Below are positions 1 to 53,478 of a DNA stretch of 53,478 bases, in pieces (positions within the stretch are counted from its first letter, which is position 1; every line of letters starts with the position of its first letter). The translations under genes and the position numbers were made by a program. The stretch lies in NCBI GenBank assembly GCA_021795355.1, contig JAJYPL010000006.1:1-53478 (forward strand), written 5' to 3'. A model generated the notes under the pieces. That model was not told where the DNA came from. It did not search any database and saw nothing but the letters and a program-made list of their open reading frames with translations. The stretch is from a bacterium (lineage in GTDB: Bacteria > SZUA-79 > Acidulodesulfobacterales > Acidulodesulfobacteraceae).

Positions 1-59
1 TTTTAGAGTTAAAATAAAATCAAAAAGATTATAATTTTTATAAAAAATAATAAAAATAC

Positions 60-88
60 TTGACATTTAATTTAATTGAAGGTATTTT
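60..88 (+). promoter_or_regulatory. Promoter for the pil operon
   Basis: TTGACA at 60-65 and TATTTT at 83-88 are separated by 17 bases, in an A+T-rich stretch about 115 bases before pilM. It is the only good sigma70-type pair seen ahead of pilMNOPQ. Position 1-204 otherwise shows no gene. Confidence 0.5.
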
Positions 89-204
89 ATATTTAGATAA
101 ATTTTATATAAATTAAATTTAAAAAAAAATTTATTAATATTTTATATATAAAGTTTTGCATATACATTGCCGATTTATTTAAATAAAAATAAAATGAGGT
201 TTTC

Positions 205-1257
205 ATGGCGCTTAAATTTGGAATAGGTTCAAAAAAGAGCGTGGGTATAGACATCGGATCCAGTTCTATTAAAGTAATTGAACTTTCTAAAAGCGGACAT
301 AAATATTATATAGACGTTTTAGACATAGTAGACCTTCCTTCAGGAGCCGTAAGCGGAGGCATTGTAAACGATGCCGCTTCTACCGCTTCATACCTAAAGA
401 CTTCTCTTGCTAAACACGGCGTAAACGAAAAAAAAGTAGTAATCGGAATACCTTGCAAACACGTAATAATTAAAACCATAGAAATGCCTAAAATGAAACC
501 GTCGGAACTTGAATCTTCGATTTATTACGAAGCTCAAAGATATATAACGTACGACATGAACGAAGTATCTTTAGATTACGTGGTTCTAGGAGATTCGCCG
601 TCGGAGCCTTCAAGCAATGCGGTAATGATAATTGCCGGCAAAAAAGATATAATAGAAAACCAGTCTGACTTTTTCCATGAGTGCGGTTTAAATCCTTATA
701 TAATAGACGTGGATTGCATAGCTCTAGAAAATATGTTTAATTTTAATTATCCCGAAGAATTCGATGAACTTATATCCATAGTAAAAATAGGCGCGTCGGA
801 AACAAACGTCCACATACTCCAAAAAGGAACTAATTTATTCAGAAGGGATATACCTATCGGCGGAATCAACATAACGGAAGAAATAGCCAAAAAATTTCAA
901 ATGAATTTTAACGAAGCCGAAAATATTAAAACCGGAAATATGGGAAACAGAAGCGAAGATTTTAAATCGGAATTCAATATATATTTAGATATGATTTTGA
1001 CCAGGGTTATTTCCGAAATTCACAGGACGATAGACTATTTTGCGGCAAACAACGACAAGCAGTATCCTAAAAAAATTTATTTGACGGGCGGTTCTGCGCT
1101 GCTCGGCAATATATTACAGGAAATAGAGAATAAGATCAACATTCCCGCATCAAATTTAAATCCTTTTAGAAATCTACTTTTTAAGCATGAATTATCCGAC
1201 GATATTCACGATTTTTTCGGCGTAGCCGTCGGTCTTGCGTTAAGGGGAGCGGAATAA
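205..1257 (+). CDS. pilM: Type IV pilus assembly ATPase-fold protein PilM
   Basis: PilM is an actin/FtsA-like cytoplasmic protein that binds the N-terminus of PilN and links the pilus motor to the inner-membrane PilNO complex. The 350-residue length is typical. The phosphate-binding loop GIDIGSSSIKV lies at residues 14-24 and the adenosine motif GGSALLGN near residues 295-302. A GAGG ribosome-binding site stands 5 bases before the ATG. It is the first gene of a five-gene pil operon and is followed one base later by pilN. The context makes the assignment secure. Confidence 0.95.
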   Translation: MALKFGIGSKKSVGIDIGSSSIKVIELSKSGHKYYIDVLDIVDLPSGAVSGGIVNDAASTASYLKTSLAKHGVNEKKVVIGIPCKHVIIKTIEMPKMKPSELESSIYYEAQRYITYDMNEVSLDYVVLGDSPSEPSSNAVMIIAGKKDIIENQSDFFHECGLNPYIIDVDCIALENMFNFNYPEEFDELISIVKIGASETNVHILQKGTNLFRRDIPIGGINITEEIAKKFQMNFNEAENIKTGNMGNRSEDFKSEFNIYLDMILTRVISEIHRTIDYFAANNDKQYPKKIYLTGGSALLGNILQEIENKINIPASNLNPFRNLLFKHELSDDIHDFFGVAVGLALRGAE

Positions 1258-1258
1258 A

Positions 1259-1840
1259 TTGATTAAAATCAATTTGAACAAAAAACCTAAAAGAATAAAG
1301 ATTTCCATAGAAGCGGGAAGCCTGCGCAATATGCTTATTTTTTTAATAATTCCGATTATAGCCGGCGGAATAGTTATTTTTTTGATGCAGTCCTCTATAG
1401 AAAGTAAAATAAACGATATAAACAAAAATATCAAAACATACAATGCCAAAACGGTCGTGTTAATGCCGCAAGTAGAAAAAGTTAACGCCCTGAAAGCAAA
1501 AGACGCCCAAATATTGCAAAAGATTAACGTTATTAAAACGTTAAAAAAAGCTCAGATGGGTCCGTTGGGATATATATATTACATTACGGCCGCAATTCCT
1601 AGGTTTTCGTGGATTAATTCTTTAAAATCGTCTAAAGGTGTTATATCGGTTTCCGGAACCGCATTAGACGGACAGGTCGAGTCTATATTTATGAACAATT
1701 TAAGCAAGACCGGTTTCTTTAACGGGGTAAGTTTAATACAGACTTCCGAAGCAAAAAAACAGGGGCTGAAACTGCAAAATTTCAGTATGACTATGAACGT
1801 AAAAGGCGAAGCATTGTCCAAAAATGCTTTAAAAAAATAA
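1259..1840 (+). CDS. pilN: Type IV pilus inner-membrane protein PilN
   Basis: PilN is a bitopic membrane protein that pairs with PilO and docks PilM on its short cytoplasmic tail. The start is TTG, preceded by AGGGGAG about 10 bases upstream, and the N-terminus MIKINLNKKPK contains the expected INL motif for PilM binding. One membrane segment spans about residues 24-43. A coiled-coil-like stretch and a small ferredoxin-like periplasmic domain follow. At 193 residues it has the usual length. It is sandwiched between pilM and pilO with 1-base gaps. Confidence 0.92.
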   Translation: MIKINLNKKPKRIKISIEAGSLRNMLIFLIIPIIAGGIVIFLMQSSIESKINDINKNIKTYNAKTVVLMPQVEKVNALKAKDAQILQKINVIKTLKKAQMGPLGYIYYITAAIPRFSWINSLKSSKGVISVSGTALDGQVESIFMNNLSKTGFFNGVSLIQTSEAKKQGLKLQNFSMTMNVKGEALSKNALKK

Positions 1841-1841
1841 T

Positions 1842-2468
1842 ATGAATTTAGAATCTATAAAATCTAAAATCGATTTAAAAAATCCTAAGGTTTTAGGGAT
1901 AATTATAAGTATAGTTTTGTTTATAGTTATCATCGGAGTTTACTATTATTTTATATATTCCGGATTGAAATCGAAGGAAGCGCAGAAGCAGAACGCTTTA
2001 AACGCGGCAACGTCAAAATATAACTCCTATTTAACTTTAGCGAGAAGTTATCCGCTTGTACTAAAGCAGGATAAAAAATTAAGCAAAGAATTTGCAGGTT
2101 TGCTTTTAGAACTTCCGTCAAAGAAAAATATACCTCAGCTTTTAATGAAAATTTCAAACTACGAAAAAGTTTTAAATCTTAATCTAAATATGTTTAAACC
2201 GGACAAAGGAACGGCTAAAGGTTTTTACGAAACCGTTCCTTTTTCGATGAATATAAGCGGAAATTTTTATAATGTATATAAGTTTTTTTATAAACTTGCC
2301 TCTATGAAAAGAATAGTGGACGTACACGGCGTGTCTATTTCAAAGAAAGCTGAAGGCGGCAACGTTTCGGTTTCTTTTCAGGGAACGACTTTCTCGTTCA
2401 TAGGGGGAATAAGGCCTAAGTCTCCTGTAAAGGCGGCGCAGAAGCCCCCCGCAGTTAAGAAACCATAG
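1842..2468 (+). CDS. pilO: Type IV pilus inner-membrane protein PilO
   Basis: PilO is the partner of PilN in the periplasmic alignment complex that connects the inner-membrane platform to PilP and the secretin. It has a short basic cytoplasmic tail, one hydrophobic segment at about residues 17-39, a coiled-coil region, and a C-terminal domain containing the typical YFYKLA-like helix (here KFFYKLASMKRIVDV). The C-terminus is proline- and lysine-rich. The length of 208 residues fits the family, and its ATG begins one base after the pilN stop. Confidence 0.92.
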   Translation: MNLESIKSKIDLKNPKVLGIIISIVLFIVIIGVYYYFIYSGLKSKEAQKQNALNAATSKYNSYLTLARSYPLVLKQDKKLSKEFAGLLLELPSKKNIPQLLMKISNYEKVLNLNLNMFKPDKGTAKGFYETVPFSMNISGNFYNVYKFFYKLASMKRIVDVHGVSISKKAEGGNVSVSFQGTTFSFIGGIRPKSPVKAAQKPPAVKKP

Positions 2469-2502
2469 AAATAAAAGGAAATGAAGGGTATCGAGGTATA
2501 AA

Positions 2503-3066
2503 ATGACAATTATTAATAAAAAAACGCCGATAAAGAATATGAACGATATAAAGGGAAATTTAACTCAAAAAATAAGATCGTGGAAGAGGTTTAAGCTGTC
2601 GGTATTGTTTACTGCCGTTGCGGTTTTATCTGCCGCATTAGTTTTCTACGCCCCGTTTTGTTATGCCGGCGGCGTTAATAATAGCGGAACGCAAAATAAA
2701 AATAAATCGGCCGAAAAAGTAAAAAGCAGCGGTATCGCATATCCTTATTATTTAAAGAGGGACCCTTTCCAGACGTTTTTATATGCCCAAAAATCTGCGT
2801 CGTCTTTTAAAGTCGGGGAACTGCCTTTATTGCAGTACGCCGTTTCGTCCCTGAAAGTCGTCGGCATTATGAGCAGAAGAGGAAAATATTTTGCTATGGT
2901 TCAGACGCCGGACGGAAGGTCTTATATAGTTACCGAAGGTTCTTTGATAGGCGTAAACAGGGCAAAAGTCGTTTCCATTACGTCTAACGCCGTTCATTTA
3001 ATAGAAAGAACTTATAATATTTTAGGTCAAATACGTTCTATGAATTTAGTTATGCCCTTACAATAA
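2503..3066 (+). CDS. pilP: Type IV pilus periplasmic protein PilP
   Basis: PilP joins the PilNO complex to the secretin PilQ. The protein has a basic N-terminus and one hydrophobic segment at about residues 30-57 that ends CYAGG. This looks like a signal peptide or anchor rather than a clear lipobox. The RDPFQTF motif and the C-terminal beta domain (LKVVGIMSRRGKYFAMVQ) are characteristic of PilP. A GAGGT ribosome-binding site precedes the ATG. The length of 187 residues is normal. Confidence 0.9.
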   Translation: MTIINKKTPIKNMNDIKGNLTQKIRSWKRFKLSVLFTAVAVLSAALVFYAPFCYAGGVNNSGTQNKNKSAEKVKSSGIAYPYYLKRDPFQTFLYAQKSASSFKVGELPLLQYAVSSLKVVGIMSRRGKYFAMVQTPDGRSYIVTEGSLIGVNRAKVVSITSNAVHLIERTYNILGQIRSMNLVMPLQ

Positions 3067-3134
3067 CTTTAAAATAAAACAATAAAGACAAAGCGATATG
3101 ACTTTTATTAAATTTTAGCGATGGAGAAAATAAT

Positions 3135-4493
3135 ATGAAAAAGAGAAAATTATTATTTACGCCTTTTATATTTATATTATTCTTTGTTTTATCCGCAGGA
3201 ATTAGTTTATCTTCGGCTTATGCCGGGCAGAAAACCGACGGCGGCGGAAGCGGCAGCGGGGTCAAAAAATTTTTCGTAGATCCTTCCGACATGAGGGTCA
3301 GTTTCAATTTCCAAAATGCTAACGTTTCCGACGTAATAAGAATGATAGCGAAAGTTTCCGACATGAACGTTTTGATAGGTTCAAACGTGAAAGGAACCGT
3401 CACGATGAAAATGAAAAACGTTCCGCTTAAAAATATTTTATCTCTCATACTCGAAGCATACGGTCTTGGAATGGTTAAAAAGGACGGGATATATTACATA
3501 AACTCTACCGGAACGATAGCGTCTGTGGTTTCCGCAGAGAAAAAAGCAAGAGCGATTTCGGAGCATAAAGTAACGAGGCTCGTTCCGATTAATTACGTTT
3601 CGGCAAGCGGTTTGATGGCTAAAGTAAAATCCGTTTTAAGTTCGCAGGGCAGGGTAGTTTACGATAAATCCCTTCATTCATTGCTGATTACGGATATCCC
3701 AAACCGCGTCGCAAGAGCCGTAAGATTAGTAAAAATGCTTGATAAAAGAACGCCTGAAGTCGAGATTGTCGCTAAGATGGTAGAGGTTAGCAAAAATTAT
3801 TCAAATCAGCTCGGCATTAACTGGAACGGCAGCTATCTCGGCGCCGCTCCGGCTTCATCAAACGCCGCCGTTACGCCTAATTATTTCAGCGGAGAAACAA
3901 CAGGCAATCCTGCGGGACCCGGTTTAAGTCCTACGCTTACTACTCAGGCTGCGGCAGGAACTTTTACTGTAGGCATATTAAATTCTTACGCAAGCATTAA
4001 CGCAACATTAGAAGCCTTGGAAAGCCTTTCGAGAGCAAAATCTATCGCTTCTCCCAAGGTCGTCGTTCTTAATAACCAGACCGCAACTATCGAAAAAGGT
4101 CAGACCCTTTATCTGCCGGGCGTTGCAGGAGTCGGCGCAACGGCCGCTCCGCAGGCTATTACGGCGCAGATTTCGCTTCAGATAACCCCTCATATAATGG
4201 CAAACGGAAACGTTAAACTCGTCATTAATTCGTCGAATAATACCGTAGCTCCGCCGGTTTCGGGAGCGCAGGCTACCCTCGATACGGAAAGCGCCAATTC
4301 TACGGTTATCATTAAAAACGGACAAACCGTCGTAATAGGCGGTGTTTACCAGATGAGCAAAACCGTTTCCAACAGCGGCGTTCCCGGACTTATGAGCATT
4401 CCGCTTCTGGGCTGGCTTTTCAAAACAAGAAGCGTCAGCTATTCGAAAGACGAACTCATGATATTTATAACGCCAAGAATAATTAACGGTTAG
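3135..4493 (+). CDS. pilQ: Type IV pilus secretin PilQ (short form)
   Basis: PilQ forms the outer-membrane ring through which the pilus passes. A signal peptide covers about residues 1-30 (cleavage near SAYAG). An N0/STN-like domain follows (about 50-120), then an N1 domain (about 145-205), then the secretin domain with the IASPKVVVLNNQTATIEKG region and the closing PLLGWLFKTR motif. At 452 residues it is shorter than usual PilQ (often above 600): the N-terminal AMIN peptidoglycan-binding repeats are absent. The secretin itself appears intact. Confidence 0.92.
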   Translation: MKKRKLLFTPFIFILFFVLSAGISLSSAYAGQKTDGGGSGSGVKKFFVDPSDMRVSFNFQNANVSDVIRMIAKVSDMNVLIGSNVKGTVTMKMKNVPLKNILSLILEAYGLGMVKKDGIYYINSTGTIASVVSAEKKARAISEHKVTRLVPINYVSASGLMAKVKSVLSSQGRVVYDKSLHSLLITDIPNRVARAVRLVKMLDKRTPEVEIVAKMVEVSKNYSNQLGINWNGSYLGAAPASSNAAVTPNYFSGETTGNPAGPGLSPTLTTQAAAGTFTVGILNSYASINATLEALESLSRAKSIASPKVVVLNNQTATIEKGQTLYLPGVAGVGATAAPQAITAQISLQITPHIMANGNVKLVINSSNNTVAPPVSGAQATLDTESANSTVIIKNGQTVVIGGVYQMSKTVSNSGVPGLMSIPLLGWLFKTRSVSYSKDELMIFITPRIING

Positions 4494-4547
4494 GCATAAT
4501 TAACGTCAAGGCTTTTATTTATTCCGTTTTTTTGATAAAATTAAGCA

Positions 4548-5450
4548 ATGTTGACAGACGTTCAAAATTCAAAAGACGGAAGAGGCATAGCTATAGATAA
4601 AGTCGGTATAAAAAACCTTCATTACCCTATATCCGTTCTCGATAAAGCAAAATCATTCCAGCACACCGTAGCAGATATAAATATGTACGTTGATCTTCCG
4701 CACTATTTCAAAGGAACGCATATGAGCCGATTCTTAGAGGTTTTAAACGAATACAGGGGCGAAATAAGCATAGTAAATTTTCCTGATATTTTAAGAAAAA
4801 TCAAAAAAGTTTTAAACGCAGGTTCGGCATCCGTTGAAATCGAATTTCCATATTTTATTGAAAAAACCGCTCCGGTCAGCGGAAAAAAAAGCCTGATGGA
4901 GTATATATGCTATTATAAAGGAACGATAAAAGACAAAGAAGCAATTCGGCATAATCGGAAAAATGAGATAAAGGCAGAGATAAAAGATAAAAAGAACAAT
5001 ATGAATGTGCCGGATACAAAGATGTCAGATTTTAAATCTAACACATTTTTTGAAGACGCCGGTTCCGACGACGAAAGCGTCATAATAGTCGGCGTAAAAG
5101 TGCCTATTAACACTCTGTGTCCCTGCTCTAAGGAAATATCGAAATACGGGGCGCATAATCAGAGGGGCGTTGTTTCCGTATCCTTAGAATTTTCTAAACT
5201 GATATGGTTCGAAGATATTATAGAAGAAGTGGAGTCCTGTGCGAGTTCGCCTATTTATTCTTTATTAAAGAGGGAAGACGAAAGATTTTTGACTGAGCAT
5301 GCTTACGAAAATCCGATGTTTGTCGAGGACGTCGCAAGGTGCGTAGCGGGAATACTTAAAAAGAATAAAAATATTAAACGCTTTAAGGTGGAAGCGGAAA
5401 ACTTCGAGAGCATACACAACCATAACGCTTATGCGATGATAGAAGGGTAA
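4548..5450 (+). CDS. folE2: GTP cyclohydrolase FolE2 (type IB)
   Basis: FolE2 converts GTP to dihydroneopterin triphosphate, the first step to folate and a precursor step for queuosine-type pathways. The 300-residue protein shows the FolE2/MptA family start (DVQN, GIKNLHYPI), the HMSRF substrate loop, and the metal-site segment CPCSKEIS at residues 191-198 followed by GAHNQRG. Residues about 120-165 form a lysine-rich linker that looks longer than usual. It sits alone between pilQ and aroC. FolE2 can work with metals other than zinc, which is known for the family and not visible here. Confidence 0.93.
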   Translation: MLTDVQNSKDGRGIAIDKVGIKNLHYPISVLDKAKSFQHTVADINMYVDLPHYFKGTHMSRFLEVLNEYRGEISIVNFPDILRKIKKVLNAGSASVEIEFPYFIEKTAPVSGKKSLMEYICYYKGTIKDKEAIRHNRKNEIKAEIKDKKNNMNVPDTKMSDFKSNTFFEDAGSDDESVIIVGVKVPINTLCPCSKEISKYGAHNQRGVVSVSLEFSKLIWFEDIIEEVESCASSPIYSLLKREDERFLTEHAYENPMFVEDVARCVAGILKKNKNIKRFKVEAENFESIHNHNAYAMIEG

Positions 5451-5457
5451 AAGGCTG

Positions 5458-5524
5458 GACTGCTTCGCCGCTTTGCTCGTGATGACGCAGAAAGTTTTGT
5501 CATTGCGAGCAAAGCGAAGCAATC
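5458..5524. repeat. Palindromic intergenic repeat (TTGCTTCGC/CAATGAC type)
   Basis: The arms GACTGCTTCGCCGCTTTGCT and AGCAAAGCGAAGCAATC face each other around a short centre containing GTCATTGCG. This is the widely seen kind of dispersed palindrome built from GCTTCGC and CAATGAC words. It fills most of the folE2-aroC gap and could also act as an RNA hairpin after folE2. Confidence 0.75.
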
Positions 5525-5566
5525 TCATTAAAAATATTGAATAAATTTACTATGGAGATATAGCAA

Positions 5567-6784
5567 ATGCTAAGATTTTTGACGGCGGGGGAGTCGCACG
5601 GCAAAGGACTCGTTACTATAATAGATAATTTTCCTGCAGGCGTTAAAATAGACGAAGACTTTATAAACGAAAAGCTGAAAATAAGGCAATCGGGTTACGG
5701 CAGGGGCGCAAGGCAGAAGATAGAAACCGACAAAATAGAGTTTTTATCGGGAGTCAGGGGAGGGTTTACGACCGGCTCTCCTATTTCGTTCTTTATAAAA
5801 AATAAGGATTACGATAACTGGCGGGACAGGATGGACGCATATAAGCCCGTTCCTGAAGAAAGCAAAATCCATACGCCGAGACCCGGCCATGCCGATTTTG
5901 CCGGCTCGATAAAGTTCGGATTAGACGATATAAGAAATGTCCTTGAGCGTTCCAGCGCAAGGGAAACCGCTTCCAGAGTCGCCGTAGGCGCGATATGTCA
6001 GATATTTTTAAAAAATTTCGGCATCGAATTTGCTTCCGCCGTGCTTAGCATCGGCGGAGTCGGAATTGATAAGTCAAGGGGGTCAGAATTAAATTCTGAC
6101 CCCCTTGCCGGTTATTCTGCTTCTGTAATCGACCTTTTCGACCCTTCTATCCGCCGAAACATCGAAAACTCCGAACTTCGTATGCCGTATTCCTACCTTG
6201 AAGAAAAGACTAAGGCGTATATCGACAAAATGAAAGCGGAAGGCGATACCGTCGGCGGATTAATAACCGCTCAAGTAAAAGGCGTACCTGTCGGTCTCGG
6301 CAGTTTTACCCAGTGGGACGAGAAATTAGACGCACACATATCGATGTCCGTAATGAGCATTCAGGCTATTAAAAGCGTAGAAATCGGCGCCGGCGTAAAA
6401 TCCGCCTATCTTAAAGGCTCGGAATGCCATGATTCTATATATTGCGGTAATAGCAAAAACGGCGCCGCTACAGGCTTTTTCAGAAAAACCGACAATGCCG
6501 GCGGAATAGAAGGCGGAATGTCCAACGGGGAAATAATAAGCGTAACTTGTGCGATGAAGCCTATACCGACCCTAATGAAACCATATCTCGATACTGTAGA
6601 TTTAAATACCTGCGAACCTAAAAAAGCCTTTCTGGAAAGGTCGGACGTATGCGCCGTTCCGGCGGCGTCCATCGTCGTCGAATCAGCCCTCGCTTTTTCG
6701 ATATGCTATTTTTTCCTCAAAAAATTCGGCGGCGACGGCTTAGCCGAGATTAAAAGAAATTACGAAGGGTATTTGAAAAAATGA
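5567..6784 (+). CDS. aroC: Chorismate synthase AroC with a palindrome-encoded insert
   Basis: AroC eliminates phosphate from EPSP to give chorismate, using reduced FMN. The family motifs are present: GESHGKGL near the start, RQSGYGRGARQKIETD, RPGHAD, RSSARETASRVAVGA, and the late GGIEGGMSNGE segment. The length of 405 residues is slightly above the norm. Part of the excess comes from residues around 170-181 (SRGSELNSDPL), which are encoded by a perfect 31-bp palindrome inserted without breaking the frame. The insert lies in a variable loop, so activity may survive. aroC overlaps aroK by 4 bases (ATGA). Confidence 0.95.
   Translation: MLRFLTAGESHGKGLVTIIDNFPAGVKIDEDFINEKLKIRQSGYGRGARQKIETDKIEFLSGVRGGFTTGSPISFFIKNKDYDNWRDRMDAYKPVPEESKIHTPRPGHADFAGSIKFGLDDIRNVLERSSARETASRVAVGAICQIFLKNFGIEFASAVLSIGGVGIDKSRGSELNSDPLAGYSASVIDLFDPSIRRNIENSELRMPYSYLEEKTKAYIDKMKAEGDTVGGLITAQVKGVPVGLGSFTQWDEKLDAHISMSVMSIQAIKSVEIGAGVKSAYLKGSECHDSIYCGNSKNGAATGFFRKTDNAGGIEGGMSNGEIISVTCAMKPIPTLMKPYLDTVDLNTCEPKKAFLERSDVCAVPAASIVVESALAFSICYFFLKKFGGDGLAEIKRNYEGYLKK
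6076..6106. repeat. Perfect 31-bp palindrome inside aroC
   Basis: The 15-base arms AAGGGGGTCAGAATT and AATTCTGACCCCCTT surround a single A. The sequence is read through in frame. The GGGGTCAGA arm resembles the GGGGACAGA palindrome at 8567-8591 and the terminal words of the accessory-region repeats, so it is probably a short mobile repeat and not part of ancestral aroC. Confidence 0.9.
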
Positions 6785-7356
6785 AAAGAAATACCAATAT
6801 AGTGTTAATCGGTTTTATGGGAGCCGGCAAGACCGAAGTCGGGAAGATTCTGGCTAAACATAAAGGGTTTAACTTTATAGATTTGGACTCATTAATAGAG
6901 GAGGAAGAGGGTAAAAGTATAACGGAAATATTTAAAAAAAAAGGAGAGGGCTATTTTAGAAATCTCGAAACAGAAATTTTAAAAAAAATAGATAAGAATA
7001 AGTCCGACATATATAAAATAAAAGAAGTGGAAAAATCCTCAGAAATAAACAATCCTGAAAGTAAAAACTGGGTAATATCTGCCGGCGGCGGAATGCCGGC
7101 GTTTAACGGCAATATTAAACTGCTTAAAAAAATAGGGACTGCCGTATATCTTAAAGCCGGCGCGAAAACTATTTACGACAGAATAAAATCCGAAGTCCAC
7201 AGACCTGTTTTAGGCGGAAGCGGTTTTACCGAAGCAGACGTTACTGAAAAACTTAAGGAAAGGGAAAAATTTTACGAGCAGGCGGATATTATTATATACA
7301 CCGAGGGATTAACGGCAGCGGCGGCAGCCGAAGAAATTGGGATTTTTCTTCATTAA
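6781..7356 (+). CDS. aroK: Shikimate kinase AroK
   Basis: AroK phosphorylates shikimate at the 3-hydroxyl with ATP. The P-loop GFMGAGKT is at residues 12-19, the IDLDSLIEE substrate-binding aspartate motif follows, and GGGMP and the lid arginine in RPVLGG are present. At 191 residues it is about 20 longer than average because of a lysine- and serine-rich insert around residues 75-98. It is translationally coupled to aroC. A pilMNOPQ locus followed by aro genes is a known arrangement in proteobacteria. Confidence 0.93.
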   Translation: MKRNTNIVLIGFMGAGKTEVGKILAKHKGFNFIDLDSLIEEEEGKSITEIFKKKGEGYFRNLETEILKKIDKNKSDIYKIKEVEKSSEINNPESKNWVISAGGGMPAFNGNIKLLKKIGTAVYLKAGAKTIYDRIKSEVHRPVLGGSGFTEADVTEKLKEREKFYEQADIIIYTEGLTAAAAAEEIGIFLH

Positions 7357-7621
7357 AACTAAAATTAAAGTTTTTAAATAGTCGTGACGATTAATTTATG
7401 AAAGGATAGGTTAGGCATCTAAAGAATTTAGAAAACATGAGATAAAAATTGATTAAGGAGGTGAATGGTTAAGATTTATTACTATTTAGTCGATGTTGTC
7501 TAAAAGGGGCGGGCATTAATCTATTCAACAAAGCAAGTTTTAAATAATAAAGTAAAGCAAAAAATTTTAATTTAACAATTTCGGCACGGATGCCGGAATA
7601 ATTATCACGGAGGATAAAAAA
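7357..7621 (+). promoter_or_regulatory. Long fliC 5' leader with an anti-SD match and CsrA-type sites
   Basis: This 265-base gap before fliC contains AAGGAGGTGA at 7455-7464, a full match to the 16S anti-SD, followed at once by a 12-codon reading frame (7465-7503, MVKIYYYLVDVV). A hairpin at 7579-7598 has an ACGGA loop, and a second ACGGA overlaps the fliC ribosome-binding site. No clear sigma28 or sigma54 promoter was recognised. Confidence 0.5.
7579..7613 (+). promoter_or_regulatory. Candidate CsrA-binding pair over the fliC RBS
   Basis: The stem TTTCGGCA/TGCCGGAA (7579-7598) shows ACGGA at its loop (7586-7590, inside CACGGATG). A second ACGGA (7607-7611, inside CACGGAGG) is the Shine-Dalgarno of fliC. 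The two ANGGA words are 21 bases apart. This matches the known arrangement for CsrA repression of flagellin mRNA, with one hairpin site and one site over the SD. CsrA and FliW genes are not in the window. Confidence 0.5.
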
Positions 7622-8533
7622 ATGTATAACGGTCTATTTATCAATTCGAACCAATCAGCCGTCATTGCGACGGACAATCTTCAAAACACCAACAACCAGT
7701 TGGGGCAGTCGTTAAACGAATTGTCCAGCGGCTTACAGATAACGGGCGCGTGGGTCAATCCGGCAGGTTATGAAATAGCCCAGAGCTTGAACGCAACAAG
7801 CCTCGGCATTAATCAGGCAACGTCAAACGCAAACAACGGAAACTCCTTAATCAACATTGCTTCAGGCGCTCTTTCGACTATTCAGGGAATGCTCGGCACG
7901 ATGCAGACTCTTGCTACAAACGCGGCAAACGGAACTAACAGCACGCAGAACTTGGCGGCGTTAAACAGCGAGTTTCAACAGTTGCAATCAGAAATTACGC
8001 AGATTGCCGATTCAACGCAGTTTAACGGACTTAATCTTTTGAATGCAGCGTCCGGTTCTTCATTGACTGCTTCTATAAGTGTTTTTTCGTTTCAAATAGG
8101 GCCAAATTCGCAAACTGTTACAAATCAGATTTCAGTCTCTATTCAGGGCGTTGCGGCAAGCTTGCTTGGATTATCAAGCAGCCCCGGTTATGTTACAACT
8201 TCATTGGCGTCGGTTAAGTTGTCCGGTGGATCATCGGCTGCTGCAGGTAGCGCCAGCGCATTAGTTGCTCTTTCGGCTGTTCAGGCGGCTATTAATCAGG
8301 TTGCAGGTATAAGCGGCCAGCTTGGTTCTTATCAGAACAGGGTTACGCAGATACTCGGAAACCTTCAGACTGAAGGAACTAATACTCAGGCTGCGTACAA
8401 CAACATTATGGACGTCAACTTTGCTCAGGAAATGTCCCAGTTTACGTTGCTTTCCACTTTGGCACAGTCCGGCGAAGCTATGCTTTCCCAAGCTTCTATG
8501 GTACCTCAGGGGCTTTTGACACTGCTGAAGTAA
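7622..8533 (+). CDS. fliC: Flagellin
   Basis: This is the filament subunit, secreted through the flagellar export channel. The conserved N-terminal D0/D1 region runs to about residue 140 (LNELSSGLQITG, IASGALSTIQGMLGTMQTLA, DSTQFNGLNLL). The conserved C-terminal helix ends NYNNIMDVNFAQEMSQF...MLSQASMVPQGLLTLL. The central domain is short and rich in Ser, Ala and Gly, giving many possible O-glycosylation sites. It departs from the consensus in having ITGAWVNPAG in place of the usual INSAKDDAAG. At 303 residues it is a compact flagellin. A GGAGG RBS stands 8 bases before the ATG. Confidence 0.95.
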   Translation: MYNGLFINSNQSAVIATDNLQNTNNQLGQSLNELSSGLQITGAWVNPAGYEIAQSLNATSLGINQATSNANNGNSLINIASGALSTIQGMLGTMQTLATNAANGTNSTQNLAALNSEFQQLQSEITQIADSTQFNGLNLLNAASGSSLTASISVFSFQIGPNSQTVTNQISVSIQGVAASLLGLSSSPGYVTTSLASVKLSGGSSAAAGSASALVALSAVQAAINQVAGISGQLGSYQNRVTQILGNLQTEGTNTQAAYNNIMDVNFAQEMSQFTLLSTLAQSGEAMLSQASMVPQGLLTLLK

Positions 8534-8566
8534 ATTATATATAGGTTAATATTTATTAGGCTATTA

Positions 8567-8591
8567 GGGGACAGATTTCAAATCTGTCCCC
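8567..8591. repeat. Perfect 25-bp palindrome after fliC
   Basis: The 12-base arms GGGGACAGATTT and AAATCTGTCCCC surround one C. It lies 34 bases after the fliC stop and is not followed by a T run, so it is not a classical terminator. It belongs to the same word family as the aroC palindrome and the accessory-region repeats. Confidence 0.85.
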
Positions 8592-8626
8592 GACATTAAC
8601 GTCTAAATAAAAAGAAGTGATATATC

Positions 8627-9079
8627 ATGAACAATATATCGTTAAACTTAAATGCGATAAATATCGGTAACGGCAATAATAATACGAATTCGACGCAATC
8701 TAATAATGTAAATAATCAATTAAACGTGAATTCAAATAATAATGCCGCAAATCAAAATACCGACAATGTCGGCAGCGTTTCGAATAAAACTGCAAATGCA
8801 TTGTCTTTAAATCAGTCTAATCAGTCTAAGTCGTCAAATTCGGCAGACAGCAGCGCCGAAAAAGAGAAAGAGTTGAGCAAGCAGATACAAGCTAATCTTA
8901 ATCCGCCGCCAATGCTGTCTCAGGCAATGCTTTTTAAATGGGATGCAAGTGCAGGAGGTGCTGTCATTAACGTAGTGGATTTTAAAACCGGCAAAGTTCT
9001 GGCGCAGATTCCGCCTAATTCGGTTTTAAAAATGATGTCTAATTACCAGAAAGGTTCTATATATAATGGCAAGTTATAA
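8627..9079 (+). CDS. flaG: FlaG-family flagellar protein
   Basis: The C-terminal half (about residues 95-145: LFKWDASAGGAVINVVDFKTG, VLAQIPPNSVLKM) matches the FlaG domain, which in other bacteria influences filament length. The first 90 residues are almost pure Asn, Ser, Gln and Lys, a low-complexity tail typical of secreted or disordered segments. Its position between fliC and fliD is the usual one. Length 150. Confidence 0.85.
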   Translation: MNNISLNLNAINIGNGNNNTNSTQSNNVNNQLNVNSNNNAANQNTDNVGSVSNKTANALSLNQSNQSKSSNSADSSAEKEKELSKQIQANLNPPPMLSQAMLFKWDASAGGAVINVVDFKTGKVLAQIPPNSVLKMMSNYQKGSIYNGKL

Positions 9080-9149
9080 AATTAAAATTAAGGATAATAA
9101 AGGAGAGGACTGTGATTCTGTCCCTTATTATTTACAGAGGTGATGTAAA

Positions 9150-10619
9150 ATGTCGGTATCTTCAACTTCTTCGGTAGGCAGCAGTTTAACGCCGAGTTCA
9201 TATCCGAATCAGGGTCTTATAGTTATGGGAACAGGTCCCGAATCCGGAATTAATTATACGGCTATATTGAACGCGCTTGATAAAGCGCTTTCTGCGCCTA
9301 TTACTATGATGCAGGCGCAAGAAATCCCGTTAAATAATCAGCTTGCTGCCTGGCAGTCGATTGGCTCGGATATTTCTGCTTTAAGTTCATCTGCCTCGGC
9401 TATAGGTCAGCCTTCGTTGTTTCAATCTTATACGGCAACTTCAAGCGATACTTCCGTCGCAACTGCTCAGGCTTCTTCTTCGGCGATTCCAGGTACATAC
9501 AATGTAACCGTTTCAAGCCTTGCTACTTCAGGTGTAATTGCTTCGCAAGGTGTGGCGGCTACTTCTACAGCCGTAGCAAGCTCAGGTTCGACTGGGACTT
9601 TCAATATAACCGTTGACGGAAATACGACTGACGTCGCCTTAAACTCTACTACAGGTTATACTTTGGCAGATTTGGCGCAGGCGATAAATAATGACAATGC
9701 AGGCGTTACCGCTTCCATTATTAACAACGGTGCTGCATCTGATCCTTATCAACTTGTTCTTACGTCTAATAATACGGGAACTAATTATGCGCCTTCCGTG
9801 ACGGATAATCTTACCGGCGGCACGGCTCTTACTTTTACTACCACTCAATCTGCAGCAAATGCAACATTAAGTTATGAAGGTATAAGTATAACGAGCCAGT
9901 CTAATACCGTAAAAAATGTTATTCCAGGAGTTACGCTAAGTCTTGATTCTAAAGGTTCTACAACTATAACCGTAGGTTTGGATACGCAGACTATAGACAA
10001 TGCCGTAAGCAGTTTTATTTCGGCATACAATCAAGTAATAGGCGATGTTGCGACAGAGAATACCGTAACTTCGAGCGGTTCGGGAAATACGAAATCGGAA
10101 ACTCTCGGCCCTCTCGGCGGCAACGTTTCGCTGACCAATTTAGTTAATAATCTTAGCAGTTTTATCGGAAGCGAAGCTGCAGGGCTTTCCGGAAATGCAG
10201 GACTTGCCTCAACATATGGAATTACTCAGAGTTCAAGCGGTTCAGGAAAACTTCAGCTTAACACGACCGAGTTAAACAATATGCTGACGTCAGATCCTCA
10301 GCAGGTTCAGAAATACTTAAGCGCTTTAGTAAACGGGTCGCCTACTGCGGACGGCGTATCACATACGGGCAGTTTGACTAATTTTTTAAAAACATATACC
10401 AATCCGGCAAACGGCATCGTGCATTTCAGCGAACAGGATATTAACGACCAAATAACCGCACTAAATAATCAGATTTCTCTTCAACAAGTATTAGTACAGG
10501 ACCAGATGGGTATGTACACGAAACAGTTTTCAAGTTTAGAGTCTTACATAGGACAGATGCAGACGACTAACTCTGCGATGACCAGCAGTATAAAACAGAT
10601 GATAGCTCAAGGCGCTTAA
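9150..10619 (+). CDS. fliD: Flagellar hook-associated protein 2 (filament cap) FliD
   Basis: FliD caps the filament tip and helps flagellin fold. The N-terminal FliD_N domain is recognisable (ILNALDKALSAPITMMQAQ, LAAWQSIGSDISALSS). The central region carries Ig-like Ser/Thr-rich segments, and the FliD_C domain (VSSFISAYNQVIGDVATEN, SDPQQVQKYLSAL) leads to a C-terminal helix ending MTSSIKQMIAQGA. At 489 residues it has normal length. A GAGGTG RBS stands shortly before the ATG. Confidence 0.93.
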   Translation: MSVSSTSSVGSSLTPSSYPNQGLIVMGTGPESGINYTAILNALDKALSAPITMMQAQEIPLNNQLAAWQSIGSDISALSSSASAIGQPSLFQSYTATSSDTSVATAQASSSAIPGTYNVTVSSLATSGVIASQGVAATSTAVASSGSTGTFNITVDGNTTDVALNSTTGYTLADLAQAINNDNAGVTASIINNGAASDPYQLVLTSNNTGTNYAPSVTDNLTGGTALTFTTTQSAANATLSYEGISITSQSNTVKNVIPGVTLSLDSKGSTTITVGLDTQTIDNAVSSFISAYNQVIGDVATENTVTSSGSGNTKSETLGPLGGNVSLTNLVNNLSSFIGSEAAGLSGNAGLASTYGITQSSSGSGKLQLNTTELNNMLTSDPQQVQKYLSALVNGSPTADGVSHTGSLTNFLKTYTNPANGIVHFSEQDINDQITALNNQISLQQVLVQDQMGMYTKQFSSLESYIGQMQTTNSAMTSSIKQMIAQGA

Positions 10620-10683
10620 TTATAAATAATATTGTAATAATTTTTTAGTATATAAATAAATTTTAAGGGGGATAAATTTTATT

Positions 10684-11163
10684 ATGGATGCAATTTCAAA
10701 ATACGAAAATATAAACGTTAATACGGTCGATCAGGGAACGCTTATAATAATGGCTTACGAAGGCGCTATAAATTTTGTCAAGGAAGCAAAAGAAAGGCTT
10801 GCGCAAAACGATTATGCCGGCAAGTCGATAAATATATCCAATGCAGTTTCCATAATTAACGAACTTAATGCCCGTCTTAATATGGAAAAAGGCGGCGAAA
10901 CCGCAAAAAATTTGAACAAACTTTATACTTTTTTATCTATTCATCTCACGACTGCAAACTTAAAAAAAGATGCTCATAAACTTGACGAGTCGCTTACAAT
11001 ACTTCAAAACCTTTTAAACGGATGGAGGATTATAATAGAAAAAGACAGAATGCAGAATCAAAAATCTGCAGCTTCCAACATTAATTCAACGATAAACGTC
11101 GAAACTGTTCAGCCAAATATGTCAAACAATTCAGTTTCAGGCGGTATTACCGTATCGGCTTAA
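10684..11163 (+). CDS. fliS: Flagellin export chaperone FliS
   Basis: FliS binds the C-terminal helix of unexported flagellin in the cytoplasm. The helical family pattern is present: YENINVNTVDQGTLIIMAYEGAI at the start, and LYTFLSIHLTTANLKKD in the middle, matching the usual LYxYxxxxLxxAN. The C-terminal 30 residues are a polar tail. The ATG is preceded by AGGGGG. It follows fliD as expected and is separated from the first glycosyltransferase by 12 bases, so the glycosylation genes may be cotranscribed. Confidence 0.92.
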   Translation: MDAISKYENINVNTVDQGTLIIMAYEGAINFVKEAKERLAQNDYAGKSINISNAVSIINELNARLNMEKGGETAKNLNKLYTFLSIHLTTANLKKDAHKLDESLTILQNLLNGWRIIIEKDRMQNQKSAASNINSTINVETVQPNMSNNSVSGGITVSA

Positions 11164-11175
11164 TGAATATACTTA

Positions 11176-12825
11176 ATGAAAATATTTGTATTCCAGACGA
11201 GACGAATCGGCGATTTTTTCCAATCTATTCCTCTTATAGAAACTTTGTCGCAGCGGCATTCTAAAAACGGCGATGAACAGAATAAAATAGATATACTAAT
11301 AGATGAAAGCATATTTGGAATACGAAATATTTTTAATTCAAAGATAAATTTTATTACGTATCAAAGTCTTTTAAATCCTCTTGGAATTTCCTTTAAACGT
11401 TTAAACGAATTCGATAAGTTTTTATCGGATTTTACTTCCGGTTACAATATTGCAGTAAACTTAAACTACGATTTTGCAAATTCTCTTTTTTTAAGCTTCT
11501 TTAAAAATAAAAAGAAAGGTTTTATTGTTTTAGATAAATCGAATAAAACCTCAGATTCTGTTTCAAGAAGCGGCGCTGCAAACTATCTTTTTAATATCGT
11601 AAAAAACCGCAGTCTTAATAGAATACATATTACGGATTTATATTCTATTATAGGAAGCGAAAAACCGGCCGAAATAAAGACCTCCTACGAAATTATAAGC
11701 TTGCAAAAAAAGGCCAAAAGCAGCAAGAAACGTTTAAACGGCGAGCCTGTAAGAATTTGCATATCCATAGGGGCAACACATCCCAAAAGGATCTGGCAGT
11801 CCGAAAATTACGCAAAATTAATCGATTTGCTTTATTTAAATTTAAACTGCGAAATAATAATTGTAGGAACGGCGGAAGAATCGTCCGCAGCCGAAGAAAT
11901 AAAAAGCAAACTGCCTGGCAGCGTTTATATTATAGATTTGACGGGAAAGACCAACCTAAACGAACTTATTTATCTTATTAAAGATTTCGATTTAATTATC
12001 GCATCCGATACCGGAACTTTGCACATAGCGCAGATTTTCAACGTTCCGTCGGTTTCTGTCTATACCGGCAACGCCAACTTTTACGAAACGGGCCCCCATA
12101 TAGAAAATTCATATGTAATTCATTCCGCTATACAATGTTATCCGTGTATGCAGCATGAACCCTGCAGGTATAATTATGCCTGCAAAAACGATATAAATCC
12201 GGAAGACGTTTTTAATCTTGTTTTAATGCAAATCATTAAAAGTAAACTATCCTATTCTTTTAAAGAACAGAAAATTAAACTTTCGGACGTTAAAAAAAGA
12301 GTTATCGCAAACGCAAAAAAGGGAAATTTTTCCGTAACCGTCTGCAAGCATTTAGGCTCGATTCATTTTTATCCGTTATATAAAAGAAAAATATCCAAAA
12401 ACGAGTTTGCTTCGGAGATATTTAAATTCTGCTGGATTAACGTGCTTTCAAAAAATAGCGTAAAAATAGATAAAAATAATGTTTTGAGATATACGGACAA
12501 ATATTATAAAATAGACGAAAGTATCGTTAATTCTTTAATAAAGGAAATTTCATTTATTAAAGACGTTTTTGAAAATGCATATAAATCATTTTATGAATTT
12601 CATAAAACGGATAAAAAAGACTTGCAAGATATAAACGAAAATGACTATGTTTTGTATTTTGAAAAATTTAAAGACGCTGTTAAATCACTCGGCTTAAACT
12701 ACGCTTATTTTAAACTTGCAAGCGACTACTTTATCGATGAATTAAACTCGTCCGGCTCTCAGAAAAGTTTTGACGATATAATTTTGCTGCTAAATAACGC
12801 TATAGATATTTTAAAAATCTTTTAA
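11176..12825 (+). CDS. Glycosyltransferase family 9-like protein with C-terminal extension (1)
   Basis: The first 350 residues follow the ADP-heptose:LPS heptosyltransferase (GT9, GT-B fold) pattern: VFQTRRIGDFFQSIPLIETL at the N-terminus, then ISIGATHPKRIW, VGTAEE, and the donor-site segment DLIIASDTGTLHIAQ with SVYTG. Beyond the catalytic domain comes a cysteine cluster (CYPCMQHEPCRYNYAC) and about 190 residues of helical, lysine-rich sequence of no family I recognise. The gene downstream at 14753 shares this layout. Placement directly after fliS points to glycosylation of flagellin or another surface polymer rather than core LPS. The donor sugar is unknown. Confidence 0.82.
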   Translation: MKIFVFQTRRIGDFFQSIPLIETLSQRHSKNGDEQNKIDILIDESIFGIRNIFNSKINFITYQSLLNPLGISFKRLNEFDKFLSDFTSGYNIAVNLNYDFANSLFLSFFKNKKKGFIVLDKSNKTSDSVSRSGAANYLFNIVKNRSLNRIHITDLYSIIGSEKPAEIKTSYEIISLQKKAKSSKKRLNGEPVRICISIGATHPKRIWQSENYAKLIDLLYLNLNCEIIIVGTAEESSAAEEIKSKLPGSVYIIDLTGKTNLNELIYLIKDFDLIIASDTGTLHIAQIFNVPSVSVYTGNANFYETGPHIENSYVIHSAIQCYPCMQHEPCRYNYACKNDINPEDVFNLVLMQIIKSKLSYSFKEQKIKLSDVKKRVIANAKKGNFSVTVCKHLGSIHFYPLYKRKISKNEFASEIFKFCWINVLSKNSVKIDKNNVLRYTDKYYKIDESIVNSLIKEISFIKDVFENAYKSFYEFHKTDKKDLQDINENDYVLYFEKFKDAVKSLGLNYAYFKLASDYFIDELNSSGSQKSFDDIILLLNNAIDILKIF

Positions 12826-12829
12826 GAAA

Positions 12830-12918
12830 GGAAAAGGTGTCAGATTTTATTTTCCGCATACGTAAAAGTCAGTTGATATAAAAAGTTTATTGCGGAAAAT
12901 CAATCTGACACCTTTTCC
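12830..12918. repeat. 89-bp long-armed hairpin element
   Basis: The outer arms GGAAAAGGTGTCAGATT and AATCTGACACCTTTTCC are perfect complements. Inside them a second pair, ATTTTCCGCA and TGCGGAAAAT, closes a 32-base loop. The GGTGTCAGA end is the same word that ends the accessory-region repeats. It occupies nearly the whole gap between two glycosyltransferase genes and looks like a small non-autonomous mobile element. Confidence 0.88.
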
Positions 12919-12942
12919 CAAGGGTTTAATCAAATAAAATAT

Positions 12943-14745
12943 ATGAATAATAATATCAATTTCGAAATTATCAAAACTAAAACCCCATCCGCTCCGTCTT
13001 TTAAGATTAATGGGATAACCGTGCATTCCGTTTACGACCCTGTTTCCGAAGCGCAGAAATGGGCGGCTCAGGTTATGGACGGGATTAATTCTGAAGGAAT
13101 GCCCGATAAAATTATAATTTTCGGGATGGGAGCCGGATATCATATAAAAGCTTTAGCAGATTTTTTAAAAAAAGATAATAAAGAAATAAAAATAGAAGTA
13201 GTCGAACCCGCTCAGGAATCTATTGAATTTATAAAAAGCAATTTCGACGTTTCCGAATTACTGTATAATATAAATATTATAGTATTAGACCGTATCGGCG
13301 AAAACCAATATTTATACGCCCCCGCTATCTCTCAAAAACTTGAACTTGATAAAGGCAGTATATTATTATGCGAACTGCCTTCTTATAAAAAAATATTTCC
13401 CGAAGAACATTCGCTGATACATAAACTTCACGGAATTAACCAGTTCTTTACCCCGTCTTCTTTTAAGGTTTTAGTAGTCCAGCCGATGTACGGAGGTTCT
13501 TCTACTATAGGGAATTATCTGTATTCGGCTCTTTTAAACCTCGGTTACGACGCAAAAATATTAGACTTTTCAAAGTTTTACGATGCATATAAATATATGG
13601 GCGAATTTACTTGCAACGAAGACCATGTAAATTCTTTAAAGCAAAGCCTGTTTAACCTGATGTCCGAAGCCCTTCTTTCTTCCGTTTTTAACGAACCGCC
13701 GGACTTGGTTATTTTTATGGCGCAGTCTCCGGCAAGCGAAAGAACCCTTCTTAAGCTAAAGGGCATGGGGATTAAGACGGCATACTGGTTCGTAGAAGAC
13801 TTCAGGACGCTTACTTACTGGAATACCATTGTAAAAAACGTCGATTATTTCTTTACGATACAGAAAGACGATTTTTTTGCCGAACTTAAAAATATCGGAG
13901 CCGACAACTATCACTATCTCCCTTTAGCCTGCCTTCCGGATTTTCATAAAAAGATTAACGAAATTAACGAAGAAGATCGAACGAAATACGGTTCCGACGT
14001 AAGTTTCGCCGGAGCCGGTTATTACAACAGAAAAAATGTCTTTGCCCAGCTTGTCGATTTTAATTTCAAAATATGGGGAGGCGACTGGTACGTAGGACTG
14101 CCTTTAAGTCTGTTAATTCAGGACGGCGGCAAAAGGTTTACCGAAGAAGAAGCTGTTAAAATATATAATTATTCCAAAATAAATATAAACCTTCATTCTT
14201 CCATGTGGCACTGGGATATAAATCCAAACGGAGATTTTTTAAATCCGAGAGTTTACGAAATTTTAGCCTGCGGCGGTTTTCAGCTTGTTGACAGGCGCAA
14301 GTATATGGAAGGAGTTTTTGAAGACGGAAAAGATTTGGTAGTTTTTGATACGGTGGACGATTTAAGAAAAAAAATAAAGTACTATCTTGCCAACGAAGAG
14401 GAAAGGCTCGCTATATCGACTCACGGCAGAGAAACCGTGGTTAAAAATCACACCTACGAACGCCGTGTCCGCGAGATTATGAATATAATACTTTTAGGTT
14501 CATATGAGCAGATAAAATATAAACTTGAAACAAGAAAGGAAAATATTTCGAAGATATTGAAAGAAACCGAAGGAAATAAAGAATTACACGACCTTATTAT
14601 GCAGTTTTCGGACAAGAAATCGCTTTCTGTCAGGGATATTGTAGAGCGCATAAAGAGCGGCAAAGGCAGGCTGTCTAAATCTGAAGCAATGATTTTAATG
14701 CTGTGGGCTATAAAATCAAAATTAGTCAAAATCGAAGGACTGTAA
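12943..14745 (+). CDS. CgeB-like glycosyltransferase
   Basis: This 600-residue protein has a first part with FGMGAGYHIKALADFL (about residues 60-75), a short MAF-like motif, and a second part with the CgeB/Glyco_trans_1 pattern: VLVVQPMYGGSSTIGNYLYSAL, KTAYWFVEDFRTL, YHYLPLACLPDFH, VSFAGAGYYNRK, and the C-terminal donor loop FLNPRVYEILACGGFQLVDRR. It is probably a cytoplasmic retaining GT-B enzyme. Its neighbours are two GT9-like genes in the same orientation. It starts 24 bases after the 89-bp hairpin, so it may need its own promoter; none was obvious. Confidence 0.82.
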   Translation: MNNNINFEIIKTKTPSAPSFKINGITVHSVYDPVSEAQKWAAQVMDGINSEGMPDKIIIFGMGAGYHIKALADFLKKDNKEIKIEVVEPAQESIEFIKSNFDVSELLYNINIIVLDRIGENQYLYAPAISQKLELDKGSILLCELPSYKKIFPEEHSLIHKLHGINQFFTPSSFKVLVVQPMYGGSSTIGNYLYSALLNLGYDAKILDFSKFYDAYKYMGEFTCNEDHVNSLKQSLFNLMSEALLSSVFNEPPDLVIFMAQSPASERTLLKLKGMGIKTAYWFVEDFRTLTYWNTIVKNVDYFFTIQKDDFFAELKNIGADNYHYLPLACLPDFHKKINEINEEDRTKYGSDVSFAGAGYYNRKNVFAQLVDFNFKIWGGDWYVGLPLSLLIQDGGKRFTEEEAVKIYNYSKININLHSSMWHWDINPNGDFLNPRVYEILACGGFQLVDRRKYMEGVFEDGKDLVVFDTVDDLRKKIKYYLANEEERLAISTHGRETVVKNHTYERRVREIMNIILLGSYEQIKYKLETRKENISKILKETEGNKELHDLIMQFSDKKSLSVRDIVERIKSGKGRLSKSEAMILMLWAIKSKLVKIEGL

Positions 14746-14752
14746 TTCCGCA

Positions 14753-16453
14753 ATGAAAAATATAATCATACTGAATCTGACCCGTATGGGCGACTTAATA
14801 CAGTCCACCGCTCTTTTTAAGAAAATTAAATTGACCTATCCCAAAAGCCGCGTCAAACTTTTAATTTCTAACGAGTTTGCGGAAATTGCCCCGTTTCTTC
14901 CTTATATCGACGAGATTAAACCGATAGATTTTAAGGGGCTGTCCGAGCTTTTGAAAGCAAACAATTTTGAATTTACTTTAGAGGTTTTGAAAGCCTTAGA
15001 CGCCATTTTCGACGGTATTTTGCGGGTAAATTACGACCTTGCGGTAAATCTTTCCCACGACGAGTTCAGCGTATATTTCCTTTATATGTTGAATTCGTTA
15101 AAAAATATCGGCATATCCTTAACGCGCGAAGGAACGGTGGTATCTAACGACGAAATGATAGCTTACATATTTTCTGCGGTTAAAAACAGAAAAGTAAGCG
15201 TTTTAAATCTCGTCGATATTTACGAAAGAACCGTAAGTATAAACAGAGTCGGAAGCAAAATACACGTTAACAGCATCTATTTAGACGCAAAAAAGAAGGA
15301 CGGAGAACAAGAGTTTGAAGTTTTAAAAAAATACGGCATAGAAGAAACCGATACCATAGTTTCTTTTGCAATAGGAGCATCGACTGAACTTAAAAAATGG
15401 CGTTACGACTATTTTGCCGAACTTGCCAAGATGTTTTTAAACGGCGATGCTAAAACTAAAGTCGTTTTACTCGGAGCAAACTACGACGTTAAAGCCGGCA
15501 GCTTTATAGAAAGCATCGTCGCTGACGAAAGGCTTATCAACCTTACCGGAAAAACTTCCGTTGCCGACCTTGTTTATATAGTCAGGCGCTCAAATCTCCT
15601 TATAACGCATGATACGGGAACTATGCACATCGGGGTTGCCGTCGGGACTAAATTAATAGTTATTTATACCGGTAACGTTGGTTTTTTGGAAACCGGACCA
15701 TATGCCGATAACCGTTTGCTCGTAATTCCCGATATCGGATGTTTTCCATGCGATTTTAACTTAAAATGTTTAAATCCGGTTTGCCAGGGGCTGATTAAGC
15801 CTGAATATATTTACGATATGTCTTTAATGCTTTTAGAAAAAGAAACCGGTTATGCGGAAAAACTTTCAAAATATAAGAATACCGGCATTATTCCTTATTT
15901 ATCCCGTTTTGATTCTAAAAAATTTATCGATTACCTGCCGGCGGTAAAAATTAAATTAAATTTTAAAGATTTGAAACTTAAAATACTAAAATTAGCTCTC
16001 GAACATTATTACGAAGGAGATTATTGTAAAATAGACGAAAACGAAATTCAACTTTTTCTTGACTGTTTCGAGACCATAGAATATAATCTTAGCTTAGATA
16101 TAGAGGAAGAATTAAAGTCCGTTGAAAACCTTGTCGCTTTATGTAAAAGAGGTATGTCGGAGACGAAAAAAATGATAAATCTTGCCCTTCAAGATCCTTT
16201 TAATTCTAAAAAAATAGAAGAATATACCGGAAATGTTAAATCTATCGATTTTGAATTAAAATATCTCTCTTCGGTTTACGACGACCTGTCTTTATTTAAC
16301 CAGATTCACGTTATAAACCAGAACAGTTCCGTAAGCTACGACTTATTCGGTCTTGCCCTCGATTCTTTAAAGAGCTACTCAAAATATAAACTGCAGCTAA
16401 ATATATTGAAAAAAATTTCGTTAATTTTTTTGGATAAAATTAAAATTTTATAA
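14753..16453 (+). CDS. Glycosyltransferase family 9-like protein with C-terminal extension (2)
   Basis: It is a paralogue of the gene at 11176. It has the N-terminal LNLTRMGDLIQSTALFKKI, SFAIGASTELKKW, VVLLGANYD, and the donor-site motif LLITHDTGTMHIGVAVG with IYTGN. A similar cysteine segment (CFPCDFNLKCLNPVC) and about 190 helical residues of unknown role follow. At 566 residues it is much longer than a typical 330-350 residue heptosyltransferase. It starts 7 bases after the CgeB-like gene and is probably cotranscribed with it. Confidence 0.82.
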   Translation: MKNIIILNLTRMGDLIQSTALFKKIKLTYPKSRVKLLISNEFAEIAPFLPYIDEIKPIDFKGLSELLKANNFEFTLEVLKALDAIFDGILRVNYDLAVNLSHDEFSVYFLYMLNSLKNIGISLTREGTVVSNDEMIAYIFSAVKNRKVSVLNLVDIYERTVSINRVGSKIHVNSIYLDAKKKDGEQEFEVLKKYGIEETDTIVSFAIGASTELKKWRYDYFAELAKMFLNGDAKTKVVLLGANYDVKAGSFIESIVADERLINLTGKTSVADLVYIVRRSNLLITHDTGTMHIGVAVGTKLIVIYTGNVGFLETGPYADNRLLVIPDIGCFPCDFNLKCLNPVCQGLIKPEYIYDMSLMLLEKETGYAEKLSKYKNTGIIPYLSRFDSKKFIDYLPAVKIKLNFKDLKLKILKLALEHYYEGDYCKIDENEIQLFLDCFETIEYNLSLDIEEELKSVENLVALCKRGMSETKKMINLALQDPFNSKKIEEYTGNVKSIDFELKYLSSVYDDLSLFNQIHVINQNSSVSYDLFGLALDSLKSYSKYKLQLNILKKISLIFLDKIKIL

Positions 16454-16477
16454 ACATAATATAATGGAGGTATTAAA

Positions 16478-17119
16478 ATGAAACTATATATAGACGGAAA
16501 TTTAAACGATTCAGTTTCAAACGCCGGCAGTATGCACGACATTTTATTCGGCGGCAGCGTAAAAAGTTTTATTCCCGAAGGTAAAGTAATAAAAAGCATA
16601 GTTATAAACGGAACCCAATACGACGATTTAATGATGAACGCCGACAAATCAAAAGCTTTCAAACTTGGAAACACCGACGAGATTAAAATAACTACTATGA
16701 GCCAGCTTGAACTTGTAAACGGTTCGTTAAGCGCTGCCATAACATTTTTAAACGAATTTAAAGCGGGAATAGTAAAAACTACCGATGAAATAAGATGGGG
16801 AAACAGCGTCGGAGGGTTTAAAGATTTTTCTGCATATTTAAGCGGACTTACTATGTTTATTCAGATTATGGAAAAAATATCGCAGTTTTTGAAAATAGAT
16901 TACAACAATCTCGTTTACGACGGCAAAAGCGTGCAGTCTTATTTTAACGATCTAGAAAAAATTCTTTCTTCCGTTCTTTCAACTCAGGTAGAGCAGGATT
17001 ATGTTCTTCTTGCCGACATAGTCGAGTTCGAACTTAAACCTAATATCGAAATGTTTGAAAATATTTTAAAAGATATGTCGGTTAAAATCAATAATAATCA
17101 AGTGCCGGTAATTAAATAG
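16478..17119 (+). CDS. Conserved-looking protein of unknown function in the glycosylation set
   Basis: I do not recognise this 213-residue protein. It has an N-terminal beta-rich part (about residues 1-75, containing the repeated phrase VIKSIVINGTQYDDLM) and a helical C-terminal part with the segment FIQIMEKISQFLKI. No signal peptide, membrane segment or metal motif is visible. A GGAGG RBS precedes the ATG, and the stop codon directly abuts the ATG of the sulfotransferase, so the two are translationally linked. A role in flagellar or glycan modification is only suggested by position. Confidence 0.7.
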   Translation: MKLYIDGNLNDSVSNAGSMHDILFGGSVKSFIPEGKVIKSIVINGTQYDDLMMNADKSKAFKLGNTDEIKITTMSQLELVNGSLSAAITFLNEFKAGIVKTTDEIRWGNSVGGFKDFSAYLSGLTMFIQIMEKISQFLKIDYNNLVYDGKSVQSYFNDLEKILSSVLSTQVEQDYVLLADIVEFELKPNIEMFENILKDMSVKINNNQVPVIK

Positions 17120-18094
17120 ATGGCGGACGATAAATATAAAAATAAGCGCATAGTTGTCGTTACCGGCGTTCCCAGAAGCGGCACCAGCGCTATTACTAGA
17201 GGCCTGAAAGTTATGGGCGTTAATCTAGGGACGTCTCTTGAGCCTGCAGACTCTAATAACGAAAAGGGCTATTTCGAAGATTCCGATATAAATAACCTTA
17301 ATTACGGTTTTTTAAAACTGCTGTATGAAAGGCCGGACTATGCAATATTGGTAGATTTAAAAAAAATACCGCAAGAGGTTGCGGATACATTTAAAACATC
17401 GGTAAGAGTATTTATTGAAAGACGGCTCGACAAATACGATATTTTCGGTTTCAAAGATCCTTTTATGAGTAAGATTTTACCTATATGGAAAGATATTTTT
17501 GCGGAAATCGGCGTAAGCACTTCCTACATTATTCCGTGCAGAAATCCGCTTAGCGTTGCAAGGTCTATAAACAAAAAAGGAAATATAGATTATATAATCG
17601 CTTATTATATATGGTTCAGCGGCATGCTTTCCTCCCTGATTTATTTAGCCGGAGAAAAGGTTGTTTTTGTAGATTACGACGATATGTTAACCGACCCTAA
17701 AAAACAGCTTCAAAGAATTTCTGAATATCTTTCCCTTCCGTTTGACTCAAACGGTTCGGAATTTTTAGAATTCAGCGGCGATTTTTTGGAAGAATCGCTA
17801 AGACATGGACGCTTTAGTATAAAAGATTTGGAAACCAATACTGAAGTGCCTCCTAAAATAGTAGAATTTTATAAACTGTTAAGGAGATTATGTTCGGAAG
17901 AATTAAAAATGACCGACATAGAAGTAGTTGCTAAAATTAAAAAATTCGTCAACTGGATATCAGAGCTGCGTTCGACTGTATTCTACTTGGAATCTGCTAT
18001 GGAAGCTATGTATAAGTTAAATTGCATGCTTAAAGAAAAAGATGCAAAAATAAACGAATTAAATAAATTGCTCGAAAATATAAATAATAAATAA
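17120..18094 (+). CDS. PAPS-dependent sulfotransferase-family protein
   Basis: The N-terminus carries the 5'-phosphosulfate-binding loop VTGVPRSGTS at residues 14-23. A 3'-phosphate region follows (IIPCRNPLSVARSI, then VDYDDMLTDPKKQLQRI). The C-terminal 40 residues look coiled-coil. At 324 residues it fits the Sulfotransfer_3-like group. It begins immediately after the preceding stop and is followed 2 bases later by cysC, which makes the sulfate donor. The likely substrate is a glycan built by the adjacent transferases. The exact acceptor cannot be read from sequence. Confidence 0.85.
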   Translation: MADDKYKNKRIVVVTGVPRSGTSAITRGLKVMGVNLGTSLEPADSNNEKGYFEDSDINNLNYGFLKLLYERPDYAILVDLKKIPQEVADTFKTSVRVFIERRLDKYDIFGFKDPFMSKILPIWKDIFAEIGVSTSYIIPCRNPLSVARSINKKGNIDYIIAYYIWFSGMLSSLIYLAGEKVVFVDYDDMLTDPKKQLQRISEYLSLPFDSNGSEFLEFSGDFLEESLRHGRFSIKDLETNTEVPPKIVEFYKLLRRLCSEELKMTDIEVVAKIKKFVNWISELRSTVFYLESAMEAMYKLNCMLKEKDAKINELNKLLENINNK

Positions 18095-18096
18095 GC

Positions 18097-18708
18097 ATGA
18101 CCCAAATAAACACCAAAGATTCCTGTATAGTTTGGCACGAACATAAAATAAAAAGAAGCGATAGGGAAAAACTTAAAAACCAAAAGGGTTGCGTTTTGTG
18201 GCTTACCGGACTCAGCGGATGCGGAAAAAGCACTATTGCCAACATGCTTGAGGAGCGGTTGAACGAAAAAGGCCTGCATACTTATCTCTTAGACGGCGAC
18301 AACATTAGGCACGGACTCAGCAGGGGATTAGGGTTTTCAGAAAAAGACAGGCTGGAAAATATAAAAAGAGTCGCAGAAGCCGCCAAGCTTTTCGTAGATG
18401 CCGGAATTATCGTTATAGCATCGTTTATTTCCCCTTTAACAAAGCACAGACAGACGGCAAAGGAAATAATAGGCTCCGGTGATTTCATTGAAATATTTAT
18501 AGACACACCTTTTCACGAATGCGTAAATAGGGATGCCAAGGGCTGGTACAAAAGGGCGCTGAACGGAGAAATAGAAAGCTATACCGGCGTCGATTCACCT
18601 TACGAAAAGCCTGAAAAGCCGGATGTACATATAAGGGCCGGCAGTATAAATGCCGAAGAATGCGTTAAAGTAATTATTGAAAAATTATCCTCTGCAAATA
18701 AACTTTAA
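18097..18708 (+). CDS. cysC: Adenylylsulfate (APS) kinase
   Basis: CysC phosphorylates APS to PAPS. The P-loop GLSGCGKST lies at residues 38-46. LDGDNIRHGLS, GFSEKDRLENIKRVAEAAKL, FISPL and KGWYKRALNGEI are all family motifs, and the length of 203 is normal. No ATP sulfurylase, APS reductase or PAPS reductase gene lies nearby, and the gene is nested between a sulfotransferase and a large glycosyltransferase. It therefore most likely supplies PAPS for sulfation rather than for assimilation. Confidence 0.94.
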   Translation: MTQINTKDSCIVWHEHKIKRSDREKLKNQKGCVLWLTGLSGCGKSTIANMLEERLNEKGLHTYLLDGDNIRHGLSRGLGFSEKDRLENIKRVAEAAKLFVDAGIIVIASFISPLTKHRQTAKEIIGSGDFIEIFIDTPFHECVNRDAKGWYKRALNGEIESYTGVDSPYEKPEKPDVHIRAGSINAEECVKVIIEKLSSANKL

Positions 18709-18720
18709 TTTGTTTTAAAC

Positions 18721-21700
18721 ATGGACAATATAAAACCTAAAATATTTAATATTTTTGGCGAAAAAGCATTAAACGAATCGCTATCCGTTATTATTAAGGA
18801 ACTTGAATCGTCGGATTTTTTCAAGTTTGCCGTCCCCAAAGATTATATATTTCTGCCTTTGCTTGAAGAAAAAATAGATCAAAATAGTTTGTTAATTAGC
18901 GAATTAAAAGAAAATTCCGATAACATAGAAGTTGCTTTAAAAAATTCCGATAGTTTTAATCTTTCCTATGATATAAATTTTTACGACAAAAATAAAATCA
19001 GCGAGTATATAGGTATTTTAAAAAATATATCTGACTCTTCTCTTAAGTCATTGTCTTTTAAAGAAATAACCGACGATTATACATATAAAGAATTAGAAAT
19101 ATTATTTTCCGAAGCTTTCAGGGTTTTATCATACGGTTCATCGTTTTATATGGAGTATATAGGAACTGCGGTTTCCGAATACCTGCTGAAAGGGTATATG
19201 GAATATGCAGGTTTTATAAACGTTTTTCCGGTAGTTTCGGCGGGCGAATACGAGCAGGGGAAAATCAAAATTAATTCTAAAAAAACCGGATTAACCGATA
19301 TATCTAAAAGGCCTAAAAAAGTTTTAATAAATATAGACTTAAAACAGCCTGAAAAATTACTCGAAAGCACCGTTTTCATAAGAGATTTGCACAATACATA
19401 CAATAATTGGGATTTATATCTCGTTTCCGACGACTGGAAATTTTTCGATGAAAATATTTATTTAAAATACTGCTCAGCCGATTATCCTTCTGAAAACATC
19501 GACTATGCCTTATATCTTGATGATGTTAACCCATTTCCTGCTATAGATTATGAATTTAAAAGCATTAACGGCTGCAAACCTGATCTGTTTTATTCTCAGA
19601 AAAATATGGCTAATATCCGCTCTTTTTTAGATAGGCACGGAATTACCGCAGACGATTTTTTTCTTATTATAGATTCCGTTTTTATCGATACGAGAAATAA
19701 AGAAAATATTATAGAAAAATTTAAAACCGAATTTCCTTATATCGTCAAAATCGGCTATAAAACCATTGCCGCAGGAGAAGATTTTAACGGTTTAGCGCTT
19801 AAAGACAAAGCTTTGTTTTTACAGCTTTCCTCTTTTTATGCGGGCGGCGGGTTTAATTATTTTCTTGCGGACGCTATGCATGTTCCGTCTTATAATGCCG
19901 TTTCCGGCGTAATTAATTATAAAAGGGGACTTAAAGACGAGAATTTTGACGTATCGATAGTAATCCCCGCATATAATAATTTTAATTATACTAAACAATG
20001 TGTTTATTCTATATTTAAAAATCATCCGCTTTTGAACTTTGAAATAATTATAATAGACAACGGTTCAACCGACGAAACAAAGGAATATTTTGCTGGATTT
20101 AGCGGTTTAAACAATTTTCGCTTTATTTCAAACGATGAAAATTTAGGCTTTGCTAAAGCCTCTAATATGGGAGCGAAACTTTCGAAATCGCAAAATATAT
20201 TATTTTTAAATAACGATACCGTAGTTTCAAAGGGTGCAATAGACGAACTTTATCATTCAATAAGGGCCGACGACTCCGCCGAATCTTTAAAAATCGGCGC
20301 CGCAGGGCCGCTCCTTTTATATCCCGACAAAAAAATTCAGGAGGCCGGCATCGTTTTTTCGGATAATTTGGTGCCTTACAATGCTTATTCCAGATCGGAT
20401 ATATCCGGATGCAGACAATCTGATATAAAGAATGCAATTTACATAAGGAGCTATAACGCGCTTACGGCGGCGTGCCTTATGCTTAAAAAAGAAATATTCG
20501 AGGCGGCGGGCGGTTTTGACGAGGGCTATATTAACGGCTTCGAGGACGTGGATTTATGCCTTAAATTGCGGGAAACCGGTTACAAATTGATATTTAATCC
20601 AAAAAGCATAATATTTCATTTTGAAGAAAAAACTGCGGGCAGAAAAAAGCACGATATCGAAAATATCAACCGCTTTATGAAAAAGTGGAGGCATAAATAT
20701 AAAAGAGATAATTATATTTTTGCCGAAATGGATAATTTATTTATTTTGAATAAATCTAAAAGCGACGTTTCTAAGTACATTATTTCGCTAAACAGTTTTA
20801 AGTCCGCCGAAAAAAAAATCGACAATTTAATCACAGGCAATAAATATGAAGAAGCATTAAAACTATGCGGCAATATTTTAAAATTAAACGAATATGATAT
20901 AAAAATTCATAAAAAAAGAACCGGCTTAAAAAGAATTTTAAACGCATTTGAATCCCAAAAAGATTTAAAATTATTGCTTAACGAAAAAGAAAAATCTATT
21001 TTTGCATATAAAACTATAATTAATAATATAACTAAACATAATAAAGATATAAAAATATCGTTTGACCAAAATGAAGCCTATCAAATATGGATTGAATACA
21101 ACAATCCTTCCATAAAGGAGCTTGAAGAACAAAGAGTCTTTATATTCGAATTTAAACCTAAGATAAGCGTTATTATGCCCGTGTATAACACGGACAGAGA
21201 ATATTTAATCAAGGCTATAGAATCCGTAATTAACCAGACTTATCAAAACTGGGAGCTTTGCATAGCAGACGACGCATCTACCGAAATTCACGTTAAAGAA
21301 ATTTTAAAATATTACAAGGAAAAGGACGAAAGAATTAAAGTCGTATTTAGAGCCGAAAACGGCCATATTTCCAAAACTTCCAACAGCGCTCTTTCTATTG
21401 CTACAGGGGATTATATAGCCCTGCTGGACCACGACGACGAACTGCCGGAATATGCCTTATTTTTCGTAGTAAAGGAAATCAACGAACATCCGGACGCAAA
21501 GCTAATTTACAGCGACGAAGACAAGCTGTATTTCGACGGCAGCAGGTTCTTGAGAGTCTTGCCTTATTTTAAATCGGACTGGAACCCCGACCTTTTTTTA
21601 TCGCAGAATTTTATAAGCCATTTGGGAGTTTATAAAAAGTCGATAGTCGATGAAATAGGAGGTTTCAGGGAAGGTTACGAAGGTTCTCAGGATTATGACC

Positions 21701-22797
21701 TTGCTCTCAGGTTTATAGAAAAAATAAAACACTCCGAAATCAGGCATATTCCAATGATTTTATACCACTGGAGAATGACGGAAGGCTCTACCGCCGTTAA
21801 TATAGAAAATAAATCATATGCTGTAACAGCCGCAAGAAAAGCAATCCATGATCATCTCAACAGGATGAATATAAAAGCTAAAGTAGTCGAAGCTCCATTT
21901 ATGCCGATGCATAATCGCGTAATTTACGAGATAGATCAAAGTCCTCTTGTAAGTATTATAATACCTACGTATAATGGTTACGATATATTAAAAAAATGTA
22001 TAGACAGTATTACTGAAAAAACATCTTATAAAAATTATGAAATTATCGTAGTCGATAACAATAGCGACGATGAACAGACCATAAAATATTTAGAATATAT
22101 CAATACTTTAAGTTATATAAAAGTCGTAGATTATAATAAACCCTTTAACTATTCTGCTATTAATAATTTTGCCGTTAAATCAGCTAAAGGGGACGTTTTG
22201 GTTTTGTTAAACAACAATACTGAAGTAATTAACGATGACTGGCTAAGAGAACTTGTTTCTCATGCCTTGCGGCCGGAAATAGGAACTGTCGGAGCTAAAC
22301 TTTTATATCCGGATAATACTATTCAGCATGCAGGCGTTATTATAGATAAGTTTGCCGGTCCGCTTCATGTATTTCTTGGGCTTAACAGAGACGATGCCGG
22401 TTATTTAGGAAGAGCGAATTTATTGCAAAATTACACCGCAGTTACCGGCGCCTGTATGGCGGTTAGAAAAAAATTATATGAAGAATCCGGCGGTATGGAC
22501 GAAAATTTATCTATAGCTTATAATGATATAGATTTTTGCCTTAAAGTTATGAAGCTTGGTTATTATAACGTTTATACCCCATATGCAGTTTTGTATATTT
22601 TTGGATATAAAATAGGCGGATATAACGATACGGAAAAAAATAAAATTAGTCCTAATATAGAGTTTGATTATTTAATAAACAAATCTGGAAAAACGCTTGA
22701 TACGGATTTTGCTTACAATATTAATTTAAACAATATTTCGGACAGTTTGTTTTCGATAAAGTTGCCGGAAGAATTTATTTGCCTTATCATGCCGTAA
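18721..22797 (+). CDS. Giant multi-domain GT2 glycosyltransferase
   Basis: This 1358-residue protein has three GT-A (GT2) domains. The first starts near residue 409 (VSIVIPAYNN, IIIDNGSTDE, LFLNNDTVV). The second starts near 815 (SVIMPVYN, ADDAST, LLDHDDELPE). The third starts near 1075 (SIIIPTYNGYD, VVDNNSDDE). The first 400 residues are a less clear, possibly degenerate region. In the third domain the usual NND metal motif reads NNN (Asn1166), and the usual His-Glu pair after TPYA is replaced by LYIFGYKIGG, so this domain may be inactive or altered. It closes the flagellin-linked glycosylation set. Confidence 0.88.
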   Translation: MDNIKPKIFNIFGEKALNESLSVIIKELESSDFFKFAVPKDYIFLPLLEEKIDQNSLLISELKENSDNIEVALKNSDSFNLSYDINFYDKNKISEYIGILKNISDSSLKSLSFKEITDDYTYKELEILFSEAFRVLSYGSSFYMEYIGTAVSEYLLKGYMEYAGFINVFPVVSAGEYEQGKIKINSKKTGLTDISKRPKKVLINIDLKQPEKLLESTVFIRDLHNTYNNWDLYLVSDDWKFFDENIYLKYCSADYPSENIDYALYLDDVNPFPAIDYEFKSINGCKPDLFYSQKNMANIRSFLDRHGITADDFFLIIDSVFIDTRNKENIIEKFKTEFPYIVKIGYKTIAAGEDFNGLALKDKALFLQLSSFYAGGGFNYFLADAMHVPSYNAVSGVINYKRGLKDENFDVSIVIPAYNNFNYTKQCVYSIFKNHPLLNFEIIIIDNGSTDETKEYFAGFSGLNNFRFISNDENLGFAKASNMGAKLSKSQNILFLNNDTVVSKGAIDELYHSIRADDSAESLKIGAAGPLLLYPDKKIQEAGIVFSDNLVPYNAYSRSDISGCRQSDIKNAIYIRSYNALTAACLMLKKEIFEAAGGFDEGYINGFEDVDLCLKLRETGYKLIFNPKSIIFHFEEKTAGRKKHDIENINRFMKKWRHKYKRDNYIFAEMDNLFILNKSKSDVSKYIISLNSFKSAEKKIDNLITGNKYEEALKLCGNILKLNEYDIKIHKKRTGLKRILNAFESQKDLKLLLNEKEKSIFAYKTIINNITKHNKDIKISFDQNEAYQIWIEYNNPSIKELEEQRVFIFEFKPKISVIMPVYNTDREYLIKAIESVINQTYQNWELCIADDASTEIHVKEILKYYKEKDERIKVVFRAENGHISKTSNSALSIATGDYIALLDHDDELPEYALFFVVKEINEHPDAKLIYSDEDKLYFDGSRFLRVLPYFKSDWNPDLFLSQNFISHLGVYKKSIVDEIGGFREGYEGSQDYDLALRFIEKIKHSEIRHIPMILYHWRMTEGSTAVNIENKSYAVTAARKAIHDHLNRMNIKAKVVEAPFMPMHNRVIYEIDQSPLVSIIIPTYNGYDILKKCIDSITEKTSYKNYEIIVVDNNSDDEQTIKYLEYINTLSYIKVVDYNKPFNYSAINNFAVKSAKGDVLVLLNNNTEVINDDWLRELVSHALRPEIGTVGAKLLYPDNTIQHAGVIIDKFAGPLHVFLGLNRDDAGYLGRANLLQNYTAVTGACMAVRKKLYEESGGMDENLSIAYNDIDFCLKVMKLGYYNVYTPYAVLYIFGYKIGGYNDTEKNKISPNIEFDYLINKSGKTLDTDFAYNINLNNISDSLFSIKLPEEFICLIMP

Positions 22798-22808
22798 ATC
22801 TTTAATAT

Positions 22809-23993
22809 CTAATAGTCCCGCAAAATACGACTTAATATTTTGTATTGATTTGCAAATGGAATTAGTTGATTTTTTGCTCCATCTATGCTAATGCCGTGAG
22901 TGCATGCCCAAATTATAAGATTTTTTATCCATTTCGGATTTGTAGCCGAAAAAGTTATCTGTAAATCTTGACGATATATATATATGCCAAACAATACATG
23001 CAATCCTTTTCTGTATTCAGGATATTTTATGATTAATTTTAAATAACCTATAGTTGCAATGAATAAATTAAAATTTTTAAGATGTTTCATTGGAATAAAA
23101 CATAAAATTATTGTAGACATTACCGTTTTCATATTTGATACCTTATAAATATAATATAAGTTACGGCAAACCTTTCTTATGGATATTCCACCTTTAGTTC
23201 TAAAATATTCAAGTCGTTCAAGTGTAAACATGTTTGCATAATAACCATGATCTTTTATGCATTTTTCCTTTGCTGCATTGGAGTAATTTGAAGGAAGGGA
23301 TTTTATAGAATTGTACCAAACTTTGCCAAATACATTAAAAACATCATTATGCCAAGTAGGGTTTCCAATTATATCGAAATTTTTTAATACTGGATGCGAT
23401 AGCCATAAAAGTTTAAAATCGTGAGAAGCTATATACTCAAAAACTACTAAAGTCTGCAAAAATATGTTTCCATGATATTTCTTAAAATTAGCTTGTTGAA
23501 TTATTTTTTCACTATATATCAATGAACTCATCAATGTCATATGCCATCCTAAGTCAATAATGACCTCTTCGTGATTAGTGTATATACGTGATTCTATATT
23601 TTTTATTCTACTAATCTCATTAACAACCAATATATCAATGTTATCTGAGGTCGTTAAATATTTAATTATTTCTTCTAATGAACTTATATCATTTATTCCA
23701 TTATGATCATTCAGTAACCATCGGTATTTCGTATCGCTAAATTTTAAAACTTTTTCAAAGTTAGCATCGGCCCCAATATTAGTTTCATTTTTTTTGTAAA
23801 AGATATATGGATAGACTTTCTGAAGTGATAATATGTATGATTCAGTATTATCTGTTGAAGCGTTGTCACTAATGAAAATCTTTATTTCATATTTTTTAAT
23901 TTTTTCAATTAAATCAGGTAATGATAATTTTAATGTATTTTCACGATTATATGTTGCTATGCAAAATGATAGTATATTGTTATTTATTTTCAT
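22809..23993 (-). CDS. GT2 glycosyltransferase
   Basis: The N-terminal GT-A domain is clear: LSFCIATYNRENTLKLSLPD, IFISDNASTDNTESYI and a metal-binding-like LLNDHN. The C-terminal 200 residues have hydrophobic helices. The opening motif is similar in style to abequosyl- and related deoxyhexosyltransferases that use CDP-sugars, which fits the rfbF/rfbG genes nearby. That donor link is inference. It is the last gene of a minus-strand group and ends 11 bases from the convergent large GT2 gene. Confidence 0.82.
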   Translation of the reverse strand: MKINNNILSFCIATYNRENTLKLSLPDLIEKIKKYEIKIFISDNASTDNTESYILSLQKVYPYIFYKKNETNIGADANFEKVLKFSDTKYRWLLNDHNGINDISSLEEIIKYLTTSDNIDILVVNEISRIKNIESRIYTNHEEVIIDLGWHMTLMSSLIYSEKIIQQANFKKYHGNIFLQTLVVFEYIASHDFKLLWLSHPVLKNFDIIGNPTWHNDVFNVFGKVWYNSIKSLPSNYSNAAKEKCIKDHGYYANMFTLERLEYFRTKGGISIRKVCRNLYYIYKVSNMKTVMSTIILCFIPMKHLKNFNLFIATIGYLKLIIKYPEYRKGLHVLFGIYIYRQDLQITFSATNPKWIKNLIIWACTHGISIDGAKNQLIPFANQYKILSRILRDY

Positions 23994-24001
23994 GAATTGT
24001 A

Positions 24002-24661
24002 TTATAATTTTCCTGTTTTTTTAGTTATGGGTGGATTTCGTTTGTGTTTTTCTATAATAAGGATAGAATCGTAATAATGTATAGAATTAGCTGATGTTGT
24101 GAAATCTGTTACTTTAAAACTTTCATTATCACGAGAATGCCAAGCATTTAATTGATCAATCAAATCTTTACTGTATTCTATAAAGCTATTTCTTTTTCGA
24201 TAGCCGCCCCCAAACTCTGTCCAATAACTAGTATGTAAATCTTCCGCAAGATAAATACCATCATCTTTAATATGTGAATATAATTCTTCAAAAGTTACGA
24301 TTTGTTCTATCATGTTATGACCGCCATCGTCAATTAAGATATCAATTTTTGGCATTATCTCTTTTAATGATTTTAAAAATAATCTATCGCTTTGATCTCC
24401 AATAAATATTTTTATGCGATCTTCTTCAAGAGATTTACACCATGGATTAATATCTAACCCAAAAATTTGAGCTTGCAGCCCGAAATAATGTTTCCACATC
24501 TGCAATGACCCTCCATGATAAACACCTATTTCAAGAATATTGACGGGTCTATTTTGATATTTATGAAAGTATCTCTCATAAATATCAAAATAGTGTATCC
24601 ATTTATCAATTGTTCTGCCTGTATTATTTTCAAAATATTCTAATAAACTTGAATTTTGCAA
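24002..24661 (-). CDS. SAM-dependent methyltransferase (MycE/macrocin O-methyltransferase-like)
   Basis: The Rossmann SAM site is NILEIGVYHGGSLQMWKHYF, with FGLDINPWCK as motif II. The stretch DILIDDGGHNMIEQIVTFEE and YLAEDLHTSYW is typical of sugar O-methyltransferases of the MycE type, in which the aspartates bind Mg2+. The length of 219 residues matches the catalytic domain alone. It lies between a TylC-type methyltransferase and a glycosyltransferase, so the likely substrate is a surface deoxysugar. Confidence 0.82.
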   Translation of the reverse strand: MQNSSLLEYFENNTGRTIDKWIHYFDIYERYFHKYQNRPVNILEIGVYHGGSLQMWKHYFGLQAQIFGLDINPWCKSLEEDRIKIFIGDQSDRLFLKSLKEIMPKIDILIDDGGHNMIEQIVTFEELYSHIKDDGIYLAEDLHTSYWTEFGGGYRKRNSFIEYSKDLIDQLNAWHSRDNESFKVTDFTTSANSIHYYDSILIIEKHKRNPPITKKTGKL

Positions 24662-24724
24662 TTTGAACCCCCAATATAAAAATTATTTTTTATATTATGT
24701 TTTATTATATAAAATAGACAAATT

Positions 24725-25939
24725 TTATTCAATCTTTAAGGAAGGCATAGTCAAAATAAATTTACCATTCCATTTTCTTATATATTTAAGTTGTTCCATT
24801 ATTTCATTTTTTATGTTCCAAGGAAATATCATTATAAAATTAGGTTTTTGAAGTTTTATTTCAATTTCAGGAACAACAGGTATGTGGCTACCCGGTAAAA
24901 ACTTACCTTGTTTATGTGGAGATAAGTCAGCAACAAAGTTTATAATATCTTTTTTAATTCCACAGTAATTAATCAATGTATTGCCTTTTGCAGCGGCTCC
25001 GTATCCGCCGATAATTTTTCCATCAAGTTTAATTTTAATTATATATTCTAAAAGTTTATATTTAATTAAATTTATTTTAATTTGAAAATCAGTATAGCAA
25101 TTAATTTTATCAATGCCGAATTTTTTTTCTTTTTCTATCATATTAAAAACATTCATGTTAATAGTTTTAGAATTATCTTGCATATGCTTAGCATATATCC
25201 TTAAAGAGCCTCCGTGGGTATCTAACGCCTCTACGTCGTATATTTCAAGTTCATGTGTCTTAAAAATATGTTTTACTGTCATAAAAGAAAAATATGAAAA
25301 ATGTTCATGATATATCGTATCAAATTGATTATATTTAATCAGATTTAATAGATGCGGAAACTCTATTGTTATTGTTCCATTTTTTTTTAATGCTATCTTT
25401 AATCCTTCCACGAAATTATTTATATTTGGCACATGGGCAAGGACATTATTCGCTATTATAAGATCAGCCTTTGGAATATTATTGGCAATATTAACCCCGA
25501 AAAAATCTTCAATTATTTCTAACCCTTTTTGTTTTGCTATTGATGCTGTCGATTTAGTAGGTTCAATGCCTATTGAGGGAATATTTTTTTCTTTAAAATA
25601 TTGCAATAAGTAACCATCATTAGAGGCAACTTCTACTACTAAAGATTTGTTGTTTAATTTAATTTTGTCAATAATCATTTCTGCAAATTTTTTTGAATGG
25701 TCTAGCCATGTTCTTGAGTAAGAGCTAAAATAAACATAGTTTTTATTAAAAATCTCTTTAGATTTAACATATTCATCAGTTTGAACAAGAAAACAATTAT
25801 CGCAAACAAAAAGTTTTAAAGGATAATATACCTCCGGTAGATTTAACTCTTTTTCTGTTAAAAAGGAGTTTGAAAGAGGACTACTACCGAGATCGATAAA
25901 TTCATAAAATAATTCTTTCCCGCAAAATCTGCAATTCAT
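24725..25939 (-). CDS. Sugar C-methyltransferase (TylCIII-like, zinc-binding)
   Basis: It has an N-terminal zinc-binding motif C3-x2-C6 (MNCRFCGKEL) with a second CDNC pair, a central SAM fold (LVVEVASNDGYLLQYFKEKN), an active-site region FDTIYHEHFSYFSF that matches the conserved YHEHxxYF motif, and a C-terminal domain with GGYGAAAKGNTLIN. This is the classic NDP-4-keto-6-deoxyhexose 3-C-methyltransferase layout, with normal length (404). It implies a branched-chain deoxysugar. Its start overlaps a weak upstream reading frame by 4 bases. Confidence 0.9.
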   Translation of the reverse strand: MNCRFCGKELFYEFIDLGSSPLSNSFLTEKELNLPEVYYPLKLFVCDNCFLVQTDEYVKSKEIFNKNYVYFSSYSRTWLDHSKKFAEMIIDKIKLNNKSLVVEVASNDGYLLQYFKEKNIPSIGIEPTKSTASIAKQKGLEIIEDFFGVNIANNIPKADLIIANNVLAHVPNINNFVEGLKIALKKNGTITIEFPHLLNLIKYNQFDTIYHEHFSYFSFMTVKHIFKTHELEIYDVEALDTHGGSLRIYAKHMQDNSKTINMNVFNMIEKEKKFGIDKINCYTDFQIKINLIKYKLLEYIIKIKLDGKIIGGYGAAAKGNTLINYCGIKKDIINFVADLSPHKQGKFLPGSHIPVVPEIEIKLQKPNFIMIFPWNIKNEIMEQLKYIRKWNGKFILTMPSLKIE

Positions 25940-26121
25940 ATGTATATACCCCCAAAATAAAAGACTGACAAAATAACCAACGATACCCTTTTTATAGGCA
26001 TTTGCCCAATATTACGAATTAGATGATAGATTAATTTAAATATATTCAATAAGTTTTTCGGGTTATAAACATTTATAAAAAAATTCTTATAATAAAAGGT
26101 TTTCATCATGTTTTGCCGCAC
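25936..26121 (-). CDS. Possible small or decayed gene
   Basis: This 61-codon frame overlaps the methyltransferase start (ATGA) and has a hydrophobic C-terminus. I recognise no family. The bases upstream read in another frame as LRELDAILGCAAKHDEN, which could be a trace of an older gene, so this may be a frameshifted remnant rather than a working gene. Confidence 0.25.
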   Translation of the reverse strand: MRQNMMKTFYYKNFFINVYNPKNLLNIFKLIYHLIRNIGQMPIKRVSLVILSVFYFGGIYI

Positions 26122-26154
26122 AACCCAAGATAGCGTCCAGTTCCCTAAGAATTA

Positions 26155-27009
26155 TTATATTATTTTGTTAAGTTTTACATTGTCTCCCCAGAACGCCATA
26201 GGTTCATAATCAGGATAAGGATAGTAGCCAAAATTTAACTTAATATCAACACCTTTTTCTTTTATATGATTTTCTACAAGATTTCTTATCGATATAGGTT
26301 TACCGCTACAGCAATTTATTATATCCGATATTTTATTTTGAAAGGCAGTTTTTGCGATGTATTCCGATAATTTTTCTATTGTAAGATAATCCCTTAACTG
26401 TTCCCCGCCGGACATGTTAAATATCTTTTCGTTATTTTGTATAGCCGTATCTAATTGAGATAAAAGACTTTTAGGCGATTGTCCTTTGCCGTACACATAA
26501 AAAAGCCTTAGCCATTTTAAATTAAAATTTTTTACTTTTTGAAGTTCCTGTAAAAACCGTCTTAGGCTGTCTTTAGCTACTGCATATGGTGTTATTGGAT
26601 TCGTTTCCATATCTTCGGATAACGGACCGTTTTTAAATCCGTATTCAAAGCAGGTTCCTGCAACGGTTAAATCTTTCAAACCTCCATTTATCATATCTTT
26701 TAAAAAAAAATAGTTCTCAAAAAGATTTCGTTCGATATGATTTATGTTTTTATAATCAGGAAGTCCGTCCCAGGCCAGATGTATCATTAAATCAGGTCTT
26801 TGAAGTTTATTGTAAATATCTGAGTTTGTTTGAATTATGTTGAACTCTATTGTAATTACTTTTTTATCGTTAAACCAACCAAATTTCTTTGCTTTTTCAA
26901 GACTTCGCGTAGTAGCGACTATATTTATTTCATTTTTAGTTTGTCTGCAAAGATAGTCCATTACGTGCGAACCTATAAATCCGGTAGACCCAACAACGAG
27001 AACTTTCAT
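26155..27009 (-). CDS. NAD(P)-dependent sugar epimerase/reductase (SDR)
   Basis: It is an extended short-chain dehydrogenase. The nucleotide-binding motif GSTGFIGSH lies at residues 7-15, with LMIHLAWDGLPDY, AGTCFEYG and the catalytic YAVAK. It is 284 residues long. The gene overlaps the RmlC-like epimerase by 4 bases (ATGA), the usual arrangement for the last two steps of deoxysugar synthesis: epimerise, then reduce the 4-keto group. The C-terminus is short, ending NVKLNKII. Confidence 0.85.
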   Translation of the reverse strand: MKVLVVGSTGFIGSHVMDYLCRQTKNEINIVATTRSLEKAKKFGWFNDKKVITIEFNIIQTNSDIYNKLQRPDLMIHLAWDGLPDYKNINHIERNLFENYFFLKDMINGGLKDLTVAGTCFEYGFKNGPLSEDMETNPITPYAVAKDSLRRFLQELQKVKNFNLKWLRLFYVYGKGQSPKSLLSQLDTAIQNNEKIFNMSGGEQLRDYLTIEKLSEYIAKTAFQNKISDIINCCSGKPISIRNLVENHIKEKGVDIKLNFGYYPYPDYEPMAFWGDNVKLNKII

Positions 27010-27566
27010 AATTCTATCCCTTTAAATTCTGCTGAAATGAACTTATTAGTTATATCTTTTTCGGAAATTTCAGTTACTTCTAATGGCCATGAGATATTAA
27101 GTAATGGATCTTGTATGTTGAGTGCAGATTCGTGTTCTTTGCTGTAAAAATTAGTATGTAAATATAAAAGTTCAACGTCGTTTTCTAATGCCTGAAAACC
27201 ATGCGCAAAACCTTCGGATATTAAAAACATTTGCTTTAATGTGCCATCAAGAATTTCACCTTGCCATTGTAAAAATGTGGGGGAGTTTTTTCTTATATCT
27301 ATTGCAACATCATAAATAGAACCTTTTAGGCATATTATGATTTTAGTTTCTTGAAATGGCGGATATTGAAAATGCAAACCCCTAATGGTTCCTTTATATT
27401 TTGAGTAGGAATGATTAATATTTACTATAGGCTTGTTTAACCCTAATTCCTTAAATTCATCGGTGCAAAATAACCTTTCAAAATATCCTCTATTATCAGT
27501 CTTGGGTTTGGGTGTGATTAAATATAAACCTTGTAATTTTGTTTGTAAGTATTTAAAGTTTTTCAT
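27006..27566 (-). CDS. dTDP/CDP-4-keto-6-deoxyhexose epimerase (RmlC family)
   Basis: This cupin epimerase acts at C3 and/or C5 of a 4-keto-6-deoxy-sugar nucleotide. Family motifs are present: DNRGYFERLF, the catalytic histidine region GTIRGLHFQ, DVAIDIRKNSPTF and EGFAHGFQAL. The length of 186 is normal. Its partner here is a CDP-glucose pathway (rfbF and rfbG), not the dTDP pathway, so its true substrate is probably CDP-4-keto-6-deoxyglucose or the C-methylated form. I therefore avoid the symbol rfbC. Confidence 0.88.
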   Translation of the reverse strand: MKNFKYLQTKLQGLYLITPKPKTDNRGYFERLFCTDEFKELGLNKPIVNINHSYSKYKGTIRGLHFQYPPFQETKIIICLKGSIYDVAIDIRKNSPTFLQWQGEILDGTLKQMFLISEGFAHGFQALENDVELLYLHTNFYSKEHESALNIQDPLLNISWPLEVTEISEKDITNKFISAEFKGIEL

Positions 27567-27840
27567 TATTTATATTGGTCATTATAATAATCAATTATTT
27601 TATTTGCATGAGAATGAAAACTTATGGATGTGTAAAAATGAATATTATTAGAATTAAAAAACAGTGTATAATTGTCAAAAGCAAATAAAAATTATGAAAT
27701 TAAAGATAGTATAAAAAATAATACCTTTATCTTTTTGCTGTAGAGAATAAATTATATCGTTCATTTTAAAATTTTAATTCAGTTTGCTAATATCAATATA
27801 AATGTTTATTTTATGATATTGCATTTATTTTATAAGGGGC
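27567..27840. other. 274-base gap within the deoxysugar cluster
   Basis: Very A+T-rich, with no gene, strong promoter pair or repeat of the families described here recognised. It separates rfbF from the RmlC-like gene, so the downstream minus-strand genes may have their own promoter here, but I could not define it. Confidence 0.4.
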
Positions 27841-28623
27841 TTATTGCTCATTCCACATCTTCCATGTGGCATTACCGGTTTCCCACATCTGGTTAAGCTG
27901 ATTTTTATCCCTCTGTGTATCCATGCACTTCCATAAGCCTTTATGCTTATATGCAAGGAGATTGCCTTCCTTGGCAAGTTTTTCTAAAGGTTGACGTTCA
28001 AAAATAGTCATATCGTTTTTAATATAGTCTATTATTTCCGGTTGCGCTGCGAAAAAACCTCCGTTAATCCATGCATTATCGCCCTTTGGTTTTTCGAGAA
28101 ATTTTATTATTGCGTCGGTATTTTGGTCAATGTCTAAGGAACCGAAGCGCCCTTCCGGCTGAACAGCGGTCATAGTCAATAACTTTTTATGTTTTTTGTG
28201 AAATTTCAGGAGCTTTTCGATATTTACGTCGGATACGCCGTCGCCGTAAGTAAGAAAGAACGGTTTATCGCCTATGTAATTTTTTACCCTTTTTATCCTT
28301 CCGCCGGTTTGGGTGTTTAAGCCGGTATCGACGAGCGTGATTTTCCAAGGTTCGGCTTTGCAGTTATGGACATCTATAGAGTTATCCGCCAAGTTTATTG
28401 TAACGTCGGACTGATATAAAAAATAGTTCGCAAAATATTCCCTTATCATGTTTCCTTTATATCCGAGGCATATAATAAACTCGTTAAAGCCGTAGGAGGA
28501 ATATATTTTCATTATATGCCACAGTATCGGCTTTCCGCCTATTTCTACCATAGGTTTCGGGCGCATTTCGGTTTCTTCCGAGAGCCTGGTTCCGAGTCCG
28601 CCTGCAAGGATTACTACTTTCAT
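27841..28623 (-). CDS. rfbF: Glucose-1-phosphate cytidylyltransferase
   Basis: RfbF joins CTP and glucose-1-phosphate to CDP-glucose. The signature VVILAGGLGTRLSEET, then RPKPMVEIGGKPILWHIM, opens the protein. LTYGDGVSDVNI is the metal-binding segment and EGRFGSLDI is also typical. At 260 residues it has normal length. It is divergent from rfbG, which performs the next step, and both share a 199-base intergenic region. Confidence 0.95.
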   Translation of the reverse strand: MKVVILAGGLGTRLSEETEMRPKPMVEIGGKPILWHIMKIYSSYGFNEFIICLGYKGNMIREYFANYFLYQSDVTINLADNSIDVHNCKAEPWKITLVDTGLNTQTGGRIKRVKNYIGDKPFFLTYGDGVSDVNIEKLLKFHKKHKKLLTMTAVQPEGRFGSLDIDQNTDAIIKFLEKPKGDNAWINGGFFAAQPEIIDYIKNDMTIFERQPLEKLAKEGNLLAYKHKGLWKCMDTQRDKNQLNQMWETGNATWKMWNEQ

Positions 28624-28753
28624 ATGAATTATTATCGGTTATTTTAAGAGTTAAATTAAGCAGTTTTAATAAATCCGGTTAAATAATTTAAATCAAACAT
28701 ACGGCCGTTTAATTTAATAAAAATTTCATAAATTTAAAAATAAAATTAAAAAA

Positions 28754-28777
28754 TTGACGATACTAATATGATATAAT
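28754..28777 (+). promoter_or_regulatory. Extended -10 promoter for rfbG
   Basis: TGATATAAT (TATAAT at 28772-28777) is an extended -10 element about 45 bases before the rfbG start. A TTGACG lies at 28754-28759 but is too close (12 bases) to serve as a normal -35. It lies in the rfbF-rfbG divergent region. Confidence 0.4.
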
Positions 28778-28822
28778 TTTTTTATATTAAAAACAAATTA
28801 TAAAATAAGGCGGATTATATTA

Positions 28823-30052
28823 TTGAACGATATTAAAAACACTTATAACTTTAATAATTTTAACGGTTATTTCAGAAACAAAAAAATATTAATTACCGGA
28901 CACACAGGTTTTAAAGGCTCTTGGCTTTCTATATGGCTTTTAAGGCTTGGCGCCGAAGTCGCAGGCTATGCCTTAGACCCTTATACGCCAGACGATAATT
29001 TCGTTCTTGCGCGCCTGTCTGAAAAGATGACCGATATAAGATGGGATATAAGGGATTTTAATAAATTAAATTCCGCAGTAAATAATTTTAAGCCGGAAAT
29101 AATATTTCATCTTGCGGCTCAGCCGTTAGTCAGGGAGTCTTATAAAATACCTCTTGAAACCATAGAAACTAACGTTACCGGCACCGCAAACGTCCTCGAA
29201 GCTTTCAGGCTGTCTGAAAGCGCAAAAATCCTCATAGTCATAACTTCCGATAAGTGCTACGACAACAAAGAACAGCTTAGCGGATACAAAGAAACGGACC
29301 CTATGGGCGGTTACGACCCTTACAGCGCAAGCAAAGGAGCGGCGGAGTTAATATCTTCGGCTTACCTGAAGTCGTTTTTTAATCCGGAGAATTTTAACGG
29401 CAATAGTATAAGTCGAGGCAAGGCTATGGCAACAGTCAGGGCAGGTAACGTCATAGGCGGCGGAGACTGGGCTAAGGACAGGCTTATACCGGACTGCGTA
29501 AGGGCAATAGAAAAAGATAATCCTGTCGAAGTAAGAAACCCAAATTCGATAAGACCATGGCAGCATGTTTTAGAGCCTCTTTCCGGTTACCTGTTCCTTG
29601 CTTCCAAAATATTAGATAACCCTAAGATTTACTCCGGCGCATGGAATTTCGGACCTTTTCAGGATTCAACTGCAACCGTTAGAGAAGTAGTAGAGAAAGC
29701 AATAAAATATTACGGCAGAGGAGAATGGAAAGACGTTTCTGGGAGAAATGAAGCATGGGGAACTGACGCAGGCGGGTCGGGGGAAAGTTGTGTAGAGGAA
29801 GGCGCTGAAAGCGGGAAAGACGGCAGTAAAAGCGGTGAATCCGAAATGAAATCTCATGCCAAATCCGCCCTCCACGAAGCCAAACTGTTAAGCCTTAACA
29901 TCGACAAAGCTGTAATCGTTCTCGGCTGGAAACCAAGACTTAGTATAGACGAAGCCGTTAAGCTGACCGTTGATTATTATAAACGCTGCCATGATGAAGA
30001 CGTTTACGAATTATGTAATAAACAAATCGAGATGTATGAAGAAAAAATGTAA
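28823..30052 (+). CDS. rfbG: CDP-glucose 4,6-dehydratase with a low-complexity insert
   Basis: RfbG converts CDP-glucose to CDP-4-keto-6-deoxyglucose with bound NAD+. The motifs are ITGHTGFKGSWLS, FHLAAQPLVRESY, the catalytic YDPYSASKG, RAGNVIGGGDWAKDRLIPD and RPWQHVLEPLSGYL. The start appears to be TTG. The protein is 409 residues against about 360 in the family. The excess is a Gly/Ser/Glu/Lys-rich stretch of about 45 residues (around 310-355) inserted before the final LGWKPRLSIDEAVKLT segment. It looks like a flexible surface insertion. Confidence 0.93.
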   Translation: MNDIKNTYNFNNFNGYFRNKKILITGHTGFKGSWLSIWLLRLGAEVAGYALDPYTPDDNFVLARLSEKMTDIRWDIRDFNKLNSAVNNFKPEIIFHLAAQPLVRESYKIPLETIETNVTGTANVLEAFRLSESAKILIVITSDKCYDNKEQLSGYKETDPMGGYDPYSASKGAAELISSAYLKSFFNPENFNGNSISRGKAMATVRAGNVIGGGDWAKDRLIPDCVRAIEKDNPVEVRNPNSIRPWQHVLEPLSGYLFLASKILDNPKIYSGAWNFGPFQDSTATVREVVEKAIKYYGRGEWKDVSGRNEAWGTDAGGSGESCVEEGAESGKDGSKSGESEMKSHAKSALHEAKLLSLNIDKAVIVLGWKPRLSIDEAVKLTVDYYKRCHDEDVYELCNKQIEMYEEKM

Positions 30053-30223
30053 AATAAAAAACGTCAAATTTATTTATCTTAATATATTCGTTTTAATTTT
30101 TTCGGCGTCCCGGATATCTTTGAAAAAACGACTGTTGAAGATATCGTTAATTTTAAATATATAAAATAAATTACATATCTTAAACTACCGTTTAAGTTAT
30201 GTAGAAGTTATAATAAAAATAGT

Positions 30224-30472
30224 ATGGAAAATATAGACCTCATTAACGAGATAAATCCTGTTCATAAATTTCGCGACCCGATTTACGGTTATATATGGCT
30301 TACAGAAAATGAAAAAAATATAATCGATCAAGATATATTTCAAAGATTAAGGCGTATTCACCAGCTTGCTCTAACTAAATACGTATATCCAACTGCCAAA
30401 CATTCTCGTTTTACGCATTCTTTAGGAGTATTGCAGTCGGCTGCCAATTTTATTTACATTATATTAATATAA
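30224..30472 (+). pseudogene. 5' fragment of an HD-domain phosphohydrolase
   Basis: The 82 codons match the start of dGTPase-like HD proteins ([49 protein letters not shown], with the first metal histidine region). The full family is several hundred residues. Here the frame ends 21 residues after HSRFTH and then runs into the 3' end of the opposite-strand ATPase gene. It is a truncated remnant. A small inverted repeat CTTAAAC/GTTTAAG lies at 30179-30196 in front of it. Confidence 0.8.
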
Positions 30473-31738
30473 AAATCCCATGAGCCACAGCGGGATTCTT
30501 TTACCGAATCCTATTGTTATTTCGTCTGCAAGAATATAACTATCGGGAATTCCGGAAATCTGCTTTTCTTTTTTGTTTTTACCGCCAACTTCAAATGTCC
30601 ATCTTCCTTTAATGAGAAAATCGCCGTTTTTCGGAATAGCTATAAGTTCGTTGGCGGAAAAACGGTTATCGGCATAACCGGCATAAGCGTTTATAATCTG
30701 ATTGGCAAAAAATGTTTCCCTCATCGTTCCTTTGTCGGGAGTTAAAGACAAAGCGCCCATCAGATTAGTATTTTCAAGATATAATTTATCCGGCTTAGAA
30801 AGACTTTGATAACCTGTTCCGACCTTTTGCAGCAAAAGCAGAACCCTTGCATCTTTGAGTTTTTCGAGGTAATCGTAAATCGTCGGCCTTGAAATGTCGG
30901 TACTTCTTGCAAGTTCTGTAATATCGGGAATAAAAGGGACGCTTTTGGCTAAAAGGTAAAGAAGTTTCTTTAATTTTGAAATCTGCCTTATTGCAATAGC
31001 AGCGGTAAAAGGAAGATCTGTTTCAAGAGTATTGTTGAGGATCTCGGTCAGCTTTTGTTTATAAAACTCTTTTCCTTCAAAAACGAAAGGGTAGTATCCG
31101 ATATCTAAGTATTCTTTAAAGATGGGAAGAATTTTCATTTCTTTAATATCAAAATCCCCGATTATTTTGGATCCGATTGCAATATGGTTTTTAAGTATAT
31201 CTTCAATACCGAAAGATTTAAAATCAAACCCATATGCAATATTTAGATATTCACGAAAAGAAAGTCCGCAAAGCTGATAAATAATTGCTCTGCGGCTTAA
31301 ATCTCCTTTCTGTTTAGACAGTTGGAGAATGGATGATCCCGAAAATATTATTTGAAGATTAGGAATGTCGTCGTATATAGCCTTTATATGGTTTGACCAA
31401 TCAGAGTATTTGTGAACTTCGTCTATGCATAGAAGTTTTCCGCCGTATTTGGAAAAATATTCTGCAAATTCATATAATGGATTTGCCTCAAAATATGGAT
31501 GGTCTATGCTGATATATAATGCCTTATCGGATATTCCAAATCTCTGCTTAATAATTTGAAGCATTAAAGTAGTCTTCCCCACGCCCCTTGACCCGAGAAT
31601 GCCGATTAATCTTTGAGATAAAGCGTCATTAACAGCACCGTATATATAGCGCCTGTATGAAGGCATGCGATTAAGTCTTTCTTGCTGAATAGAAAAAAAA
31701 GTGTTTAAATCGATATTTCCGCTAATATAATTACTCAT
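30464..31738 (-). CDS. AAA ATPase with DUF4143-type C-terminus (1)
   Basis: The P-loop GSRGVGKTT is at residues 49-57, Walker B is [10 protein letters not shown], and IIFSGSSIL is the sensor segment. A winged-helix region follows ([27 protein letters not shown]), then the C-terminal nuclease-like DUF4143 part ([11 protein letters not shown], then FEVGGKNK). Such proteins are common in accessory regions with toxin-antitoxin genes. Their biochemical role is not settled. At 424 residues it is full length. Confidence 0.85.
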
Positions 31739-31907
31739 ATTATATAATTAATGCATATAATTTTTTTGTTTAATAAAATATGATAAATTAATTTTACATT
31801 TATTAAGAATATTTGTAAAGTTTATTTTACATTAAAAATCAGCTTTTTATTTTTTTTATATCCATTCCACTGCTCTATATTAATTATTGTCGCAAAAAAT
31901 AATGTAA

Positions 31908-32040
31908 AATAATGGTGTCCATACGAGATTATTTATTTTCTTACTCACGCCTGCTTAATCATAAGTAGGAAAAAATAAATTGACGGAAAATATTTTTTGC
32001 AAGATTTATTTATTCTCTCACTCCCGTCTGCTTTTGCCGG
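31908..32040 (-). repeat. Two diverged REP-like repeat copies (reverse orientation)
   Basis: AATGGTGTCC followed by TTATTTATTTTCTTACTC and GCCTGC (31908-31963), then GATTTATTTATTCTCTCACT and GTCTGCTTTTGCC (31999-32040), are the reverse complement of the repeat found forward after 40 kb. Both are diverged copies. Confidence 0.65.
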
Positions 32041-32190
32041 TTTTAGTGTATTCGCACAACGGGTGTCCATTTCCGTCCGCATCAAACCAGCTATATATAC
32101 TGTTAAAATATACAGGAATAAATAAGCTATATTTATTTAATTTTTTTGTGTTACCAAGGGATTTTTTTCGATAATAAGTAATTAAATAAC

Positions 32191-32211
32191 GCAAATAATG
32201 GTGTCAGATTT
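32191..32211 (-). repeat. REP-like repeat end (reverse)
   Basis: GCAAATAATGGTGTCAGATTT is the outer end of the repeat, lying just ahead of the frameshifted methyltransferase gene. Its downstream bases (ATATATTTATAATAAGG) resemble those after the copy at 33134. Confidence 0.7.
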
Positions 32212-32243
32212 ACAAGATATATTTATAATAAGGCATATGGATA

Positions 32244-32830
32244 ATGAAATTTAAAGAATCTGCTCTTGCAAATTTTTACTGTAAGGGCGAAGGTCTTGAA
32301 ATAGGCGGTTCGGCTCATAATCAATTTGGATTAAATACAAAAAATGTCGATTTTACTAAAAACTTTACCGCCTTTAAAGAAGAGGAATTAAAACAATGCG
32401 GAGAATATCTGCCTGTAGATATCGAGTCGCCCGGAGACGATATACCTTTTCCGGACGATTCCGTAGATTTTATCGTTAGTTCGCATGTCATAGAACACTT
32501 TCAGGATCCGATAAAAGCGCTTTTAGAGTGGTATAGGCTTGTTAAAAAAGGCGGAATTATATTTATAATCGCCCCTCATAAAGAAAGAACGTTCGACAAA
32601 GACAGACCGCGAACGACTATTGAAGAATTAATAAAAAGGTATTCGGGTAAAATTAAATTTAACGATGATATACACGCACATTATTCCGTCTGGATAACGA
32701 AAGATTTATAGAACTTATAAATTATATGAATTATAACGGAATATTTCCAAATCCGGTTGTCATAGAGACGGTTCAGGACATCGACGATAAAGTAGGCAAC
32801 GGTTTTACGATAGTAATTAGAAAGGTCTAA
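32244..32830 (+). pseudogene. SAM-dependent methyltransferase, one-base frameshift
   Basis: The first 155 codons encode a class I methyltransferase (GLEIGGSAHNQFG, DIPFPDDSVDFIVSSHVIEHF, EWYRLVKKGGIIFIIAP). The frame closes at TAG 32709-32711 after VWITKDL. In the next frame the expected continuation IELINYMNYNGIFPNP and VVIETVQDIDDK runs to TAA at 32828-32830. One missing base near 32708 explains both. It could be a real mutation or a consensus error. Substrate unknown, probably a sugar or glycolipid given the surrounding transferases. Confidence 0.8.
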
Positions 32831-32866
32831 TTAAAAATACAATAATATTTACATAACATATAACAT

Positions 32867-32936
32867 AACGGTGTCAGCTTCAACCCCTTAAACCGTTTTG
32901 ATTTACCGGAATTTGAACTGATAGCCATAAAAAAGT
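32867..32936 (+). pseudogene. C-terminal gene remnant joined to a repeat end
   Basis: The open stretch after the repeat word GGTGTCAG encodes FNPLNRFDLPEFELIAIKK followed by TAA. The pattern looks like a protein C-terminus and has no start codon. The join with the repeat is immediate. Confidence 0.45.
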
Positions 32937-33021
32937 AAATTAAATCCCGATAATTAATTTAAAATAATAGATTTTAACGGTCATTAGTAAAGCCTTATAT
33001 GAGCAGTTATCGAGCAGTAAT

Positions 33022-33050
33022 TTGTTAATAATAATTTTTTATGTTATAAT
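33022..33050 (+). promoter_or_regulatory. Promoter upstream of the GT gene at 33191
   Basis: TTGTTA and a consensus TATAAT with a 17-base spacer, about 140 bases before the glycosyltransferase start. Confidence 0.5.
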
Positions 33051-33190
33051 TTCAATTAGAATGATTTATAAGGTATTACAATTAATGGCCTTGCCCAGAT
33101 TATAGATGAAAAATTTTTGTATAAAATAATGACGTAAATAATGGTGCAGATATATTTGTTATAAGGTGATATAAAAATACAAAATATTCT

Positions 33191-34402
33191 ATGGAAAAAA
33201 AATTATGCATAGGCGCAATTTTTAAAAATGAATATCCTTATATTTTAGAATGGATTGCGTGGCATAAACTATGCGGTTTTGATAGAATTATCATAGCCGA
33301 TAACGGGTCTGACGACGGAACCAGAGAACTTTTACAGGCGCTCGACGATTTAGGCGAAATTAATCTTATATATCAACCGAAAATTTCTGCCGTCAGCACT
33401 TCTCAATATACCGCATACAACAGGATTGTAGATCAGTTTTGTCCGGAATGCTATGCTATTTTATTTATCGATGCCGATGAATTCGTTGAAAACGACGAAG
33501 ACGATTTAGGTTCCGTTTCTAAGACTATTCTTCGTTTATTCGATATTCCGAATGTAGGCGCGATAGGTTTAAACTGGAGGACTTACGGTTCTTCCGGCAA
33601 AACTGTTTACGAAGACGATTACGTCGTTAAAAGGTTTACGTGGCATAAAGACGACGAAAGCGAAGGATGTTCTATAAACAATCATTTGAAAACCGTTTTT
33701 ATTACTAAACTACTGAAAATTTCAAATTACCATTCGCCCCAAATATATAACGGCAATTATATTTATTCAAACGGCGAAAGATTGACATTTTTCGGCGGCG
33801 CGATAGATGATTCTAAACCCTTAGAAACGCATTTAAAAACCGGATTATCTTATAAAATTTGCAAAGGTCCTCTCAGAGTGAATCATTATATTATAAAATC
33901 TCTTCAGGAATATACGGAACGCAAATCTCCAAAGGGACGCGCCGATAAAGTTCCCGCAGATGCGGATTACAACCCGAGAGATATTTCCTATTTTAAAAAT
34001 GCCGACTTTAAAGACAGCAACCGTTTAATTTCCGAAAAAAAACTTTCACTTTTAGACGAAAAAGTAAAATCCCTTAAAGATAAAATAAACACATACGGTT
34101 TTTACGATAAATATATTGGCAATATAGAAACAGTAGATCAATTAGGCTTTTCCGGATGGATAGCAAATTTAAACGGTTCATCTAAAAATCTCAAAATTAA
34201 TGTTTTTGTAAATGAAATATATGTCGGTTATGCTACCCCGTGTTTTTATAGAAAAAATTTTATAAAATACGGCATTAAAAATGACGGAACCGCCGGTTTT
34301 AAATTTTCTTTCCAAACCCCGTTAAAATCTGGCGATGGAGTTTTAGTGCAAGTCCACGGAAGATTATTGCAATTTCCTAATCCAGAATATATTATGCCTT
34401 AA
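33191..34402 (+). CDS. Glycosyltransferase (GT2/GT92-like) with beta-rich C-terminal domain
   Basis: The N-terminal domain has AIFKNEYPYILEWIAWHKLCG, IIIADNGSDDGTREL and the metal-binding FIDADEFV, the pattern of Glyco_tranf_2_4 proteins. NHYIIKSLQEYTERKSPKGRAD is the typical acceptor-side motif. The last 90 residues (GFSGWIANLNGSSKN, and so on) look like an accessory beta-sandwich. At 403 residues it appears intact. It stands alone among gene remnants, so it may serve a surface polymer now partly lost. Confidence 0.85.
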   Translation: MEKKLCIGAIFKNEYPYILEWIAWHKLCGFDRIIIADNGSDDGTRELLQALDDLGEINLIYQPKISAVSTSQYTAYNRIVDQFCPECYAILFIDADEFVENDEDDLGSVSKTILRLFDIPNVGAIGLNWRTYGSSGKTVYEDDYVVKRFTWHKDDESEGCSINNHLKTVFITKLLKISNYHSPQIYNGNYIYSNGERLTFFGGAIDDSKPLETHLKTGLSYKICKGPLRVNHYIIKSLQEYTERKSPKGRADKVPADADYNPRDISYFKNADFKDSNRLISEKKLSLLDEKVKSLKDKINTYGFYDKYIGNIETVDQLGFSGWIANLNGSSKNLKINVFVNEIYVGYATPCFYRKNFIKYGIKNDGTAGFKFSFQTPLKSGDGVLVQVHGRLLQFPNPEYIMP

Positions 34403-34457
34403 ATTACCAAAAATTATTTTTTAATTGAGCCGATTTAATTTTAATTAACGGCGACGA

Positions 34458-34940
34458 TCATTCAGTAGCAGAATTATTATCCAAATATTTTTTCCACATC
34501 CATTCTATTGCATCTTCGAAGTTTTTCGCAAATCTTTCGCCGTCGAATAAAGGAGACTTAAGCGCTCTGCCTCTCAGATTCGTTCTTATATCCAAAAGAG
34601 CATTAATATCTGAGGCGAACTCTTTAGCCTTTTTAACGTAATCCTGTTTATTTTCCGCTATAAATTCAGGCATGCCGATATTATTCAAAATGCTTTCTCC
34701 TACGCGGGATACGTATCTGCCGCCTTTAAGCGTTAAAACGGGCACTCCCATATATACGGCTTCAGCACTGGTAATTCCTCCGTTATAGGGAAACGGATCG
34801 AGAGCCGCGTCTATTTTATTGTAAGAATCTAAAAATTCGTATCTCGGAGAAAAACCTTCTAAAATTAATCTGTTTTTATCTACGCCGCAATCATTAAACT
34901 TTTTAATAAATATTTCCGATAAAGTTTTGTCGTTTAGCTA
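34458..34940 (-). pseudogene. C-terminal remnant of an OGT/SPINDLY-type GlcNAc transferase
   Basis: Reading from about 34940 down to 34458 gives the closing part of a GT41 domain: NRLILEGFSPRYEFLDSYNK, ALDPFPYNGGITSAEAVYMG, VPVLTLKGGRYVSRVGESIL, FAKNFEDAIEWMWKKYL. This is a clear match to the end of TPR-linked O-GlcNAc transferase domains. The usual TPR repeats and most of the catalytic domain are missing, and the cut falls right beside the repeat at 34944. The last 97 codons alone begin with an internal Met and are not a real start. Confidence 0.85.
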
Positions 34941-34943
34941 TTT

Positions 34944-34971
34944 CAAATAATGGTGTCAGACTTATTTATTC
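34944..34971 (-). repeat. REP-like repeat copy at a double gene break
   Basis: CAAATAATGGTGTCAGAC followed by TTATTTATTC. On its left the OGT remnant loses its N-terminal part, and on its right the VapC gene loses its C-terminus. Confidence 0.85.
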
Positions 34972-34975
34972 AACC

Positions 34976-35263
34976 TTAGAGACCGTTTATTTTTGATCTA
35001 TTTTTTAGATATTCAATCCATCGCAGGGCGGCAGTTTCTGCAGATTCTATATCAAGCGAATCGGTTTTGATTTTATGTTCTTTTAAAAATAAATTTAGAA
35101 GTTTAATGTTGGTTTTAAATTGCGGCAGCAGTTCAGCGTAAACTGCCGAGGGAATTTTTAAGTCCTGATTTTCCTCAATGGCCATGTATAAAATATTTTG
35201 GAAATCGGCATCTTCGTCTTTTAAAATACCTATAAGAATGCACGTATCCACGCAAATTCTCAT
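34976..35263 (-). pseudogene. VapC-type PIN toxin, C-terminus cut off
   Basis: PIN-domain features are present: CVDTCILIGILKDE with the first catalytic Asp, and AVYAELLPQF with the conserved Glu. The protein stops at 95 residues after KNRSKINGL. PIN proteins normally continue with an ADFLIGAHA-like segment that carries the third and fourth acidic residues. The break coincides with the repeat at 34944-34971. Probably inactive. It follows its antitoxin gene by 2 bases. Confidence 0.82.
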
Positions 35264-35265
35264 TT

Positions 35266-35487
35266 TTAATTTATTTTTCCTCTTACATCATTTATATAAT
35301 CATCCACCGTTTGCCCGTTTTTAAATCTTCCGCGCCATCTTTTTTTTATTTCTTCTATTGGATTTACTACAAGAACAAACTTGTTGTTTTCTTTAACTAT
35401 ATCCACATGGGAACCGGGATTAATACATAGGTCTTTTCTTATCTCCTGCGGTATTGTAATCTGAAATTTTGCGGTAACCTTAGACAT
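35266..35487 (-). CDS. vapB: AbrB/MazE-fold antitoxin (VapB)
   Basis: The 73-residue protein begins with the swapped-hairpin DNA-binding motif TAKFQITIPQEIRKDLCINPG, and the C-terminal half (RWRGRFKNGQTVDDYINDVRG) would bind the toxin. It is likely functional although its toxin is truncated. An operator/promoter lies directly upstream (35562-35613). Confidence 0.85.
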   Translation of the reverse strand: MSKVTAKFQITIPQEIRKDLCINPGSHVDIVKENNKFVLVVNPIEEIKKRWRGRFKNGQTVDDYINDVRGKIN

Positions 35488-35561
35488 TTATAATACTCCT
35501 AAATTTTGTTTTCTTAAATGAATTATTTTAATTTTCAGTTTTTAATAAAATCAAAAAATAT

Positions 35562-35613
35562 CGGTATGCTAATTCATGTTTAATAGTATACCGCTATAAA
35601 TTATTTGTGTCAA
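35562..35613 (-). promoter_or_regulatory. Promoter and operator of the truncated vapBC
   Basis: On the minus strand TTGACA (35608-35613) and TATACT (35585-35590) are 17 bases apart, near consensus. The inverted repeat CGGTATGCTA (35562-35571) and TAGTATACCG (35584-35593) covers the -10 box, as expected for autoregulation by the antitoxin. Confidence 0.7.
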
Positions 35614-35807
35614 TAATAAGAAGAATAAGAAACATATTTATTTATTCACTTCATATTTTTACGCAAAAAAGACATGCTTTTTAAAACGCGGAAAAACATA
35701 TCGACTAAGTTTGCAGGTTTTTAATAATTGTATAGTTTATTAATTGTTTATTAATTGTTTATTTATTTGCAAATCCATTTAAAAATAGCGCTTAAAAAAC
35801 AATCTAT

Positions 35808-35848
35808 TTGACTTTATATAGACCGTACTATATACTGGTCTATATAAA
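35808..35848 (+). promoter_or_regulatory. Promoter and perfect operator of the Phd-PIN module
   Basis: TTGACT (35808-35813) and TATACT (35831-35836) are 17 bases apart. A perfect 12-base inverted repeat, TTTATATAGACC (35813-35824) and GGTCTATATAAA (35837-35848), brackets the -10 box. This is a textbook site for antitoxin autorepression. Confidence 0.75.
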
Positions 35849-35934
35849 TCGCAATATGATAAATTGAATATAATTAATAAATCTAAATAATAAACATAAT
35901 AAAAACATAATAAAAGAAGCATAAGAGGTGTATA

Positions 35935-36177
35935 ATGAAAATCAAAATAGGGGCGTATGAAGCTAAAACTAAACTTCCTATGATACTGCGCAATGTTAAA
36001 GGCGGACAATCCTATACTATAACCAATAGGGGAGAAGAGGTGGCAGAGTTAACGCCCAGCATTAATATAGGTAAAAAAAACAAAGAGCTTGCCGTTGAAA
36101 AAATAAAGGTTCTCATGCTAAATAATCCCATAAAAGGAGTTAATATAAAAGATATAATTGCAGAGGGAAGGCCGTGA
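35935..36177 (+). CDS. Phd/YefM-family antitoxin
   Basis: The 80-residue protein starts KIGAYEAKTKLPMILRNVKGGQSYTITNRGEEVAELTP, the Phd/YefM DNA-binding fold. A variable C-terminal tail would bind the toxin. A GAGGTG RBS precedes the ATG. It overlaps the PIN gene by 4 bases. Confidence 0.87.
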   Translation: MKIKIGAYEAKTKLPMILRNVKGGQSYTITNRGEEVAELTPSINIGKKNKELAVEKIKVLMLNNPIKGVNIKDIIAEGRP

Positions 36178-36596
36178 AATTTGTGCTCGATAATTCCGTT
36201 ACGATGAGATGGTTTTTCGGAGACGGAAAACCAAATGAAATAAATTATGCGTTAAACGTACTCGAAACCATGAAGAATGCTGCCGCTATAGTGCCTTCTA
36301 TATGGGGACTGGAAGTGTCAAACGTTATAGCAAAGGCGGAATATAAAGGATTGGTAACCGAGGCAAGAAGCGCCGTATTTCTTAAAATGCTAAAAGAGCT
36401 TGATATCGAAGCAGACTTTCAGACGCATTTGCGTTCGCTTGACGATATTCTTAATTTGGCAAGACGATACGGGCTATCATCGTATGACGCTTCTTATCTT
36501 GAACTGGCTTTAAGGGAAAATGTTCCCTTGGCCGCGTTAGACGAAGATTTAATTAAGTCTGCCAAAAAAGCCGGAATTAAAATTTATTGTATTTAA
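36174..36596 (+). CDS. vapC: PIN-domain toxin partner of Phd
   Basis: A likely ribonuclease toxin of 140 residues. The four acidic positions are visible: Asp in VLDNSVTMRWFF, Glu in GLEVSNVI, Asp in LSSYDASYLELA, and Asp in LAALDEDL. The start is GTG within GTGA, overlapping the antitoxin stop, which secures the coupling. It appears intact. Confidence 0.87.
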   Translation: MKFVLDNSVTMRWFFGDGKPNEINYALNVLETMKNAAAIVPSIWGLEVSNVIAKAEYKGLVTEARSAVFLKMLKELDIEADFQTHLRSLDDILNLARRYGLSSYDASYLELALRENVPLAALDEDLIKSAKKAGIKIYCI

Positions 36597-36606
36597 TAAA
36601 ATAATT

Positions 36607-36660
36607 AATAATGGTAATAATGGTAATAATGGTGTGAAATAATGGTGTCAGATTTATTTA
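36607..36660 (-). repeat. REP-like repeat end with 9-bp tandem copies
   Basis: Three tandem copies of AATAATGGT (36607-36633) precede a full repeat end, AAATAATGGTGTCAGATTTA (from 36637). The tandem unit is the repeat's own terminus, which suggests slippage or stepwise addition. The ATG of the next gene lies inside or at the edge of this copy. Confidence 0.75.
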
Positions 36661-39251
36661 TGAATTTGCGAAAAGAACTTAATGCCCTGATAAATGCATT
36701 TAACGGCGGCAATTTTAAAGAAGCCGAAAGACTTTCCCTTGCGATCGCTAAATTATATCCCGATAATTTTATTGCTTGGAAAGCGCTTGGTTTGTCTTTA
36801 AAAAATATGAAAAGGCTTACGGAAGCAGTTTTGCCGTTGAAAAAAGCTATGGAACTTATGCCATCCGATATTGAAACCATGATGAATTTAGGCATAGTAT
36901 ATACGGAACTTGCCGTATATGAAGAAGCTGAAAATATTTACCGGCGGGTTATCGCGCTAAAGCCTAACGATTATCCGGAAGCATATTTAAATCTCGGCGT
37001 AGTTCTAAAATCCCGCGGCAAAAACGAAGAAGCCGAAAAATGCTGCAGGCGGGCAATCGAACTAAAGCCGGATTTCACTATAGCTTTGAACAATCTCGGC
37101 GTTCTTCTAAGAGATGCGGGAAAATTGGAAGAATCTGAAGAATGCTACAGAAAAGTTATCGAAATAAAACCCGATTATCCGGAAGCATATTTAAATCTCG
37201 GCGTAGTTCTAAAATCCCGCGGCAAAAACGAAGAAGCCGAAAAGTGCTGCAGGCGGGCAATCGAACTAAAGCCGGATTTTGCCGAAAGCTATAATAATAT
37301 TGCGATAATTTTGCAGGATAAAGGCGGTTATGCCGAAGCCGAGAAATATTTCAGGCGCGCTATAGAATTAAATCCGAAATATGCAGAAGCCTATAACAAT
37401 ATCGGCAATCTTTTAAAGGACACCAGAAGGAATAAAGAAGCTGAAATATATTACAAATTATCGATAAAAATTAATCCCAAAAATTATAAAGTTTATAATA
37501 ATTTAGGACTTTTATGCGCCGACTCCCAAAGATTGGACGATGCCGAAACGTTTTATAGAAAAGCTATAGAATTAAATCCGAACTATGCCGAAGCCTATAA
37601 TAATTTAGGGAATATTTTGAGAGATAAAAATCAAATGCCGATATCTATATCTAAGCCGATGCCAATGCCTTTGCCTATGTCTATGCCGGCGTCGGCGAAT
37701 GCGGATAAGGAGTCAATTGATAAAACCGCCGACACGTCGGCAGCGGGAGCGGAATTCGAATCCGAAGCCGAAGCCGAGAAATATTTCAGGCGCGCTATAG
37801 AATTAAATCCGAACTATGCAGAAGCCTATAACAATTTAGGCAATCTTTTTAACGATACCGGCAGAATTGAAGAAGCCAAAGAGTTTTATTTAAAAGCGCT
37901 GTCTATTAAGCCGGATTTTGCGGTATGCCACAAAAATTTAGCTCAGATAAAGACCTTCTATAAAGGCGATTCTCAGCTTGAAACGCTTAATCATCTGTAT
38001 GAAAACTTAAAATATAAAGATAAACATAATAAAGATATATATAACATAGATAAGGGCGCCGATAAAGGCAATTATATCGATTATAACGAACATAATTATA
38101 ATAACGATAATGCAGATAATAATAAAAATAACCAAAATAATAAGAATAACGAAAAAAATGATAAAGAATATAAAAAGGAAGATAATTTTTCCGACAGAAT
38201 AAAAAATATTTCCGATAAAATATATATATGTTTTGCCCTTGCCAAAGCCGATGAAGATTTAAACGAAATAGACGCCGCTTTCGACTTATATTCTGAAGGC
38301 AACAAACTTATGAAAATGAAGCTTAACTATAACATTGCGCAAGATATAAAGCTTTTTGAAAACATTAAGTCTTTGTTTGCTTCTGCCGCAAAAACGCCCA
38401 TATTTCCGTCACGGGCGCCCGCGCCGGCGCCCGTATCAGCGTCAACCGCTGCGCCGATAACCGCTCCTATCGTACCTGCAGACTCAGCTAATATAACTAT
38501 AACGGCTTCAAATATACCGCCTGAAAATGCAATAATGCCTATAATGATAGTAGGAATGCCGAGGTCGGGAACGAGTTTAGCGGAACAGATTATAGCCTCC
38601 CATTCAAAGGTTTTCGGAGGGGGAGAGCTGAATTTAATGGACGAACTCGTAAAAAAATATTATTTTGAATCAAAAGAGTCTTGCGCATCCTGCGGCGCAG
38701 AAGAGATAAGCAGGCTTATAGCCTCGGATTATGTAAACGAGATAAATAAATACGGACGCATATATAAATTAACCGAAAGCGGCAAAAAATACTTCACGGA
38801 TAAAATGCCGCTTAATTTTCGCTGGCTCGGCTTCATCCTGCTTTCGCATCCTGCCGTTAAAATAATTCACGCAGTCAGAAATCGGAACGCAGTATGCTGG
38901 TCTGTTTTTAAACAGCTCTTTTCAGGAACGGGGATGGGCTTTGCTTATGATTTAAAAGATATATATAAATATTACGGGCTTTACGAAAATATTATGGAAT
39001 TTTGGGAAGAAATGTTCCCCAGCCGTATATACAGGCTCGACTATGAAAGACTTACGGCAAGCCAGAAGGAAGAAACCCAAAAACTGCTTGATTACTGCGG
39101 ACTTGGATGGGAAGACGGATGCATGGAATTTGAAAAGAACAAGAGAGCGGTGAGAACCGCAAGTTTCGCCCAAGTGCGGAAAAAAATTTACACCGGAAGT
39201 TCCGAAGAATGGAAGAAATTTAAAAGCAGAATCGAAACGGCTTTAATTTAA
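36642..39251 (+). CDS. TPR-repeat sulfotransferase
   Basis: The first half has about ten 34-residue TPR units (for example EEAEKCCRRAIELKPDF). A sulfotransferase domain follows, with the PAPS loop GMPRSGTSL at residues 638-646 and the KMPLNFRWLGFI and IIHAVRNRNAVCWSVF segments. Two stretches of 34 x 2 codons are near-identical at DNA level (from 36969 and from 37173, exactly 204 bases apart). Between the domains lie Pro/Met, Asn/Lys and Ala/Pro low-complexity linkers. The first possible ATG lies in the repeat. ATG 36660 would give MNLRKELNAL and may be the better start. A protein or glycan sulfotransferase is likely. Confidence 0.85.
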   Translation: MVSDLFMNLRKELNALINAFNGGNFKEAERLSLAIAKLYPDNFIAWKALGLSLKNMKRLTEAVLPLKKAMELMPSDIETMMNLGIVYTELAVYEEAENIYRRVIALKPNDYPEAYLNLGVVLKSRGKNEEAEKCCRRAIELKPDFTIALNNLGVLLRDAGKLEESEECYRKVIEIKPDYPEAYLNLGVVLKSRGKNEEAEKCCRRAIELKPDFAESYNNIAIILQDKGGYAEAEKYFRRAIELNPKYAEAYNNIGNLLKDTRRNKEAEIYYKLSIKINPKNYKVYNNLGLLCADSQRLDDAETFYRKAIELNPNYAEAYNNLGNILRDKNQMPISISKPMPMPLPMSMPASANADKESIDKTADTSAAGAEFESEAEAEKYFRRAIELNPNYAEAYNNLGNLFNDTGRIEEAKEFYLKALSIKPDFAVCHKNLAQIKTFYKGDSQLETLNHLYENLKYKDKHNKDIYNIDKGADKGNYIDYNEHNYNNDNADNNKNNQNNKNNEKNDKEYKKEDNFSDRIKNISDKIYICFALAKADEDLNEIDAAFDLYSEGNKLMKMKLNYNIAQDIKLFENIKSLFASAAKTPIFPSRAPAPAPVSASTAAPITAPIVPADSANITITASNIPPENAIMPIMIVGMPRSGTSLAEQIIASHSKVFGGGELNLMDELVKKYYFESKESCASCGAEEISRLIASDYVNEINKYGRIYKLTESGKKYFTDKMPLNFRWLGFILLSHPAVKIIHAVRNRNAVCWSVFKQLFSGTGMGFAYDLKDIYKYYGLYENIMEFWEEMFPSRIYRLDYERLTASQKEETQKLLDYCGLGWEDGCMEFEKNKRAVRTASFAQVRKKIYTGSSEEWKKFKSRIETALI

Positions 39252-39361
39252 GCAGATTTAATTTGAAACTGCTTTATATCGAAAGATCTTCCGGTTAAAA
39301 AGTTTTAAATTCCAACGGTTAAATTGAAATAGTTTTTAAATTTTTAATTTTTAAAATTATT

Positions 39362-40648
39362 TTATATCGGAATATATACCGAAACAGTCGTGCCGCGGTT
39401 TTTTGCCGACGATATATCTATAAAACCGCCGTGTTCGTGCATTATTTTCTGGCTTACGGCAAGACCGAGCCCCGTTCCTTTTTCTTTTGTAGTAAAGAAC
39501 GGAACGAATATATTATTCATATCGCTTTTGCTTATTCCGCAGCCGTTGTCGATGAATTCTATTTTTATAAATTTAGGGTTATTTCTGGTATAGTCTATCT
39601 TAGTTATAATTTTTATTTTTCCGCCGGCAATGCCGGCCTGTTCCCCTCTTTTTTTTATGCTTTTCATGCTTCTTATGCTTTTCATGTCTGCCGCGCTTTT
39701 ATAATTTGCGTTATTTGCGTTATTTAAGTTATTTACGCTTTTATAATTTACGGCTTTTGCCGCATCCGCAGTCTTTGCAGCTTCTATAGCCTTTGCCGCA
39801 TTTACGGCGTCAACGGAATTTTTAAGCAGGTTTAAAAATACCTGAATAAGCGCATTTTCGGAAGCGTATATTTTAGGAAGGCTCGGATCGAATTCCTTGA
39901 TAACTTCTATGTTTTTTGCGGAAAATTCCGCCTGTACCATAATTATTATTTCATTAATTATTTTATTGATATTAACCGCGGAAATTTTTGTTTTATGCTT
40001 TTTAGACAATGCAAGAAGTTCTTCTATGAGATTATTGATTCTTTCCGATTCTTTTATAATAATTTCCAGAAAATTATTTAAATCCGAGCCGTTAAACTCG
40101 TTAGAGCTGTTAAGCTCCTTAATTTCCTTAAACCCGTTAAACCCTCTAAACCCGTCGGACTTGGACCCGCCGAATTTTTTTCTCAAATAAGCCGCCGAAG
40201 CTTTAATTCCGCCTAAAGGATTTTTGATTTCGTGCGCCATTTCCGCAATGAACCGGGACAGGTCTTCAATCTTTTCTTCGCTCCTGATATTATTATCCAT
40301 TTCTTTAAATCTCGTAATATCTTTCAAAGAAATTAACAGGTGCGGCTTATCTCCGTCGGTAATTTTAGATATTTCCAGTATTACGTATCTTGCTTGGTTA
40401 TGATATTTATTTTGAAATTTATATTCAAATTCGATAAAACCCTCTCCTGTCTGCATAACGTTTTTTACTTTTTCTTCTATATAGGCGTTGTTATTGAAAA
40501 AACGGCCGAGGGTTATGCCGTTTAAGAATCTGTCCGAATATCCGGTAAGTTCCTGAGCCGGCAGGTTTAAAAATTTTAAAACGAGGTTTTCGTCGAATAA
40601 AATAACGGAATAGTTTAAATTGTTAAGTATCAGACTGTTTATGTCCAT
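39362..40648 (-). CDS. PAS-domain sensor histidine kinase (NtrB/ZraS-like)
   Basis: It has an N-terminal PAS domain (about residues 8-115), then HisKA with phospho-acceptor His139 in MAHEIKNPLGG, then HATPase with NLLKNSVDAV, IEFIDNGCGIS and GTGLGLAVSQKIM. No membrane segment is seen, so it is probably soluble. Two low-complexity insertions interrupt the normal fold: residues about 155-190 (Gly/Phe/Asn/Glu) and about 285-350 (Ala/Asn/Lys, inside the ATPase domain). No response regulator gene is adjacent. Confidence 0.87.
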   Translation of the reverse strand: MDINSLILNNLNYSVILFDENLVLKFLNLPAQELTGYSDRFLNGITLGRFFNNNAYIEEKVKNVMQTGEGFIEFEYKFQNKYHNQARYVILEISKITDGDKPHLLISLKDITRFKEMDNNIRSEEKIEDLSRFIAEMAHEIKNPLGGIKASAAYLRKKFGGSKSDGFRGFNGFKEIKELNSSNEFNGSDLNNFLEIIIKESERINNLIEELLALSKKHKTKISAVNINKIINEIIIMVQAEFSAKNIEVIKEFDPSLPKIYASENALIQVFLNLLKNSVDAVNAAKAIEAAKTADAAKAVNYKSVNNLNNANNANYKSAADMKSIRSMKSIKKRGEQAGIAGGKIKIITKIDYTRNNPKFIKIEFIDNGCGISKSDMNNIFVPFFTTKEKGTGLGLAVSQKIMHEHGGFIDISSAKNRGTTVSVYIPI

Positions 40649-41073
40649 TTTTATGTTATGCTTTATCTTTATATATATGCTTTGTTTTATACTTTATATT
40701 ATAGTATAAAGGATAAAAATTAGTTACAATATTTTTATATTTCTATTCCCTAATTTCAAAATACTATAGACTTTACCGAAAAAAACGTATCAGGTGTAAG
40801 ATAGGTTTAAGACTTGCGGAATTGGACATTTTAAGCGATATAATAATCCAATCTTCAAATATAATGACATAATTCCCTTTAATTTAAAATCCAGTCGGCA
40901 GTAAGCAAATAAATAAATCTTGTCCCTTTAATTAAAATTATATGAATAAAATATATGAGAAATAAATTAAAAAATGTAAAATAAATTATATTAACGCTTG
41001 ATAAGAAACATTTTCAAGAATTGATTGGTTAAATATAATAGGCATTTAATCAATATTTTCGCTAAAAAAGCAT
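40649..41073. other. 425-base intergenic region
   Basis: Between the divergent kinase and YdcF-like genes. It contains an imperfect stem CTTTATA/TATAAAG (40692-40711), one repeat copy (40891-40935), and the CATATG repeat at its right edge. No gene is supported. Confidence 0.5.
40891..40935 (+). repeat. REP-like repeat copy, variant TTGTCCC
   Basis: CCAGTCGGCAGTAAGC, the AAATAAATAAATC core, then TTGTCCCTTTAATT. It is the first copy in forward orientation. Confidence 0.8.
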
Positions 41074-41082
41074 ATGTTTTTC
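41062..41082. repeat. CATATG repeat overlapping the ydcF-like start
   Basis: CTAAAAAAGCATATGTTTTTC covers the start codon of the YdcF-family gene. A nearly identical inverted copy lies at 49160-49178. Its core resembles the inner arms of the transposase hairpins. Confidence 0.6.
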
Positions 41083-41892
41083 ATTAAAAAACTTATAGAA
41101 TCCTTATTATTTCCGCCCGGAATTATAATTTTTGCGTTTTTGCTTATAACCTTACTTTATTTTGCCATTTTAACGAGAAAAAAGACTAAACCCGCAGGAC
41201 TCACGAAGCTCAAAGAGTTCATCTTTCTATTGATACCGTTAATTTCTTTATTTTCCGCAACCTGTATTTATCTTCTTTCTATACAGCCCGTTTCTAATAT
41301 GCTCTTAATTCCTTTAGAAACAAGCTATCCTGTTCCTTCGCCTAAAATAATAAAAAAGCCTTCAGCCATAGTAGTCCTTTCTTCGGGAGCGTATAACAGG
41401 CATACTCTCGGCGGCGATACATTCAACAGGCTTTTCGAAGGTTTTAAGCTGTATAAAAAATATCATATTCCGGTAATTGTTTCCGGCGGGCGGGCTGTTT
41501 CGACGTTTTCCTTAGCAAAGATAATGAAGAATGTTTTAGTTGCTATCGGAGTCGATAAGCACTACGTTATAACCGAAGATAAAAGCGGCGATACATACCA
41601 AAACGCCATGTATGTTTTAAAAATCTGCCGAAAAAAGGATTTTAGGCGGATTATCCTTGTGACTTCGGCTTATCATATGCCGAGGGCTATGCTGTTGTTT
41701 ACAAAATCCGTAAAGTCCGCTGCTTTTAAAAATATCAAAATCAAAATCATCCCGTATCCCGCCGATTTTAAAACCAATCTGCATTACAATATCTATAGCT
41801 ATTTCCCACAGTTAGGTTATCTTTTGATATCCTCCGAAGCCCTGCACGAATACATAGGGTATGTTTATTATTATATGAAAGAAAGGCTATGA
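41074..41892 (+). CDS. YdcF/ElyC-family (DUF218) membrane protein
   Basis: Two N-terminal membrane segments span about residues 14-34 and 46-70. A DUF218 domain follows (AIVVLSSGAYNR, PVIVSGGRA, EDKSGDTYQNAMYVLKI, VTSAYHMPRAMLLF). Relatives (ElyC, SanA) act in envelope or lipid-carrier maintenance. The length of 272 is typical. The start codon lies in the CATATG repeat, so expression signals may have been replaced. Confidence 0.85.
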   Translation: MFFIKKLIESLLFPPGIIIFAFLLITLLYFAILTRKKTKPAGLTKLKEFIFLLIPLISLFSATCIYLLSIQPVSNMLLIPLETSYPVPSPKIIKKPSAIVVLSSGAYNRHTLGGDTFNRLFEGFKLYKKYHIPVIVSGGRAVSTFSLAKIMKNVLVAIGVDKHYVITEDKSGDTYQNAMYVLKICRKKDFRRIILVTSAYHMPRAMLLFTKSVKSAAFKNIKIKIIPYPADFKTNLHYNIYSYFPQLGYLLISSEALHEYIGYVYYYMKERL

Positions 41893-41894
41893 CT

Positions 41895-41944
41895 GCAAAC
41901 CCAGCCGGCAGTAAGAGAATAAATAAATCCATCCCCTTTAATTC
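41895..41944 (+). repeat. REP-like repeat copy, variant CATCCCC
   Basis: GCAAACCCAGCCGGCAGTAAG, then GAATAAATAAATCC and ATCCCCTTTAATT. It starts 2 bases after the ydcF-like stop. Confidence 0.85.
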
Positions 41945-41990
41945 AAAATCTTATCTGCTTACGAATTTATTGCCGAAGATTATATCCGGA

Positions 41991-42413
41991 TTATGAAGCT
42001 GGTATATTGATCCACTGTTCAGTTTTAAGGCCGTTTACATATTTAAAGTGGCGCATATTATTTGTCACCAAAACGGCATCAAGAGAAATAGCATGCGCAG
42101 CAATAAGCAAATCCATATTGCCTATAGGCATTCCTATTTTTTCAAGATTTGCCCTTATAGCGGCATAATGTTCCGGCGCAGAACCGCCCCATGGTTCTAT
42201 ATTAACCTGCAATAGAAATTTGTTCACGACCTGTTCCAATTTAGGTATGACTTTAGCTACTTTAGCTACTCCAAATAGCAGTTCGGCTTCAGTAATAGAA
42301 GATATGCTTATAACGTCTGTTTCAACAGAGATTAATCTTTGCCGAAGTTCAGAAAATTTTCCTTTAATAATATAACTGCAAATATCGGTGTCAAGCATAT
42401 AAAGATTACGCAT
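41991..42413 (-). CDS. vapC: VapC-type PIN toxin
   Basis: This ribonuclease toxin of 140 residues carries YMLDTDICSYIIKG (first Asp), SSITEAELLFG (Glu), GNMDLLIAAHAI (Asp) and LVTNNMRHF in the fourth acidic position region. It appears full length. It overlaps the antitoxin stop by one base. Confidence 0.88.
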   Translation of the reverse strand: MRNLYMLDTDICSYIIKGKFSELRQRLISVETDVISISSITEAELLFGVAKVAKVIPKLEQVVNKFLLQVNIEPWGGSAPEHYAAIRANLEKIGMPIGNMDLLIAAHAISLDAVLVTNNMRHFKYVNGLKTEQWINIPAS

Positions 42414-42664
42414 TAGAACAATTCCCGAAGCTGAGGCGGTGCATCCTGCCTGTCGGACATAAACTCATCCGGTATTTTTACAGAATCTGCCATTTCAAAA
42501 AAGTCTTTCCAATGATCTTTTTTTTCCGACAGGATAATGCATCCTGTTTTGTTATCTCGGCGAATAAATACCTCTTTGCCTTTAAAGCGGAATTCGTAAG
42601 GTAATCTGACTGCCTGGCTTCTCCCATTCTTGAATAGCTTGGCCGTTTTTATGCCAGTGCTCAT
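42413..42664 (-). CDS. vapB: VapB-type antitoxin
   Basis: The SpoVT/AbrB DNA-binding motif is AKLFKNGRSQAVRLPYEFRF, and the C-terminal toxin-binding tail ends PPQLRELF. The length of 83 is typical. A GGGAGG RBS (minus strand) and an autoregulated promoter lie upstream. Confidence 0.88.
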   Translation of the reverse strand: MSTGIKTAKLFKNGRSQAVRLPYEFRFKGKEVFIRRDNKTGCIILSEKKDHWKDFFEMADSVKIPDEFMSDRQDAPPQLRELF

Positions 42665-42686
42665 AATCTTAAAACCTCCCTTTTCA

Positions 42687-42722
42687 TCGACAATTTATAG
42701 TGTCGACATTTTAATACTGCAA
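42687..42722 (-). promoter_or_regulatory. Promoter and operator of vapBC (42 kb)
   Basis: On the minus strand TTGCAG (42717-42722) and TATAAA (42694-42699) are 17 bases apart. TCGACA (42687-42692) and TGTCGA (42701-42706) form an inverted repeat that covers the -10 box. Confidence 0.7.
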
Positions 42723-42789
42723 ATATTAAGATATATATTATAAGTATATCACATCGATAACAGAACCGTCAAACGTAAAGTTGGTAACA

Positions 42790-42924
42790 GTTAGTAACAG
42801 CATGAGGTAGTCAAGCTTTGTTTGAAATGTTGCAAAGTATAAACAGGCAAGCGTGAGACTATTTACCATTTACCCGCAAACCCAGCCGGCAGTATGTAAA
42901 TAAATAAATCTGACACCATTATTG
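42790..42924 (+). repeat. Long form of the REP-like repeat (about 135 bp), TGACACC end
   Basis: It starts GTTAGTAACAG, runs through CAAGCTTTG and GTTGCAAAGTATAA to GTGAGACTATTTAC, then the GCAAACCCAGCCGGCAGTA box, the AAATAAATAAATC core and TGACACCATTATT. The copy at 46144 shares the left module. Confidence 0.8.
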
Positions 42925-42990
42925 TTGTTGCCATTATTGATTATTGATAAATTAAATAATATAGTTGACTTTAATTGTTAATTAAAAAAA

Positions 42991-43030
42991 TTGCTTTTAA
43001 ATTATTATTGGTATATAATACCAATAATAA
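42991..43030 (+). promoter_or_regulatory. Promoter and perfect operator of tumE-tumA
   Basis: TTGCTT (42991-42996) and TATAAT (43014-43019) are 17 bases apart. A perfect 12-base inverted repeat, TTATTATTGGTA (43002-43013) and TACCAATAATAA (43019-43030), surrounds the -10 box. Confidence 0.75.
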
Positions 43031-43048
43031 AAGTTATTAAAACAATAA

Positions 43049-43339
43049 ATGAAGGCAAAATTAATAAAACATATAAAAGTCAAAGAAGACTGCGGCAATA
43101 TTATAGAAATTAAATTATGGCGGGTTCCGGTTTCATCAGATAAACCTCACGGCTATAAATATTCCCTCGTTTATATAGAAAACGGAGAGCGGGTTATCGG
43201 TTATGACAATGCCGAAAGAAAAGGCGACCATAAACATAACGGAAAAAATACGGAATTATATGAATTTAAAACTATAAGGCGGTTAACGGAAGATTTTATG
43301 AAAGATATCGAAGCATATAAAAATAAAAAAAGAGGTTAA
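43049..43339 (+). CDS. tumE: TumE-family toxin (DUF6516)
   Basis: This 96-residue protein has IIEIKLWRVP, HGYKYSLVYIENGERVIGYDNAERKGDHKH and FMKDIEAYKNK, the conserved features of the DUF6516/TumE toxin family. Position ahead of an HTH antitoxin gene, with a 4-base gap, fits. The toxic activity is not visible from sequence. Confidence 0.78.
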   Translation: MKAKLIKHIKVKEDCGNIIEIKLWRVPVSSDKPHGYKYSLVYIENGERVIGYDNAERKGDHKHNGKNTELYEFKTIRRLTEDFMKDIEAYKNKKRG

Positions 43340-43343
43340 TTTT

Positions 43344-43718
43344 ATGAAGGTTAAGAAAATTAAAATAGGAATAAAAAGCGTTAAATCTGTTTTGGAAGAC
43401 TTTGCAAACTCTGCCGAAGCAATCGAAAAAGGCGAAAAGGTTAAAAGCGAAAAAGCTATTTATTTCGAAAGCATAGAAGGATTCAGAAAAGCCCTTACGG
43501 TAAAAAGACTCGAACTGCTCCATGCAATAAAAGAGAAACACCCAGAGAGCATTAACGAACTTGCCAGATTTACCGGCAGGGATATAAAAAGTATAGCTAC
43601 CGACGTTAAAATACTTGAAAGCCTCGGCCTTATCGAAATGAAGAAGTCCGCATCCGGAGGCAATAAGTCGATGCCGTCAGTTGAATACGGCCAAATAGGG
43701 ATAGAAATAGCGGTTTAA
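43344..43718 (+). CDS. tumA: HTH antitoxin TumA (MarR-like)
   Basis: The 124-residue protein has a winged-HTH region (ELARFTGRDIKSIATDVKIL, ESLGLIEMKK). Such HVO_A0114-like regulators pair with TumE. Its stop codon overlaps the start of the duplicated SecB tail, so the downstream DNA is not its original context. Confidence 0.75.
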   Translation: MKVKKIKIGIKSVKSVLEDFANSAEAIEKGEKVKSEKAIYFESIEGFRKALTVKRLELLHAIKEKHPESINELARFTGRDIKSIATDVKILESLGLIEMKKSASGGNKSMPSVEYGQIGIEIAV

Positions 43719-43904
43719 ATATACCTCTTAATATAATGCCTTATTTACGTGAATTTGTAACTAATTCAATGTATCGCACAGGATTACCGCCTATTTTATT
43801 GCCTGTAACAAAAATATAGCGACATTAAACCTTCCTTTTATTGCATTTATTTCTATTAGCCTGCAATTCGCAACTTAGACGTTTTGGCGGTTACTTGCTC
43901 CGTT
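43717..43904 (+). pseudogene. Duplicated 3' tail of the SecB-like gene
   Basis: These 188 bases match 53151-53337 with only a few differences. They encode the SecB C-terminus (LNIMPYLREFVTNSMYRTGL and PPILLPVTKI, stop near 43821) and the non-coding bases that follow. There is no start codon and about 120 residues are missing. The segment is joined directly to the end of tumA and closes against a repeat word. Confidence 0.88.
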
Positions 43905-43908
43905 TATT

Positions 43909-43925
43909 GCTGACCCCTTTAATTA
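43909..43925 (+). repeat. Partial REP-like repeat end (TGACCCC)
   Basis: GCTGACCCCTTTAATTA marks the right edge of the SecB-tail duplication. Confidence 0.6.
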
Positions 43926-43976
43926 TGGCAAAACCTTATTTTGAAATTAAATTAATCCGCTCCTTTAATTTTTAAT

Positions 43977-44198
43977 TTAATTATAAAAAAAAGGTAAAAT
44001 CATATTTCCGTTTTTATCGATTTCCGGAGGAAATTTTTTAGCTCTTAAAACCGCCATTTTAAAAAGTAAATTTTCTTTAGATATTTTTCTTTTTCTGTGT
44101 CCTCTTTTATCGAAAGGATATAGACCTATTTTAACTAATTCCGGCTTTTTTGATTTTACGATTAATTTAATCTCGTCATAATCCCATATTTGGTCCAT
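43977..44198 (-). CDS. Small protein coupled to a nucleotidyltransferase
   Basis: A 73-residue basic protein (DQIWDYDEIKLIVKSKKPELV, GHRKRKISKEN). I do not recognise the family. It overlaps the upstream nucleotidyltransferase gene by 23 bases, so it is translationally coupled. Pairing with a minimal nucleotidyltransferase in a toxin-antitoxin-rich region suggests a two-gene module, but that is inference. Confidence 0.6.
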   Translation of the reverse strand: MDQIWDYDEIKLIVKSKKPELVKIGLYPFDKRGHRKRKISKENLLFKMAVLRAKKFPPEIDKNGNMILPFFYN

Positions 44199-44769
44199 TT
44201 TTTTTAACCTCGTAAGCTATTTTACTTTTTGCTTTTTTTAAAACATCGGAAACATTTTCTTCCAACGCTCTTTCCTTTAAGTATTTTTTGTCTATTTTTT
44301 TATCGTAATTATATAATAAAACTAATCCCCACCTAAAATCTTCTTTGATTTTCCAAAATTTAAAACTGCAAAATCTGTCGATTATCAAATCTTCTACGGT
44401 AATTAAAGTTATTATAATATTATCATTCAATTTTATCCTGTTTGTCCTCTTTTTGTCGTAAATATCGCCGCAAACGTCAATATAAATATCAAGTTCTTCG
44501 TTTACTATAAACCTGTCTATTTCTTTAAAACTCCATTTTTCTAAAATAGTTAATAATGTTTTTTTGCTTTCTTTTGTAATTATATCTATATCTCCGGTCG
44601 TATAATTTCCCTGCGTGTAGATTTCAAGAGCTTCGCCGCCGACGATTACAGGAGGAAATTTGTCGTTGTTTTTTAATTCCTTCGTCAGAATTCCGATGAA
44701 AGCAACCCTTCTTTTAGCAGGGTCTTCAATATTTTTTAATTGCTCTAAAATATCATCCATAAATATCAA
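44176..44769 (-). CDS. Nucleotidyltransferase-fold protein (DUF6036-like)
   Basis: The active-site pattern is PPVIVGGEALEIYTQGNYTTGDIDIITKE, with GG and the DID acidic pair. A further strand EELDIYIDVCG carries the third acidic residue, as in AbiEii/DUF6036-type proteins. At 197 residues it is about normal. The start may be ATG 44769 or an internal Met two codons later. It is probably the first gene of a two-gene module with the small protein downstream. Confidence 0.75.
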   Translation of the reverse strand: MIFMDDILEQLKNIEDPAKRRVAFIGILTKELKNNDKFPPVIVGGEALEIYTQGNYTTGDIDIITKESKKTLLTILEKWSFKEIDRFIVNEELDIYIDVCGDIYDKKRTNRIKLNDNIIITLITVEDLIIDRFCSFKFWKIKEDFRWGLVLLYNYDKKIDKKYLKERALEENVSDVLKKAKSKIAYEVKKNGPNMGL

Positions 44770-44892
44770 TTTATTTGGCAGATTATGTTTGATGAAAGAT
44801 AATAATATTATAATAGACCATTATATGTAATATAAGTGAATTATGCAAATTCACGGAAACAGCAAGAGTTGTGCGGAAGTAAAGATTTACTC

Positions 44893-44943
44893 GCAAATCC
44901 AGCAGAGGCAGTAAGCAAATAAATAAATCCGACCCCTTTATTG
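44893..44943 (+). repeat. REP-like repeat copy, GACCCC end, at a PIN gene break
   Basis: GCAAATCCAGCAGAGGCAGTA, then the core AAATAAATAAATCC and GACCCCTTTATT. A truncated PIN gene starts immediately after it. Confidence 0.85.
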
Positions 44944-45125
44944 TCCGAATGTCCGAAAGATATGCAGCTATAATAAATTACCTGCGCAAAAACGGCACGC
45001 CTATACCGACCAACGATATATGGATTGCCGCTTCGGCTATGGAATACGGACTTAAAGTTATTACAACCGACAGACATTATCTTAATATCCCGCTAATTAT
45101 AACAGAATTTTACGACTTGCAATAA
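44944..45125 (+). pseudogene. C-terminal half of a PIN-domain toxin
   Basis: The frame encodes AIINYLRKNGTPIPTNDIWI, AASAMEYGLKVITTDRHY and LNIPLIITEFYDL before TAA at 45123. It contains the third and fourth acidic positions of a PIN domain (ND in TNDIWIAA, and TTDRHY). The N-terminal half with the first Asp is missing. The cut coincides with the end of the repeat copy. Confidence 0.83.
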
Positions 45126-45213
45126 TAGAAAGCTGTTAGCGTAAAATATCCATTAGAGAAGAGATTCTGAGAGTTATAGTTTATCAGAAGAGTATAAGAT
45201 ATATGAATAAAAA

Positions 45214-45240
45214 ATAAATAAATCTGACGCCATTATTTAT
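45214..45240 (+). repeat. REP-like repeat copy without the left box
   Basis: AATAAATAAATCTGACGCCA, then TTATTTAT. The AACCCAGCCGG box is absent, so it is a shortened copy. Confidence 0.7.
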
Positions 45241-45283
45241 TTCCATTATTTTATTAATTTCTTTTACAATTTACTTGAGGGTA

Positions 45284-45324
45284 TTGCATTATTTTCTGAA
45301 TTCTGATATTCTGTATTCAGAATT
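45284..45324 (+). promoter_or_regulatory. Promoter and operator of the AbrB-PIN pair
   Basis: TTGCAT (45284-45289) and TATTCT (45307-45312) are 17 bases apart. AATTCTGA (45299-45306) and TCAGAATT (45317-45324) form an inverted repeat around the -10 box. Confidence 0.65.
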
Positions 45325-45396
45325 ATAATTATGAAGCGTATAATCGTAAACTATAAACTAATAAAATTTTTTTACCGGAGGTTGGAATAAATAAAA

Positions 45397-45669
45397 ATGC
45401 AGAAGTCTATATTTACGGCAGAAATAAAATCCAGAGGACAGCTGACAATACCCAAAAAAATAAGGGAAACCGGAAACCTCGATGAAGGACAGATTGTTTC
45501 CATTATACCTTTAGGCGATGCTATTATCGTTACTCCAAAAAAACTCGAATTGGAAGAAGCAAGAAGGGAGATTAAAAAAATTATAAAAAGAGCCGGAGTT
45601 TCGCCTGAAGAATTATTGAAAGGCATAACCGAAGAAAGAGAAAATCTTTATAAAGAATTATACCGATAA
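45397..45669 (+). CDS. AbrB-type antitoxin
   Basis: The 90-residue protein opens with the AbrB hairpin TAEIKSRGQLTIPKKIRETG and GQIVSIIPLGDAIIVTPKK, followed by a helical toxin-binding C-terminus. GGAGG lies 13 bases before this ATG, which is long. It is 3 bases ahead of the PIN gene. Confidence 0.85.
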   Translation: MQKSIFTAEIKSRGQLTIPKKIRETGNLDEGQIVSIIPLGDAIIVTPKKLELEEARREIKKIIKRAGVSPEELLKGITEERENLYKELYR

Positions 45670-45672
45670 AAT

Positions 45673-46107
45673 ATGAGAGCTTTTCTAGATTCGAACGTTA
45701 TATTATCCGGACTTATATCCGATAAAGGCGCTCCAAGGGTAATATTGGACTTATTAACCCTTAAACTGCCTTCGATTACAGGATTAACCGGCGAATATAA
45801 TATTATAGAAATAGAAAGAAACTTAAAAAAGAAACTGCCTTCCGCTATTCCTTTATATGAAAAATATCTGCCCTTAATCAATTTAGAAATTATTAAACTG
45901 CCTTCCAAAACTGAAATTAAAAAATATTTAAATCATATTGCCGAGAAAGACGTTCCTGTTCTAGTTTCTGCGATAAACGGCAAGTCCGATTATTTAATTA
46001 CGGGCGATATAAAAGATTTTAAAAAACTAAAAACTTCCTCCGAATACCCCTTTAAAATACTGAACCCCTCCGAATTTATCAATGAAGTAATTAAAGAAAT
46101 TTTATAA
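45673..46107 (+). CDS. PIN-domain toxin (PIN_3 / COG1569-type)
   Basis: The acidic residues appear in FLDSNVILSGLISDKGAP (Asp), GEYNIIEIERNL (Glu), AEKDVPVLVSAI (Asp) and LITGDIKDF (Asp). The length of 144 residues is normal and the gene looks intact. It forms a module with the AbrB gene. Confidence 0.85.
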   Translation: MRAFLDSNVILSGLISDKGAPRVILDLLTLKLPSITGLTGEYNIIEIERNLKKKLPSAIPLYEKYLPLINLEIIKLPSKTEIKKYLNHIAEKDVPVLVSAINGKSDYLITGDIKDFKKLKTSSEYPFKILNPSEFINEVIKEIL

Positions 46108-46143
46108 ATTAAAAGCGGGCGGATAGATTCGATTAATCAATAA

Positions 46144-46270
46144 GTTAGTAACAGTGCGAGACAGACAAGCTTTGCTTGCAGAGTTGCAGAGTATAAGCAG
46201 AGAGTGTGAGACTGTTTACTAGCAAACCCAGCCGGCAGTAAACAAATAAATAAATCTGACACCTTTATTA
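46144..46270 (+). repeat. Long form of the REP-like repeat, TGACACC end
   Basis: GTTAGTAACAG, CAAGCTTTG, GTTGCAGAGTATAAGCAG, GTGAGACTGTTTAC, then GCAAACCCAGCCGGCAGTA, the AAATAAATAAATC core and TGACACCTTTATT. It parallels 42790-42924 along its whole length. Confidence 0.82.
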
Positions 46271-46302
46271 TAAAAGCATCTCTATTTTATGGAAAAATAT
46301 GA

Positions 46303-46334
46303 AGCAAATAAATAAATCCGTCCCCTTTAATTAC
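46303..46334 (+). repeat. Short REP-like repeat copy, GTCCCC end
   Basis: GCAAATAAATAAATCC, then GTCCCCTTTAATTAC. It stands in tandem 33 bases after the preceding long copy. Confidence 0.8.
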
Positions 46335-46357
46335 TTTAATTATTATGCAAAAATTTA

Positions 46358-46386
46358 TTGACATATAATTTTTCCCCTGCTAAAAT
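46358..46386 (+). promoter_or_regulatory. Promoter for the AAA ATPase at 46489
   Basis: TTGACA (46358-46363) and TAAAAT (46381-46386) are 17 bases apart, close to the consensus. Confidence 0.6.
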
Positions 46387-46488
46387 AAAAATAAGCAATA
46401 TTTTATCAGGTTTATATTTTTCAATGTATTATAATTATAATAATATGCATATTATATATATTTATTTGTATTTATTTATCCCATTCTT

Positions 46489-47703
46489 ATGTATTATAAA
46501 AGAGATCTGGAAGACAAGATAAAAGCCTATATAGATAAGCCGGAAATCATCGCCGTCCTTGGACCGAGACAAGTAGGAAAAACTACGCTTTTAAAAAAAA
46601 TTTATGAAGAATCAAAGAATGCGGTTTTTTTAACTTTTGAAGATATAGAATTAAAACTTTTATTTGAAGAAGATATTAAAAGTTTTGTAAAACTTTATAT
46701 CGAGCCTTATAAAACGATATTCATAGATGAATTTCAATACGCGAAAGAAGGCGGAAAGAAATTAAAGTATATATACGATACATCAAACGGAAAGAAAATT
46801 TTAATAAGCGGATCTTCCGCCATGAATTTGAGCATAGAAGCAATTAAATATCTGGCTGGGCGTATTTTTGTTTTTTATCTTTATTCTTTCAGTTTTTCGG
46901 AATTTTTATCGGCTGCAGACAAACCATTATATAATATATTTATCGAGGAAGATAAATTTTCCGGGCAAATCAATAAAAAGATTTATAAACATCTGTCGAA
47001 CTATCTGCTTTACGGAGGATATCCGCGTATTTTGCTTGCAAAAGACGACGAGGAAAAAAAAGAAGTTCTGAAAAATATCGTCAATATCTATTTATTGCGC
47101 GACATAAAGGATTTAATATCTTTAGCGGATGAAACGCAGTATTATAAACTTCTTAAAGCGCTTGCTCTGCAGATAGGTAATATAACCGTCTATAACGAGC
47201 TTGCGGCTGTAAGCGGACTTGATTATTATAAAACAAAGCAGATACTTTCCGTCTTTGAAGAACTTTTTCTGGTAAAGTTCGTTACTCCTTATTTTTCCAA
47301 TAAGCGAATAGAAATCTCCAAAAATCCTAAAGTTTTTTTCATGGACTTAGGTATTAGAAATGCCATAATTGGAGATTTTAGGTTTACAGAAGACAGGGTA
47401 GACAAAGGAGCATTATTAGAAAATTATGTATTCAAGGCGTTTTATGAAAAAGACAAAAGCGTAAAGTATTACAGAAGTAAAAGCGGAGCGGAAATAGATT
47501 TTATAATAGACGACAAATTGCCCGTCGAAGTAAAGTCTAAACTTTTAAAACCTTCCGTTTCGAAATCTTTTCATAGTTTTATCCTAAAGTATAATCCGGA
47601 TAAAGGCATTATTTTCAATTCAAATACAGAAGCTTCTTTATTAATAGATAAATGCAATGTTTTATTCTTAAAGCACCATATGGCGGAAAGGCCGGAATTG
47701 TAA
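46489..47703 (+). CDS. AAA ATPase with DUF4143 domain (2)
   Basis: The P-loop GPRQVGKTT lies at residues 25-33. Walker B is IFIDEFQYA, ILISGSSAM is the sensor segment, and AGRIFVFYLYSFSFSEF is typical. DUF4143 covers about residues 200-350 with SKSGAEIDFII and PVEVKSK, a PD-(D/E)XK-like pattern. At 404 residues it is full length. No ribosome-binding site is obvious. The function of the family is unsettled. Confidence 0.85.
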   Translation: MYYKRDLEDKIKAYIDKPEIIAVLGPRQVGKTTLLKKIYEESKNAVFLTFEDIELKLLFEEDIKSFVKLYIEPYKTIFIDEFQYAKEGGKKLKYIYDTSNGKKILISGSSAMNLSIEAIKYLAGRIFVFYLYSFSFSEFLSAADKPLYNIFIEEDKFSGQINKKIYKHLSNYLLYGGYPRILLAKDDEEKKEVLKNIVNIYLLRDIKDLISLADETQYYKLLKALALQIGNITVYNELAAVSGLDYYKTKQILSVFEELFLVKFVTPYFSNKRIEISKNPKVFFMDLGIRNAIIGDFRFTEDRVDKGALLENYVFKAFYEKDKSVKYYRSKSGAEIDFIIDDKLPVEVKSKLLKPSVSKSFHSFILKYNPDKGIIFNSNTEASLLIDKCNVLFLKHHMAERPEL

Positions 47704-47747
47704 AAAACAGAACTTTTCTTTTGCCTGTATTTTTGGACGGTTTACCG

Positions 47748-47796
47748 GCAAACCCGGCCGGGAGTAAGAGAATAAATAAATCTTGTTTTTTTAATT
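47748..47796 (+). repeat. Decayed REP-like repeat copy between convergent ATPase genes
   Basis: GCAAACCCGGCCGGGAGTAAG, then GAATAAATAAATC and TTGTTTTTTTAATTC. It reaches the 3' end of the opposite-strand ATPase gene. Confidence 0.75.
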
Positions 47797-49043
47797 CACA
47801 GCATCTGCCAAGGAACAGCAATTACTTTGGAGTGCAGCCATTTAACGCCGTTTCCGGAATGAACGACGACGCCCCTGATTGTATTAGGAAAATTTTCTAT
47901 AAATTGTATTAGATTTTTTGCATCTTCGAATACGGGATTGTCCGTCATTTTAACTTCAAATGCGACAATTTCCCTGCCATGTTCGAGTATAAAATCTACT
48001 TCTTTACCCGCCGTAGTTTTATAGTAAAATATTTGGCCTTTCGGAGTCATCAGTTCCGAATAGACTTTAAGATGAAGATAAACAAGGGTTTCGAAAAAAC
48101 TGCCAAGTTCTCTTGATTCCTTTAAATGAGAGGTATCGTAATATCCGGCTAAATATACGCTTAAAGCAGGATCTACGAAAAATATCTTTGGTATTTTCAT
48201 AATCCTTTTGATTTTATTGGAATAAAATGCCGGTATCTGTTTTATTATGTTTGAAATTTCAAGAAGTTTTACGTATCTGTGGACTGACGGCTGGCTGACT
48301 CCGGTATCTCTCGCTATCTCCGATTGATTTAATAAATTTCCTGTTCTTAGCGCAAGAGATACCATTACTTTTCTGAAATCTATAAGCGAATCTATCTGCG
48401 ATAATTCTCTTAAATCTCTTTCAAGATAAGTCCTGACGTAACTTTCCCACCAAAGTACTATTTCTTTTTCGCCGTTTAAATTTAATAACGACGGCATAAA
48501 GCCTTTAAAGATGAGCGGAAGGTAACCGGCTTGAGCGCCTTTAAAATTATCCGCCTCTTTTAAATTAAAATCTTTTTTCCATAAATGGAGAAATAATCCT
48601 TCGCCTCTTCCTTGTATTTCTGCATAGGTCATAGGCTGCATTTCAAAATATGCGGCTCTTCCTGCAAGCGTTTCGGACACGTTTTTCATCAATAAAAGAT
48701 TGGAAGAGCCCGATAGAATAAAGCGGATATTTTTATTAGAACCGTCGACGGCTAGCTTTACGGCGTTAAGGACTTCAGGGACTTTTTGAACTTCGTCTAT
48801 AATAATACGGTCAAAGTCTTTCCAAAGAGACGACGGATCTTTTTTAGCCTGTTCCTGATAGGAATAATCGTCGAAATTTATATATTTAAAGTCTCTAAAC
48901 TCGTTTTTTAAAAAAGTGCTTTTGCCGACCTGTCTTGCGCCTGTAATTACGATTACCGGAAAGCTTTTTACCGCAGGCATAACATTATTTATAATAAGTC
49001 TTTTTTTGTAAATTAATTCATTACTTGAATAATTATTATTCAT
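47796..49043 (-). CDS. AAA ATPase with DUF4143 domain (3)
   Basis: The P-loop GARQVGKST lies at residues 35-43, Walker B is RIIIDEVQKVPE, then FILSGSSNLLLMKNVSETLAG. A winged-helix part (SEIARDTGVSQPSVHRYVKL) precedes the DUF4143 nuclease-like part (TAGKEVDFILEHGREIVAFE). It is 415 residues long and convergent with the preceding ATPase across one repeat. Confidence 0.86.
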   Translation of the reverse strand: MNNNYSSNELIYKKRLIINNVMPAVKSFPVIVITGARQVGKSTFLKNEFRDFKYINFDDYSYQEQAKKDPSSLWKDFDRIIIDEVQKVPEVLNAVKLAVDGSNKNIRFILSGSSNLLLMKNVSETLAGRAAYFEMQPMTYAEIQGRGEGLFLHLWKKDFNLKEADNFKGAQAGYLPLIFKGFMPSLLNLNGEKEIVLWWESYVRTYLERDLRELSQIDSLIDFRKVMVSLALRTGNLLNQSEIARDTGVSQPSVHRYVKLLEISNIIKQIPAFYSNKIKRIMKIPKIFFVDPALSVYLAGYYDTSHLKESRELGSFFETLVYLHLKVYSELMTPKGQIFYYKTTAGKEVDFILEHGREIVAFEVKMTDNPVFEDAKNLIQFIENFPNTIRGVVVHSGNGVKWLHSKVIAVPWQML

Positions 49044-49159
49044 ATATAGAATAATAATTCATTTAGATGATAATGTCAAATTTTTTATTTTTTTAAAAAA
49101 ATTAACAAAATTTTTAAATTTACGGCTGAAGATAATATTGATTCTAAAAGTTTTTTGAC

Positions 49160-49178
49160 GAAAAACATATGCTTTTAG
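49160..49178. repeat. CATATG repeat, inverted copy
   Basis: GAAAAACATATGCTTTTAG is the reverse complement, apart from two bases, of the copy over the ydcF-like start at 41062-41082. Confidence 0.6.
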
Positions 49179-49270
49179 TTGTAATTGGAAGCGTTCGGTA
49201 TTTCGTGCCAGGCTAATCTTTTATTAGGTAATTATAAAAAATTATATTACCTTAAATCACCGTTAGAAAC

Positions 49271-49300
49271 TTGAAAACCACCCTCAAGTTATTGTAAAAT
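49271..49300 (+). promoter_or_regulatory. Promoter for the transposase
   Basis: TTGAAA (49271-49276) and TAAAAT (49295-49300) are 18 bases apart, lying in the overlapping stem region. Confidence 0.5.
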
Positions 49301-49567
49301 ATAGGTATCAGACTAACATTAACAATAACCCAAAAGGTGGCTTATAATATATTAGACCATGTGTCTAATAATTTTATCACTAAATATAAAAATGGGCAAC
49401 GAAAAAATTACATCATTCGGCGGCAGTATATTATTAGCCGACTATATTAAGAAATTAGGCCTTGAAGAAAGATTGGATTCTTCTTTACCTAAAGCTGGAA
49501 GCAACAGAGGCTATAAACCCTCCCATAAAATATTATCTTTAATCTCTTCTATTATGTTGTCCGGAAT

Positions 49568-49616
49568 ATCTTTTGCCTGCGCTTATAAAAGCATGTCTTT
49601 TATGCAGGCAAAAGAT
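49568..49616. repeat. Two-tier hairpin 1 in the transposase
   Basis: Outer arms of 13 bases are ATCTTTTGCCTGC and GCAGGCAAAAGAT. A GCTT bulge follows the left arm. The inner stem is ATAAAAG/CTTTTAT with a CATGT loop. Read in frame. Confidence 0.9.
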
Positions 49617-49878
49617 GGCAGATACGTTAATATAGACCGTTTAAGAAAAGACGATACTATTAAAACTATATGGGACTTTAACAATATCCCCTACAGCACT
49701 AAGATAGGAGAATGGTTTTTAAAGAACGGCAAAAGCAGCGGAGACTTCGCTACAGGAAAGACTAAAAAAATAATTGACGATATCTCATTAGATTTAGCCA
49801 TAAAGGCATTGAAAGAAAAAAATATAAAAGAAGCAATATTTGACGCCGATGTATCCCTTATAGAAGCAAACAAAAAGC

Positions 49879-49928
49879 ATATTCTTTTGCTGAAAAAGCA
49901 TGCTTTTTCAATGCGCGCAAAAGAATAT
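49879..49928. repeat. Two-tier hairpin 2 in the transposase (opposite orientation)
   Basis: Outer arms of 12 bases are ATATTCTTTTGC and GCAAAAGAATAT. The inner palindrome is TGAAAAAGCATGCTTTTTCA. A bulge ATGCGC lies on the right side. Read in frame. Confidence 0.9.
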
Positions 49929-50026
49929 ATTAAAAAAACATACAAAGGTTTTAGAGGAATGGGTTCTTTATTAGGTTTCGTAAACGGATACTGTTTATAT
50001 TCCGATTTTAGAAATGATATAAACAG

Positions 50027-50075
50027 GTTATTTTGCACGTTTATAAAAAGCATGTCTTTTTATGTGCAAAATAAC
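50027..50075. repeat. Two-tier hairpin 3 in the transposase
   Basis: Outer arms are GTTATTTTGCAC and GTGCAAAATAAC. A GTTT bulge follows the left arm. The inner stem is ATAAAAAG/CTTTTTAT with a CATGT loop. Read in frame. Confidence 0.9.
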
Positions 50076-50173
50076 ATGTTTATGGTTCACGCCTCAGTCG
50101 GCTTACTTGATCAGCTTAAATACATCCACAAAAAGTTATCAGATAACGGCATAAAAATGGTTTACAGATCCGC

Positions 50174-50222
50174 ATCTTCTGCCTGCATCAAAAACATGTT
50201 TTGATAAACGCAGGCAGAAGAT
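50174..50222. repeat. Two-tier hairpin 4 in the transposase (opposite orientation)
   Basis: Outer arms of 13 bases are ATCTTCTGCCTGC and GCAGGCAGAAGAT. The inner stem is ATCAAAA/TTTTGAT around ACATG. An AAAC bulge lies on the right, the reverse complement of GTTT. This copy carries the TGA that ends the frame. Confidence 0.9.
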
Positions 50223-50345
50223 ATGCAGGATACGATTCTAATATAATAGAATACTGCTCCAATAACAGCATAACCTATTACATAAGGGCCAAAGAATTTA
50301 ACTCTTTTGAAGACCTCATAAAAGAGGCAAGAAACCGAATAAGAG

Positions 50346-50660
50346 ATGAACATGTCTGAATTTATAGCCGTAGATACTAATTTTATCTTATCTGTATTGA
50401 TAAAAAGAAATAATACCGAAAAAGCATTGAAAATATTATCAAACGCTATAGAAAATTATGAAAAAAGTTTTGTTCCGAATCATGTTATAGTTGAAACTAT
50501 TTATGTTCTTGAAGGCTTGCATAAATATGAAAGTAAAAATATAAATTTTGGAGATGCTTTAATTGCAATTATTGTTTTAAATAAAGGGATTAATAAAATT
50601 ATATCATTCGATTCACATTTTTTAAAAATTAAGGAATTTGAAGTCATTAATTCTATTTAA
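50346..50660 (+). CDS. Orphan PIN-domain protein, shortened
   Basis: A PIN toxin of 104 residues with FIAVDTNFILSVLIKRNN, HVIVETIYVLEG, INFGDALIAIIVLNKG and IISFDSHFLKI. All four acidic positions are present, but the segment between EGLHKYE and SKNINF is about 25 residues shorter than in typical PIN proteins. It has no antitoxin gene. Its start lies inside the transposase remnant, with no clear RBS. It may be inactive or a recombinant product. Confidence 0.65.
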   Translation: MNMSEFIAVDTNFILSVLIKRNNTEKALKILSNAIENYEKSFVPNHVIVETIYVLEGLHKYESKNINFGDALIAIIVLNKGINKIISFDSHFLKIKEFEVINSI

Positions 50661-50779
50661 AAAAATCTTGTAACAAAAATTAAAAACCGCGTTATCCCAT
50701 TTGTTAATTATAATGAAAACGTTTAACGCATTCAATTGCTTGCTGGCAGGTATGCTGCGTCCGGCGGCTTAATTTGCTT

Positions 50780-50830
50780 GCAAACCCAGCCGGCAGTAAG
50801 CAAATAAATAAATCCGTCCCCTTTAATTAC
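50780..50830 (+). repeat. REP-like repeat copy, GTCCCC end
   Basis: GCAAACCCAGCCGGCAGTAAG, then CAAATAAATAAATCC and GTCCCCTTTAATTAC. It is one of the best-preserved copies. Confidence 0.88.
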
Positions 50831-50976
50831 TTTAATTACTGTTTGTTTTCATGCACAGCAATGCGCCGAAAAATATTTAAAGGCATATCTTGTTTATAAA
50901 TGCATAGAATAAATAAATCGTTAAAAACCCATAATATTGCGGTATTGCTTGTCGCATGCAAAGACTATAATGAATC

Positions 50977-51015
50977 TTGATATGTTAATCGATTCGTTAT
51001 AAAATATATATCAAG
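50977..51015 (+). promoter_or_regulatory. Promoter of mntA-hepT
   Basis: TTGATA (50977-50982) and TAAAAT (51000-51005) are 17 bases apart. CTTGATAT (50976-50983) and ATATCAAG (51008-51015) flank it as an inverted pair and may form the operator. Confidence 0.55.
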
Positions 51016-51086
51016 TACATAAAAAATATATTATGATATATGTGATTTAAATAATAAATGCAGATTAATAAAAAAGGCAATTTGCA

Positions 51087-51497
51087 ATGGAATTTTTAAA
51101 AATGCACAAACAAACTATAATTGATTACCTTAAATCTAAAATGCCGAATCTTGAAGCTGTTATAGTATTCGGTAGTTATGCGAATAATTCGGCAGACAAA
51201 GATAGCGATATAGATATAGCTTTTTTAAGTAAAGATAAAATTTCTAATATACAAAGATGGCAATTACAAGAAGAATTAGCCTCCAAATTAAATAAAAATG
51301 TAGATTTAGTTAATTTAGACATTGCAAATGATGTTTTTAAATTTCAAGTAGCTTCACAAGGCGTTGTCATATTTGCCGCTCGCATGCTGGATATAGAATT
51401 TTATTTAGACAATATATATACTGCATATTTACAGCTAAACGACGACAGAAAAGCAATTTTAGAAGACATAAATAATGGTGTATATTATGCAGGATGA
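51087..51497 (+). CDS. mntA: Minimal nucleotidyltransferase antitoxin MntA
   Basis: The motif G29-S30, ten residues, then D41-I-D43 is the GSx10DxD signature of MNT-fold enzymes. In MntA-HepT systems this protein AMPylates the HEPN toxin on its tyrosine, silencing it. At 136 residues it is full length. It overlaps hepT by 23 bases. Confidence 0.88.
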   Translation: MEFLKMHKQTIIDYLKSKMPNLEAVIVFGSYANNSADKDSDIDIAFLSKDKISNIQRWQLQEELASKLNKNVDLVNLDIANDVFKFQVASQGVVIFAARMLDIEFYLDNIYTAYLQLNDDRKAILEDINNGVYYAG

Positions 51498-51930
51498 TTT
51501 AATAATTAATAAAATAGGCACAATAAATAAATGCATAGACAGAATAAAATATGAATATGAAGAATCAAAAGAACTGTTTAAAAAAAATTTTACTAAGCAA
51601 GACGCCGTTATATTAAATTTAGAAAGAGCATCTCAAGCAGCAATAGATATCGCTTCCCATATAGTCAGGATTAAAAAATTAGGCATTCCGCAAACAAATA
51701 GAGATGTTTTTGTATTTTTAGAAAATGCAAATTTAATTTCAAATAAAACCAGCAAAAAAATGCAGGCTATGGTTGGTTTTAGAAACATAGCAGTTCATGA
51801 CTACCAGACTCTGGATTTAGATATAATAGTAGAAATTTTAGAAAAACATTTAAATGATTTTGTAGAGTTTATAAATCAGATTATTAAATCTAACGAAAGT
51901 GTAATTGTAAAAATTCAACGACCTAAATAA
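51475..51930 (+). CDS. hepT: HEPN-domain ribonuclease toxin HepT (DUF86)
   Basis: The HEPN catalytic motif R99-x4-H104-x-Y106 (RNIAVHDY) is intact, with the tyrosine that MntA modifies. The protein is helical (ILNLERASQAAIDIASHIV) and 151 residues long. It is translationally coupled to mntA by a 23-base overlap. A complete and plausible active module. Confidence 0.88.
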   Translation: MVYIMQDDLIINKIGTINKCIDRIKYEYEESKELFKKNFTKQDAVILNLERASQAAIDIASHIVRIKKLGIPQTNRDVFVFLENANLISNKTSKKMQAMVGFRNIAVHDYQTLDLDIIVEILEKHLNDFVEFINQIIKSNESVIVKIQRPK

Positions 51931-52009
51931 AAAATCCATCGCTTCTGACTTAATTCTTTAATTAGAGGCCGAAAATTTCTATCGGCAAATTTGAGGTAAA
52001 GATTTTTTC

Positions 52010-52049
52010 TTGACTTTTATGTAGATTTTGATATTAAATATAATATCAA
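52010..52049 (+). promoter_or_regulatory. Promoter/operator of hicA-hicB-secB
   Basis: TTGACT lies at 52010-52015, with an A+T-rich -10 region (TATTAA or ATTAAA, 16-17 bases on). A perfect inverted repeat, TTGATATTA (52028-52036) and TAATATCAA (52041-52049), covers it. This argues that the TTG at 52028 is not the hicA start. Confidence 0.6.
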
Positions 52050-52066
52050 TCAATGATAATTTTATA

Positions 52067-52333
52067 ATGACTAAAAATAATAAACTATGCAAAATTGTAA
52101 AAAAAATTTTACAAAATAAAAAAAATGTAAGATTTAATGATATAGATAAATTATTAAAAGAATTCAATTATACGGTAAATCAGTCTAATGCCGGAACAAG
52201 CCATTATGTATATAGGAAAAAAGAACATAACCCTATCACTATTCCTTACAAAAGACCTTTTATTAAAGAATGCTATATAAAAGAAATTATAGATATATTA
52301 AATTTGGAGGAACTTTATGAAAAAAACTGTTGA
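52067..52333 (+). CDS. hicA: HicA mRNA interferase toxin
   Basis: HicA is a dsRBD-like small RNase. The catalytic histidine lies in GTSHYVYR (His46 from this start), followed by ITIPYKRPFIKECYIKEII. I chose ATG 52067 (88 residues) over the earlier in-frame TTG at 52028. The longer form would start inside a perfect operator palindrome and adds residues outside the family. It overlaps hicB by 17 bases. Confidence 0.85.
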   Translation: MTKNNKLCKIVKKILQNKKNVRFNDIDKLLKEFNYTVNQSNAGTSHYVYRKKEHNPITIPYKRPFIKECYIKEIIDILNLEELYEKNC

Positions 52334-52790
52334 TTATTATATGAGTTTGCCATATACAATCGAAATTATTAAAAATGATGACGGCTCTTATTTTTGTAAG
52401 ATCAAAGAATTTAAAGGGTGTATGACGGAAGCGGATTCATTGGAAGAAGCCGTAAAAATGATTGAAGAGGCTAAGATTTTATGGTTATCGGCAGCAATTG
52501 AAGACGATGTCGATATTCCGTTACCCGAACATTCAGATGAAAATAATTACAGCGGAAAAATATTATTAAGATTACCTAAATATCTTCATAAAAAGCTTGT
52601 TGATAATGCTAAAAACGAGAACGTAAGTCTGAATTATTATATTGCGACGCTATTAGCAGAAAAAAATAAAGAATTTGAAATTTATAAAAATAGCGCAAGT
52701 GAAATATTTGATGATTGCGATTATTACAATAAATTTAATAAAGAAAAAATGAAATTTAAAATTAAATCAAACTTAAAACTTGTAGCTTAA
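52317..52790 (+). CDS. hicB: HicB antitoxin
   Basis: The N-terminal partial RNase H-like fold is YTIEIIKNDDGSYFCKIKEF with KGCMTEADSLEEAVKMIEEA. A C-terminal DNA-binding region (ILLRLPKYLHKKLVDNAKNE, SLNYYIATLLAEK) is of the ribbon-helix-helix kind. The last 35 residues (EIFDDCDYYNKFNKEKMKF) extend beyond a usual HicB. In chaperone-linked systems such a tail is where SecB acts. At 157 residues it is longer than many HicB proteins. Confidence 0.87.
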   Translation: MKKTVDYYMSLPYTIEIIKNDDGSYFCKIKEFKGCMTEADSLEEAVKMIEEAKILWLSAAIEDDVDIPLPEHSDENNYSGKILLRLPKYLHKKLVDNAKNENVSLNYYIATLLAEKNKEFEIYKNSASEIFDDCDYYNKFNKEKMKFKIKSNLKLVA

Positions 52791-52794
52791 AATT

Positions 52795-53253
52795 ATGGAC
52801 AAAAAAACAAAAAAAAATACTGACGCAAAAGTAAATAAAGAAGAATACGATAACTTTATTAAGAATTTAGAATTATTAAATCTGTATCTTTCAGAATGCC
52901 GATTTAAAAGGGCAGATTCAGAATTAGGCAATCATAATATTGAGGTAACAGCTTCGCTTGAACTAATAAAAAATGAATACAAACAGCTTAAAGATAATAC
53001 TTTTGAAGTAAGGCATTCGGTAAATTTTATATTAAGCTTTAACAAAGATAGCAAAAAAATCAAATTATTTGAATTAAAAGCGGTTTTTATGCTTATTTAT
53101 AAAAATAAAATAAAAATTACCGATGAAATTTTTGATTTATTTTCTAAAAAAAATATACCTCTTAATATAATGCCTTATTTACGTGAATTTGTAACTAATT
53201 CAATGTATCGCACAGGATTACCGCCTATCTTATTGCCTGTAACAAAAATATAG
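52795..53253 (+). CDS. SecB-like chaperone of a toxin-antitoxin-chaperone system
   Basis: The C-terminus LNIMPYLREFVTNSMYRTGL and PPILLPVTKI is the SecB signature end. The central region (IEVTASLELIKNEYK, LKAVFMLIY) fits the SecB beta-sheet. It starts 4 bases after hicB, so the three genes form one transcript. In known TAC systems the dedicated SecB protects the antitoxin from degradation. The length of 152 is normal. Its 3' end and flank are duplicated at 43717-43904. Confidence 0.84.
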   Translation: MDKKTKKNTDAKVNKEEYDNFIKNLELLNLYLSECRFKRADSELGNHNIEVTASLELIKNEYKQLKDNTFEVRHSVNFILSFNKDSKKIKLFELKAVFMLIYKNKIKITDEIFDLFSKKNIPLNIMPYLREFVTNSMYRTGLPPILLPVTKI

Positions 53254-53478
53254 CAACATTATACCTTCCTTTCGTTGCATTTATTTCTATTAGCCTGCAA
53301 TTCGCAACTTAGACGTTTTGCGGTTACTTGCTCCGTTCAGTGCTGTTCCTTCTATTCTGTTTTAGAATAATAAACACGGCAAATCCAGTCTGCAGTAGGC
53401 AAATAAATAAATCCGTCCCCTTTAATTGTCCCTTTAATTCAACGACTTGGGGGGGGGGGGATTTTTATTGACAAAGCG
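53254..53478. other. Window end: duplicated flank, repeat copy, G run
   Basis: 53254-53337 matches the flank at 43822-43904. A repeat copy lies at 53379-53427. A run of 12 G lies at 53449-53460. No gene is seen. Confidence 0.6.
53379..53427 (+). repeat. REP-like repeat copy, GTCCCC end
   Basis: GCAAATCCAGTCTGCAGTAGG, then CAAATAAATAAATCC and GTCCCCTTTAATT, followed by a second CCCTTTAATT. Confidence 0.82.

Follow-up and report, generated by a model that had tools for sequence, protein, structure and literature searches.

How did a single transposase gene come to hold four copies of one folded palindrome, and by what means could such a palindrome move? The gene lies in a stretch of 53,478 nucleotides (hereafter the window: the whole stretch of DNA that was analysed) on contig JAJYPL010000006.1 of an Acidulodesulfobacteraceae genome (assembly GCA_021795355.1), where the first-pass annotation had pointed out four two-tier hairpins inside an IS1380-type gene at 49568-50222. 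They are present there and follow the plan it described, with an outer stem, a one-sided bulge (4 bases in copies 1, 3, and 4; 6 bases in copy 2), an inner A/T stem, and a CATG loop; the plus strand carries copies 1 and 3 and the minus strand copies 2 and 4 (Table 1). Two details have to be amended. The length of 49-50 bp given to the units is too short, because comparison with empty sites delimits inserted units of 52, 53, 68, and 52 nt; and copy 2, whose outer arm was thought to come partly from the flanks, has both arms within its own 53 nt. As RNA, every copy had a better fold than any of its 200 dinucleotide shuffles (z-scores of -5.1, -3.5, -6.5, and -6.9 for copies 1 to 4). Scanning the window with Rfam at gathering scores gave no match.

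Table 1. Hairpin copies and their host gene in the window, and target bases replaced at the sites resolved by script.
Feature	Position	Strand	Description	Replaced bases
IS1380-family transposase open frame	49359..50204	+	281 aa; broken by hairpins, ended by copy 4	
Hairpin copy 1	49566..49617	+	52 nt, ATAT..ATG; replaces 4 target bases; net +48, in frame	
Hairpin copy 2	49878..49930	-	53 nt; replaces 5 target bases; net +48, in frame	
Hairpin copy 3	50017..50084	+	68 nt, three tiers; replaces 5 target bases; net +63, in frame	
Hairpin copy 4	50173..50224	-	52 nt; replaces 5 target bases; net +47, frame shifted	
Fifth copy, spacer	about 35652..35701	-	50 nt, ATAT start, ATG end	
Site 0				GCAGT
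Site 1				GAAG
Site 2				GATTC
Site 3				GTAAT
Site 4				AGAGT, GGAAT or AGAAT, by homologue
IS3 A				GACG
IS3 B				GCAGA
IS3 C				GAAA
IS605 left end, L163				GAAA or GGAA
IS605 tnpA, L163				GGACC or GAGCT
Single-tier hairpin of L099				GAAA or GACA

The host gene is of the IS1380 type, as had been proposed: model NF033539 matches an uninterrupted relative (locus L012, 418 aa) at 1.8e-66, above the curated cut-off, and matches the interrupted frame of the window at E 1.7e-14 with 53 bits, the curated cut-off being 180 bits. IS1380 relatives occur in 16 of the 61 genomes searched, all 16 in the family of the window's genome, and eight loci with this transposase lie in the metagenome-assembled HSP2.bin5, SKS5.bin53, YF1.bin133, and TL1-5.bin36. 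The effects on the frame are also those first described. Copies 1 to 3 add 16, 16, and 21 codons and keep the frame because 52-4, 53-5, and 68-5 are multiples of three; copy 4 loses it because 52-5 gives 47, which is not, and the stop lies inside this copy at 50204. Among the nine resolved coding sites, the frame is kept at six and lost at three. Directly after the truncated transposase the window encodes a PIN-domain protein (50346-50660, plus strand), and further on two adjacent genes (51087-51930, plus strand) match the NCBIfam models of the MntA antitoxin and the HepT toxin, a type VII pair.

We aligned the gene of the window with seven IS1380 relatives, some of them partial, the check that the first-pass annotation had suggested, and its outcome was positive: the same sites hold a hairpin in some copies of the gene and none in others. 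At site 1 there is no hairpin in any of the six relatives of this alignment that cover it; L134, a locus outside the alignment, has one. At site 2 a hairpin is present in L014, the other six having either an empty site or a deletion there. Site 3 carries one in L010, L013, and L026, is empty in L011, L012, and L025, and is not covered by L014; and site 4 is empty in the five relatives that cover it. A further copy lies early in the gene in L013 and L014 (site 0). Because transposase homologues in related genomes lack the hairpins, these are insertions.

What happens to the target was read by a script that compared each filled site with one to three empty homologues, which are homologues and not isogenic strains. 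The script resolved 11 of 13 sites (all but L044 and L169), and at each of the 11 either four or five target bases are replaced (Table 1), the exact cut points depending on the reading of the ends as ATAT and ATG because these were set in the search patterns (ATG..GCG for the single-tier case). Two further script comparisons, of IS3 B against L051 and of IS3 C against L074, gave no result, their flanks having aligned elsewhere. By eye, four bases are missing at L044, five (GTCGT) at IS3 B compared with L051, and GAAA at another IS605 left end (L162 compared with L108). At 10 of the 11 sites all homologues with a result have G as the first replaced base; at site 4, G comes first in one of three homologues and A in the other two, including the top-scoring one.

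The ends and their surroundings were then considered over 87 places. An ATAT start and an ATG end lie within a few bases of their expected positions in 75 of the 87, the other 12 having no clear ATAT or ATG end and being set aside; 61 places distinct by their flanks remained, some of which share a repeat context and are not fully independent. Direct repeats of 3-9 bases are found at the junctions of none of the 61 distinct places, and direct repeats of 2 bases at three, below the shuffled mean of 5.6. G or C is the base immediately outside the element on the left at 55 of 61 places and on the right at 49, in a window with 34% G+C. At six of the 61 places the element is centred between complementary flanks at least 6 bases long (shuffled mean 0.64, maximum 5 in 500 shuffles), and because they are only six the preference for hairpin loops is modest; symmetric landing in loops is weak as a general rule. 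Movement being read from the comparison of homologues and not from direct observation, the junctions show an element that is there or not there at given sites, in either strand, without target duplication and, where it is there, with four or five bases of the empty allele missing. That this is mobile insertion with replacement of bases seems to us very probable.

The element also enters its own kind. Three empty single-tier hairpins of 22 nt are known to us (L038, L049, and L159), with the form ATATAAAC-five bases-CCGTTTATG or a near variant of it, and in L093-L095 and L148 a whole two-tier element replaces, by eye, the five central bases of such a hairpin; the flanks in L148 equal those of the empty single-tier copy in L038. 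In L134 an element lies within the site-0 element, with GAAA missing if the first base is a changed A (again by eye). In the window, copy 3 is likewise composite, a two-tier element lying within a short ATATAAAC..TTTATG hairpin, and in L010 and L132 the inner element keeps its ATAT start and ATG end. In these cases elements lie within hairpins that share their plan, and the replacement rule holds there as well. The ordinary two tiers may themselves have arisen by an older round of nesting, the inner tier being read as a former insertion from sequence likeness and not from an empty outer hairpin; if the two-tier shape was made by nesting, the one-sided bulge, for the first-pass annotation a shape that a single-strand-acting enzyme could recognise, would instead be the remnant of the loop of the outer hairpin once entered by the inner one.

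How far does the element reach? A covariance model (R1) was built from seven copies, with 97.9% of cells paired and 15 of 20 pairs changed on both sides. At E<=0.05 it matches 27 of the 30 genomes sampled from the phylum, all of one family (f1), leaving three without a match, and none of 31 genomes of other families. At E<=0.001 there are matches in 25 of the 30, with between 0 and at least 51 rows per genome. Summed over genomes, with at most 150 candidates scored in each, the rows number at least 273, some of them being both strands of one place. Sixty-one distinct aligned rows, drawn from 97 matches, pair in 98.2% of cells, and 18 of the 20 pairs vary in both partners; both controls lie far below these values. 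The rows include at least four second-strand readings and were aligned to the model, which makes them lean towards its structure. In the window's own genome (66% complete) 12 distinct places reach E<=0.001, and the window holds five of these. The fifth, in a spacer, is absent from the first-pass annotation; it scores 67.9 bits with R1, which was built partly from that copy, and folds weakly (z of -1.4, with 15 of 200 shuffles as good). Viral contigs gave no exact match to one 24-base pattern. Among the genomes tested, the element is confined to one bacterial phylum.

The initial suggestion that a single transposase is the target is not supported, as copies are also found in spacers, other repeats, a methyltransferase gene, and elements of the IS3 and IS605 kinds. 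Seventeen places lie in or directly beside 11 copies of the IS1380 gene in seven genomes, and this gene is therefore a frequent host, not the only one. Many copies occupy spacers, often within palindromic repeats of the type GTCATTCCCGC..GCGGGAATCC. Such dispersed palindromes recur at many loci, L030, L059, L068, and L087 among them, and are common hosts of the hairpin, and so are repeats of the form GTCATTGCGAGC..GAAGCAATC in genomes of the phylum (again at many loci). IS3-type transposase genes with rve domains are interrupted by copies in L051, L048, and L074; IS605 carries them in its left ends (L163 and L162) and in its tnpA gene (L163). In the methyltransferase gene of genome G019, about 36 residues at the hairpin copy are absent from all 12 aligned homologues, and one homologue (L196) has unrelated residues at the insertion point. 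G022 has a copy in frame ahead of the purC domain; purC matches were obtained in 17 of 19 searched genomes of the phylum, and because all 17 align only from residue 42 or later, the stretch with this copy may be a leader and not part of the protein. An 84-kb contig of G004 (C25; L059-L061, L063, L069, L070, and L152) holds at least nine of the 52 R1 rows of that genome, and it also bears the only Y1 match of G004, at 19854-20192. Single-tier hairpins travel too, or so it would seem from L099 (1340-1410), where a 22-nt hairpin with a CATG loop replaces four bases in an IS605-type left end and is absent from the related elements L100, L101, and L103. Finally, short derivatives of IS1380 (L015, L024, and L028, in G008, G014, and G029) consist of the left end with a hairpin and lack parts of the gene, and they look as if IS copies carry hairpins around.

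Taken together, we consider it probable, with moderate confidence, that the hairpin is a non-autonomous mobile palindromic element of about 50-54 nt that runs from ATAT to ATG and consists of nested hairpins. The explanation that comes next, which we hold to be unlikely, needs no dedicated enzyme: hairpins formed by single strands would be used as filler in the repair of breaks at palindromes or gaps, a few bases being lost, or would result from template switching. The loss of four or five bases, the landing of some copies in hairpin loops, and a search that produced no candidate enzyme among those sought agree with it; filler would however be expected to vary, whereas the ends are constant in 75 of 87 places and the loss at resolved sites is always of four or five bases.

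That search concerned, first, the Y1 (HUH) transposases, which bind bulged hairpins and move single-stranded DNA without target duplication, and which could have moved REP-like hairpins in the way of the RAYT or IS200/IS605 enzymes. The irregular shape of the hairpin, the junctions without target duplication, and the position of some copies within other palindromes all suit such an origin, and Y1 genes occur in part of the phylum, with copies in two Y1 stretches of G026 (two in L163, and one near the gene in L162). REPs inside palindromes and reading frames are, moreover, described in PMC3733652. Against it stand the lack of the defining GTAG or CGTC end tag, its place being taken by ATAT and ATG ends in 75 of 87 places, and the failure of Y1 (PF01797, sought in 61 genomes) to follow copy number among genomes of the phylum: two copy-rich drafts, G019 (97% complete) and G013 (91%), have no Y1 match despite 19 and 17 R1 rows, and G002 has a Y1 match and one weak R1 row. 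A search of eight Y1 loci with the model yielded a single weak match (E 0.06), from which the single-tier hairpin of L099 was reached, and nothing up to E 0.1 came from ten RAYT-like stretches (L152-L161). In the upstream regions of the eight Y1 loci a related hairpin is found only in L099, and the copies in the left ends of L162 and L163 are insertions, absent from the relatives L108 and L103. Y1 transposition is not known to entail a loss of target bases, unlike the loss of four or five seen here. We regard a Y1 origin as somewhat less probable even than repair filler.

Other genes fared no better as companions of the element. Reverse transcriptase (PF00078) is present in 13 of the 30 phylum genomes, and copy number does not track it. 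No gene family recurs near more than two distinct places over 58 loci and 174 frames, the 58 including several re-fetched stretches of one place; the recurring neighbours are IS3 and an IS1380-like gene, and a neighbour family is shared by five other pairs of loci (L039/L119, L040/L130, L042/L055, L045/L148, and L055/L119).

Ordinary MITEs, mobilised by a DDE transposase such as that of the IS1380 element itself, would likewise be short, A/T-rich, dispersed inverted repeats. This reading is disfavoured because target duplications are absent: all 61 junctions lack a direct repeat of 3-9 bases, and those of 2 bases number three where shuffling gives 5.6, which leaves such a MITE very improbable. 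That the palindromes are mere chance or the ordinary coding sequence of a transposase lineage, for which the frame open through three hairpins might speak, is refuted and has next to no probability left, as homologues lack the residues, no shuffle folds as well, and 27 of 30 phylum genomes match the model.

If the hairpin is a mobile element in its own right, as we favour, how might it move? Because no mobilising gene was found among those sought, the mechanism is inferred from the junctions, and these suggest a dedicated enzyme acting on single strands, a serious candidate to which we would give slightly less than even credence. The steps could be as follows: 1) a putative enzyme acting in trans would open the target with a stagger or gap of four to five bases; 2) a folded single-stranded hairpin would be joined into the opened target; 3) the target overhang would be lost on joining, and with it the four or five replaced bases; 4) hairpins would grow by insertion into one another's loops, their layers becoming records of successive jumps; and 5) the transposase gene would be a bystander that collects copies, and presumably a carrier of these copies between genomes. 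The most encompassing version, of a minimal mobile DNA restricted to one phylum, whose enzyme swaps four or five bases, the first of them mostly a G, for a folded hairpin and whose tiers are successive jumps, is more tentative again than the enzyme by itself.

Such a system matters in several respects. To our knowledge, the spread of palindromes embedded in proteins, such as those of Rickettsia (RPEs), lacks an explanation, the target duplication of RPEs being marked '?' in Table 1 of PMC2229807. Many pairs of filled and empty sites that obey one rule, with four or five bases lost and no duplication, and hairpins nested in successive layers, limit the kinds of chemistry that need to be considered, and a comparison of genomes could here lead to the mobiliser. 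The element is also a source of small in-frame insertions in proteins. Our search of the literature, mostly outside subscription journals, returned no description of the element or of palindrome insertion with replacement of bases.

Among known repeats, YPAL and other bacterial MITEs are also short and non-autonomous. YPAL targets span or adjoin dyad symmetry, and its insertions make target duplications of 3-26 bp, according to PMC2229807; here there is no duplication of 3-9 bases. The REPs of the GTAG and CGTC types are small high-copy hairpins that sometimes lie inside reading frames or palindromes, as PMC3733652 reports. The present element differs in having no end tag, and the Y1 (RAYT) gene was not found in two copy-rich draft genomes. 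Membership among the REPs was considered and rejected on these two features, the GTAG/CGTC tag and the RAYT gene partner.

In the double hairpins of fungal mitochondria, the hairpins stand side by side, whereas the tiers are nested in our case. Those double-hairpin elements and the mitochondrial GC clusters are tiny hairpins for which mobility has been argued, with the mobiliser unsettled in the accounts of PMC4478555 and PMC7218506, and the yeast GC clusters are flanked by direct repeats of AG or ACT that resemble target duplications (PMC4478555). In contrast to the yeast clusters, bases are lost at our junctions.

The palindromic elements of Wolbachia occur in spacers and in frame in protein genes, as do the copies described here. 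The resemblance to the Rickettsia elements that the first-pass annotation proposed is likewise a fair one, as RPEs are dispersed palindromes of 105-146 bp that occupy spacers and lie in frame within protein genes (PMC2229807), and the hairpin shares this way of life. Compared by description, however, ours is distinct from the RPEs in its length of about 50 nt (52-68 in the window), its two tiers and constant ATAT and ATG ends, the replacement of four or five target bases, and its nesting within itself.
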